Shown here: in pieces, positions 1-38,578 of the stretch
How positions within the stretch are numbered: position 1 is the first letter of the stretch
How the letters are laid out: the number at the start of each line of letters is the position of its first letter
Origin: Halorubrum lipolyticum DSM 21995
GTDB taxonomy: Archaea; Halobacteriota; Halobacteria; Halobacteriales; Haloferacaceae
Assembly: GCF_000337375.1 (NCBI RefSeq)
Contig: NZ_AOJG01000017.1
Span: forward strand, 100,771-139,348
Reading direction: 5' to 3'
DNA length: 38,578 bases
Program-made: the position numbers and the translations under genes
Notes under the pieces: model-generated
The model's database searches: none
What the model saw: the letters and a program-made list of their open reading frames with translations, nothing else
What the model was told of the DNA's origin: nothing

Positions 1-1
1 G

Positions 2-115
2 CTCTGTAACGAGAAGAAGACCCAGCGCGAGGTCGCCGACGTCGCGCAGGTCACCGAGGTCACCATCCGCAACCGGTACCAGGAGCAGATCGAGGCGATG
101 GGGATCCACAGCTAG
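2..115 (+). CDS. tfb: Transcription initiation factor IIB, 3' end only
   Basis: The first 37 codons visible are the C-terminal tail of a TFB protein; the gene begins outside the window. TFB bridges TBP bound at the TATA box and RNA polymerase and reads the BRE element. The tail has the helical pattern of the second cyclin fold, with the end motif [12 protein letters not shown] followed by IEAMGIHS and a TAG stop, which is how many haloarchaeal TFBs end. Haloarchaea carry several TFB paralogues, and the tail alone does not show which one this is. Confidence 0.85.
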
Positions 116-196
116 GCGTCGCGGGGCGGTCCCCCGGTCGCGTTCTTCTCTCTCGCTAGCAACGTTCAAGCCGGCGCGGGACCAACCCCGATCCGA

Positions 197-1519
197 ATGC
201 GGCTCGACGAGTTCATCGAGTTCGAGGCGAACGAGCGCGCCGAGCGGCGGCGCCTCGCCGCCGAGAAGGATTACGGCATCCTCGACCACCTCGACTCCTT
301 CGAGCGGCGCTTCGAGGAGCACGTCTCCGACGACGCCGTGGTCGGAAGCGTCTCCCCCTCCATCTTCGTCGGGCGCGCGAACTACCCGAACGTCTCGACC
401 GGGCTGCTCTCCCCGGTCGGCCGCGAGGAGCGCGCCGAGCGCTTCGAGACCTCGGCGGCGTGGTACGACGAGGGCGTCTCCATCAGCGACGTGTTCGACC
501 GGCGGACCAGCCTGCTCAACTCGACGCGGGGGGTCGACGTGGCGGACGCCGGCGCGACCGGCGGCGTCAAATCCCTCGGCGGCGGGCCGGCCGAGAGCGT
601 CCACGACGCGTGGGACGGGTGGCTCGGCGTTCAACGGGAGGTCGCGATCGCGGACCGCCCGGTCGACGTGGAGATCGGGCTCGACGGTTCTCCTGACTTG
701 GACTTCGATATCGGCACGGAGGACATCAAGACGCCGACCGGCCCGCGCGCCGCGGCCCGGACCGCCGACCTCGGCGAGAACCCCCACGTCCCGCGCCCGG
801 TGAAAAAGACCCTCGAGGACGACGACTGGCGCGCCGAGGGCGCGATGACGTACCTCTACCGCCGCGGGTTCGACGTGTACGAGATCAACACGATCCTCTC
901 CGCGGGCGCGCTCGGGCAGGGCGAGAACCGCCGGCTCGTCCCGACGCGCTGGTCGATCACGGCCGTCGACGACACGGTCGGCCAGTTCCTCCGCGGGTCG
1001 ATCCGCGACAACCCGACGGTCGACCGGATCGAGGTCCACCGCAACGAGTACCTCGGCAACGCCTTCTGGGTGGTCTTGGTCCCCGGACGCTGGGAGTACG
1101 AGCTCGTCGAGATGAAGTCGCCCGGATCGATCTGGAACCCCGACCCCGAGGCGGGGGTGTATCTCGCGGCCGCCAGCGAGGGGCGCGAGGGCCGGACCGG
1201 CTACGTCGAGGAGACGGCCGGCGCCTACTACGCGGCCCGGATGGGCGTCCTCGAACACCTCGACGACCGCGGACGGCAGGCGAAGGCGCTCGTGTTGCGG
1301 CACGTCTCCGACGACTACTGGGGGCCGGTCGGCGTCTGGCAGGTGCGCGAGGCGGTCCGGAACGCCTTCGAGGGCGAACGCGGTACCGCCGAGACGTTCG
1401 GTGAGGCGGTCCGCGGCGTCGCCGACCACCTCCCGGTCTCGCTCGGTCGCCTCCGGCGGAAGTCGACGATGGCGGCCGGACTGCAGGCGAACCTCGGCGA
1501 CTTCGTCGACCGAGGGTGA
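197..1519 (+). CDS. nreA: Archaeal DNA repair protein NreA
   Basis: This 440-aa protein matches the archaeal Nre family, which works with UvrABC and PCNA in repair of crosslink-type damage in Haloferax. The opening block RLDEFIEFEANERAE, the segment SVSPSIFVGRANYPNVSTG (about residues 51-69) and the late block VEMKSPGSIWNP are typical family stretches. The last residues contain QANLGDFV (430-437), which fits a C-terminal PIP box (Q-x-x-L-x-x-F-aromatic/aliphatic) for binding the PCNA clamp. The protein has no cysteine, so the N-terminal zinc finger present in some archaeal Nre proteins is absent. The gene stands alone, about 80 nt after the TFB gene. Family assignment is firm; the clamp-binding role of this copy is inferred from the motif. 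Confidence 0.9.
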   Translation: MRLDEFIEFEANERAERRRLAAEKDYGILDHLDSFERRFEEHVSDDAVVGSVSPSIFVGRANYPNVSTGLLSPVGREERAERFETSAAWYDEGVSISDVFDRRTSLLNSTRGVDVADAGATGGVKSLGGGPAESVHDAWDGWLGVQREVAIADRPVDVEIGLDGSPDLDFDIGTEDIKTPTGPRAAARTADLGENPHVPRPVKKTLEDDDWRAEGAMTYLYRRGFDVYEINTILSAGALGQGENRRLVPTRWSITAVDDTVGQFLRGSIRDNPTVDRIEVHRNEYLGNAFWVVLVPGRWEYELVEMKSPGSIWNPDPEAGVYLAAASEGREGRTGYVEETAGAYYAARMGVLEHLDDRGRQAKALVLRHVSDDYWGPVGVWQVREAVRNAFEGERGTAETFGEAVRGVADHLPVSLGRLRRKSTMAAGLQANLGDFVDRG

Positions 1520-1589
1520 GAAGTCGGGTGCGGTGAGGCTCGCCGCTCGCCCCCGATCGTTTTAGTCGCGTCGCCGAATCGGTGGTCTC

Positions 1590-1841
1590 ATGGTCTCGAC
1601 GGTCCCCGCGCTCGGCGGAATCCCCGGCGGCCCCGAGCTGCTGATCATCCTCATCATCCTCGTGGTCTTCGTCGCGGTCCCCGCGGTCGCCGTCGCGGGC
1701 GTCGTGTTGCTTCTCACGCTGCGGTCGGACGACGACGGGGTGGACGCCGAGCGGATCGCGGAGCTCGAGGCGGAGGTCGAACGGATCCGCGAGACGGTGG
1801 ACGACGACCCGGACGAGCGCGACGGCGAAGATCGCTTATAA
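1590..1841 (+). CDS. TatA-like single-span membrane peptide with coiled coil
   Basis: An 83-aa protein with a short N-terminal stretch, the motif GGPELLIILIIL that resembles the start of TatA/TatE transmembrane helices, a long hydrophobic span (about residues 17-47), and an acidic, heptad-like tail (AERIAELEAEVERIRE, about 52-67). TatA forms the pore of the twin-arginine pathway, which haloarchaea use for most secretion. The membrane segment here is longer than a classic TatA helix, and the FG hinge and amphipathic helix are not evident. A TatA function is therefore uncertain, and it may be an unrelated small membrane protein of similar layout. The gene follows nreA by 70 nt on the same strand, with a T-rich promoter-like CGTTTTAGTCG near 1559. 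Confidence 0.6.
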   Translation: MVSTVPALGGIPGGPELLIILIILVVFVAVPAVAVAGVVLLLTLRSDDDGVDAERIAELEAEVERIRETVDDDPDERDGEDRL

Positions 1842-2108
1842 GCGAACGAGGCGGCGGCGCCGGGGTCGCCGGCGGCTTCGCCGCCGATCCGGCGTCAGCG
1901 GTTTATGACCGACCGGGATGAGCGCCAACAGCACCGCCGGGAGGAGAAGCGTCGGCACCGGGAGGAACGGCCACGGGTCGTGTCCGGCCGTCTCTGTCGA
2001 GCCAGTCTGTCTGTTCAGATAAACACACAGCATCAACCGCAGCGACGACGACCGATCTCACGTACGGTCGGGAACACGATTATACCGACTCATCCCCCAC
2101 GTCGACCC
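1842..2108. other. Intergenic region with a triloop hairpin and the ubaA promoter
   Basis: No convincing gene. A perfect 7-bp hairpin with a TTC triloop (CGGCGGC-TTC-GCCGCCG) lies at 1870-1886. It resembles the 7-8 bp triloop hairpins of the repeat elements at 7.0 and 14.4 kb and may be a relic or a terminator. The TATA-like TTATACC at 2080-2086 is 22 nt from the ubaA start, as expected for a leaderless or short-leader archaeal mRNA. Confidence 0.5.
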
Positions 2109-2921
2109 ATGAGTCTCTCGCTCGACGCCGACCAGCTCGACCGGTACTCCAGGCACGTGATCATGGACGAAGTCGGCCCGGAGGGGCAAAAGCGGCTCCT
2201 CGACGGGCGCGCCTTGGTAGTTGGGGCCGGCGGGCTCGGCGCGCCGGTCATCCAGTACCTCGCGGCCGCGGGCGTCGGCACCCTCGGGGTCGTCGACGAC
2301 GACGTCGTCGAGCGCTCGAACCTCCAGCGACAGGTGATCCACGGCGACGCCGACGTGGGCGAACCGAAGGTCGAGTCGGCGGCGCGGTACGTCGACCGGC
2401 TCAACCCCGACATCGACGTGGAGACGTACGAGACGCGGCTCGACGAGGGGAACGTCCGCGACCTGCTCGACGGCTACGACCTCGTCGTCGACTGCGCGGA
2501 CAACTTCCGCACGCGGTACGTCGTCAACGACGCGGCCCGGATCGAGGGGCTTCCCGTCGTCCACGGCGCCATCTACAAGTTCGAGGGACAGGCGACGACG
2601 CTCGTCCCCGACGGCCCCTGCTACCGGTGTCTGTTCCCGGAAGCGCCGGAGCCGGGGACCGTCCCCGACTGCGCGGCGACGGGCGTGCTCGGCGTGCTTC
2701 CCGGCACGGTCGGGTGTATCCAGGCGACCGAGGCGATCAAGCTCCTGCTCGACGCGGGCGAGGCGCTCGAGGGGCGCGTGCTCTTCTACGACGCGATGGA
2801 CATGACCTTCGAATCCGTGCCGTACCAGCGGAACCCCGACTGCCCGGTCTGTGGCGGCGACGGCATCGAGACGATCGAGGGGATCGATTACTCGGGCGGG
2901 TGTCGCGTCGACGCGGACTGA
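2109..2921 (+). CDS. ubaA: Ubiquitin-like SAMP-activating enzyme E1 (ThiF/MoeB family)
   Basis: This 270-aa E1-like enzyme adenylates the C-terminal glycine of small archaeal modifier proteins (SAMPs). In Haloferax, UbaA serves both protein sampylation and sulfur transfer for molybdopterin and thiolated tRNA. The Rossmann ATP-binding loop GAGGLG is at residues 39-44 and the DCADNFRTRY block follows at 129-138. Structural zinc is held by CYRC (171-174) and CPVC (245-248). The candidate catalytic cysteine is C188 in PDCAATGVLG, the same number as in Haloferax UbaA. The reading frame is open for about 200 nt upstream, but MSLSLDADQLDRYSRH is the conserved N-terminus and a TATA box sits 22 nt before this ATG, so I start here. 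Confidence 0.93.
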   Translation: MSLSLDADQLDRYSRHVIMDEVGPEGQKRLLDGRALVVGAGGLGAPVIQYLAAAGVGTLGVVDDDVVERSNLQRQVIHGDADVGEPKVESAARYVDRLNPDIDVETYETRLDEGNVRDLLDGYDLVVDCADNFRTRYVVNDAARIEGLPVVHGAIYKFEGQATTLVPDGPCYRCLFPEAPEPGTVPDCAATGVLGVLPGTVGCIQATEAIKLLLDAGEALEGRVLFYDAMDMTFESVPYQRNPDCPVCGGDGIETIEGIDYSGGCRVDAD

Positions 2922-2975
2922 GCGCGTCGCGGTGGAACCGCGACGGAACGACGGCCCGCCGCGATAGCGGCGGAC

Positions 2976-3443
2976 TCACAGCGATCGGTTCGGCATCGCC
3001 GCGTCCGCGGCGCCGCCCGCCCCCTCGTCAACGAACCCGGAGCGGACGCACCAGCGACAGTACCGGTAGCCCGTCCGGTTCTCCGCCCCGCAGTGTCGGC
3101 AGACGACCGTCTCGTCGGCGGCGTCGAGCGGCGGCGGCTCGCCCGGCGGACCCGACTCCCCAGCGGGCACCGCGAAATCCGTGGCGCCGTCGCGGGACTG
3201 CCCCGGGTGTGTCCCGGTCCCAGCCTCGTGGTCGGTCCCCGGGTCGACCCCGCTCTCGGGATCGGACCCGCGGTCGCGGTCCCGCCTCACGTCGAACGTC
3301 GCGTCCTCGGACGGGCCCCGCGCCGAGCCGAAGAAGTCGGTCGGGTTCCGGTCTCCCCGCGTGAACAGCCACGCGAACGCGAGGTTGATCAGGGCCACCG
3401 CGCCGAGGATCGCGACGAGCGGGGCGATTTCTGCACCCGTCAT
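2976..3443 (-). CDS. Membrane-anchored zinc-ribbon protein
   Basis: This 155-aa protein starts with a single hydrophobic helix (IAPLVAILGAVALINLAFAW, about residues 6-25). A long, charged, proline/glycine-rich linker follows, and near the C-terminus a compact zinc ribbon CRHCG...YCRWC (two CxxC knuckles). This layout is common in haloarchaea (I think the DUF7577 type), and its role is unknown. The frame stays open 36 nt further upstream, but MTGAEIAPL gives a sensible membrane-protein start and lies 20-30 nt from an AT-rich patch (GGGATATAGG, about 3464-3473). It is convergent with ubaA and divergent from ridA. I infer an adaptor or signalling role no further than the fold allows. Confidence 0.75.
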   Translation of the reverse strand: MTGAEIAPLVAILGAVALINLAFAWLFTRGDRNPTDFFGSARGPSEDATFDVRRDRDRGSDPESGVDPGTDHEAGTGTHPGQSRDGATDFAVPAGESGPPGEPPPLDAADETVVCRHCGAENRTGYRYCRWCVRSGFVDEGAGGAADAAMPNRSL

Positions 3444-3562
3444 GTGCCGCGTGTTAGCACGCGAGGGATATAGGCGCAACGGTGGTGGCGGGGGCGCGGC
3501 GCCACCGGGAGAGCGACGCGTTCCCGGGTCACTTTAGGGACGCCCGTCGAAGGCGAACGCGT

Positions 3563-3943
3563 ATGAAGGAGACAGTCCACACCGACGCGGCCCCCGCGGC
3601 GGTCGGCGCGTACAGTCAGGCGACGACGAACGGCGACCTCGTGTTCACGGCCGGGCAGATCCCGCTGACGCCGGACGGCGACCTCCTCGACGACGCGTCG
3701 ATCGCCGTCCAGACCGAGCGGGCGCTCGACAACCTCGTGGCCGTGCTCGACGAGGCGGGGGCCGAGCCCGCGGACGTGCTCAAAACGACGGTCTTCCTCG
3801 CCGACATCGACGACTTCGACGAGATGAACGAGACGTACGCGGGCTACTTCGAGGAGTCGCCGCCCGCCCGGTCGGCCGTGCAGGCCGGGGCGCTCCCGAA
3901 GGGCGTCGGCGTGGAGATCGAGGCCGTCGCCGTCGTCGAGTAG
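3563..3943 (+). CDS. ridA: RidA family enamine/imine deaminase
   Basis: This 126-aa cytosolic protein belongs to the YjgF/YER057c/RidA family, which hydrolyses reactive 2-aminoacrylate and related enamines made by PLP enzymes. The family signature blocks are clear: VGAYSQAT near the N-terminus, FTAGQIPLTPDG, TERALDNLVAVL, VLKTTVFLADI, and the C-terminal PPARSAVQ, which contains the arginine that binds the substrate carboxylate, followed by VGVEIEAVAVV. Length is typical. A CACTTTAGGG promoter-like element (about 3530-3539) precedes the ATG; I reject the longer upstream reading because MKETVHTD is the usual family start. The next gene begins directly after its stop codon. Confidence 0.93.
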   Translation: MKETVHTDAAPAAVGAYSQATTNGDLVFTAGQIPLTPDGDLLDDASIAVQTERALDNLVAVLDEAGAEPADVLKTTVFLADIDDFDEMNETYAGYFEESPPARSAVQAGALPKGVGVEIEAVAVVE

Positions 3944-4204
3944 ATGGCCGACGACTCCGTCGGGGGGACCACAGAGCCGCCCGGCGTCCCGGCGACCCCG
4001 CGGGCGAGGGCGTGGTCGGCCGCGCTGTGGGGGCTCGGCGGCGGGTTCGCGTTCCTCGTGCTCGCGCAGGGGTACCTGCTCCTCGACGGCGACCTCCCCT
4101 TCGGGTACGCCGGGCTGTTCGCGCTCGCGGGGGCGATCGCCGCCGCGTCCGGCGGGATCGCGTACGCGACCGAACACCGACTCCACGCGAAAAGAAGGAC
4201 TTAA
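3944..4204 (+). CDS. Small two-span membrane protein, operon partner of ridA
   Basis: An 86-aa protein whose ATG follows the ridA TAG with no spacer, so the two are surely co-transcribed and probably translationally coupled. The N-terminal 25 residues are hydrophilic. Two hydrophobic segments follow (about 28-48, ALWGLGGGFAFLVLAQGYLL; and 54-76, rich in Ala and Gly), and the tail is basic (HRLHAKRRT). I do not recognise the family. The hairpin-like pair of helices with a positively charged end suggests an inner-membrane protein with a cytoplasmic C-terminus. No functional link to RidA can be read from the sequence beyond the coupling. Confidence 0.75.
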   Translation: MADDSVGGTTEPPGVPATPRARAWSAALWGLGGGFAFLVLAQGYLLLDGDLPFGYAGLFALAGAIAAASGGIAYATEHRLHAKRRT

Positions 4205-4231
4205 CAGTCTCACCGGATTATCTCGGACCGA

Positions 4232-4313
4232 GCCAGGATGGCCGAGTGGTAAGGCGCACGCCTGGAAAGCGTGTTCCCTTCCGGGATCGGGGGTTCAAAT
4301 CCCTCTCCTGGCG
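4232..4313 (+). tRNA. tRNA-Ser (anticodon GGA)
   Basis: A complete class II tRNA with acceptor stem GCCAGGA/TCCTGGC and discriminator G at 4313. The anticodon stem is CACGC/GCGTG with loop CTGGAAA, giving anticodon GGA (4264-4266), which reads UCC and UCU. The long variable arm TCCC-TTCC-GGGA and the T-arm GGTTCAAATCC are normal for tRNA-Ser. CCA is not encoded and there is no intron. The 3' end is embedded in the inverted repeat described next. Confidence 0.97.
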
Positions 4314-4523
4314 CTTCACTGTCGCAACAACGAGCGAGGAGCGACTGCGACGAGCGAGTACCGCGACAGTGAAGCGCCAGCGCATTTGAACCCTGTCAGT
4401 CGCGCACAGCGAACGTAGTGAGCGAGCACGTCTAATTTCGGTTCAAATCCCTCTCCTGGCGTCTTTCGCTGTCGCAACAACGAGCGAGGAGCGACCGCGA
4501 CGAGCGAGTACCGCGACAGCGAA
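4292..4523 (+). repeat. Duplicated tRNA-Ser 3' tail with two hairpin-forming repeats
   Basis: The last 22 nt of the tRNA (4292-4313) recur exactly at 4440-4461. Each copy is followed by a nearly identical stretch of about 60 nt (4314-4378 and 4462-4526). In copy one, an 18-nt inverted repeat starts inside the tRNA 3' end (4308-4325 with 4363-4380). In copy two the matching arms are 4465-4475 and 4513-4523. Stem bases that differ between copies change on both arms (TCACTGTC with GACAGTGA against TCGCTGTC with GACAGCGA). Between the copies lies an inverted ATTTGAACC (4384-4392) and an AGTGAGCGAG-type motif. The layout suggests an attachment-site scar or a local tandem duplication. Confidence 0.85.
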
Positions 4524-4606
4524 GCGACGCCGTTCGGCCGCCTCGCGGACGTTCCCGCACACCGACACAAGACTCATAAGTGTGGGTAGTGTTGACACGG
4601 ATGACG

Positions 4607-4774
4607 ATGCCAGACACGAAATCAGGTCGCGAGCAGAAAGGGAGGAACAAGCGCCGGCAGTTAGAGAGTCACCTCAACCGACGCGAGCTCGACGCCGCCG
4701 ACGAACCGCCGGAACCGACGCTCGACGAGGTCGACTCGGAGTACCTCACCGAGACCGACGAGCTCGATCGGTGA
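4607..4774 (+). CDS. Small basic/acidic haloarchaeal protein (55 aa)
   Basis: A 55-aa cytosolic protein with a strongly basic N-terminal half (KSGREQKGRNKRRQLESHLN) and an acidic C-terminal half ending VDSEYLTETDELDR. I recall similar short proteins beginning MPDTKSGRE in many haloarchaea, with no known function. The basic segment would suit nucleic-acid or ribosome contact, which is only an inference. An in-frame ATG two codons upstream (4601) is possible. It stands alone between the tRNA-Ser duplication and the repeat-rich thermosome leader. A weak TATA-like CTCATAAGTG is at 4572-4581. Confidence 0.75.
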   Translation: MPDTKSGREQKGRNKRRQLESHLNRRELDAADEPPEPTLDEVDSEYLTETDELDR

Positions 4775-4834
4775 CCGCTCGCGGCCGACCCCGCTTCTCC
4801 GTTCTCGTTCGGTAGTTCGGACCGACGCCCTCAC

Positions 4835-4945
4835 AGCGACGACCCGACAGCAACAGATCAGTAGCGACGCCCCGACAGCGACATCTCGATAGCGACGGCC
4901 CGACAACCACTGGTCAATAGCGACGGCCCGACAGCAAAGCACAGT
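4835..4945 (+). repeat. 28-bp tandem repeat, four units, upstream of thermosome gene
   Basis: Four head-to-tail units start at 4835, 4863, 4891 and 4919 (28, 28, 28 and 27 bp). The shared front half is AGCGACGNCCCGACAGC, and the rear half is more variable and ends in CANT or CGAT. There are no unique spacers, so this is a minisatellite and not a CRISPR array. It lies about 220-330 nt upstream of the thermosome start, within a 393-nt gap. Confidence 0.9.
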
Positions 4946-4983
4946 ACGGAGGCCCTCCGGAATCGACGACACCGCTGAAAGAG

Positions 4984-4990
4984 TATATAA
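4984..4990 (+). promoter_or_regulatory. Distal TATA box upstream of thermosome gene
   Basis: TATATAA within GAGTATATAAACG, the best TATA match in the gap apart from the proximal box. It would start transcription near 5015, about 150 nt before the coding region, giving a long leader or a separate short transcript. Second-promoter status is inferred. Confidence 0.5.
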
Positions 4991-5135
4991 ACGCCCGAGA
5001 TGAGGGCGGTCGAGCGCGATACAGTTGCGTGCTAACTATACACATAATATTCCGTCGAGAGCCGCGGAGTCATGCGCTTTTCGCGGCGAACTCGCGGGAC
5101 GCGAGCGACGGGACAAGACGCCAGCCAACGACACA

Positions 5136-5143
5136 TTTATATA
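5136..5143 (+). promoter_or_regulatory. Proximal TATA box of the thermosome gene
   Basis: TTTATATA lies 24-32 nt before the thermosome ATG, the spacing expected for a leaderless haloarchaeal mRNA. The purine-rich, AT-rich stretch down to the start (AGAATCACAATCAATCAAA) is unusual in this GC-rich genome and fits a strong, inducible heat-shock promoter. Confidence 0.75.
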
Positions 5144-5167
5144 GAATCACAATCAATCAAACGCTGT

Positions 5168-6826
5168 ATGAGCCAGCGAATGCAGCAGGGTCAGCCGATG
5201 ATCATCATGGGCGACGACGCCCAGCGCGTCAAGGACAAGGACGCACAGGAGTACAACATCTCCGCGGCGCGCGGCGTCGCCGAGTCCGTACGCTCGACGC
5301 TCGGACCGAAAGGGATGGACAAGATGCTCGTCGACTCGATGGGCGACGTCACCATCACGAACGACGGCGTCACCATCCTGCAGACGATGGACATCGACAA
5401 CCCGACCGCCGAGATGATCGTCGAAGTCGCCGAGACGCAGGAGGACGAGGCCGGCGACGGCACGACGAGCGCGGTCGCTATCGCGGGCGAGCTTCTCAAG
5501 AACGCCGAGGACCTCCTCGAGCAGGACATCCACCCGACAGCCGTCATCAAGGGCTTCAACCTCGCGAGCGAGTACGCCCGCGAACAGGTCGACGAGGTCG
5601 CCACACGGGTCGACCCCGACGACACCGAGACCCTGAAAAGCGTCGCCGAGACGTCGATGACCGGCAAGGGCGCGGAGCTCGATAAGGACACGCTCGCCGA
5701 CCTCGTCGTCCGCGCGATCCAGGGCGTCACCGTCGAGGCCGACGACGGCTCCCACGTCGTCGACCTGGCGAACCTCAACATCGAGACGCGCACCGGGCGC
5801 GCCGCCGGCGAGTCCCGGCTGCTCTCGGGCGCCGTCATCGACAAGGACCCCGTCCACGACGACATGCCGACCGACTTCGAGGACGCGAACGTCCTCCTCC
5901 TCAACGACCCGATCGAGGTCGAGGAGGCCGACGTGGACACCGCCGTCAACGTCGACTCGCCTGACCAGCTCCAGCGCTTCCTCGATCAGGAGGAAGAGCA
6001 GCTCCGCGACAAGGTCGACAAGATCGTCGAGAGCGGTGCCGACGTGGTCTTCTGCCAGAAGGGGATCGACGACCTCGCGCAGCACTACCTCGCGAAGGAG
6101 GGCATCCTCGCGGTCCGCCGGACGAAGAAGTCCGACCTGTCCTTCCTCAAGAACGTGCTCGGCGCGCCGATCGTCAGCGACCTCGACTCGCTCACCGCCG
6201 ACGACCTCGCGGTCGGCACGGTCACGCGCGACGCCGAGGAGGAGCTGTTCTACGTCGAGGGCGAGGACGCCCACGGCGTCACCCTCCTGCTGTACGGCAC
6301 CACCGAGCACGTCGTCGACGAGCTCGAGCGCGGTATTCAGGACGCCATCGACGTGGTCTCGACGACCGTCTCCGACGGGCGGACCCTGCCCGGCGGCGGC
6401 GCCATCGAGGTCGAGCTCGCCCGCCGGCTGCGCGACTACGCCGACTCCGTCGAGGGGCGCGAGCAGCTCGCCGTCGAGGCGTTCGCCGACTCGCTCGAAC
6501 TGATCCCGCGCGTGCTCGCCGAGAACGCCGGGCTGGACGCCATCGACCTGCTCGTCGACCTCCGCGCGGCCCACGAGGCCGGCGACACCGACGCGGGACT
6601 CAACGTCTTCTCCGGCGAGGTCGAGAACACGACCGAGGCCGGCGTCGTCGAGACGGCCCACGCGAAGGAGCAGGCGATCGCCTCCGCCGCCGAGGCCGCG
6701 AACCTCGTCCTGAAAATCGACGACATCATCTCCGCGGGCGACCTCTCGACCGGCGGCGACGGCGACGAGGGCGGCGCCCCCGCCGGCGGTATGGGCGGCA
6801 TGGGCGGCATGGGCGGTGCGATGTAA
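5168..6826 (+). CDS. thsA: Thermosome subunit (group II chaperonin)
   Basis: This 552-aa subunit of the archaeal chaperonin forms double-ring cages that fold proteins using ATP. It opens MSQRMQQGQPMII. The nucleotide-binding blocks are intact: TLGPKGMDKM, ITNDGVTIL, and GDGTTSAV, which contains the catalytic Asp of the ATPase. Later blocks GADVVFCQKGIDDLAQHYL and LPGGGAIEVEL are also complete. The disordered Gly/Met-rich tail (GGMGGMGGMGGAM) is typical. It resembles the Haloferax Cct1/ThsA type more than the other paralogues, but the exact subunit letter is from memory. The frame is open 96 nt upstream, but the proximal TATA box and the conserved MSQRM start fix this ATG. It is followed by a T-rich terminator. 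Confidence 0.95.
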   Translation: MSQRMQQGQPMIIMGDDAQRVKDKDAQEYNISAARGVAESVRSTLGPKGMDKMLVDSMGDVTITNDGVTILQTMDIDNPTAEMIVEVAETQEDEAGDGTTSAVAIAGELLKNAEDLLEQDIHPTAVIKGFNLASEYAREQVDEVATRVDPDDTETLKSVAETSMTGKGAELDKDTLADLVVRAIQGVTVEADDGSHVVDLANLNIETRTGRAAGESRLLSGAVIDKDPVHDDMPTDFEDANVLLLNDPIEVEEADVDTAVNVDSPDQLQRFLDQEEEQLRDKVDKIVESGADVVFCQKGIDDLAQHYLAKEGILAVRRTKKSDLSFLKNVLGAPIVSDLDSLTADDLAVGTVTRDAEEELFYVEGEDAHGVTLLLYGTTEHVVDELERGIQDAIDVVSTTVSDGRTLPGGGAIEVELARRLRDYADSVEGREQLAVEAFADSLELIPRVLAENAGLDAIDLLVDLRAAHEAGDTDAGLNVFSGEVENTTEAGVVETAHAKEQAIASAAEAANLVLKIDDIISAGDLSTGGDGDEGGAPAGGMGGMGGMGGAM

Positions 6827-6904
6827 CCACTCGGTAGGTTACTTACACTCCCGAGACGTCTCTCCGGCCGCGTACCGTACTCGAACACGCACGCTCGCGT
6901 TCCC

Positions 6905-6920
6905 CCGTTTTCGTTTTTTG
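6905..6920 (+). terminator. T-rich terminator after thermosome gene
   Basis: Two T runs (TTTT at 6908-6911 and TTTTTT at 6914-6919) lie about 80 nt after the thermosome stop. Archaeal RNA polymerase terminates at such T-tracts without needing a hairpin. This is the longest T run in the neighbourhood. Confidence 0.65.
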
Positions 6921-7005
6921 GCGCTGTTGAAATCCGTCGCAGTTGAGACAGCGATTCCGGCGGCAACGCTACGATAATTAAAAGCCCGTGAGCGACGGTG
7001 ACGGT

Positions 7006-7353
7006 CACTTATAAACTAACGTGGCGGTGGCGCGCCCCGGTGAGCGGCCCTTTGGGCCGCGAACCGCGAGGGACCTTCGGTCCCTCTGGCAGCCGGCGGC
7101 GGAGCCGCCGGCGACGCCGGCGCGAGGGAGTCGCGACCGAAGGGAGCGACGAGGCTGGGGAGGCGTGAGGCTGTGCGGTGCGGTCGGGTGGGACTCAAAG
7201 GGGCAGTCGGTGAGGCGGGCGCAGGGGACGCAAGGACCACAGGGAGTGAGCGAAGCGAGCGACCGAGGACCGCAGCGAGCGTGCGCCCGCCTCACCGACT
7301 GGGGCTTTGGAGGTGTTCACCGTCGAGCCACCGTCAACAATTACTTATAAGCG
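7006..7353 (+). repeat. Structured repeat element, copy E1 (full length)
   Basis: A 348-nt element between the convergent thermosome and L15e genes. Its ends are imperfect inverted repeats containing TTATAA (7006-7030 and 7328-7353). Inside, in order, are: GCGGTGGCGCGC (7024-7035); perfect triloop hairpins at 7044-7060 (7 bp), 7068-7086 (8 bp) and 7093-7111 (8 bp); a GTCGC/GCGAC stem (7130-7134 with 7146-7150); GACGAGGCTGGGG (7148-7160); CTCAAAGGGGCAG (7194-7206); a perfect 19-bp stem (7205-7223 with 7282-7300); and the core CTGGGGCTTTGGAGG (7299-7313). Open frames across it are low-complexity and not conserved between copies, so it is not a gene. It is either a structured RNA with its own TATA box or a nonautonomous mobile element. 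Confidence 0.8.
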
Positions 7354-7518
7354 ATCGACGAGGACGTGAGAGAGATCCACCGCGGAGTTGTCGATCACGA
7401 CAGCCGCAGCGCCAGTCACTCGCTCACCACAGCCGGGGATAGCTTCGACGACGCCGACATCGCCACTACGCGACTGATAAACGAAGAGAAGTCGGTCGGG
7501 GTCGGAACCGCGGTCGGC
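7354..7518. other. Intergenic remainder before L15e stop
   Basis: A 165-nt stretch between E1 and the end of the L15e gene. I see no gene and no clear signal. A weak AT patch GACTGATAAACG (about 7471-7482) could serve L15e termination. Confidence 0.4.
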
Positions 7519-8109
7519 TTACTTGCCCTGACGGTCGTTGCCGGTGACGCTCGGGCGGGTCTTCTCCGTACCCTTCCCGCGCGTGCGCTGGCCGCGACCC
7601 TTGGTGCCGGCGGAGGTGAGCCCGCGGAAGGCGCGCCCCTTGTGGTCGTCGGACGCGATCCAGCCGAGGTCGCCGTCGTTCTCGATCGCGGGGTGGTTCG
7701 GGTCCACCAGGATCACTTCGTGCCACTTCTGGGAGCCGTCCTCGCCGACCCAGTAGGAGTTGAGCACGCGGAGGTTCCGGTACTTGCGCGAGGCGCGCTC
7801 CTCCGAGATGCGCTGGATCGACTTGCGACGCGAGAGCCGGTTGACGCCCTGCCGCTTCGAGCGGCGACCCGCCTTGTGTCGCTGCTTGCGCGAGCCGCCC
7901 TTGCGGACGCTCACGCGGGCGACGACGACGCCCTGCTTCGCCTTGTAGCCCAGCTCGCGGGCCTTGTCCAGGCGGGTGGGGCGCTCGATGCGCTCGATGG
8001 CGCCCTCGTCGCGCCACTCCTGTTTGCGCTGCCACTGCAGCTCTGCCAGTTTCCCCTCCTTGGGGGACCGCCACGCCTCCTTGATGTGCGAGTAGAAGCT
8101 TCGTGCCAT
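7519..8109 (-). CDS. rpl15e: 50S ribosomal protein L15e
   Basis: This 196-aa large-subunit protein is found only in archaea and eukaryotes. It begins MARSFYSHIKEAWR and contains the family blocks RPTRLDKARELGYKAKQG, VRKGGSRK, RRKSIQRI, LRVLNSYWVGEDG and YHEVILVD-like WHEVILVDPNHPAI. The tail GLTSAGTKGRGQRTRGKG is the usual basic extension. Length is typical. It is more basic than its neighbours, as expected for an rRNA-binding protein. No TATA box is obvious directly upstream on the reverse strand, so transcription may start farther away in the 700-nt gap. Confidence 0.97.
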   Translation of the reverse strand: MARSFYSHIKEAWRSPKEGKLAELQWQRKQEWRDEGAIERIERPTRLDKARELGYKAKQGVVVARVSVRKGGSRKQRHKAGRRSKRQGVNRLSRRKSIQRISEERASRKYRNLRVLNSYWVGEDGSQKWHEVILVDPNHPAIENDGDLGWIASDDHKGRAFRGLTSAGTKGRGQRTRGKGTEKTRPSVTGNDRQGK

Positions 8110-8810
8110 ATGTTGTCCGCGGACGGTTGCGATTCAGCCGCGAAGCGGCCACATGTCGTCTCGTCCCGGGGCGCGACGTCGACGATCGCGTCGGCGTCGA
8201 GGCCGGCCCCGGCGGCGAGTGCCCGCTGTGTCCGCACCAGCGAGTTGCCCGTATTTCCCGCGGTTCGCCCTTAACCGCTTCGCTACGGCGTTCGCGTGGG
8301 GATAGGTGGCACGCGGTGATCGTGGCACGCGGTGATCGGCGTAGCACTCGGCGATCGGCTACACCGACGACGCCGAAGCGCTCGCAAGCTCGACTCGACC
8401 ATCCCGGCGCCGAGCCCGCGACCGCGTCGCGCGGGTCGACGGCGCTTGCGCGCGGTGGGCGAGACGGGAGGCTCCCTGTGCGTCGACGCCGCCCACCCGC
8501 GGGGTCTTTAGGGCGATCGGCGACGTAGCTCTCACCGGGCGCGGTCGGACGCGACGACGCCGCCCCGGGTAGGGGGTCGCGTCCGGCCGCGCCGCACGCT
8601 CCCTCTCGACGCCGGGATCGCGCGTCTTTGCGACGCGTTCCGGGCGTCGACGGCGACGCGCGCGGCCGCCCGCCCGCGATCGACTGCGAGACCCGCAGAG
8701 GCACACACCGCGAACGCGGTCCGCATGTCGGGTCCGGTCGGTTCGAGGGCGACGGCCGCGAGCGTCGGCGAAATTCATATATTGTGTGAAATACAACGAG
8801 CGGTAGCGCT
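8110..8810. other. 701-nt gap between L15e and the toxin-antitoxin pair
   Basis: No supportable gene. A 16-bp tandem duplication GTGGCACGCGGTGATC lies at 8306-8321 and 8322-8337, with a diverged third copy after it. An AT-rich spot (CCGTATTTCCCGC, about 8248-8260) could be a reverse-strand promoter for L15e. Short open frames cross the region on both strands, but none has a recognisable motif or a consistent start. Confidence 0.5.
8775..8783 (+). promoter_or_regulatory. TATA box of the toxin-antitoxin pair
   Basis: TCATATATT lies in a short AT-rich island, 27-35 nt before the antitoxin ATG. The flanking TTCATATATTGTGTGAA has matching ends (TTC/GAA). That would suit an RHH operator overlapping the promoter, which is an inference. 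Confidence 0.6.
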
Positions 8811-9137
8811 ATGCCCCGAACGACCGCCACCATCCCGGACGACCTCACCGACCTGATCGACGGTGCCGTCGAGGCGGGCATCTTCGAGAACAAGAGCGAC
8901 GCGATCCGCCACGTTATCCGGGAATACTTCGAGTCGAACCCGGACGCCCGGATCGCTGCCGCGGTGTCGCTGTACGCCGACGAGACGATCACGCTCGGGA
9001 CCGCCGCCAGACTCGCGGGCGTCGACCGATTCGAGATGCGGGACATCATCCGGGAGGAGGGCGTCGAACTCCGGATCGGCCCCGAGGACATGGCCGACGC
9101 GAGAAGCGAAATCGACACCGCCCGCGACTTGGAATGA
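8811..9137 (+). CDS. Antitoxin: RHH DNA-binding domain fused to a UPF0175-like domain
   Basis: A 108-aa protein. Residues 1-45 form a ribbon-helix-helix (strand TTATIPDDL, helix LIDGAVEAGIFENKSDAIRHVI). About residues 52-95 (YADETITLGTAARLAGVDRF then EMRDIIREEGVELR) read like UPF0175, a helix-turn-helix-like domain common in antitoxin operons next to PIN genes. Its stop overlaps the next ATG (ATGA), the usual coupling in vapBC-type modules. By family logic it would bind its own promoter and neutralise the downstream PIN ribonuclease. The acidic C-terminus (DARSEIDTARDLE) could be the toxin-binding part. Domain calls are by motif. Confidence 0.85.
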   Translation: MPRTTATIPDDLTDLIDGAVEAGIFENKSDAIRHVIREYFESNPDARIAAAVSLYADETITLGTAARLAGVDRFEMRDIIREEGVELRIGPEDMADARSEIDTARDLE

Positions 9138-9640
9138 CGCGACCACCGGCCGAAGCGATCGTGCTCGACACCAGTGTACTCTCCAACTTCGCTCACGTCG
9201 ATCGGCTCGACCTCCTCGTGAGCCTTCCCCGCGTCGTCACCGTCGCCGCCGTCGAGCGAGAGCTCGAAATCGGGCGTCGAAACTCACCCGTATCTCGACG
9301 CGGCTCTCGCGGCGCTCGACGCGACCGTCCCGGTCGTTGCACCGTCCCCCGCATCGACGCGTATCGAGGCGGAACTGCGCGAGACGCTCGATCCGGGAGA
9401 GGCGCAAGCCCTAGCCGTCACCGATTCGATCGATGGCACGATCGTCACCGACGACGGCGACGCACGCGAGACCGCGAGACAACACGACGTGGCGGTGACC
9501 GGATCGATCGGGGTTCTCGTCCGCGCCGTCGAATCAGGCGATCTCACCCGGAGACAGCGGACAGCTACCTCAAACGCTGGATCGACGACGCCGGGTTCCG
9601 GTCGCCCGCCCGCGACATCGACGCGTTTCTCGATCGGTGA
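9134..9640 (+). pseudogene. PIN-domain toxin with two compensating frameshifts
   Basis: The frame opens as a PIN ribonuclease (AIVLDTSVLSNFAHVDRLDL, with the first metal-binding Asp) and continues to VERELEIG. There one extra G in the run at 9272-9274 shifts the frame. The proper protein continues one base over (GVETHPYLDAALAALDATVP, then DPGEAQALAVTDSID and IVTDDGDARETARQ, which carry the other acidic residues). Near 9547-9549 one C is missing, and the original frame resumes with PETADSYLKRWIDDAGF to the stop. If both bases are corrected the product is about 168 aa, a normal PIN length. Either the toxin is dead or both shifts are sequencing errors in G/C runs. Confidence 0.85.
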
Positions 9641-9664
9641 CGGAGACGTGATAGACTCCGTTAT

Positions 9665-9718
9665 CGACTCGCAGGGCGTGACCGACTCGCAGGACGTGAC
9701 CGACCCGCAGAGCGTGAT
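9665..9718 (+). repeat. 18-bp tandem repeat, three units
   Basis: Units at 9665-9682, 9683-9700 and 9701-9718 follow the pattern CGACTCGCAGGGCGTGAC with one to three changes per copy. The array starts 25 nt after the PIN stop codon and ends before the transporter gene. It is a short minisatellite and I see no coding role. Confidence 0.85.
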
Positions 9719-9810
9719 CCCTGAGATGGCCCAAGGGCTCGGCGCGAACGGAAGGAAAAAAGAAAGCGAGATCGACCCGGCGCCCGCCGGTCAGCGGTGC
9801 CCCGAGGCGA

Positions 9811-11136
9811 TCAGAGCGCCGCCTGCATGGCTTCGATCGTCGCCTGCACGCCGAAGTAGAGGACGTACAGCAGGATCAGGACGATCGGGACTCGGAGCAG
9901 CCAGATCCAGATCGCGCTGAGCGCGTCGCCGCCGCGCGTACCCCGCTGGAACTCGTCGACCGCGTCGGCGGCGTACACCCAGCCGACGAAGACCGCGAGC
10001 AGGAGCCCGCCGCCGATGAGCAGCACCTGGTTGGCGAGCACGTCGTACGCGTTGAGGTACCGTATGTCGATCGCGGTCGGGATCCCGATGAGGAAGATCG
10101 CGACCGCGAGCCCGACGGTCGCGGGCTTCCGATCGACGTCGAACGTCTCGGTGACGTACGCGACGATCACCTCGAGGATACTGAACGCGCTCGTGACCGC
10201 GGCCATGAACAGCGCGACGTAGAACACCGTGCCGACCGCTCGCCCGGCCGGGAACTCGGCGAACGCGGTCCCGAGCGCCACGAACACCGTCCCCGGGCCG
10301 CCCGTCCCCGGGTCGACGCCCTGCGAGAACAGGAACGGGAAGATCGCGAGCCCGGCAAGGAGCGCGATGGACGTGTCGACGACGAGGATGATCAGGCTGT
10401 CGTTGAGCAGGCTGCGGTCCTCGCCGAGGTAGGAGGCGTACGTGACCATCACGCCCATCCCGAGCGAGAGGGTGAAGAAGGCCTGTCCGGCCGCGTCGGG
10501 CAGCAGCGCGAGCGCGTCGCCGAGCAGCGTCGAGACGTCCGGCGACAGGTAGAAGGCGTACCCCTCGGCCGCCCCCTCCAGCGTCGCGCCGTAGCCGGCG
10601 AGGACCACGAGCAGGACGACGACGCTCGGGATCATGAACTTCGCCGCGCGCTCGAGTCCGCTCCGAACGCCGAGCACGACGATGCCGGCGACGAACGCCA
10701 TGAACAGCGCGTCGAAGGCGATCGCGTTCGCCCCGGCCGACGCCGACTCGAAGTACGCCGCGGGGTCGCTGGTGTACGCCCCCGTGACGCTCGCGATGAT
10801 GTACTGGATCACCCAGCCGCCGACCACGCTGTAGTACGACAGGATGACGAAGCCGGCGAGCGCGCCGAGCCCGCCGATGAACCGCCAGTTCGATCGGCCG
10901 AGCTCCTCGAACGCGCCGATCACGTTCCGGTTCGACCGGCGCCCGATCACGAACTCCGCCAGCACGAGCGGGAGCCCGACCCCGACGACGAGGAGGAGAT
11001 ACGCGACGAGGAACGCCGCGCCGCCCGACTCGGCGGTGAGGAAGGGGAACCGCCAGATGTTTCCGAGCCCCACGGCGCTGCCCGCCGCCGCGAGGATGAA
11101 TCCCGCCCGCGTTGCCCACGACTCTCGTTGTACCAT
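9811..11136 (-). CDS. Sodium-dependent transporter, NSS/SNF family
   Basis: This 441-aa polytopic membrane protein belongs to the neurotransmitter:sodium symporter family, which imports amino acids or related solutes with Na+. The first helix carries the family signature AAAGSAVGLGNIWRFPFL, whose unwound part binds Na+ and substrate. Helices follow through to about residue 435, giving 11 or 12 spans. A charged loop TFDVDRKPAT (central) and the final helix VLILLYVLYFGVQATIEAM are clear. I start at MVQRESWATRAGF, the usual NSS opening, and not at the longer upstream reading. A TATA box 27 nt upstream supports this. Substrate cannot be read from the sequence. Confidence 0.92.
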   Translation of the reverse strand: MVQRESWATRAGFILAAAGSAVGLGNIWRFPFLTAESGGAAFLVAYLLLVVGVGLPLVLAEFVIGRRSNRNVIGAFEELGRSNWRFIGGLGALAGFVILSYYSVVGGWVIQYIIASVTGAYTSDPAAYFESASAGANAIAFDALFMAFVAGIVVLGVRSGLERAAKFMIPSVVVLLVVLAGYGATLEGAAEGYAFYLSPDVSTLLGDALALLPDAAGQAFFTLSLGMGVMVTYASYLGEDRSLLNDSLIILVVDTSIALLAGLAIFPFLFSQGVDPGTGGPGTVFVALGTAFAEFPAGRAVGTVFYVALFMAAVTSAFSILEVIVAYVTETFDVDRKPATVGLAVAIFLIGIPTAIDIRYLNAYDVLANQVLLIGGGLLLAVFVGWVYAADAVDEFQRGTRGGDALSAIWIWLLRVPIVLILLYVLYFGVQATIEAMQAAL

Positions 11137-11162
11137 ACTCGACGGATATCGGCGGATTGACC

Positions 11163-11173
11163 GTATAAAAACG
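11163..11173 (-). promoter_or_regulatory. Promoter of the NSS transporter gene
   Basis: Reverse-strand CGTTTTTATAC lies 26-37 nt before the transporter ATG at 11136, matching the expected TATA position. Confidence 0.7.
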
Positions 11174-11454
11174 TTCGATTCCGAGGCGTCGACCGGCCGT
11201 CTCGGCGGGCGAGACGCGTCAGATCGACGACGAGTCAGGTCGACGACGCGAGACGCTGAGCTCGACTCCCGACCACCGACCACCGATCGTCGGAGCGTCG
11301 TTCGGGGGACCGCTGCGTCGGCGACGGCGAGCCGTCCGGAACGACGCGCTTTAATCACCCCTCAATAATCTTCAGATAGTACTATGAGAGTATCACAGTG
11401 GCGGAGAGACGACACGATCGGTCGGGAACCGACGGCGTATTTAAAACGAGTCCC
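11174..11454. other. Divergent intergenic region with palindrome and RHH-gene promoter
   Basis: The 318-nt gap between the transporter (reverse) and the RHH gene (forward). It contains a 15/16-bp direct repeat (GTCAGATCGACGACG then GTCAGGTCGACGACG, near 11218-11250). A perfect 10-bp palindrome ATAGTACTAT lies at 11376-11385, about 70 nt before the RHH start. TATTTAAAA is at 11438-11446, rather close to the ATG (8 nt), so the AT-rich CTCAATAATC further upstream may be the working TATA box. A palindrome of this kind is what an RHH dimer would bind. Confidence 0.55.
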
Positions 11455-11670
11455 ATGCCGAAGATAAGCGTCGAGATCCCGGGCGAGCTGCTCGACGACC
11501 TCGACGACCACGTCGGCGACGACGGGAAGTTCGTGAACCGCAGCGACGCGGTCCGCGCGTCGATCCGCAAGACGCTCGACGTGCTCGACGAGATCGACGC
11601 CCGCCACGACCGGCTCGACGACGGGTCCGACGGGCGCTCGTCGGAGCCCGCCGGAGGCGACGATGAGTGA
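11455..11670 (+). CDS. RHH (CopG-like) transcriptional regulator
   Basis: A 71-aa protein whose first 45 residues are a ribbon-helix-helix: strand PKISVEIPGELLDDLDDHV, a turn at GDDGKFVNRSDAVRASI, and helix 2 to about residue 48. The C-terminal third is acidic and probably disordered. RHH proteins bind DNA as dimers through the paired beta strands. Its last 8 nt overlap the start of the following transporter gene, so the two are translationally coupled. I start at MPKISVEIP because the strand must begin there; the longer upstream reading has no domain. Likely a regulator of the transporter operon, inferred from the overlap. Confidence 0.85.
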   Translation: MPKISVEIPGELLDDLDDHVGDDGKFVNRSDAVRASIRKTLDVLDEIDARHDRLDDGSDGRSSEPAGGDDE

Positions 11671-12388
11671 GGGGACGGCGACGCGAGCGGGAGGCGACGG
11701 GCCCTTCGCGGTCGACCCGCTCGACCGCTCCGCCGTGGCCGCCGTCTCGCTGATCACGCTGTTCGTCGTGGCCTTGGCCACCGCGCAGCTCACGGCCGCG
11801 AAGGTGCTCGCCCTCCCGCTCCCGTTCGCGCTCCCGGTGGTCGGCCCCGAGATCACGCTGCCGGGCGCCGCGCTCGCGTACGCGCTGACGTTCCTCGCGT
11901 CCGACTGCTACGCCGAGCTGTACGGTCGCCGCGCGACGCAGGTGGTCGTCAACGTCGCCTTCCTCGCGAACTTCCTCGTGCTCGCGTTGGTCTGGTCGAC
12001 CCTCGCCGCGCCGGGCGTCGATCCCGAGGTCGCCGCCGCCTTCGACACCGCCCTCGGTCCCGCGGCCAACATCGTCGCCGGGAGCCTGCTCGCGTACGTC
12101 GTGAGCCAGAACTGGGACGTGTTCGTCTTCCACGCGATCCGCGACCGCACCGGCGAACGGCTGCTATGGCTGCGCAACGTCGCCTCGACCGCCAGCAGTC
12201 AGGCCATCGACACCGCCATCTTCGTCGGCGTCGCGTTCTACGCCGCTCCCCTCGCACTCGGCTCCGGGGACCCGCTCCCCGCGAGCGTCCTCCTCGCGCT
12301 CGGGCTCGGCCAGTACCTCCTCAAGCTCGCGATCGCCGTCCTCGACACGCCGATCGTCTACCTCGTCGTCGGCGCCGTGCGCGAGTAG
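11663..12388 (+). CDS. Queuosine precursor transporter-like protein (YhhQ/DUF165)
   Basis: This 241-aa membrane protein has about six hydrophobic spans and the family motif FLASDCYAELYG (D-x3-E-x-Y-G) after the second span. Bacterial YhhQ imports queuine or preQ0-type precursors. In archaea a 7-deazaguanine salvage route would feed archaeosine in tRNA. Later blocks fit the family as well: VVSQNWDVFVFHAIRDRTG, WLRNVASTASSQAIDTAIF and the last helices to VGAVRE. The N-terminal 20 residues are hydrophilic. It begins inside the RHH gene (8-nt overlap). Family is clear; the exact ligand is inferred. Confidence 0.88.
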   Translation: MSEGTATRAGGDGPFAVDPLDRSAVAAVSLITLFVVALATAQLTAAKVLALPLPFALPVVGPEITLPGAALAYALTFLASDCYAELYGRRATQVVVNVAFLANFLVLALVWSTLAAPGVDPEVAAAFDTALGPAANIVAGSLLAYVVSQNWDVFVFHAIRDRTGERLLWLRNVASTASSQAIDTAIFVGVAFYAAPLALGSGDPLPASVLLALGLGQYLLKLAIAVLDTPIVYLVVGAVRE

Positions 12389-12437
12389 CTCCGGCCTGAC
12401 CCGGACCGGGCCGATCCGGTTCGCGATCCGTGTTCAC

Positions 12438-13514
12438 TCACTCGACGGCGAGCGAGCGCGCCGGCGACGACGGGAGGTCCGCGGGGATCCGCTCGAACGA
12501 CTCGCCGGCGTCGCGGGTCCGGTAGAGCCCGTCGTCGTGGACCGCCCAGATCGCCCCGTCCGTCCGCCCGCTCGCGAGGACCGCCGGGTAGGTCCCCTCA
12601 CCGGTCGGGATCCCTCGGTCGTCGAGGCGCTCGAAGCGGGGGCCCGAGCCGGACGCCGCGTCCCGGTCCCTCTCGGCGTCGAGGGGAGCCGAGACCCGCC
12701 GGTAGAGGTACGCCTCGCCGCGGCGGTGCGCCGCCGTCGCGCCCGGGGCCGCGCTCACGAGCGCCGTCTCGGGGTCGCCGGGGTCGACCGCGAGCCCCCA
12801 GACGTACCCGTGGTCGAGCCCGCGGTCGACGACGCTCCACGAGTCGCCGCGGTCGTCGCTCTCCGCGAACCCGTCGCCGGCGGCCGCGTACACCCGGTCC
12901 GGCGCGGACGGATGCGTTGCGAGCGCGTGGTTGTCGCGTCGGGAGCCCTCGGGCCGGTCGAGCCACGTCTCCCCGCCGTCCGGGGTCACGACCAGCGCCC
13001 CGGCCTCGACCCCGACGAACCACCGCTCCGGGTCGGCCGGGCACGGCTCGATCCACCGGACGTGGTGAGTGTCGGGTCGGGGCGGGTACGACCACTCGGA
13101 CGCGGAGGGGACCCCGCTGAGCCCGCCGACCCGCTCGACGGTCTCCCCGCCGTCCGTCGACCGGTACGCCCGCGAGGGCTCCGTGCCGACCCAGACGACG
13201 GCGGGGTCGTGCGGGCTGGTCGCGACCGCGGTGACCGCCGCCGGTCCGGACCCGCCGGGACCGAGGGTCTCGGCGGCGACGCGCTCGAAGCGCTCCCCGC
13301 CGTCCGTCGAGCGGAACAGCCCCGCGTCGGACGTCCCGGCGAGCACCCGAACGTAGTCGGCGTCCTCGGAGCCGGGACGCTCGCCGTTCCCGCCGGTCGG
13401 AGCGACCGAGAGGCACTCGACCGCCCGGTCCGCCAGTCTGACCGAGACCGACCCCGTCTCGGGGTCGACGACGCGGAGTCCGTCGGCGTAGCCCGCGTAG
13501 ACGCGCGTGTCCAT
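12438..13514 (-). CDS. Asp-box (BNR) beta-propeller protein
   Basis: A 358-aa cytosolic protein made of beta-propeller repeats with at least five Asp-box motifs (S/T-x-D-x-G-x-[ST]-[WF]): STDGGERF, STDGGETV, TPDGGETW, SDDRGDSW and TRDAGESF. Such repeats occur in sialidases, sortilin-like proteins and photosystem II assembly factor Ycf48. No catalytic residues of a glycosidase are visible, there is no signal peptide, and the start MDTRVYAGYADGLRV goes straight into the first strand. I therefore call it a propeller scaffold of unknown partner. The frame is open upstream, but this ATG lies just before the first repeat. It is convergent with the queuosine-type transporter. Confidence 0.82.
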   Translation of the reverse strand: MDTRVYAGYADGLRVVDPETGSVSVRLADRAVECLSVAPTGGNGERPGSEDADYVRVLAGTSDAGLFRSTDGGERFERVAAETLGPGGSGPAAVTAVATSPHDPAVVWVGTEPSRAYRSTDGGETVERVGGLSGVPSASEWSYPPRPDTHHVRWIEPCPADPERWFVGVEAGALVVTPDGGETWLDRPEGSRRDNHALATHPSAPDRVYAAAGDGFAESDDRGDSWSVVDRGLDHGYVWGLAVDPGDPETALVSAAPGATAAHRRGEAYLYRRVSAPLDAERDRDAASGSGPRFERLDDRGIPTGEGTYPAVLASGRTDGAIWAVHDDGLYRTRDAGESFERIPADLPSSPARSLAVE

Positions 13515-13594
13515 GGTCGGCGTTCGACGCGCGGCGCCAAAAGCCTTCGACGGGCGCAAGAGACTTACCCGACGCCCCCGTGCGAACAATACAC

Positions 13595-14326
13595 ATGGAT
13601 CTCCGCGTGCAGGGGGACGTCCCCCCCGACCCCTTTCTCGGCGCCGCCGACCTGTTCGAGACCGAGTGTTCCCTCGACGACCCGGTCCACGTGAAGGTGC
13701 GCGAGGACCCCGACGAGCGGACGTGGGCCGGCCACTACGACGGCTACCACGTCCTGAACGTCTCGAAGCGCGCCGCCACCAGCGCGATGGCCCGCGAGCT
13801 CGCCGTCCACGAGCTGTCGCACATGGCCCGCTACGAGGAGGGCCACGCCTCCCACGTCCAGTCGACGGAGGAGGCGTTGTACCTCGGGCTGTCGGGCGAA
13901 ACGGTGGAGCGCCGGAAGCTCGCGCACTGCTACCAGATCGCAAATCACATGAAGGACATCTACGCCGACGACATCACCCTCTCCGTCGCGCCCGCGAACA
14001 AGCTCCTCGGCTTCCTCGAATCGACGCTCGCGGCCGCCGTCGCCGACCGCCCCCAGGTCTCCCGCGACGGCTCCCCGCCGGTCACGGGGGGCGCGGACCC
14101 GGAGATCACCGCGGTCAACGCCGCGTTCGCGCTCGCCTTAGTCGAGCGCCACGACATCGCCGGTCCGGACCACCGCATCTACGACCTCGCGCGGGCGGCC
14201 GGCAGCGACACCGACGCCGTCGACGTCGACGCGTTCAAGCAGCGGTTCCTCGCGCTCGGTCCCGACCCCTCCGAGAGCGACTACCGGAAGGCGCTCGTCG
14301 CGGCCGCCCGGGCGTACGCGGTTTAA
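13595..14326 (+). CDS. HEXXH metallopeptidase-like protein (DUF5781 type)
   Basis: A 243-aa soluble protein with a zincin-like motif HELSH at about residues 75-79 (AVHELSHMARYEEGH), suggesting a zinc site formed by two His and a Glu. The preceding block YHVLNVSKRAATSAMARE and the following QSTEEALYLGL look conserved. I associate it with DUF5781 of haloarchaea, from memory. The rest is mostly helical with no membrane segment. Peptidase activity is only suggested by the motif. I take ATG 13595 (MDLRVQGDVPPDPF) over the in-frame start 15 nt upstream. It is divergent from the propeller gene, with 80 nt between the start codons. The next feature is repeat element E2. Confidence 0.78.
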   Translation: MDLRVQGDVPPDPFLGAADLFETECSLDDPVHVKVREDPDERTWAGHYDGYHVLNVSKRAATSAMARELAVHELSHMARYEEGHASHVQSTEEALYLGLSGETVERRKLAHCYQIANHMKDIYADDITLSVAPANKLLGFLESTLAAAVADRPQVSRDGSPPVTGGADPEITAVNAAFALALVERHDIAGPDHRIYDLARAAGSDTDAVDVDAFKQRFLALGPDPSESDYRKALVAAARAYAV

Positions 14327-14403
14327 AAACAAGCAACGGACCGCACCGAGAGCCGCTTTCGGATCGCGCTCGATCAGCGGGAGAACCGACAGACGGCGAC
14401 GAT

Positions 14404-14590
14404 TAGTTATAAATCGATATGTGGTCGGCGTCGCCGGCGCTGCGCGCCGGCTGCAAGCGAGAGCGTCGCTCTCGCCCTGCGCACCTGTGAGCGCCCACCC
14501 GGCGCGAACAGCGTCGCGCGAGGTCGCCGCCGGCTGGGGCTTTGGAGGTCATCACCGCCGATCCGCAGTTACCGATCAGTTATAACTGAT
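14404..14590 (+). repeat. Structured repeat element, copy E2 (short form)
   Basis: A 187-nt relative of E1 between convergent genes, filling most of the 316-nt gap. Ends contain AGTTATAA in inverted orientation (TTATAA at 14407-14412 and 14580-14585). The core CTGGGGCTTTGGAGGT is at 14534-14549, followed as in E1 by TCACCG. Two perfect 19-nt hairpins, each 8 bp with a triloop, lie at 14433-14451 (loop TGC) and 14457-14475 (loop GTC). The internal blocks GAGGCTGGGG and CAAAGGGGC of the long copies are missing. It is a deleted or minimal version, with no coding potential. Confidence 0.75.
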
Positions 14591-14642
14591 CGACAAAATC
14601 ACGAAATCCGCGCTCCCTCAGGCCACCGTTCGCGTCCGACTC

Positions 14643-16043
14643 CTACTCCGCGTCGTTCGGGGTGGCTTCGGGCTCGCCGCCCGACTCGAACGCGTCGCCC
14701 TCGGCGACCGCGCCGTCCGCCTCCGCGCCGTCGAGGACGGTGACGCGCGCGGACATGATCCGGGTGTTGTCGACGCGCTCGATCCGGATCTGGATCTCGT
14801 CGAACTCGATCTCCTCGCCCTCCTCGACGAGGCGCCCGGCGCGGTTGAACACGAAGCCGGCGAGCGTCTCGAACTCCTCGCCCTCGGGGAGGTCGATCCC
14901 GAGCATCTCGTTGACCTCGTCGATGTTCACCTCGCCCTGCACGATCGCGACGTTGTCCTCTAAGAACTCCACCGGGGCCTCCTCGTCGCCCTCCAGGATC
15001 TCGCCGACGATCTCCTCGACCATGTCCTCCAAGGTGATGATCCCCTCCGTGGTCCCGAACTCGTCGATGACGGTGACCATCTGGAGGCGGTTGTCCTGCA
15101 TCTCCGCGAGCAGCTCGTCGGCGTTCTTCGACTCGGGGACGTGCAGCGTCGGCTTGACGACGCGCTCCAGCGAGGGCTCGCCCTCGGAGTAGCGCAGCTC
15201 GCGCACCAGGTCGCGCACGGTCACGACGCCGATGATGTTGTCGAGGTTCCCCTCGTAGACGGGGACGCGCTCGTGGTCGGCCTGGATGCACGTCTCGATC
15301 GCCTCCTCGACGGAGGAGTCCTTCGCGACCGCGGTGACGTCGAGGCGGGGCGTCATCACCTCCTTCGCGATGGTGTTGTTGAACCGGAAGATGCGGTCGA
15401 GCATCTCCCGCTCCTCCTCCTCGATGACCCCCTCGCGCTCGCCCGTCTCGATGATGTCCTGAATCTCGTCGCGGGTGACGTACGTCGACTCGATGGCGGC
15501 CGAACCGCCGATGACCTTGTTGACTCCCTTCACGATGTAGTCGAACAGAACGACGAGCGGGTACAGCGCGTACTCCGAGAGCTTCAGCGGGCGGGCGATC
15601 CGGAGCGCCCACGACTCGGTGTTCTCGACGGCGTACGACTTGGGTGCGCTCTCGCCGAAGATCAGCACGAGCGTCGTGATTCCGAACGTCGTCGCCAGCA
15701 CGGACTGACCGCTGGAGAGGAAGAAGCCGAACAGCGCGGTCGCGATGGAGGTCATCGCGACGTTGACGATGTTGTTACCGACGAGGATCGTCACCAGCAG
15801 CCGGTGGGGGTTCTCTTTCATGTCGCGGATCGTCTCCGCGCCCGAGACGCCCTCGTCGACGAGGCTGTCCACGCGGTGTTGTGGCAGCGAGAACATCGCG
15901 ATCTCCGACGAGGAGAAGAACGCGGACAGACCGATCAGCACCACGATCGCGAGGACGCCGAGGGCGATCACCGCGTTGTCCCCCGGCAGCGGCAGCTGTA
16001 GCAGATCGGTCGTCAGCGTGCTCGACGACAAGCCCATGTTCAT
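14643..16043 (-). CDS. CNNM/CorB-type membrane protein with CBS pair
   Basis: This 466-aa protein has an N-terminal DUF21 membrane domain (spans from about residue 24 to 160, including LSAFFSSSEIAMFSL and LVGNNIVNVAMTSIATALFG). Two CBS domains follow at about 210-330 (EVMTPRLDVTAVAKD and DEFGTTEGIITLEDMVEEI), and a C-terminal CorC_HlyC domain at about 350-440 (INEMLG-like VNEMLGIDLP, TLAGFVFNRAGR). Archaeal and bacterial relatives export Mg2+ or Co2+; the old name is hemolysin-related. CBS domains usually sense Mg-ATP. The acidic, Ala/Gly-rich tail is variable. It is convergent with the HEXXH gene, with E2 between them. Ion specificity is inferred. Confidence 0.9.
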   Translation of the reverse strand: MNMGLSSSTLTTDLLQLPLPGDNAVIALGVLAIVVLIGLSAFFSSSEIAMFSLPQHRVDSLVDEGVSGAETIRDMKENPHRLLVTILVGNNIVNVAMTSIATALFGFFLSSGQSVLATTFGITTLVLIFGESAPKSYAVENTESWALRIARPLKLSEYALYPLVVLFDYIVKGVNKVIGGSAAIESTYVTRDEIQDIIETGEREGVIEEEEREMLDRIFRFNNTIAKEVMTPRLDVTAVAKDSSVEEAIETCIQADHERVPVYEGNLDNIIGVVTVRDLVRELRYSEGEPSLERVVKPTLHVPESKNADELLAEMQDNRLQMVTVIDEFGTTEGIITLEDMVEEIVGEILEGDEEAPVEFLEDNVAIVQGEVNIDEVNEMLGIDLPEGEEFETLAGFVFNRAGRLVEEGEEIEFDEIQIRIERVDNTRIMSARVTVLDGAEADGAVAEGDAFESGGEPEATPNDAE

Positions 16044-16221
16044 TCGTCTTCCGTCGGCGGATGGTTAAAGGATTACCTTCGACGACCCGGGTCGCCGGAC
16101 GATCCGACGGATCGACGACGGAGTCGGCGGGCGAGCGGCGGGTCGCCGTCGACCGCGCGGGGAACGCACGGAGCGTGCCGGGGCCGACACGGTTACACGT
16201 CCCGCGGCCGAATCGACGCCC

Positions 16222-16482
16222 ATGACGAAGCCACAGATCACCCTGTACAGGCTGCAGGCGTGCCCCTTCTGCGAGCGGGTCGTCCGCACCCTGAACGAAC
16301 TGGGTCTGGAGTACCGATCGCGGTACGTCGAGCCGATGCACTCCGAGCGCAACGTCGTCAAGCGCGTCTCCGGGGCGCGCAGCGTCCCCGCCATCGTCGA
16401 CCGCGAGACGGGCGTGACGATGTCCGAGAGCGCGAACATCGTCGAGTACCTACAGGGGACCTACGGCGAGGGAGGTGCCTGA
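16222..16482 (+). CDS. Glutaredoxin-like protein
   Basis: An 86-aa thioredoxin-fold protein with the active-site motif CPFC at residues 15-18 (LYRLQACPFCERVVRTL). The cis-proline segment ARSVPAIVD and the glutathione-S-transferase-N-like end SESANIVEYLQGTYG are also visible. Haloarchaea lack glutathione and use gamma-glutamylcysteine, so the electron partner is probably that thiol or a thioredoxin. It starts an operon: the peroxiredoxin-like gene follows after one base and its ribosome-binding site lies inside this gene. Redox function is well supported by both cysteines; the target is unknown. Confidence 0.9.
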   Translation: MTKPQITLYRLQACPFCERVVRTLNELGLEYRSRYVEPMHSERNVVKRVSGARSVPAIVDRETGVTMSESANIVEYLQGTYGEGGA

Positions 16483-16483
16483 G

Positions 16484-16993
16484 ATGGTCGACTTCGACGT
16501 CGTCTCCCTGCCCGAGACGGAGCACGTCGCCGAGGGCGACACGGCGCCCGACTTCACCCGCCCCCTCGTCGACGACGAGTACTGGGAGGACCGCGCGCTC
16601 GGCGAGGTCGTCGACGGGCCGACGCTCCTGCTGTTCCACCCGATGGACGGCGCCTTCCAGGGGACGTACCTCTACAACACGGTCGACGACCACGGCTGGG
16701 CCGACGACCTCGACGTGATCGGCCTCTCCATCTCCACGCCGTACGCCCACAAGCGCCTGCTCGCCGAGCGCGCCGACGGCGTCCGGATCTTCTCCGATCC
16801 GGGCGCGGGCGTGATCGAGGAGTACGGCCTCGCACACGACATCGACGGTATGACCGGAATCACCGAGTCGCGGCCGGCCGTCTTCCTCCTCGACGCCGAC
16901 CGCACCGTCGAGTTCGCGTGGGTCGCGAGCGAACACCCCGATTTCCCGGACGCCGAGGCGCTCGACGACGCGGTCGAACGGCTCGTCGACTGA
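16484..16993 (+). CDS. Peroxiredoxin-like protein lacking all cysteines
   Basis: A 169-aa AhpC/TSA-fold protein: EGDTAPDFTRPLV at the front, the strand TLLLFHPMDGAFQG, then DVIGLSISTPYAHKRLLAER and the beta hairpin SRPAVFLLDADRTVEFAWVA. In true peroxiredoxins the residue after the FxPxxFT turn is the peroxidatic Cys; here that stretch reads GAFQGTYLYN and the whole protein has no Cys. It cannot be a normal peroxidase by itself. A GGAGGT Shine-Dalgarno (16471-16476) with 7-nt spacing selects ATG 16484 over the upstream GTG. It is coupled to the glutaredoxin gene. The role may be binding or chaperone-like; that is an inference. Confidence 0.85.
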   Translation: MVDFDVVSLPETEHVAEGDTAPDFTRPLVDDEYWEDRALGEVVDGPTLLLFHPMDGAFQGTYLYNTVDDHGWADDLDVIGLSISTPYAHKRLLAERADGVRIFSDPGAGVIEEYGLAHDIDGMTGITESRPAVFLLDADRTVEFAWVASEHPDFPDAEALDDAVERLVD

Positions 16994-17069
16994 GTCGGAA
17001 CGAGACGGGAGGCCGGTCCGCGTTGCCCTACTCGTCACCCTTTTTCGCGACCGCCACGAACGGGGAGCC

Positions 17070-17675
17070 GTGACAACGGACAGCGATGCCCTCCGACGAG
17101 CCGTTGAGGCGATCGCCGAGGGCGACCTCGTGGTCTACCCGACGGAGACGGTGTACGGGCTCGGCGCCGACGCCCTCGACCCCGCCGCCGTCGAACGGGT
17201 GTTCGAACTGAAGGGCCGAGAGCGCTCGAACCCGCTCTCGCTCGGCGTTCCGAGCGTCGACGCCGCGCTTCGCTACACGAGGCCCACCGAGTTCGCGGTC
17301 GCGTTCGCTCGGGCCTTCCTCCCCGGCCCGGTGACGGTGATCGTCGAGCGGGGGGACGCGGTTCCGGACGCGCTCACTGCCGGGCGCGACCGGGTCGGGA
17401 TTCGCGTGCCGGACCACCCGATCGCCCGCGACCTGCTCCGGGAGACCGGACCGCTCACCGCGACGAGCGCGAACGTCTCCGGGCGCGGGAGCGTCACCCA
17501 CCCCGACGACCTCGACGACCGGATCCGCGAGGGGGTCGCGGCCGTCGTCGACGGCGGCGAGACGCCCGGCACCGAAAGCACCGTCGTCGACCCCGAGACG
17601 AGGACGATCCACCGGCGCGGCGCGATGGCCGGCGCGATCGAGGCGTGGCTGGACGACCCGCCGGTGGACGGATAG
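17070..17675 (+). CDS. L-threonylcarbamoyladenylate synthase (YrdC/Sua5 family)
   Basis: This 201-aa cytosolic enzyme makes threonylcarbamoyl-AMP from threonine, bicarbonate and ATP, the first step of the t6A37 modification in ANN-decoding tRNAs (completed by the KEOPS complex in archaea). The family blocks are complete: YPTETVYGLGADA, LKGRERSNPLSL, LPGPVTVIVERG, VGIRVPDHPIARDLL and ATSANVSGRGS. It consists of the YrdC domain only, without the C-terminal Sua5 domain. The start is a GTG (17070), preceded by GGGGAG. The T-run CCCTTTTTCGCG at 17038-17049 could act as terminator of the redox operon or as promoter here. Confidence 0.95.
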   Translation: MTTDSDALRRAVEAIAEGDLVVYPTETVYGLGADALDPAAVERVFELKGRERSNPLSLGVPSVDAALRYTRPTEFAVAFARAFLPGPVTVIVERGDAVPDALTAGRDRVGIRVPDHPIARDLLRETGPLTATSANVSGRGSVTHPDDLDDRIREGVAAVVDGGETPGTESTVVDPETRTIHRRGAMAGAIEAWLDDPPVDG

Positions 17676-17691
17676 AAGAGTCGACGACCGT

Positions 17692-17958
17692 TCAGACCGA
17701 CAGTTCGCCCTTCGCTTTGATCACGTCGAGCTCCGCGGCGTCGACCGTGTCGACGTCGAGCCAGTGGGGGACGTACTCGCGTTTGTCGTACGCCTCGCGC
17801 TCGTCTTCGGTGCCGACGGTACACCAGAGCTGGGGCTCGTCCGGGCCGTGCCAGCCGCCCTGGACGTTGATGCCGAAACACACCAGCTCCTCGCCCTCGT
17901 ACTCGATCACCGCGTCCCGCCGGATCCCGGGGTCGCCGCGAATGATGAGGTGTTGCAT
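17692..17958 (-). CDS. Conserved haloarchaeal protein (HAH_0734-like)
   Basis: An 88-aa soluble protein starting MQHLIIRGDPGIRRDAVIEY, with the aromatic/His-rich segment QGGWHGPDEPQLWCTVGTE and the block KREYVPHWLDVD. I recall a short haloarchaeal family with this pattern (HAH_0734); function unknown. The density of Trp, His and Cys in the middle suggests a small beta-rich domain, possibly ligand-binding, but nothing catalytic can be assigned. I choose this ATG because upstream sequence in frame is antisense to the ABCE1 gene. It is convergent with the YrdC gene and lies 80 nt downstream of the ABCE1 stop in the same direction, so it may be read through from that operon. Confidence 0.75.
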   Translation of the reverse strand: MQHLIIRGDPGIRRDAVIEYEGEELVCFGINVQGGWHGPDEPQLWCTVGTEDEREAYDKREYVPHWLDVDTVDAAELDVIKAKGELSV

Positions 17959-18038
17959 ACCCCGTCGTTTGCGGGTTCCGTGCTTAATCGCTTCGATACG
18001 CCGGATCGCTCGGCGGTGACCGGTGGACGTGAACGCCG

Positions 18039-19859
18039 TCAGCCGGAGTAGTAGTACTCGCCCTCGCGCTTCTGTGAGCTGTCGAGCTGCGAGCCCGGCT
18101 TGTTGATCCGCGGGCGACCCGTCCGCTCGTCGCGTCGGAAGGTGATGTCGAGGTCGGCGAGGAACTCGTTCATCCCGTCGCGCATCTCCTGTGGCGGGGT
18201 CGCGTGGCCGCGCTCGGCCGGCTCGCCGTCGAACACCATCAGGCGGTCCGCGAGGAGGTCGATCATGTAGATGTCGTGGTCGATCACCATCACGGTCGCG
18301 TCGTGGTTCTCCGCGTAGCGGCGAATGGCGGTCGTCGCGCGCACCCGCTGTTCGACGTCGAGGTGTGCGGAGGGCTCGTCGAGGAGGTAGAGGTCGGCGT
18401 CCTCGGAGAGACACGCCGCGATGGCGACGCGCTGGCGCTCCCCGCCCGAGAGGTCCGAGAGGTTCTGTTCCATCACGCGGTCGAGCTGGAGCGGCTGGGC
18501 GATCTCCGTGTTCCAGTAGGAGCTGCCGAACTCGTCGGTGATGGAGGAGAGGAACGCGTCGACGCGCATCGGCTGGTCGATCTCGATGTACTGCGGCTTG
18601 TACGCGATGTCGAGCGCGAAGTCGAGTTCGCCGTCGTCCGGCTCCAGCGACCCGGCGAACAGCTTCGCGAGCGTCGACTTCCCGATCCCGTTCGGGCCGA
18701 CCACGCCGAGCACCTCGGAGCGGTTGATCGCGCCGCCCTCGACGTGTAGCTCGAACTCGCCCTCGCCGTACGACTTCGAGAGCTCGGGGTACTCGATCAG
18801 CGTCTCGCTCCGCGAGGCGACCCGCGGGGCGTGCTCCTCGAAGGTGATCGCGGACGGCCGGATCCGCATGTTCTCGTTGTTGAGGTACCCCTTCAGGTAC
18901 TCGTTGATCCCGTTGCGGACCGACTTGGGGTCCGTGACGACGCCGTACGCACCGGGCTCCCCGTACGCGACGTGGAGGGTGTCGGCCAACAGGTCGAGGA
19001 TGGCGAGGTCGTGTTCGACGACGAGCATCGAGCGCTCGGCGGCGTCGTCGTCCGCCAGTTCGCGGATGAGCCGGGCGACGATCATCCGCTGGCCGATGTC
19101 GAGGTACGGCGTGATCTCGTCGAGGAAGTAGAAGTCGGCGTCGCGCGCGAGACACGCCGCAATGGCGACGCGCTGGAGCTCGCCGCCGGAGATGGAGTCG
19201 ATGTCCTGGTCCATCACCGGACGGATGTTGAGCCGGTCGATCAGCTCGTCGAGCGCGCCGCGCTCGTCGGTTCGCTCCAACAGCTCGCGGGTGTTGCCGT
19301 CGAACTGGTTCGGGATCTGGTCGACGTACTGCGGCTTGCGGGCCACCGTCACGTCGCCCTCTTTCAGCGATTGGAGGTAGTTCTGGAGCCCGGTGCCGCG
19401 GAACCGGTCGAGCACGCGCTCCCAGTCGCCGTCGGCCTCGTGGTCGCCGAGGTTCGGGACCATCTCGCCGGCGAGCGCGTGGACCGCCGTCGACTTCCCG
19501 ATCCCGTTCGGACCGAGGATGCCGGTGACGTTGCCCGGCTCCGGGGTCGGAAGCCCGTACAGCGAGAAGGCGTTATCGCCGTAGCGGTGGACCGGCTCCT
19601 CGTCGAGCTCGGAGGGGAGATTGATGATCTCGATCGCGTCGAAGGGGCACTTCTCGACGCAGATCCCGCAGGTCTCGCCGAGGCAGATCTCCTCGGAGAT
19701 GTGGATCTGGTCCGGGTCGCCCTCGACGGCGTCCTCGCCGCGTTCCGTGATACACTCCTTGCCCGTCCGGTTGGGCGGACAGTAGTTCGCGCACTCGTAG
19801 TTACACCGGTCGGGCTGACACCGATCGAGGTCCACGACCGCGATACTGTCGTCCGCCAT
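18039..19859 (-). CDS. Ribosome recycling ATPase ABCE1 (Rli1)
   Basis: This 606-aa essential archaeal/eukaryotic ABC-type ATPase splits ribosomes after termination together with aRF1/Pelota. Two [4Fe-4S] clusters are at the N-terminus: C-x4-C-x3-C-x3-CP (CQPDRCNYECANYCP) and C-x4-C-x2-C-x3-CP (CLGETCGICVEKCP). Each nucleotide-binding half has a Walker A (GPNGIGKST), a signature (SGGELQR and SGGERQR) and a Walker B (FLDEITPYLD and LLDEPSAHLD). The hinge and the C-terminal INKPGSQLD block are typical. I start at MADDSIAVVDLDRCQ. The upstream membrane-protein gene stops one base before this ATG, so they form one operon. Confidence 0.96.
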   Translation of the reverse strand: MADDSIAVVDLDRCQPDRCNYECANYCPPNRTGKECITERGEDAVEGDPDQIHISEEICLGETCGICVEKCPFDAIEIINLPSELDEEPVHRYGDNAFSLYGLPTPEPGNVTGILGPNGIGKSTAVHALAGEMVPNLGDHEADGDWERVLDRFRGTGLQNYLQSLKEGDVTVARKPQYVDQIPNQFDGNTRELLERTDERGALDELIDRLNIRPVMDQDIDSISGGELQRVAIAACLARDADFYFLDEITPYLDIGQRMIVARLIRELADDDAAERSMLVVEHDLAILDLLADTLHVAYGEPGAYGVVTDPKSVRNGINEYLKGYLNNENMRIRPSAITFEEHAPRVASRSETLIEYPELSKSYGEGEFELHVEGGAINRSEVLGVVGPNGIGKSTLAKLFAGSLEPDDGELDFALDIAYKPQYIEIDQPMRVDAFLSSITDEFGSSYWNTEIAQPLQLDRVMEQNLSDLSGGERQRVAIAACLSEDADLYLLDEPSAHLDVEQRVRATTAIRRYAENHDATVMVIDHDIYMIDLLADRLMVFDGEPAERGHATPPQEMRDGMNEFLADLDITFRRDERTGRPRINKPGSQLDSSQKREGEYYYSG

Positions 19860-19860
19860 C

Positions 19861-20169
19861 TCAGGCCACCAGTTGGACGCCGGCCGTCGCAAGCACGGTG
19901 TAGCTGATGAACCACAGCGTGAACGTCAGAAACGCCACGTAGAGGTTGTCCTTCACTCCGAAGTCGCCGACGCCGATCACCTTGTACAGCGGATACTGGA
20001 CGAGCACGAACGCGCCCATCACCAGCACGACGGTGGTACTGGCGGCATCGACCGGATCCGTCCCGACGTACGCGGCCGAGACGACGCCGGCGGCGATCCC
20101 CGCGAGACAGCAGATCGTCGTGACGACCACGCTTCGGGTATGGCCCGATATCCCCGAGTCGTCGCTCAT
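19861..20169 (-). CDS. EMC6-like membrane protein
   Basis: A 102-aa protein with three hydrophobic segments (about residues 11-32, 40-60 and 76-98) and short hydrophilic links, resembling the archaeal EMC6-like family, distant kin of a subunit of the eukaryotic ER membrane complex. It begins MSDDSGISGHTRS; the longer reading upstream is rejected because it is Arg/Pro-rich and unlike a membrane protein N-terminus. Its stop is one base from the ABCE1 ATG. The pairing of a candidate membrane-insertion factor with a ribosome-recycling ATPase is suggestive, but co-function is inferred only from the operon. Confidence 0.75.
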   Translation of the reverse strand: MSDDSGISGHTRSVVVTTICCLAGIAAGVVSAAYVGTDPVDAASTTVVLVMGAFVLVQYPLYKVIGVGDFGVKDNLYVAFLTFTLWFISYTVLATAGVQLVA

Positions 20170-20304
20170 ACCAGTCGATCCGCGAGCGCAGGTGAAAAGC
20201 CGTTCGTTCCGTCCGGCGGGCCGTCTCGGTGGCCTACCGATCGAGACGCTGCCCGCGGTCGAGCCCGGCAGCCGGCCGGTCCGCGAAGCGCGCGCGAGCG
20301 CCAT

Positions 20305-20377
20305 CGCTGACTGACTGGTCAGTCCAGCGGGAGATTACCAGAAAAAATTGCTGGTTATTGCGACGGCAACCAGCAAT
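20305..20377. promoter_or_regulatory. Two inverted repeats in the divergent control region
   Basis: Between the EMC6-like gene and the winged-helix gene. The first repeat is CGCTGACTGA with TCAGTCCAGCG (20305-20314 and 20319-20329), 10 bp with one bulged C. The second is a perfect 10-bp repeat ATTGCTGGTT with AACCAGCAAT (20347-20356 and 20368-20377), 11 nt apart and next to an A-tract. Arms about two helical turns apart centre to centre fit an operator for a dimeric winged-helix protein, possibly the product of the gene 86 nt downstream. Confidence 0.55.
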
Positions 20378-20429
20378 AAACACCGGTATCTGGAACAAAA
20401 CCCCCGATCGAACGGGGTGACGCATCAAC

Positions 20430-20436
20430 ATTTATG
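20430..20436 (+). promoter_or_regulatory. TATA box of the winged-helix gene
   Basis: ATTTATG within CAACATTTATGACGG, 26-33 nt before the ATG at 20463. Confidence 0.65.
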
Positions 20437-20462
20437 ACGGTGTGCGGTTTCGATTCGTAACG

Positions 20463-20744
20463 ATGGAAGGAACCCAAACGGAGGGGCTCGACGACCTCCC
20501 GCCGAGCGCCAAGCTCGTCTTCAAGGTGCTCGAGTACAACGGGCCGTTGACCCAGAAGGGGATCGTCCAAGAGTCGATGCTGTCGGCCCGAACCGTCCGC
20601 TACGCGCTCGAACGCTTGGAGGGGATCGGTGTCGTCGACGAGGACGTGTACTTCGCGGACGCCCGGCAGAACCTCTACAAGCTCACCGAGCCGGCACAGG
20701 AGTTCACCGGCGACGAGAGCGACGCCTCCTGTACCGCCGACTGA
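20463..20744 (+). CDS. Winged-helix transcriptional regulator (MarR/TrmB-like)
   Basis: A 93-aa single-domain winged helix: helix 1 SAKLVFKVLEYN, helix 2 LTQKGIVQES, recognition helix SARTVRYALERLEGIGV, and the wing VDEDVYFADARQNLYKL. The tail is short and acidic with one Cys. I recall near-identical proteins across haloarchaea, annotated as MarR or TrmB-like, without a known regulon. I choose MEGTQTEGLDD over the Met 21 nt upstream because the TATA box is then at the right distance. A pair of inverted repeats lies upstream and may be its own operator. Confidence 0.85.
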   Translation: MEGTQTEGLDDLPPSAKLVFKVLEYNGPLTQKGIVQESMLSARTVRYALERLEGIGVVDEDVYFADARQNLYKLTEPAQEFTGDESDASCTAD

Positions 20745-20760
20745 CTGCGTCTCTCATCTT

Positions 20761-21081
20761 CTACCGGCCGCTCTCTTCGGACAGGTCCCGGGCACCTCTC
20801 GCGGCCTCGGCGACGGTGAGCGCGATGGCGACGAGCAGCGCGAACGTCGCCGCCAGCACGAACGCCAACAGGAGGAACCACACGTCCGGACCGAACAGCG
20901 GGTAGTCCCGGGTGTCGATCACCGGTCCGAGGAGCTCCAGCGTCCGGACCGCGTACAGGAGGACCGCGAAGAGCGCGCCGACGACGAGCCCGACGCGGGC
21001 GTTCCGGTAGAACGCCAGCGATTCCAAGAGCACGAGCATCGGCGGTTTGGTCGACCGGTCGACCGAGCTATCGTCGCTCAC
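20761..21081 (-). CDS. Two-span membrane protein
   Basis: A 106-aa protein with a hydrophilic N-terminus (MSDDSSVDRSTKPP), a first membrane helix at about 29-47 (RVGLVVGALFAVLLYAVRTL), an extracellular-type loop with PLFGPDVW, and a second helix at about 67-93. I do not recognise the family. It is convergent with the winged-helix gene, with only 16 nt between the stops, and divergent from the dehydrogenase gene. No functional claim can be made. Confidence 0.7.
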   Translation of the reverse strand: MSDDSSVDRSTKPPMLVLLESLAFYRNARVGLVVGALFAVLLYAVRTLELLGPVIDTRDYPLFGPDVWFLLLAFVLAATFALLVAIALTVAEAARGARDLSEESGR

Positions 21082-21251
21082 GGGCGCCCTAGCGAGCGCG
21101 CGCGCAAAGAGTCATCGAAAGCCGAGCCGGACGGATCGAAGAACGAAGCGGAGAGAGGTGACCGGACGTGAGTGTCACGATCGAAAATTGGTGTCTCAGG
21201 AGCTGAAAACGCGAGAAAGCCGTCAAGTAGGCGGAGGGCAAACGACCGGGC

Positions 21252-22226
21252 ATGGCCAGAGTCGTGCTGTCGGCGTTCCCGATGATCGATCCGGAGACGT
21301 ACCGCGAGGTCCTCGACGAGGCGGTCGACGAGCCCGTCGAGATCGAAGTCGCCGAACTCGGGTCGACCGAGAACCTGATCGAGGCGGCGGGGGGCGCCGA
21401 CGCGGTCGTGACGGACATCAACACGCCGGTCACCGCCGAGGCGCTCGACGCGCTGGGCCTCCGAGTGGTCGTCCGGTCGGCCGTCGGCGTGGACAACATC
21501 GACGTCGAGGCCGCCGCCGCCAAGGGCGTCACCGTCACCCGCGTCCCCGACTACTGCACCGACGAGGTGGCGACGCACTCCGTCTCGCTGCTTCTCAGTT
21601 GCCTCCGCTCGTTGAAGCGGTACGACGACGATGTCACCGACGGCGGTTGGAACTGGGAGGCCGGGCGACCGATCCGTCGCGTGAGCGCGTCGACCGTCGG
21701 GTTCGTCTCGTTCGGTCCGATCGCGCAGCGGGCGGCCGAACAGCTCTCCGGGTTCGGCGCCGACCTCGTCGCCTACGACCCGTTCGTCGAGGCCGACGAG
21801 ATGGCGGAGTTCGGCGTCGAGAAGGCGGCGTTCGACGAGCTGTTCGACCGCGCCGACCACGTCGGCGTCTACGCGCCGCTGACGGACGCGACCCGGGGAA
21901 TGGTCGACGCCGACGCGCTCGACCGCCTCGACGAGGACTCGGTGGTCGTGAACGTGAGCCGCGGGCCGGTCGTGGACGCCGACGCGCTGCTCGACGCGCT
22001 GGAGGCGGGGGCGATCAAGGGCGCCGGCCTCGACGTGCTCGCCGAGGAACCGCCGGAGGACGACCCGCTCGTCGGTCGCGACGACACGGTCGTCACGCCG
22101 CACGCCGCGTGGTACAGCGAAGAGGCCCGCGACGACTTGAACCGGAGCGGCGCCGCCGACGTGGCGGCCGTGCTCAACGGGGAGATCCCGGAAGGGCGGG
22201 TCGATCCGGAGGCCGACTGGCTGTAG
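21252..22226 (+). CDS. D-isomer 2-hydroxyacid dehydrogenase (CtBP-like)
   Basis: This 324-aa NAD-dependent oxidoreductase reduces 2-keto acids or oxidises D-2-hydroxy acids. The catalytic triad of the family is visible: Arg in VVNVSRGPVVD, Glu in LAEEPPEDDP and His in VVTPHAAWYSEEA. The HAAWYSE form of the last block is typical of the C-terminal-binding-protein subgroup. The nucleotide-binding turn reads VGFVSFGPIAQRAA, where Ser replaces the usual second Gly of GxGxxG; NAD binding probably survives. The first block VRSAVGVDNIDVEAA is standard. Substrate unknown. Confidence 0.88.
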   Translation: MARVVLSAFPMIDPETYREVLDEAVDEPVEIEVAELGSTENLIEAAGGADAVVTDINTPVTAEALDALGLRVVVRSAVGVDNIDVEAAAAKGVTVTRVPDYCTDEVATHSVSLLLSCLRSLKRYDDDVTDGGWNWEAGRPIRRVSASTVGFVSFGPIAQRAAEQLSGFGADLVAYDPFVEADEMAEFGVEKAAFDELFDRADHVGVYAPLTDATRGMVDADALDRLDEDSVVVNVSRGPVVDADALLDALEAGAIKGAGLDVLAEEPPEDDPLVGRDDTVVTPHAAWYSEEARDDLNRSGAADVAAVLNGEIPEGRVDPEADWL

Positions 22227-22253
22227 CGGGGAAAGCCGCGACCGCGGACGTGG

Positions 22254-23048
22254 TCACAGCCGGTCGAGCGCGTCGAAGCCGTCCCCGTCGCCGCCGTCGC
22301 CGTCGGTCGAACCGCCTCCGCCGTCCGATCCCGCCTTGGCCGCGTCGAGCGCGCCGTCGTCGAGGCCCGCCGCGAGCCCGGGACCGAGGTCGTAGGTGTC
22401 GCGCACCGTCTGGGCCAACACGCCCTCGCGGTCGAAGACGACGTAGACGGCGACGAAGTCGTGGGCGGCCGGTCGGAGGACGAACACCTCGCGGGGGGCG
22501 TCGCCGTCGCGCGACTCGTTGACCCGCGCGACGAGCGGTTCGATCGGGAGTCGACCCGCCCGGATGTCGGCGAACGCGTCGCTCCCCGGGGCGTCCGCGA
22601 ACAGGTACAGCGCGCCGTTCGGCTCGCCGTCGTTCGACCGGGTCGTGACCGAGCCGATCGCCTCGCCGGCCGAGCGGATCTGGTCCCACGCGTCGACGGC
22701 GGCCTCGAACATCCCCTCCACGTCGTCCGCGAAGCGGAATCGGCTCTCCCGGACGACCTCGACGTCGACGAATCGGGCCGACCCGTCGGTCCACGCCAGC
22801 GTCGCGTCGACGACGAACCCCGGCTCCAGCGACGCCACGCGGTCGGCGAGATCGTCGTCGTATCCCTCAGCGGCGGCGTACAGCGGGTCGAACCGGTCCT
22901 CGGCGTCGGGAGCGGTCGGATCGATCGACCCCTCCGGATGTTCGACGAGGACGAACTCCTCGGGCGGGTCGGACGGCCCGGTCCCGTCGATGTCGGGGCG
23001 CGGGCGGCGGTCGTGGACGCGGAAGCGGCCGCTCGTCGTCGGTTCCAT
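22254..23048 (-). CDS. Haloarchaeal protein of DUF6663 type
   Basis: A 264-aa acidic soluble protein. The N-terminal part (MEPTTSGRFRVHDRRPRPDI) begins an all-beta stretch, the middle has VDATLAWTDGSARFVDVEVV and an alpha-rich FEAAVDAWDQIRSAGE, and the region REVFVLRPAAHDFVAVYVVF precedes a Gly/Asp-rich linker and a short end FDALDRL. I think this is DUF6663, known only from haloarchaea, with no assigned function. No metal or catalytic motif stands out. It is convergent with the dehydrogenase and divergent from the methyltransferase. Confidence 0.72.
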   Translation of the reverse strand: MEPTTSGRFRVHDRRPRPDIDGTGPSDPPEEFVLVEHPEGSIDPTAPDAEDRFDPLYAAAEGYDDDLADRVASLEPGFVVDATLAWTDGSARFVDVEVVRESRFRFADDVEGMFEAAVDAWDQIRSAGEAIGSVTTRSNDGEPNGALYLFADAPGSDAFADIRAGRLPIEPLVARVNESRDGDAPREVFVLRPAAHDFVAVYVVFDREGVLAQTVRDTYDLGPGLAAGLDDGALDAAKAGSDGGGGSTDGDGGDGDGFDALDRL

Positions 23049-23180
23049 ACCCGAGGGTCGGGCGGCGAGCGGAAAAGCCGGTCGGAACGGGAGGGCGCGT
23101 CGAGGACACCGCAGACACCGCGGACACCGACCGCCCGGGATCCGTGTCGTTATGGGGCGGGCAACCTAACCAAACGGTAA

Positions 23181-23804
23181 ATGGGGATCCTCGAGGACAA
23201 GTCGAACGCCCGGGTGTTCTACAAGTACCTCTCGAAGGTGTACGACAAGATCAACTGGTTCAACTGGAACGAGGAGATGCGCGCGGAGGCGCTCTCGTGG
23301 CTGGAGTTCGGCGACGAGCCGACGGTCCTCGACGTGGGTTGTGGAACCGGGTTCGGCACCGAGGGACTGCTCGAACACGCCGACGACATCCACGGGCTCG
23401 ACCAGAGCGTCCACCAGATGGAGAAGGCGTTCGAGAAGTTCGGGAAACACGACCTGGTGAACTTCTACCGCGGCGACGCAGAGCGGCTCCCGTTCCGCGA
23501 CGACACGTTCGACATCGTCTGGTCCTCGGGGTCGATCGAGTACTGGCCGAACCCGGTCGAGGGGCTCCGAGAGCTCCGCCGCGTCGCGAAGCCGGGCGGA
23601 CAGGTGCTCGTCGTCGGCCCCGACTACCCGCACAACCGCGTCCTCCAGCGGGTCGCCGACGCGATCATGCTCTTCTACGACGAGGACGAGGCCGACCGGA
23701 TGTTCGAGGCGGCCGGCTACGAGACCTACGAACACCACATCCAGCAGTCGACGCCCCGGAGTCCGCGCGCGATCACGACGGTCGCTCGGGTCCCCGAGGA
23801 GTAG
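23181..23804 (+). CDS. SAM-dependent methyltransferase (MPBQ/quinone type)
   Basis: This 207-aa class I methyltransferase carries motif I VLDVGCGTGFGTEG (about residues 49-62), the acidic end of strand 2 at GLDQS, motif II-like FDIVWSSGSIEYW and motif III VAKPGGQVLVVGPDYP. The N-terminal region LSKVYDKINWFNWNEEMR resembles plant-type MPBQ/MSBQ quinone methyltransferases. Haloarchaeal relatives are thought to methylate menaquinone rings. A C-terminal helical segment (QRVADAIMLFYDEDEADRMF) may contact membrane or substrate. Methyl transfer is secure; the quinone substrate is inferred. Confidence 0.87.
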   Translation: MGILEDKSNARVFYKYLSKVYDKINWFNWNEEMRAEALSWLEFGDEPTVLDVGCGTGFGTEGLLEHADDIHGLDQSVHQMEKAFEKFGKHDLVNFYRGDAERLPFRDDTFDIVWSSGSIEYWPNPVEGLRELRRVAKPGGQVLVVGPDYPHNRVLQRVADAIMLFYDEDEADRMFEAAGYETYEHHIQQSTPRSPRAITTVARVPEE

Positions 23805-23830
23805 CGGGCGGCGCTCGGAGGTTCGATTCT

Positions 23831-24346
23831 TTATCGCGGCTCAACGACCGTCTCCAGCGTCGCGACCGGCAGCCCGTCGACCGAGACCTCGACGGTCACG
23901 GTCCGGCCGGGTTCGACCGCCGGATCGTTCGTCTCCGCGACCCGGAACGACGCCGACCCGCCGACGCGCCAGTCGCCGTCGGTCGCGGCGTTGAACGCGC
24001 CCGTCGGTCCGGGGTGGAACCCCGCGGCCGAGAAGAACGGGACCGGAGGCTGTCGGGTGAGCGGCTCGCCGTCGACGCGCACCCGGACCTCCAGCTCGGT
24101 CGCGTCGAGCGCGTCGCCGCCGCGGTGCGTGACCGTGATCCGGTCGTCGGTCGCCGACAGCGAGAGCGAGGCCGTCGGCGCCGGCTCGGGCGGGGCGTCG
24201 ATAGCCGCGGTCACGACGCCGCCCGCGAGCGCGACCGTGATGGCGAGCAGCAGGACGCCGGCGATCGGCGTGAGCGCGCGCTCGGAGCGGTCGAATCGGT
24301 CGGCGGTCGGGTCCCGCGGCGGTCCGTCGTCGGTGTCGATTGACAC
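23831..24346 (-). CDS. Type IV pilin-like protein (archaeal pilin N-terminal domain)
   Basis: A 171-aa protein with a short charged leader, then RALTPIAGVLLLAITVALAG, the class III signal peptide of haloarchaeal pilins: cleavage by PibD would occur just before LTPIAG, and the hydrophobic helix then forms the fibre core. The remainder is beta-rich (DRITVTHRGGDALDATELEV, then VTVEVSVDGLPVATLETVV). It could be a minor pilin or a surface protein using the same anchor. It lies head to head with nothing and shares direction with the next exported protein, about 50 nt apart. Confidence 0.82.
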   Translation of the reverse strand: MSIDTDDGPPRDPTADRFDRSERALTPIAGVLLLAITVALAGGVVTAAIDAPPEPAPTASLSLSATDDRITVTHRGGDALDATELEVRVRVDGEPLTRQPPVPFFSAAGFHPGPTGAFNAATDGDWRVGGSASFRVAETNDPAVEPGRTVTVEVSVDGLPVATLETVVEPR

Positions 24347-24397
24347 GGAGGGGCTGTCGCGGGATCCGGGAAAAACGTCGGGACCGGCGGTGGCGTC

Positions 24398-25780
24398 CTA
24401 CTCGTCGGTATCGTCGACCGGGCGCGGCGTCGCGATGGGGTCGAGGTCGTCGACGAAGACGGCGCGGGGCTCGTCGACGACGGTGACTCGGTATGAGTCC
24501 GCGGGCGAGAGCGTCCGCACTACGCCGTCCGCGTCGGTGGTGCCGATCGCTTGGCTGTCGCCGCCTCCGACGCTCTTCGTGACGGTGACGTCGGGGACGG
24601 GTTCGCCCGTCTCTTCGTCCCGAACGGTCACCGTCACCGGGCCACCGGCGTAGCTGCGGTCGACGGTGACGTTGAAGCCGTCGCCGGTCTCGGAGGCGGT
24701 CTCGGTGTCGGGGAACGCGTCGAGCGCGAGGCGCTGGTGCTCCACGAACACCTGACTCGTCCCGCCGCTGACGAAGGTGCGGAGGAGCCCGAACTCGTGC
24801 GGGATGGTGATCCGCTGGACCGAGCCGGCCCCGAACGCGTCGGGCTCGCGGAGCGACGCCGTCTCCGGGTAGGCGGCGGACGTGGCCTCGATCGCCTCGT
24901 CGTTGCTGATCGCTCCGCCCCCGCGGTCCCACCGGTCGACCCGGAAGACTTCCCGGACGTACTCCCCGTCGGCGATCGTCGCCAGCACGACCGACCGGTC
25001 GCTCGACTCGACGTACACCTCGGTGGCCGACACCTCGCCGCGCGCGGCCGAGAGCGCGAACTCGCGGACGGGGCCCTCGTACACCTGCAGCCCCACCTGG
25101 AGCTCGTCGAGTCGGGTCGGGGAGCTGAACCCGTCCGTCTCCGCCGCGAGCGCGTCGAGTTCGTCGAGCCGCTCGTCGTACTCGCGGGCGGTCGCGGCGA
25201 TGCGGACGAGCTCGTCGAGGAGCTCTCGGTCGGAGAGGTTGCCGGTCGCGTGGGCGCTGAACGCCTCCGTCTGTCGGCTGTTGAGCGTCACTTCGTCGCG
25301 CTCGACACGGTTGATCGCGGCGAGGATCCGGCGCTGCCGTTCCGCGCTCGTCTCGGCGGCCTCGATCCGGTCGACGACCGCCGCGGTCTCCATGGCGGCG
25401 TCGGTCTCGCCGACGGAGAACCCGACCGACGAGCCGAGGTTCGCACCGCGGGCCGAGGCGCCGACGCGCGTGTCGACGTCGCTCGGCGTGGACAGCGTCC
25501 GGAAGGTGAGGTTCGCCGGATCGACCTGCCGACGGTCGCGGTCCTCGCCGACGCGCTCGGCGGCGCCGTCGGCGGGCGATCCGATGTTGGCGCCGGTCGA
25601 GTCGACGCCGTCGGCGGCGGGAGCGGTGCCCTCGGCGGCGGGAGCGGTGCCCTCGGCGGCGGGGTCGATACCCTCGGTAGCGGAGTCGGCGACCGCTCCC
25701 GCGACGGCCGCCGGCGACACCGCGCCGGCGATCGGCGCGAGGAGAAGCAGCACCGCGAGGGAGATCGGGAGGGCTCTCAT
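24398..25780 (-). CDS. Exported haloarchaeal protein with DUF7096-like architecture
   Basis: A 460-aa secreted protein: Sec-type signal peptide MRALPISLAVLLLLAPIAGA, a disordered Ala/Glu-rich linker built of 7-residue repeats (EGTAPAA), and a helical region with many short coiled segments (about 110-260). A beta region holds YEGPVREFALSAARGE and SGGTSQVFVEHQRLALD, and a C-terminal beta-sandwich carries DEETGEPVPDVTVT, a CarboxypepD-reg/Ig-like fold. I think it corresponds to DUF7094/DUF7096 proteins of unknown role. It is transcribed divergently from a membrane HTH protein, which may sense or regulate it (inferred). I start at the signal peptide; the TATA box 22 nt upstream agrees. Confidence 0.8.
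   Translation of the reverse strand: MRALPISLAVLLLLAPIAGAVSPAAVAGAVADSATEGIDPAAEGTAPAAEGTAPAADGVDSTGANIGSPADGAAERVGEDRDRRQVDPANLTFRTLSTPSDVDTRVGASARGANLGSSVGFSVGETDAAMETAAVVDRIEAAETSAERQRRILAAINRVERDEVTLNSRQTEAFSAHATGNLSDRELLDELVRIAATAREYDERLDELDALAAETDGFSSPTRLDELQVGLQVYEGPVREFALSAARGEVSATEVYVESSDRSVVLATIADGEYVREVFRVDRWDRGGGAISNDEAIEATSAAYPETASLREPDAFGAGSVQRITIPHEFGLLRTFVSGGTSQVFVEHQRLALDAFPDTETASETGDGFNVTVDRSYAGGPVTVTVRDEETGEPVPDVTVTKSVGGGDSQAIGTTDADGVVRTLSPADSYRVTVVDEPRAVFVDDLDPIATPRPVDDTDE
25611..25694 (-). repeat. 21-bp tandem repeat inside the exported protein gene
   Basis: Four in-frame 21-bp units (25611-25631, 25632-25652, 25653-25673, 25674-25694). The first two are identical and the others diverged. 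They encode the 7-residue Ala/Glu/Gly linker after the signal peptide. Confidence 0.85.
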
Positions 25781-25801
25781 ACCGTGTCGATTCGGGTCGC
25801 G

Positions 25802-25812
25802 ATATAAAAAAG
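25802..25812 (-). promoter_or_regulatory. Promoter of the exported protein gene
   Basis: Reverse-strand CTTTTTTATAT, 22-32 nt before the ATG at 25780. Confidence 0.7.
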
Positions 25813-25847
25813 CCACCTCAACGGACCGACGCGATCCGAAGCCTGTC

Positions 25848-25907
25848 GGAACTCGGGTCGACAGCCGGGCGGAACTCGGGTCGACAGCCCCCCAAACTCG
25901 GGTCGAC
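25848..25907 (+). repeat. 23-bp tandem repeat in the divergent promoter region
   Basis: Units GGAACTCGGGTCGACAGCC plus four bases at 25848-25870 and 25871-25893, and a partial third (25894-25907). The array lies between the two divergent genes, upstream of both promoters. Confidence 0.85.
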
Positions 25908-25977
25908 TCGTGGCGTTCACGATCGGCCGCGTCCGACGAACCCGTCCACCCGTTCGTCGTCGACGGCGCGGTTCGGA

Positions 25978-26011
25978 CGGGCAAAATGTGCGATGGAAAG
26001 CGTTTTGCCCG
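25978..26011 (+). promoter_or_regulatory. Inverted repeat upstream of the membrane HTH gene
   Basis: CGGGCAAAA (25978-25986) and its exact complement TTTTGCCCG (26003-26011), 16 nt apart, end 22 nt before the start codon at 26034. They cover the place where the TATA/BRE should be. This looks like an operator for a dimeric regulator; autoregulation is an inference. Confidence 0.65.
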
Positions 26012-26033
26012 GCGCCTGAGTGCCCTGATCTGT

Positions 26034-27380
26034 ATGCGGAACGCCCCGTCTCGCGCTCTCCTCGTCGGGTTGGTGGCCGTCGCGCTCGTCGCGAGCGGCG
26101 CCGCGCCCGTGGTGGGAGACACGCCCTCGCCCTCGCCTTCCCTCGACGCCGATCCCTCCGGGATCGACCCGTGGGCCGTCGACCCGTCGGCCGTCGACTC
26201 GTCGGCCGTCGAACAGATCGACGAACCGTTCGACCCGACCACGGCGACGCGGATCCGGATCGAGCCGACGCCGGACCGCGACGCCCAGTGGACCGTCTCG
26301 GTCAGATACGCGCTCGCCGACGAGACCGACCGCGCGGCGTTCGACGCGGCCGGCGACCGGTTCCTCGAGGGGGAAGTCGGTCCCGACGCGGCGATGTTCG
26401 AGGGCTTCGCCCGCGAGGCGAGTCGGAATGTCGACCGGAGGATGCGGATCGTGGACGTCGACCGCGAGGTCGACGTCCACGACGACCCCTCGTCGTTCGA
26501 CGTGACGAGCGACGAGACGGCGGCGGTCGGCGAGCTCCGGCTGACGTTCGTCTGGACCGATTTCCTCGACGAAGACGGTGAGAACCTCGTGCTGGGCGAC
26601 GCGCTGACCACCCCGAACGACGGGACGTGGCTGCTCTCGCTGGAGGCCGGACAGACCCTCGAAGTGACGACGCCGGAGGGGTACACCGTCACGGGGACGC
26701 CGAGCACGGCCGTGGCGCAGCTCTCGGACGGCGACGTCATCATCGAGGGGGCCCAGACCTTCCAGGAGGACGACCCCGTCGTGATCGTCTACGGGCCCGC
26801 GGGCACGGCCGCTCCCCCGTGGACGATGATCACCGCCGCGATCGTTGTCGCCGCGGTGCTCATCGCCGGGAGTGTCGTCGGGTACCGGCGGATGGACCGC
26901 GGCTCCGCCGCTGTGGCGGACGAGAGCGCCAACGGCGGGGGCGTCGACAGCGACGGGGACGGACCCGCCGACCCCGGCCCGCACGGCGCCACAGCCGGCG
27001 CCGCAGCCGGCGCCGCAGCCGGTTCGGACTCGACGGTCGACGGCTCGGAGGGCGACGACGCCGGGGCCGAGGAAGAAGCGGAGGACCTCTCGCTGCTGTC
27101 CGACGAGGAGCGCGTCGAGCGCCTCCTCGAGGACAACGGCGGACGGATGCGACAGGCCGACATCGTCGCGGAGACCGGCTGGTCGGACGCGAAGGTGTCG
27201 CAGCTGCTCTCCGCGATGGCCGACTCGGGGCGCGTGGAGAAGCTCCGGCTGGGGCGCGAGAACCTGATCTCGATCCCGGACGGAGAGGACGGCGACGGTG
27301 GAAGCGGCGCGGCTGACGACAGCGGCGACAGCGGTGAAAACGGCGCTGCTGACGACGGCGACGGCGGATTCGAGACCTGA
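26034..27380 (+). CDS. Membrane-anchored HTH regulator (DUF7345/DUF7343-like)
   Basis: A 448-aa protein with signal peptide MRNAPSRALLVGLVAVALVA, an extracellular beta-rich domain (about 50-255; RIRIEPTPDRDAQWTVSVRY, ending before TAAPPWTMI), one membrane helix (about 263-283, ITAAIVVAAVLIAGSVVGY), an acidic Ala/Gly linker, and a cytoplasmic winged helix (about 360-420; LLEDNGGRMRQADIVAETGW then SDAKVSQLLSAMADSGRVEK). This layout is a one-piece sensor: outside domain, single span, DNA-binding inside. An earlier in-frame ATG exists at 25986, but it would destroy the signal peptide and lies inside the inverted repeat. Ligand unknown. Confidence 0.85.
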   Translation: MRNAPSRALLVGLVAVALVASGAAPVVGDTPSPSPSLDADPSGIDPWAVDPSAVDSSAVEQIDEPFDPTTATRIRIEPTPDRDAQWTVSVRYALADETDRAAFDAAGDRFLEGEVGPDAAMFEGFAREASRNVDRRMRIVDVDREVDVHDDPSSFDVTSDETAAVGELRLTFVWTDFLDEDGENLVLGDALTTPNDGTWLLSLEAGQTLEVTTPEGYTVTGTPSTAVAQLSDGDVIIEGAQTFQEDDPVVIVYGPAGTAAPPWTMITAAIVVAAVLIAGSVVGYRRMDRGSAAVADESANGGGVDSDGDGPADPGPHGATAGAAAGAAAGSDSTVDGSEGDDAGAEEEAEDLSLLSDEERVERLLEDNGGRMRQADIVAETGWSDAKVSQLLSAMADSGRVEKLRLGRENLISIPDGEDGDGGSGAADDSGDSGENGAADDGDGGFET

Positions 27381-27486
27381 GGTCGGCGGCCGGGGATCAG
27401 ACTGAAGGGGAGGGGAACGCGGAAACCGCTCGCCCGCTGTGAGGCGTTCCGAAAGCTCTTACAGGTCGAACGACGGAGTATCGATC

Positions 27487-28275
27487 ATGAAAGTTCTGGT
27501 GACAGTCAAGGAGGTCGCGGAGCCGGACGACGACTTCGCGATCGAGGGCACCGACATCGCGGAGGCGGACCTCGAGTACGACCTCAACGAGTGGGACGAC
27601 TACGCGGTCGAGGCGGCGGTGCAGCTGGCCGAGGCGGGAATCGCGGACGAGGTCGTCGCCGTCACCATCGGCCCCGAGCGCGCCGAGGAGACGATCCGGA
27701 TGGCGCTCGCGAAGGGCGCCGACCGCGCCGTGCGCGTCTGGGACGACGCCTTCGAAGAGGGCTTTTCGGACGTGGCCGCGAAGGTCACGACGTTCGAGGC
27801 GGTCGTCGAGGCGGAGGAGCCCGACCTCGTGCTCGGCGGCGTCCAGGCCGCGGACACCGGGTTCGGCGCGACGGGCGTCGCGCTCGCGGAGCGAATCGGC
27901 TTCGAGCACGCGGCCGTCGTCAACGACCTCGAGGTCGACGCCGACGCGGGCGTCGCGCGCGTCCACCGCGAGCTGGAGGGCGGCGTCGAGGAGCTGACCG
28001 ACGTGGACCTCCCCGCCGTGTTAACCGTCCAGACCGGGCTCAACGAGCCGAGATACGCGAGCCTGCGCGGCATCCGGCAGGCCCAGCGTAAGGAGATCGA
28101 CGCGAAGGACCTGGCCGACCTCGGACTGTCGGCCGCCGACGTGGAGAGCGCGCTGGCGATCACCTCGATGTACGAGCCGGAGAGCGAGTCCGACGCCGAG
28201 ATCATCGAGGGCGACGCCGGCGAGGCGGCGGGTCGGCTCGCCGAGGTCCTGCGGGAGAAGGGGGTGAGCGCGTGA
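27487..28275 (+). CDS. etfB: Electron transfer flavoprotein subunit beta
   Basis: This 262-aa subunit binds AMP/FAD in the ETF heterodimer that carries electrons from acyl-CoA and other dehydrogenases to the quinone pool. Clear family blocks: MKVLVTVKEV, LNEWDDYAVEAAVQLAEAG, VTIGPERAEETIRMALAKGA, PDLVLGGVQAADTG and LPAVLTVQTGLNEPRYASL (ETF beta signature). The longer upstream reading is rejected since MKVLV is the conserved beginning of the first strand. The stop overlaps the etfA start by one base (TGATG). Confidence 0.95.
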   Translation: MKVLVTVKEVAEPDDDFAIEGTDIAEADLEYDLNEWDDYAVEAAVQLAEAGIADEVVAVTIGPERAEETIRMALAKGADRAVRVWDDAFEEGFSDVAAKVTTFEAVVEAEEPDLVLGGVQAADTGFGATGVALAERIGFEHAAVVNDLEVDADAGVARVHRELEGGVEELTDVDLPAVLTVQTGLNEPRYASLRGIRQAQRKEIDAKDLADLGLSAADVESALAITSMYEPESESDAEIIEGDAGEAAGRLAEVLREKGVSA

Positions 28276-29222
28276 TGTCGGACGTGCTCGTCGTCTCGGA
28301 ACACCGGCGCGGGGAGCTTCGTGACGTCTCCTACGAAGCTATCACGGCCGGGCGCGAGCTGGCCGACGCGCGCGGCGGCGACCTCCGCGTCGCGGCGATC
28401 GGCGGCGACGTCGACGGCTTCGCCGAGGACCTGAACCGCGAGGGCGTCGACGCGGTCCACGCCGTCGCCAACGGCGAGGAGTTCGACCACAACGTCTACC
28501 AGTCGGCGGTCGGGGCGCTGCTCGAGAGGACCGACGCGGGGACCGTCGTGATCCCGAACTCGGTCAACGGGCTGGACTATGCGCCCGCCGTCGCCGAGGA
28601 ACACGACCTCCCGCTGGTGACCGACGCGATCGGCTTCGAGTACGACGACGGGCTGACCGTCACCCGCGAGATGTACGGCTCGAAGGTGGAGACGACGGTC
28701 GACGTGGACGGCGACCGCTTCGTCCTCACCGTCCGGGGCGGCGAGTGGGCGCCCGCAGAGGGGGTCGGCGACGCGACGGTCGAGTCGGTCGAGGTCGACC
28801 ACCCCGAGTCCGGCGCGCGCGTCACGGGCTTCGAGGAGGTCGCCGGCGGCGACGTCGACATCTCGGAGGCGGACGTGCTCGTCTCCGTCGGTCGCGGTAT
28901 CGAGGAGGAGGAGAACCTCGAACTCGTCGAGGAGCTCGCCGACGCGCTCGGCGCGACCCTCTCCGCCTCCCGGCCGATCGTCGACAACGGCTGGCTCCCG
29001 AAAAACCGGCAGGTCGGGCAGAGCGGGAAGGTCGTCACGCCCGACGTGTACATCGCGATCGGCATCTCCGGCGCGGTCCAGCACGTCGCCGGCATGAAGG
29101 GGTCGGACACGATCGTCGCGATCAACACCGACCCGAACGCGCCCATCTTCGACATCGCCGACTACGGCGTCGTCGGGGACCTGTTCGACGTGGTTCCCGA
29201 ACTCATCGACGAGTTCGCGTAG
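28275..29222 (+). CDS. etfA: Electron transfer flavoprotein subunit alpha
   Basis: A 315-aa partner of EtfB. The N-terminal domain begins MSDVLVVSEHRRGELRDVS. The C-terminal FAD domain carries the family blocks LVSVGRGIEEEENLELVEEL, ASRPIVDNGWLP, QVGQSGKVVTPDVYIAIGIS and GSDTIVAINTDPNAPIF. The conserved Arg and Ser/Thr contacts to FAD are present. I choose ATG 28275 over the GTG one codon earlier because of the TGATG coupling. Beta-then-alpha order is the usual one. No ETF:quinone oxidoreductase follows; the next gene is a DUF5995 protein. Confidence 0.95.
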   Translation: MSDVLVVSEHRRGELRDVSYEAITAGRELADARGGDLRVAAIGGDVDGFAEDLNREGVDAVHAVANGEEFDHNVYQSAVGALLERTDAGTVVIPNSVNGLDYAPAVAEEHDLPLVTDAIGFEYDDGLTVTREMYGSKVETTVDVDGDRFVLTVRGGEWAPAEGVGDATVESVEVDHPESGARVTGFEEVAGGDVDISEADVLVSVGRGIEEEENLELVEELADALGATLSASRPIVDNGWLPKNRQVGQSGKVVTPDVYIAIGISGAVQHVAGMKGSDTIVAINTDPNAPIFDIADYGVVGDLFDVVPELIDEFA

Positions 29223-29238
29223 TCGCCACCGACTTACG

Positions 29239-30162
29239 ATGACCCCGATCCGCGCCGCCGTCCCGACCGCCGAAGAGGCGAGAGCGCTGCTCGCCGGGGT
29301 TCGGCGGACGGTCGAGCTCGATATCGACGCGATGGCCGCGGAGCTGGCGGACGACGAGCCGGACGCGGCGCTGCTCGATCTCGTTTCGGCTCCGTTCGCG
29401 TCGGTCTCCGACGTGGACGACCGACTGGCGCGGACCGAGTCGTACCTCCGCGAGCGCGGCGACCGGCGCGCGGTGTTTCTCACGGTGTACAGTCGGATGA
29501 CGGCGACCGTCCGGACCGCGATCGACGACGGGGCGTTCCTCGACCCCGAGTGGACCGCGTCGTACCTCGTCGCGTTCGCGGAGCGCTACCGGCGGGCGCT
29601 GGTCGCGTTCGAGCTGCGGGCGTTCGAGTCGCTCCCGCGCCCGTGGCTGATCGCCTTCGCCGCCGCGGCTCGGGGCGAGACGCTCGTCGCGCAGGACGCC
29701 CTGCTCGGGATCAACGCGCACATCACCTACGACCTCACGTACACGCTCGGCGACGTGGGCATCGATCCGGACCGGGACGCCAAACGCGAGGACCACGATC
29801 GGATAAACGCGATCCTCGCTCGGCTCGCCCAGACCGCGCAGGACGCGCTCGTCGAGGCGTACGCCGCGGTCGAGATCGCGGGGGTCGACCGGCTGCTCGA
29901 CCCCCTCGACGACCGGCTGGCCCTGCTCGGGCTGAAGGGAACCCGGGAGTTCGCGTGGCGGAACGCCGTCCTGCGCGCCGACCTGCCGGCGTGGATCGGC
30001 GAGCCGTACGTCGACTGGCGGACCGAGACCGTCGCGACCGGCGCCGCGGCGATCGCGCTCGCACCCGACATCGGCGTCGACGCGAGCGCACGCCTGCGAG
30101 ACGCGGAGGCCGGCGTCGACGCGGGAGGCGCGTTCTACGACGCGATCCGGCGCCGGATGTAG
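29239..30162 (+). CDS. DUF5995 family protein
   Basis: A 307-aa, mostly helical soluble protein. Recognisable segments: [40 protein letters not shown] followed by [16 protein letters not shown], and [15 protein letters not shown]. The block [10 protein letters not shown] holds a His that fits an all-alpha metal- or ligand-binding fold seen across actinobacteria and haloarchaea as DUF5995. Function unknown. It starts 16 nt after etfA, so it is probably in the same transcript; this may hint at a link to fatty-acid or membrane-lipid oxidation, which is speculation. Confidence 0.8.
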
Positions 30163-30211
30163 GGGACGGCGGGGGAGCAGCCCCGTCCGGGCGCGTCCCG
30201 TTCTCGGGGCG

Positions 30212-30218
30212 TTTATCA
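30212..30218 (+). promoter_or_regulatory. TATA box of the RFC small-subunit gene
   Basis: TTTATCA flanked by GGGGCG and CCCC, 23-30 nt before the ATG. Confidence 0.65.
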
Positions 30219-30241
30219 CCCCGCCGACCCTCCGATCCGCC

Positions 30242-32530
30242 ATGAGCGAGGCCGACGAGCAGACGGTCGCGACCGCGACCGGCCGGGAGATCTGGATCGA
30301 GAAATACCGGCCGCAGTCGCTCGACGACATCCACGGACAGGAGGCGATCGTCGAACGACTTCAGAGCTACATCGACCAGGACGACATCCCGCACCTGCTC
30401 TTTTCGGGGCCCGCCGGCGTCGGGAAGACCACCGCCGCCACCGCCATCGCCCGCCAGGTGTACGGCGAGGACAACTGGCGCGGGAACTTCCTCGAACTCA
30501 ACGCCTCCGACCAGCGCGGGATCGACGTGGTCCGCGACCGGATCAAGGGGTTCGCACGGTCGTCGTTCGGCGGCGACTTCCGGATCGTCTTTCTTGATGA
30601 GGCGGACTCGTTGTGCGTGCCGCCAGGAACCGAGGTCGTCACGGGGTATCCGTCGAGTCCGGAGGTCAAGCCCATCGAGAAAGTGAGTGCGGAGGGCGAA
30701 CCGATCCCGTCCGTCGATTTCGAGACCAACGAGATACAGTCCGACAAAGGGAGACTCGTCGACTCTGGTACCGCGGACTTCCTCGAAGTGGAACTGGAAG
30801 ACGGTCGAACCACGATCGCGAGTCCAACTCACCCGTTTTTCGTGGTCGGCAAAGACGGGAGACTCGTAGAGAAGGAACTCAGAGAACTATCGCCAGGGGA
30901 CGAAATCGCGGACTTCAAAGACGAGGTCGGGGTGTCTCAGTGCGAGATCTGTGAGTCGTGGACGGCGGGACGCTTCTGTTCCATCAAGTGCAAAAATGAG
31001 GGCCACAGCCAGGAGATGCGCGGGGACGGGAACCCGATGCACGGGACCGAATGGTCCGATGAACGGAGAAAGAAGATCGTCGAGAAACTCTCAGACGGTC
31101 GCTTTGCCGGAAGTAACAACCCGAATTACGGCGGGGATTTCCACGGCGTCAACGTGTGGGAGATGGATAAGGAAACGGTGGACCGAGTCCGCGAGGCAAT
31201 CAGCGAGATGCGGTCGGGAACGTCGTGGGAGGAGTGGGTCGTCGACGCGGACCCCGACGAGGTAAAAGCAGACATCGGTGCGGCCACGGTCGAGTGGTGG
31301 GAAAACTTGGACGACGACGAGAGGCAGGCGGTAATCGACAAGAGCATCGAAAACTGTGACTACCCCGTTTGCGACATCAGCGGTGACAATAATCCGATGC
31401 GCGATCCGGAAGTCGCAGAGAAGGTCTCCGAAGCGCTGAAAGGCCACGAACCGACCGGCGGCAACATCAGACACAGCGACGAACTCGGACACTTGGTTCG
31501 ATCCGACTGGGAGTACGATGTCGCGAAGGCGCTGCAGGAGGCAGGCATCGAGTACGAGTACGAACCGGCGTTCGAGCTGTCTGACTCCGTATACCATCCC
31601 GATTTCCTACTCGGAGAGACGGTCATCGAGGTCAAGGGAGTCGCCGAGCTGTGGGGGCAGACCGAGAAAGTCGAGGAGTTCCTCGAAACGTACGGAGACG
31701 AGTACACCTACGTCGTCGTCGGCGACGGCGCCATGCCTCACCACGAGCACTACGAGAAAGAGGAGTTCGAACCGGCGGTCGTCACGGACGGCGGACTACA
31801 GAGCGTTCAGACGGTCGCGATCGAGAGCATCGAGTACAGCCATCGCGGCAAGGCGTACAACATTACCATGGAGGACACTCCCAACTTCATGCTCGCGAAC
31901 GGAGTGTTAACGCACAACACCGATGACGCTCAGTCAGCATTACGCCGGACGATGGAGCAGTTCTCCGACAACACGCGCTTCATCCTCTCGTGTAACTACT
32001 CGTCGAAGATCATCGACCCGATCCAGTCGCGCTGCGCCGTCTTCCGCTTCTCGCCGCTCTCGGACGCGGCCGTCGCCGCGCAGACCCGCGAGATCGCGGC
32101 GGCGGAGGGGATCGAGGTGACCGACGAGGGGGTCGACGCCTTGGTGTACGCCGCGGACGGCGACATGCGCCGCGCGATCAACTCCCTGCAGGCGGCGGCG
32201 ACGACCGGCGACGTGGTCGACGAGGAGGCGGTGTACGCGATCACGGCGACCGCGCGGCCCGAGGAGATCGAGTCGATGGTGACGAACGCCTTAGAGGGCG
32301 ACTTCTCGCGGGCGCGGGCGACGCTCGATCAGCTCCTCACGGAGACGGGGATGGCCGGCGGCGACGTGATCGACCAGCTCCACCGCTCCGTCTGGGAGTT
32401 CGACCTGAGCGAGCGCGAGGCAGTCGCGCTGATGGAGCGGATCGGCGAGGCCGACTACCGGATCGCCGAGGGCGCCAACGAGCAGGTGCAGTTGGAGTCG
32501 CTGCTCGCGTCGCTATCGTTAGAGGAATAG
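30242..32530 (+). CDS. rfcS: Replication factor C small subunit, with intein
   Basis: A 762-aa precursor; removing the intein (residues 125-559) leaves a 327-aa clamp-loader small subunit, the normal length. RFC loads the PCNA clamp at primer ends using ATP. N-extein: [17 protein letters not shown], Walker A GPAGVGKT (56-63), and Walker B FLDEADSL, after which the intein sits. C-extein: [30 protein letters not shown] (the SRC arginine-finger motif), then the sensor-2 and collar helices. Splicing must occur for function because the insertion separates Walker B from the following conserved helix. TATA box 23 nt upstream. The flanking extein is GC-rich, unlike the intein. Confidence 0.97.
30614..31918 (+). 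mobile_element. RFC intein with PD-(D/E)XK-type homing nuclease
   Basis: A 435-aa in-frame insertion between DEADSL and TDDAQS. Splicing blocks are present: N-terminal Cys ([12 protein letters not shown]), block [10 protein letters not shown] with His 197 of the precursor, block [18 protein letters not shown], and block G ending LTHN before the +1 Thr. Between them are a Cys4 finger (C234, C237, C246, C250), three NUMOD3-like repeats ([40 protein letters not shown]) and a nuclease core [20 protein letters not shown], then [15 protein letters not shown] with candidate catalytic E424, D454, E463 and K465. No LAGLIDADG or HNH motif. Third-position A/T is visibly higher than in the extein, which suggests transfer. 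Confidence 0.93.
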
Positions 32531-32598
32531 GCGATCTTAGCGGATACCGGAATCGATTTGTGTACCTGCTCGGCGGGTGTGTGTGGCGAGTTTGGCGT

Positions 32599-32885
32599 CA
32601 CTTATAAATAGATGTTACTGGCGGATCGACGACGAACACCGCCAAAGCCCCAGCCGCGAGGACTCGCGCGGCTCGTTGCGGTACTTACGTCGCCGTGCTT
32701 CGTCCTCACGGCTGCCCCTTTGAGCCCCACCCCGCCCGCACAGCGACCGCAGCCTCATGCCCCCCCAGCCTCGTCGGCCACTCTCCGCTTCGCTTCGAGT
32801 GGCCGACTCCCTCGCGCGGTGCTGCTCGCGGGTCGATGGCCCGCTCGCAGGCGCGCGCCACCGCAACGTGTTCATATATAAATCG
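32599..32885 (-). repeat. Structured repeat element, copy E3 (full length, reverse)
   Basis: A reverse-strand copy of the E1 element in the 407-nt gap between rfcS and the phosphoesterase gene. Conserved blocks in E1 order, read on the reverse strand: TTATAT-containing end, GCGGTGGCGCGC (32853-32864), a 11-bp stem (32797-32807 with 32773-32783), GACGAGGCTGGGG and GCATGAGGCTG (32750-32775), GGGTGGGGCTCAAAGGGGCAG in two parts (32712-32732), a 12-bp stem with one G-U pair, the core CTGGGGCTTTGGCGG with GTGTTC (32634-32653), and the CTTATAA end near 32601. It has no conserved reading frame. Same alternatives as for E1: structured RNA or nonautonomous element. Confidence 0.8.
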
Positions 32886-32937
32886 GCGTTGCGTCTCGTG
32901 GCGCGCTTTTTAAGCCGGGCGCGCACCGACGGCGAGT

Positions 32938-33456
32938 ATGCTCGTCGTCGTCTCGGACACCCATTCGCGCGAGGAGACGAAACTGCAGGGCCGGACCGCG
33001 GAGGCGGTCCGCGAGGCCGACCTCGTCGTCCACGCCGGCGACTTCTACCGCGAGCCGGTCCTCGACGCGTTCGAGTCGGCCTCGCGGACCCTCCGAGCCG
33101 TCTACGGCAACAACGCCGACGCGGCGATCCGCGACCGGCTTCCCGAAGTGCTGACCGCGGAGTACGCCGGCGTCCGGTTCACCGTCACGCACCGACACCG
33201 CAGCGGGGACACCGGGCTCGTGATGCTCGCCCGGGAGCGCGGCGCCGACGCCGTGATCTGCGGACACAGCCACCGCCCCCGGTTCGACGACTCGGGCGCG
33301 CTTCCGATTCTGAACCCCGGGAGCCACGCCCAGCCCCGCGGGAACCGACCGGCGCACGCGGAGCTCGAACCGGCGTCGGAGGGCGAGAGCGCGCTGGACG
33401 GACGGCTCGTCACGCCGGACGGCGAGGTGTTCGAGGAGTTCCGGATCGCGCCGTAG
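32938..33456 (+). CDS. Metallophosphoesterase (YfcE/MJ0936 type)
   Basis: A 172-aa calcineurin-like phosphodiesterase. The five metal-binding blocks are intact: VVVSDTHS (D-x-H), HAGDFY (GD), VYGNNAD (GN-x-D), FTVTHRHRS and ICGHSHRPRFD (GHSH). The end NPGSHAQPRGNRP matches the family closing block. Length is that of single-domain phosphodiesterases such as MJ0936. Two divalent metals (often Mn or Ni) are expected. Natural substrate unknown. CTTTTTAAG at 32906-32914 lies 24 nt before the ATG and is the likely promoter, independent of element E3. Confidence 0.92.
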   Translation: MLVVVSDTHSREETKLQGRTAEAVREADLVVHAGDFYREPVLDAFESASRTLRAVYGNNADAAIRDRLPEVLTAEYAGVRFTVTHRHRSGDTGLVMLARERGADAVICGHSHRPRFDDSGALPILNPGSHAQPRGNRPAHAELEPASEGESALDGRLVTPDGEVFEEFRIAP

Positions 33457-33829
33457 CCGGCGTCCCGGCCGGACGGCGCGGCCGACGCGGGAGAAGCGGC
33501 GCCCGCCGAACGGGGGGAGGGTGTCGGCGGGCGGACGCGACGCCCCGCCTGTCGGCCACTCCGGAGAGCGCGGACAGGAGAGGGGGGTGGGGGAGGGAGA
33601 CCCGAGCGGGCGGGCGTCGTGTGCCGTCGCGGCTCGCCGGTCGGTGACCGATCGTGGGGTGAGGGCCGAAGCGGGGGTCGCATCGACATCTTGTGGCGGT
33701 GATAGCTTATACGTAGCTTATGCACAAAGGCGCGTTTTAGTAATCGATCGACGACCGGAGCGGGGGCCCGGAACCGGCGGACGACCGGGCTGCCGAAACG
33801 CATAACACCGTCCCGACGGATTCGAGTGT
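33457..33829. other. Intergenic region upstream of the phosphate-transport operon
   Basis: 373 nt without a supportable gene. A direct repeat TAGCTTAT occurs at 33703-33710 and 33714-33721, exactly 11 bp (one helical turn) apart, in the only AT-rich stretch. CGCGTTTTAGTAATCG (about 33730-33745) and GCATAAC (33800-33806, 24 nt before the next ATG) are promoter candidates. The first 200 nt are G-rich with no clear structure. Confidence 0.5.
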
Positions 33830-33958
33830 ATGCTCCCGGTCGAACCGTTGTTCGTCGTGATCCTCGTCGCCTTGCTCGGATTCTTCTTCTTCGGGTTCCT
33901 GCTCGTCCGGCGCACTCTGACGGGGCTCCGCGAAGGGTACGACGACGGACAGCGGTAA
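33830..33958 (+). CDS. 42-aa single-span membrane peptide, first gene of the PiT operon
   Basis: A 42-aa protein: MLPVEPLFVVILVALLGFFF, further hydrophobic residues, then a basic RR and the tail TLTGLREGYDDGQR. One membrane helix (about residues 7-26) with a positive-inside flank. The stop is one base from the ATG of the phosphate transporter, and codon use is GC3-rich like that of real genes here. I recall similarly short, uncharacterised haloarchaeal membrane proteins next to PiT genes; function unknown. It may help fold or regulate the transporter, which is an inference from coupling. Confidence 0.72.
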   Translation: MLPVEPLFVVILVALLGFFFFGFLLVRRTLTGLREGYDDGQR

Positions 33959-33959
33959 C

Positions 33960-35135
33960 ATGGTCGTCGTAACTGTCGCCACCCTCGGCGTCGCCGCCGT
34001 CGCCAGCCTCTTTATGGCGTGGTCGATCGGCGCCGGCTCCTCGGGGTCGACGCCGTTCGCGCCGGCGGTCGGTGCCAACGCAATCTCGGTGATGCGCGCG
34101 GGGCTCGTCGTCGGCGTGTTGGGGCTGCTCGGCGCGATTCTGCAGGGCGCGAACGTGACGGAAGCGGTGGGGACGGAGCTGATCGGCGGCGTGACCCTCA
34201 CGGCCGGTGCAGCCATCGTCGCGCTGCTCACCGCGGCCGCGCTCGTCGCGATCGGCGTGTTCGCCGGCTACCCGATCGCGACCGCCTTCACCGTCACCGG
34301 TGCGGTCGTCGGCGTCGGGATCGCGATGGGCGGCGACCCGGCGTGGGCGAAGTACACCGAGATCCTCACGCTGTGGGTGCTCACCCCGTTCGTCGGCGGC
34401 GGCGTCGCGTACGCCGTCGCGCGGCTCCTCATCGGCGATCGGCTCCCCGAACGGCCCCTCACCGCCGCGCTCGCCGGCGTCGTGGGCGCGATCGTCGCGA
34501 ACGTCGGGTTCGCGCTGCTCGGGCCCCCGGGCGAGCAGGCGTCGCTGTCGGAGGCGCTCGGTCCCGGACTCGGGGTCGGCGCGATCGGCACGCCCATCGT
34601 CACGGTCGCGGTGGCGGCGGTCGTCGCGCTCGCGGTGTACGCCGACCTCGGTCGCGACCGCGCGGGCGCCCAGCGGCGGTTCCTCCTCGCGATGGGCGGG
34701 CTCGTCGCCTTCTCGGCCGGCGGCTCGCAGGTCGGGCTCGCGATCGGCCCGCTCGTCCCGATCTTCAGCGAGGTCGGTGTCCCGCTGTGGGCGCTGCTCG
34801 TCGGCGGCGGCGCGGGGCTGCTCGTCGGGTCGTGGACCGGCGCCCCGCGGATGATCAAAGCGATCGCGCAGGACTACGCCTCGATGGGCCCGCGGCGGTC
34901 GATCTCGGCGCTCATTCCGTCGTTCGCGATCGCGCAGATCGCCGTCGCGTTCGGAATCCCCGTCTCGTTCAACGAGATCATCGTCTCCGCCATCGTCGGC
35001 GCGGGCTACGCCGCCGGCGACGCGGGCGTGAGCCGATCGAAGATGGGGTACACGGTGTTCGCGTGGGTCGCGTCGCTCGTCGGATCGCTGGCGCTCGGGT
35101 TCGGCGTGTACACCGCCGTGCAGTTCGTGCTGTGA
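33960..35135 (+). CDS. Inorganic phosphate transporter, PiT family
   Basis: A 391-aa integral membrane protein with about ten helices and the two internal PiT repeats. Repeat one: TPFAPAVGANAISVMRAG. Repeat two: FSAGGSQVGLAIGPLVPI. The family loop GAPRMIKAIAQDYASMGPRR (the intracellular linker) and the end SFNEIIVSAIVGAGYAAGD also fit. PiT proteins import phosphate with Na+ or H+ and have low affinity. The region between the repeats is hydrophobic. The repeat-one motif (GANA) differs slightly from the canonical GANDVAN, as in other archaeal members. It follows the 42-aa membrane peptide by one base. Confidence 0.9.
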   Translation: MVVVTVATLGVAAVASLFMAWSIGAGSSGSTPFAPAVGANAISVMRAGLVVGVLGLLGAILQGANVTEAVGTELIGGVTLTAGAAIVALLTAAALVAIGVFAGYPIATAFTVTGAVVGVGIAMGGDPAWAKYTEILTLWVLTPFVGGGVAYAVARLLIGDRLPERPLTAALAGVVGAIVANVGFALLGPPGEQASLSEALGPGLGVGAIGTPIVTVAVAAVVALAVYADLGRDRAGAQRRFLLAMGGLVAFSAGGSQVGLAIGPLVPIFSEVGVPLWALLVGGGAGLLVGSWTGAPRMIKAIAQDYASMGPRRSISALIPSFAIAQIAVAFGIPVSFNEIIVSAIVGAGYAAGDAGVSRSKMGYTVFAWVASLVGSLALGFGVYTAVQFVL

Positions 35136-35187
35136 CGAGTGACCGGAGCGTCTGGGGCGGTGTTCGCTTATAAACGGCTGCCGTCGC

Positions 35188-35634
35188 TTACTCTTCTAGC
35201 TCCGCGAACACGGCGTCGACCATCTCGCCGGTGTCGGCGATGATCGCGTCCATCTCCTCGTCGTCGGTCGGGAGCCCGAGGAGCCGCGCGGTCTTCATGA
35301 TCGAGATGTGGTAGACGACCTGCTCGCCGGGCGCCGTCTCCCAGATCACCATGTTACAGGGGAACAGACCGCCGATCCGCCCGTCGGTCGCGTCGAGCGC
35401 GCGGTCCGCCATCGCGGGGTTGCAGGCGCCGAGGACGTAGTAGGGGTCGCGGTCCGCGTCGACCTTCTCGTTGAGCATCTCGGACGGGGAGAACTCCACC
35501 GGGATCCCGAACCCCGCGTCGAGACACACCTCGCGGACGCGCTCGATCGCCGACTCGTGATCGGTCTCCAGCGTCGTCTGCGTCTCGCCGTACTCCTCGG
35601 GGTCGAGTTCGTGCGGATCGAACGGGATCGACAT
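35188..35634 (-). CDS. DUF302 family protein
   Basis: A 148-aa soluble protein with the DUF302 fold: TTLETDHESAIERVREVCLD at the start, VEFSPSEMLNEKVDAD, YYVLGACNPAMADRALDATD and LFPCNMVIWETAPGEQVVYH with a Cys in FPCN. The family often lies near thioredoxin-like or phosphate/arsenate genes and may bind small ligands or metals through conserved Cys/His. Here it is convergent with the PiT operon, which may be chance. I start at MSIPFDPHELDPEEYG; the upstream open frame overlaps a different gene's DNA. Confidence 0.85.
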   Translation of the reverse strand: MSIPFDPHELDPEEYGETQTTLETDHESAIERVREVCLDAGFGIPVEFSPSEMLNEKVDADRDPYYVLGACNPAMADRALDATDGRIGGLFPCNMVIWETAPGEQVVYHISIMKTARLLGLPTDDEEMDAIIADTGEMVDAVFAELEE

Positions 35635-35729
35635 ATCACGAATCCGCGTCGCCCGGACAAAAAGCTCGCGGCGGCGGAGGGGGACGAGCGAAGCGGCGAA
35701 GGCGGAAGCCGAAGGCGAACGGGGACCGG

Positions 35730-36026
35730 CTACTCGGTCGCGACCGGGCCGCGTCCGACGACCGCCTCGACCTCCGTCACGAACTCGCTCCGGCTCTCGA
35801 ACAGCGGGACCTCGGAGTCCGCGAGCACGTCGTCGAGGTCGCGTGCGCCCTTCGGAGTGCGGATCGTCGCGTCGCCCTCCTGGGCGCGCAGGTCGCTGCG
35901 CTTCGCGGGCCACGTGAGCCGCGATGCGACGCGGGCGATCGGCTCGCCCGCCACGTCCGGCCCCTCGCCAAGCTCGACGGCCGGCTCCTCCGCCTCCTCC
36001 GCCTCGGCCTCGTCGGTGTCGCTCAT
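35730..36026 (-). CDS. Small acidic protein, DUF5789-like
   Basis: A 98-aa protein with an acidic Glu/Ala-rich N-terminal third (MSDTDEAEAEEAEEPAVELG) and a compact conserved part with RVASRLTWPAKRSDLRAQEG, DATIRTPKGARDLDDVL and a final helix EFVTEVEAVVG. This matches what I remember of DUF5789 in haloarchaea, function unknown; the RLTWPA block is its most distinctive stretch. The start ATG lies just downstream of a short AT-rich patch. It reads in the same direction as the DUF302 gene, 95 nt upstream of it. Confidence 0.72.
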   Translation of the reverse strand: MSDTDEAEAEEAEEPAVELGEGPDVAGEPIARVASRLTWPAKRSDLRAQEGDATIRTPKGARDLDDVLADSEVPLFESRSEFVTEVEAVVGRGPVATE

Positions 36027-36244
36027 ACCCCGCGCTTTCGCTCCGTCGACACTAATGGTTTCGATGCCGACCGGCACGGACCCGACGCGGGCCCCGTGCG
36101 AGACCGGTCGCCCGGAATAATTGCGTGACAAATATATGGATCGTCGGCAAGTTGTGACTGGGATCACACACACGATTCCCGCGACCGCGTGCCGGAACGG
36201 CGCGCGCTGGTTCCCGCCACCACTTCCCGCGTATTTCGACTCGC

Positions 36245-36282
36245 CTCACCGGCTCTGCCTCTCCTCACCGGCTCTGCCTCTC
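36245..36282 (+). repeat. 19-bp tandem repeat downstream of peptidase gene
   Basis: Two identical 19-bp units CTCACCGGCTCTGCCTCTC (36245-36263 and 36264-36282) and a diverged third running to the peptidase stop at 36303. Within a 276-nt gap that otherwise holds only an AT-rich patch CAAATATATGG (about 36129-36139). Confidence 0.85.
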
Positions 36283-36302
36283 CTCACCGACTCCGCCACC
36301 CC

Positions 36303-37439
36303 TCACCGCCAGCCGCGGTCGGTGTCGTTCAGTCGTTCGCACCCGTCTCCGGTGACGACGACGAGGTCCTCGATCCGACAGCCGAACCGCCCGTCGAGGT
36401 AGATCCCCGGCTCCACCGAGAAGACCATTCCCGGCTCCAGCTCCCGGTCGTTGCCGGCCACGACGTACGGCTCCTCGTGGACGTCGAGCCCCACCCCGTG
36501 ACCGGTGCGGTGGAAGAACGCGTCGCCGTACCCGGCGTCCTCGATGACCTCGCGCGCGGCCCGGTCGATCACCTCGGCGGCGACGCCCGGTTCGACCGCC
36601 TCGACGGCGGCGGCCTGCGCCTCCCGGACGGTCTCGTGGACGCGCTCGTACTCGGCCGGCGGCTCGCGGTCGAAGACGAGCGTCCGCGTCTGGTCGGAGG
36701 GGTAGCCGTCGACCCGGGTGCCGAAGTCGAGCACGACCGGCTCGCCCGCCCGGATCTCGCGGTCGCCGCAGCCGTGGTGCGGCTTCGCCCCGTTCGGCCC
36801 CGCGCCGACGATCGTCTCGAACGAGGTCCCCTCGCCGCCGTGGGCGGCCAGCCGGTCGGCGACCCAGTCGGCGAGGTCGCACTCGGTCATCCCGAGCGCG
36901 TCCGCGCCGAGCTCGCGGAGGTCCCGGACCGTCTCGTCGGCGGCGACCGCGGCCGCGCGCATCGCGTCCAACTCGGCCTCGTCCTTCCGCACGCGGAGGT
37001 CGGCGAGCGCCTCGCTCGCGAGCCCCCACGCCGCGTCGGGCGCGGCGCTCCGGAGGTCCTGCGTGAACGTCGCCCACATCGTGTCGTCGACGAGAAGTCG
37101 CCCCTCGCGGAGCCCGAGGTCGCCGAGCAGGTCCCGGACGGCGACGGTCGGGTCGTCGCCGTCGGCCCACGTCCGGACCGCGTCGACGGTGGTCTCCTCC
37201 CGGACCTGCGTCTCGTAGAGGGCCGGAACGAGGAACTCCGGTTCGGGGAGGGAGGCCCCATCCGTCGCGCGGTCGCCCGCCGGCACGACGAGCAGGAGGT
37301 GTCGCTCGCCCGGCTCCTCGGCGAAGCCGGTGAGGTACTGGAGGTTCCGACTGGGGAAACAGACGAGCCCGTCGGCGCCGGTCTCCCGGAGCCGCGCCGC
37401 CGCGCGCTCGCGCCGTTCCGCGTGGACGTCTTCGGTCAC
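36303..37439 (-). CDS. Xaa-Pro aminopeptidase-like M24 metallopeptidase
   Basis: This 378-aa cytosolic peptidase of the pita-bread fold cleaves N-terminal or dipeptide bonds next to proline. N-terminal creatinase-like domain: LVCFPSRNLQYLTGFAEEPG. The catalytic domain carries the five dinuclear-metal ligands in order: Asp in VVLDFGTRVDG, Asp in YPSDQTRTL, His in FFHRTGHGVGLDVHEEPY, Glu in VFSVEPGIYLDG and Glu in CRIEDLVVV. Length matches PepQ/Xaa-Pro dipeptidases. The start is a GTG (MTEDVHAERRERAAARL), set by the TATA box 24 nt upstream. Alternative name: prolidase; the sequence does not settle which. Confidence 0.92.
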   Translation of the reverse strand: MTEDVHAERRERAAARLRETGADGLVCFPSRNLQYLTGFAEEPGERHLLLVVPAGDRATDGASLPEPEFLVPALYETQVREETTVDAVRTWADGDDPTVAVRDLLGDLGLREGRLLVDDTMWATFTQDLRSAAPDAAWGLASEALADLRVRKDEAELDAMRAAAVAADETVRDLRELGADALGMTECDLADWVADRLAAHGGEGTSFETIVGAGPNGAKPHHGCGDREIRAGEPVVLDFGTRVDGYPSDQTRTLVFDREPPAEYERVHETVREAQAAAVEAVEPGVAAEVIDRAAREVIEDAGYGDAFFHRTGHGVGLDVHEEPYVVAGNDRELEPGMVFSVEPGIYLDGRFGCRIEDLVVVTGDGCERLNDTDRGWR

Positions 37440-37462
37440 GTTCGCACTCGGACCGGCGGTCG

Positions 37463-37470
37463 TTTATAAG
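37463..37470 (-). promoter_or_regulatory. Promoter of the M24 peptidase gene
   Basis: Reverse-strand CTTATAAA, 24-31 nt before the GTG start. The palindromic TTATAA could also fire on the forward strand toward the small zinc-finger gene. Confidence 0.7.
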
Positions 37471-37533
37471 TAGGGATGCGTTGAGGGACGGCAAGCGCCC
37501 CATAACGATATGCGAAGCGTCCCACGAGCGGGT

Positions 37534-37677
37534 ATGAGCATCCAGAAGGGCTCGACGTTCGACTGCCCCGAGTGCGACGTGACCGCACCCTCGGCGTCGG
37601 TGCCGTACGACGCCCTCGGCTACGCCGTCTGTCCGGTCTGTTCGCACGCGACGGCCCCGGGAACGGGTGAGGAGTGA
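37534..37677 (+). CDS. 47-aa small zinc-finger protein
   Basis: A 47-aa protein with two CxxC knuckles: CPEC at 11-14 and CPVC at 33-36, spaced 18 residues, in MSIQKGSTFDCPECDVTAPS and YAVCPVCSHATAPG. Small proteins of this sort, with one zinc ribbon, are abundant in haloarchaea. Codon use is GC3-rich, a stop follows at a natural end, and the knuckle spacing is regular, so I consider it a real gene. Function unknown. It lies divergently from the peptidase gene and 70 nt before the next gene. Confidence 0.75.
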   Translation: MSIQKGSTFDCPECDVTAPSASVPYDALGYAVCPVCSHATAPGTGEE

Positions 37678-37747
37678 CCGGAGCGTCGCGTTCCCGTCGG
37701 CGGTCGCGAACCGCGCCGTTTTAGCCGCGCCGCCCGCCCTCTCCGGT

Positions 37748-37975
37748 ATGGCTTGGTCGCTGGGACGCGAGGACGACGTGATCACCGAGTGGGAACGCTC
37801 CGACGGCTACGCGACGGTCCGGCTCCGCGAGCGCGGCGACGGCGGGTTCGTCGTCCGCCTCGACGTGATGGAACAGGCCGCCGACGAGTCGGCCTACGAG
37901 CGCGAGCGGTTCGACGACCGCGAGGCGGCGCTCGACCGCGCGGCGGCGTGGCGAGAGGAGCGCGACGTCGATTGA
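37748..37975 (+). CDS. Small conserved-looking haloarchaeal protein (75 aa)
   Basis: A 75-aa soluble protein: MAWSLGREDDVITEWERSDG, YATVRLRERGDGGFVVRLDV, then a helical end rich in Arg and Glu (YERERFDDREAALDRAAAWR). Two beta strands followed by an amphipathic helix; no membrane segment. I do not recognise a named family with certainty (DUF7543 comes to mind). GCGCCGTTTTAGCCGCG at about 37714-37730 gives a T-rich promoter-like site about 20 nt upstream of the ATG. The frame opens earlier, but upstream residues look non-coding. Confidence 0.7.
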   Translation: MAWSLGREDDVITEWERSDGYATVRLRERGDGGFVVRLDVMEQAADESAYERERFDDREAALDRAAAWREERDVD

Positions 37976-38074
37976 TCGGCAGCGCCGACTGGTCCACAAC
38001 GTCGACTGATCGGTAGCTGTCCGGCCGGCAGCGTCCATCGACCGACAACGACGACCCGGCGACCGGGCCGGCGG

Positions 38075-38440
38075 TCAGGGGAGCGACACCGCGTCATCGA
38101 GGAACGCCTGACACTCGATCGTCCGGCCGTCGGGGTCTTCGGCGAAGAACTGATAAATGTCGTAGCGCTCGTTCTCGCGCGGCGTCTCGACGGCGCCGGC
38201 GCCGGGCGCCTCGGCGAGCCGCTCCCGGGCCTCATCGACCCCCTCGCGGTCCGGGTACACGAACGTGAGCGTCCCGCAGTCGTCGGTGCGGTCGCGCTCA
38301 CAGAACCCGAACAGCATGTTGTCATACCCCAAGATTGTGCAGTCGAGCTGTTCGAGCCGCACCGCGGCGCCCATCGTCTCGCGGTAGAACTCGACGACTG
38401 CGTCGTGCCGCTCCGTCGCGTGAAAGACGATTCCGGACAT
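38075..38440 (-). CDS. VOC family protein (glyoxalase/dioxygenase fold)
   Basis: A 121-aa vicinal-oxygen-chelate protein made of two beta-alpha-beta-beta-beta modules: IVFHATERHDAVVEFYRETM, LEQLDCTILGYDNMLFGFCE, TLTFVYPDREGVDEARERL and IYQFFAEDPDGRTIECQAFL. The pattern FAEDPDGRTIECQAF carries the usual metal-ligand Glu near the end. The His in IVFHA would be the first ligand. The substrate of such small VOC proteins cannot be deduced. I start at MSGIVFHATER because the 10 residues upstream are not part of the fold. Confidence 0.85.
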   Translation of the reverse strand: MSGIVFHATERHDAVVEFYRETMGAAVRLEQLDCTILGYDNMLFGFCERDRTDDCGTLTFVYPDREGVDEARERLAEAPGAGAVETPRENERYDIYQFFAEDPDGRTIECQAFLDDAVSLP

Positions 38441-38491
38441 GGCTCCGAGAACGGGTACGGGGCACTTCACGGCACCGGGCGGCGTCCCGGC

Positions 38492-38578
38492 GTTTCGGTC
38501 CGGTCTCTCGGTCCAGCGTTTCGGTCCGGTCTCTCGGTCCAGCGTTTCGGTCCGGTCTCTCGGTCCAGCGTTTCGGTC
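38492..38578 (+). repeat. 26-bp perfect tandem array running off the window
   Basis: Three complete identical 26-bp units (38492-38517, 38518-38543, 38544-38569) and 9 bp of a fourth. Each unit contains TTTCGGTCCGG and TCTCTCGGTCCAGC. The array lies 50 nt upstream of the VOC gene start and continues past the window end, so its true size is unknown. Confidence 0.95.

Follow-up and report, generated by a model that had tools for sequence, protein, structure and literature searches.

Clusters of intergenic palindromes that alternate in orientation and share a fixed family sequence occur in bacteria as REP, BIME and REPIN elements. Small inverted triplications (SITs) have been described in yeast rad27/FEN1 mutants and in cancer genomes, and in yeast template switching gives them a DUP/IN/DUP layout with spacers of about 30 bp (PMC13334657). 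ODIRA, with its hairpin-capped intermediates of inverted amplification, is related to SIT (PMC10766183). The small mobile repeats (SMR-A, SMR-B) and the PATEs of Haloquadratum are haloarchaeal sequences of about 80-110 bp without genes, which contain inverted repeats or palindromes and whose mobilisation is unknown; SMRs carry terminal repeats that are fixed, insert into IS605-type elements and cause no target duplication (PMC3119063). At the att sites of SNJ2-type tyrosine-integrase elements, a second copy of the tRNA 3′ end lies downstream of the gene (PMC8371274).

We analysed a window (the whole stretch of DNA under study, 38,578 nucleotides) from Halorubrum lipolyticum DSM 21995, a 3.4-Mb draft genome with Halorubrum species as close relatives. 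As in a SIT, one segment is present behind the tRNA-Ser(GGA) gene as direct, inverted and direct copies separated by two short spacers (about 30-50 nt), the junctions are palindromic, and copy number is labile. However, the spacers are not derived from the locus as in a SIT but belong to families (L1 and L2) common to different tRNA loci, the arrays are tandem, limited to tRNA 3′ ends and fixed across an archaeal class, and the repeated segment is shorter (22 nt to about 60 nt). The likeness to SMRs and PATEs lies in size, palindromes, lack of genes and haloarchaeal host. Unlike SMRs, the arrays take their arms from the local tRNA and are accompanied by direct repeats of the tRNA end; where MITEs and SMRs have target-independent terminal inverted repeats and disperse to many unrelated sites, inverted copies here follow the local tRNA, and the arrays are found in tRNA tails only. 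The alternating orientation is reminiscent of REP, BIME and REPIN clusters, but the arm sequence is local and varies by tRNA. A direct repeat of the tRNA 3′ end, as made by tyrosine-integrase elements, is present at the window locus, yet the arrays differ from SNJ2-type att sites in having no integrase or cargo, an inverted copy, a boundary at the T-loop and tandem units. The layout itself is therefore known; to the extent that we could check, the confinement to tRNA ends, the sharing of spacers between loci and the class-wide spread are new. We found no earlier description of such arrays in the literature searched, which covered few subscription papers, and prior notice is possible.

The tail of tRNA-Ser(GGA)

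The window holds one unit, and the start of the next, of a tRNA-tail array typical of Halobacteria. Behind the tRNA gene come, in this order, a direct copy of the tRNA end (A), hairpin 1, an inverted T-arm copy (A′), the spacer L2, a further A and hairpin 2 (Table 1). Since the tRNA ends at 4313 according to Rfam and at 4314 according to ARAGORN, the left arm of hairpin 1 overlaps it by 6-7 nt.

Table 1. Features of the tRNA-Ser(GGA) locus (positions within the window)
Feature	Position	Strand	Basis
tRNA-Ser(GGA) gene	4232-4313	+	Rfam, ARAGORN
First direct copy A, from the T-loop (GGTTCAAATCC) to the acceptor end of the tRNA	4292-4313	+	Repeat search
Hairpin 1 left arm, 6 nt inside the tRNA	4308-4325	+	Inverted-repeat pair
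Hairpin 1 loop L1, motif CGAGCGAGGAGCGNNAGCGACGAGCGAGT	4326-4362	+	
Hairpin 1 right arm, inverted copy of tRNA end and tail	4363-4380	+	Inverted-repeat pair
A′, inverted T-arm copy (ATTTGAACC)	4384-4392	-	Predicted fold
Spacer L2, type a (CTGTCAGTCGCGCACAGCGAACG...GTCTAATTTC)	4393-4439	+	Also at other tRNA loci and in other genera
Second direct copy A, same as 4292-4313	4440-4461	+	Repeat search
Hairpin 2, arms 4465-4475 and 4513-4523, extended by 4459-4463 with 4526-4530	4465-4523	+	

The initial annotation had described two tandem hairpins, and its coordinates proved correct for the pairing in both copies (18 bp with 6 nt in the tRNA for copy one, 11 nt per arm for copy two). The 62-nt copies at 4315-4376 and 4465-4526 are 95% identical. 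The annotation had overlooked both the duplicated tRNA end, which is exact over all 22 nt, and the inverted T-arm, through which hairpin 1 continues into the T arm and extends over about 4290-4394. The arms of hairpin 1 are 18 nt long and 100% complementary, its loop L1 measures 37 nt, and L2 measures 47 nt. The region 4290-4400 folds with -59.4 kcal/mol and a z-score of -7.2, far beyond chance, while hairpin 2 alone has a modest z-score of -1.9. Chance as the source of the hairpin was ruled out by the exact arms and this z-score, and the stem z-score exceeds 3 in 63 of 75 units when compared with mononucleotide shuffles.

No gene, integrase or cargo was recognised between the direct repeats of the 148-bp units, and no Rfam match above the gathering score was found outside the tRNA. 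An antisense ORF at 4316-4570 was rejected as a protein, having no Pfam or NCBIfam match. The halves of the type a L2 at 4393-4439 (GTCGCGCGC and GAGCACGTC) are by eye nearly inverted copies of each other with a mismatch at every third position, a pattern kept in several families. Elsewhere in the window, intergenic DNA at 4835-4935, before a thermosome-like gene (5168-6826), has a 28-nt period in three tandem copies (AGCGACGRCCCGACAGC...).

Arrays at other tRNA genes of the genome

The sequence behind all 45 tRNA genes of the genome was surveyed. The A-L1-A′-L2-A architecture is present at 11 loci (about a quarter), each time made from the locus's own tRNA: Ser-GGA, Gly-CCC, Gly-TCC, one Gly-GCC, Lys-TTT, Val-TAC, Arg-CCT, Asp, Leu-TAA, Leu-TAG and Leu-CAA. 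By eye, Arg-CCG, Arg-GCG and Ala-GGC seem to have shorter versions made of the acceptor end, and the majority of the tRNA genes have no array. How closely the inverted copy follows its tRNA can be seen at Gly-CCC, where the T-loop is TTCAATT and the inverted copy GGAATTGAACC; overall, in 13 of 14 tRNA types A′ matches its own tRNA better than it matches others (Wilcoxon P 0.0004). At all tRNAs examined, the T-loop is where the repeat begins. Direct repeats sometimes extend beyond the tRNA end into the tail, distal A copies are degraded, and inverted copies are often degenerate at the junction of acceptor and T stem. L1 and L2 families recur at different tRNA loci, L2 even across families, and two spacer families dominate L2.

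Two observations argue against generic palindromes that occur everywhere. In six genomes, the L1 motif CGAGCGAGGAGCGNNAGCGACGAGCGAGT turned up nowhere but at tRNA tails, and a scan for direct/inverted/direct triplets in 1.19 Mb of the genome (about one third), which made no use of tRNA sequence, yielded tRNA-derived sites as its sole strong intergenic cases. One of these sites is the displaced tRNA-Tyr array described below. The remaining strong triplets were single-N duplicates or coding repeats, and the others were weak ones in GC-rich DNA. Short duplications on either side of single Ns (L084, L128:8015, L139:1671, L147:16553, L173:13087) mimic tandem repeats and are probably assembler joins in the draft genome.

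Two further repeats were seen in the tails. One is a palindrome (GGTGCGAGGTGCGAGCGAAGCGAGCACCTCG..GCGAGCGGCGAAGCCGCGAGC) nested in the L2 spacer of several different tRNAs (e.g. L008, L033, L112 and L122), as if hairpin loops were insertion targets. The other, a non-coding repeat of about 450-500 bp (CACCTCCAAAGCCCCAGCCGCGAGG ... GGCACGCGCC) distinct from the arrays, comes after the array or tRNA in several genomes: at L095, L101, L102 and L093 and, in the H. lipolyticum genome, at L090, behind tRNA-Leu(GAG).

Distribution across Halobacteria

A motif consisting of an inverted T-arm, 15-45 nt and a direct T-arm is present in 382 of 391 Halobacteria genomes and in 85 of 86 genera, while the reversed pattern, which served as control, is found approximately zero times. 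In other classes of the phylum the motif occurs at about control level. In seven genomes, which represent two families, 45 of 51 matches lie at most 600 nt 3′ of a tRNA gene, where about 1% would be expected by chance. The six exceptions include one match behind a tRNA-Gln that is absent from the Rfam list (L108) and one that belongs to a displaced tRNA-Gly array (L109, see below).

We also considered, and rejected, elements carried by viruses or plasmids. Four motif scans of viral contigs gave no match, and the phage matches are tRNA-Ser; the plasmid matches are tRNA-sized in bacteria, with one haloarchaeal tRNA-Val case in addition. On the Natronorubrum bangense plasmid NZ_CP031306.1 (L124:1862-2067), an L2-like element stands directly behind a tRNA-Val.

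Copy number, chimeras and displaced arrays

Arrays comprise between zero and four units. In the orthologous tRNA-Ser tail of 51 Halorubrum genomes, the number of further direct T-arm copies is 0 in 23 genomes, 1 in 22 and 2 in 6, and by eye about 10 of the 51 have no hairpin, so the array is dispensable. At tRNA-Lys of genome G042 the array consists of 4.2 perfect 111-bp copies starting at the GG of the T arm. Three hairpin types (i, ii and iii) stand in different order at Ser and Asp tRNAs, and two units (L009 and L013) are chimeric, with left and right arms from different types.

Two integrase elements have displaced arrays. At tRNA-Gly(TCC) of genome G015, an 8-kb element (L109:287-8455) encodes an Eco57I/N6 methylase and a tyrosine integrase that occupies two reading frames, and is bounded by repeats of about 50 bp of the tRNA 3′ half; the array lies beyond it, pushed 8.4 kb away from the tRNA. 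An element of about 20 kb at tRNA-Tyr (L151:9049 to L152:9737; contig C41 of the H. lipolyticum genome, about 126050-146240) has displaced a two-unit tail array by about 20 kb, and its integrase (L152:8628-9668, PF02899 and PF00589 region) adjoins a 15-nt repeat of the tRNA end, TTCGGGGAGGGCGGA.

Covariation of the stems

The initial annotation had noticed that a stem position differs in both arms between the two copies. This compensated pair is real (A-T at 4318/4370 in copy one, G-C at 4468/4520 in copy two), and because 17 of 19 hairpins have G-C here, which makes it the usual state in the genus, the A-T pair is probably derived. The pattern reaches beyond these two copies. In an alignment of 19 type i hairpins that includes both window copies (12 pairs, 228 cells), 95.6% of the cells are paired and 6 of the 12 pairs show compensated change; both values lie above all shuffles (0 of 500) and above all slid controls. 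The remaining 10 of 228 cells are unpaired, so arms sometimes diverge independently. The covariation of the stems is thus genuine, and uncompensated changes and chimeric units also occur. The expectation that arms would not diverge independently in related strains therefore stands for most arms, which change together, but not for those that diverge alone, nor for the two units that mix hairpin types.

Origin of the arrays

We favour an origin of the arrays by fold-back copying and recombination at the level of DNA over a role in RNA or a cassette moved by a recombinase, with a probability of roughly one half, on the strength of the sequence comparisons above. During replication, a nascent 3′ end would fold back within the palindromic tail (L1), and the folded strand would copy the tRNA end backwards, producing A′. 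Another switch, at the T arm, which forms a small stem-loop of its own, followed by forward copying, would then complete a small inverted triplication. These steps correspond to the model put forward for SITs in yeast (PMC13334657). Recombination between direct copies, together with slipped or rolling copying, may alter the number of units, and exchange between arrays through the conserved T-arm sequence could spread spacers. Arms would remain complementary because each is re-copied from its partner in the folded strand, and such hairpin-templated re-copying is the proposed reason that both arms changed together. The gene conversion through the hairpin, or structure-targeted DNA element, that the initial annotation had suggested pointed in the right direction. 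The array is most likely a by-product of such copying and not a part that the tRNA requires. There are also points against fold-back copying. A new inverted triplication is expected to have local spacers, so exchange between loci must be assumed to account for the shared L1 and L2; an error mechanism that is universal leaves the restriction to tRNA ends and to Halobacteria unexplained; and many inverted copies are degenerate at the acceptor/T-stem junction.

The compensated changes and the strong fold of hairpin 1 would also be expected if hairpins in the pre-tRNA helped to end transcription, trim the 3′ end or control how the tRNA folds, and pairing were under selection in RNA; moreover, transcription can be terminated by hairpins in Haloferax volcanii, as seen for one motif at 59% (PMC7237163). 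We nevertheless consider such a function unlikely, and a required role in tRNA 3′ processing or termination, as envisaged by the initial annotation, was not supported. The hairpin is missing behind the same tRNA in the congeners mentioned above and absent at most tRNAs of the genome, a consensus scan found no GC-rich hairpin with a T-run as terminator, distal A copies decay, and in the predicted minimum-energy fold of a read-through RNA the tRNA would lose its acceptor stem and T arm to the hairpin. Sense-strand mismatches point both ways: in the hairpins A-C outnumbers G-U (36 to 17), the contrary of what RNA selection would produce, while T-arm pairs show the reverse (9 to 23), both being counts from sequences that are not independent.

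Movement at the level of DNA could instead involve gene-less cassettes that an integrase or transposase places at tRNA 3′ ends in trans, the tRNA-proximal unit being the newest; the cassette would be either L1-A′-L2 with tRNA-end direct repeats or an L2 module with T-arm terminal inverted repeats. Spacers common to tRNA loci and genera, the varying order of hairpin types, the nested palindromes in L2 and the usual preference of integrases for tRNA 3′ ends (PMC8371274) are consistent with this, as is the tail of L028, which compared with L032 seems to have one additional tRNA-proximal unit with a precise tRNA-end repeat. However, the units have no gene and no copies in viral contigs or phage records, the two genuine integrase elements have att repeats with limits other than those of the units (about 50 bp for the tRNA-Gly element, about 15 bp for the tRNA-Tyr one) and each only displaced an array, and integrase recombination by itself creates no tRNA-specific inverted copy. 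Nor does a sporadic enzyme fit arrays that are found in almost every Halobacteria genome, and we regard the cassettes as a rather doubtful explanation. That the arrays are remnants of integrated elements, the second A being an old attR and the hairpins the residue of deleted proviruses or plasmids, is very improbable: integration usually leaves behind direct repeats of a tRNA 3′ end, and integrated elements do occur at tRNA-Gly and tRNA-Tyr, but the constant T-loop boundary and the tandem recurrence of units with the same two spacers speak against it, no size gradient was seen between units and full elements with the same ends, and the inverted copy is left unexplained. A dedicated haloarchaeal element or activity might, finally, build hairpin-capped (dumbbell) cassettes on tRNA 3′ ends that are rolling-copied and re-inserted at the T arm. 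Closed on itself, A-L1-A′-L2 would form a duplex capped at both ends by conserved hairpins, and its rolling copying would give perfect tandem arrays; we think such a dedicated activity unlikely too.

Implications

Under either fold-back copying or a dedicated activity, the arrays complicate the prediction of att sites at tRNA genes, and they yield spurious short antisense ORFs in which the T arm is translated as GFEP. A dedicated activity, if true, would mean a new and so far undescribed kind of gene-less mobile DNA, kept class-wide in archaea. If fold-back copying is true, haloarchaeal tRNA genes would be a natural record of inverted triplication, a rearrangement investigated until now chiefly in yeast and cancer, and a tractable archaeon would allow tests of how fast it occurs and which genes are involved.
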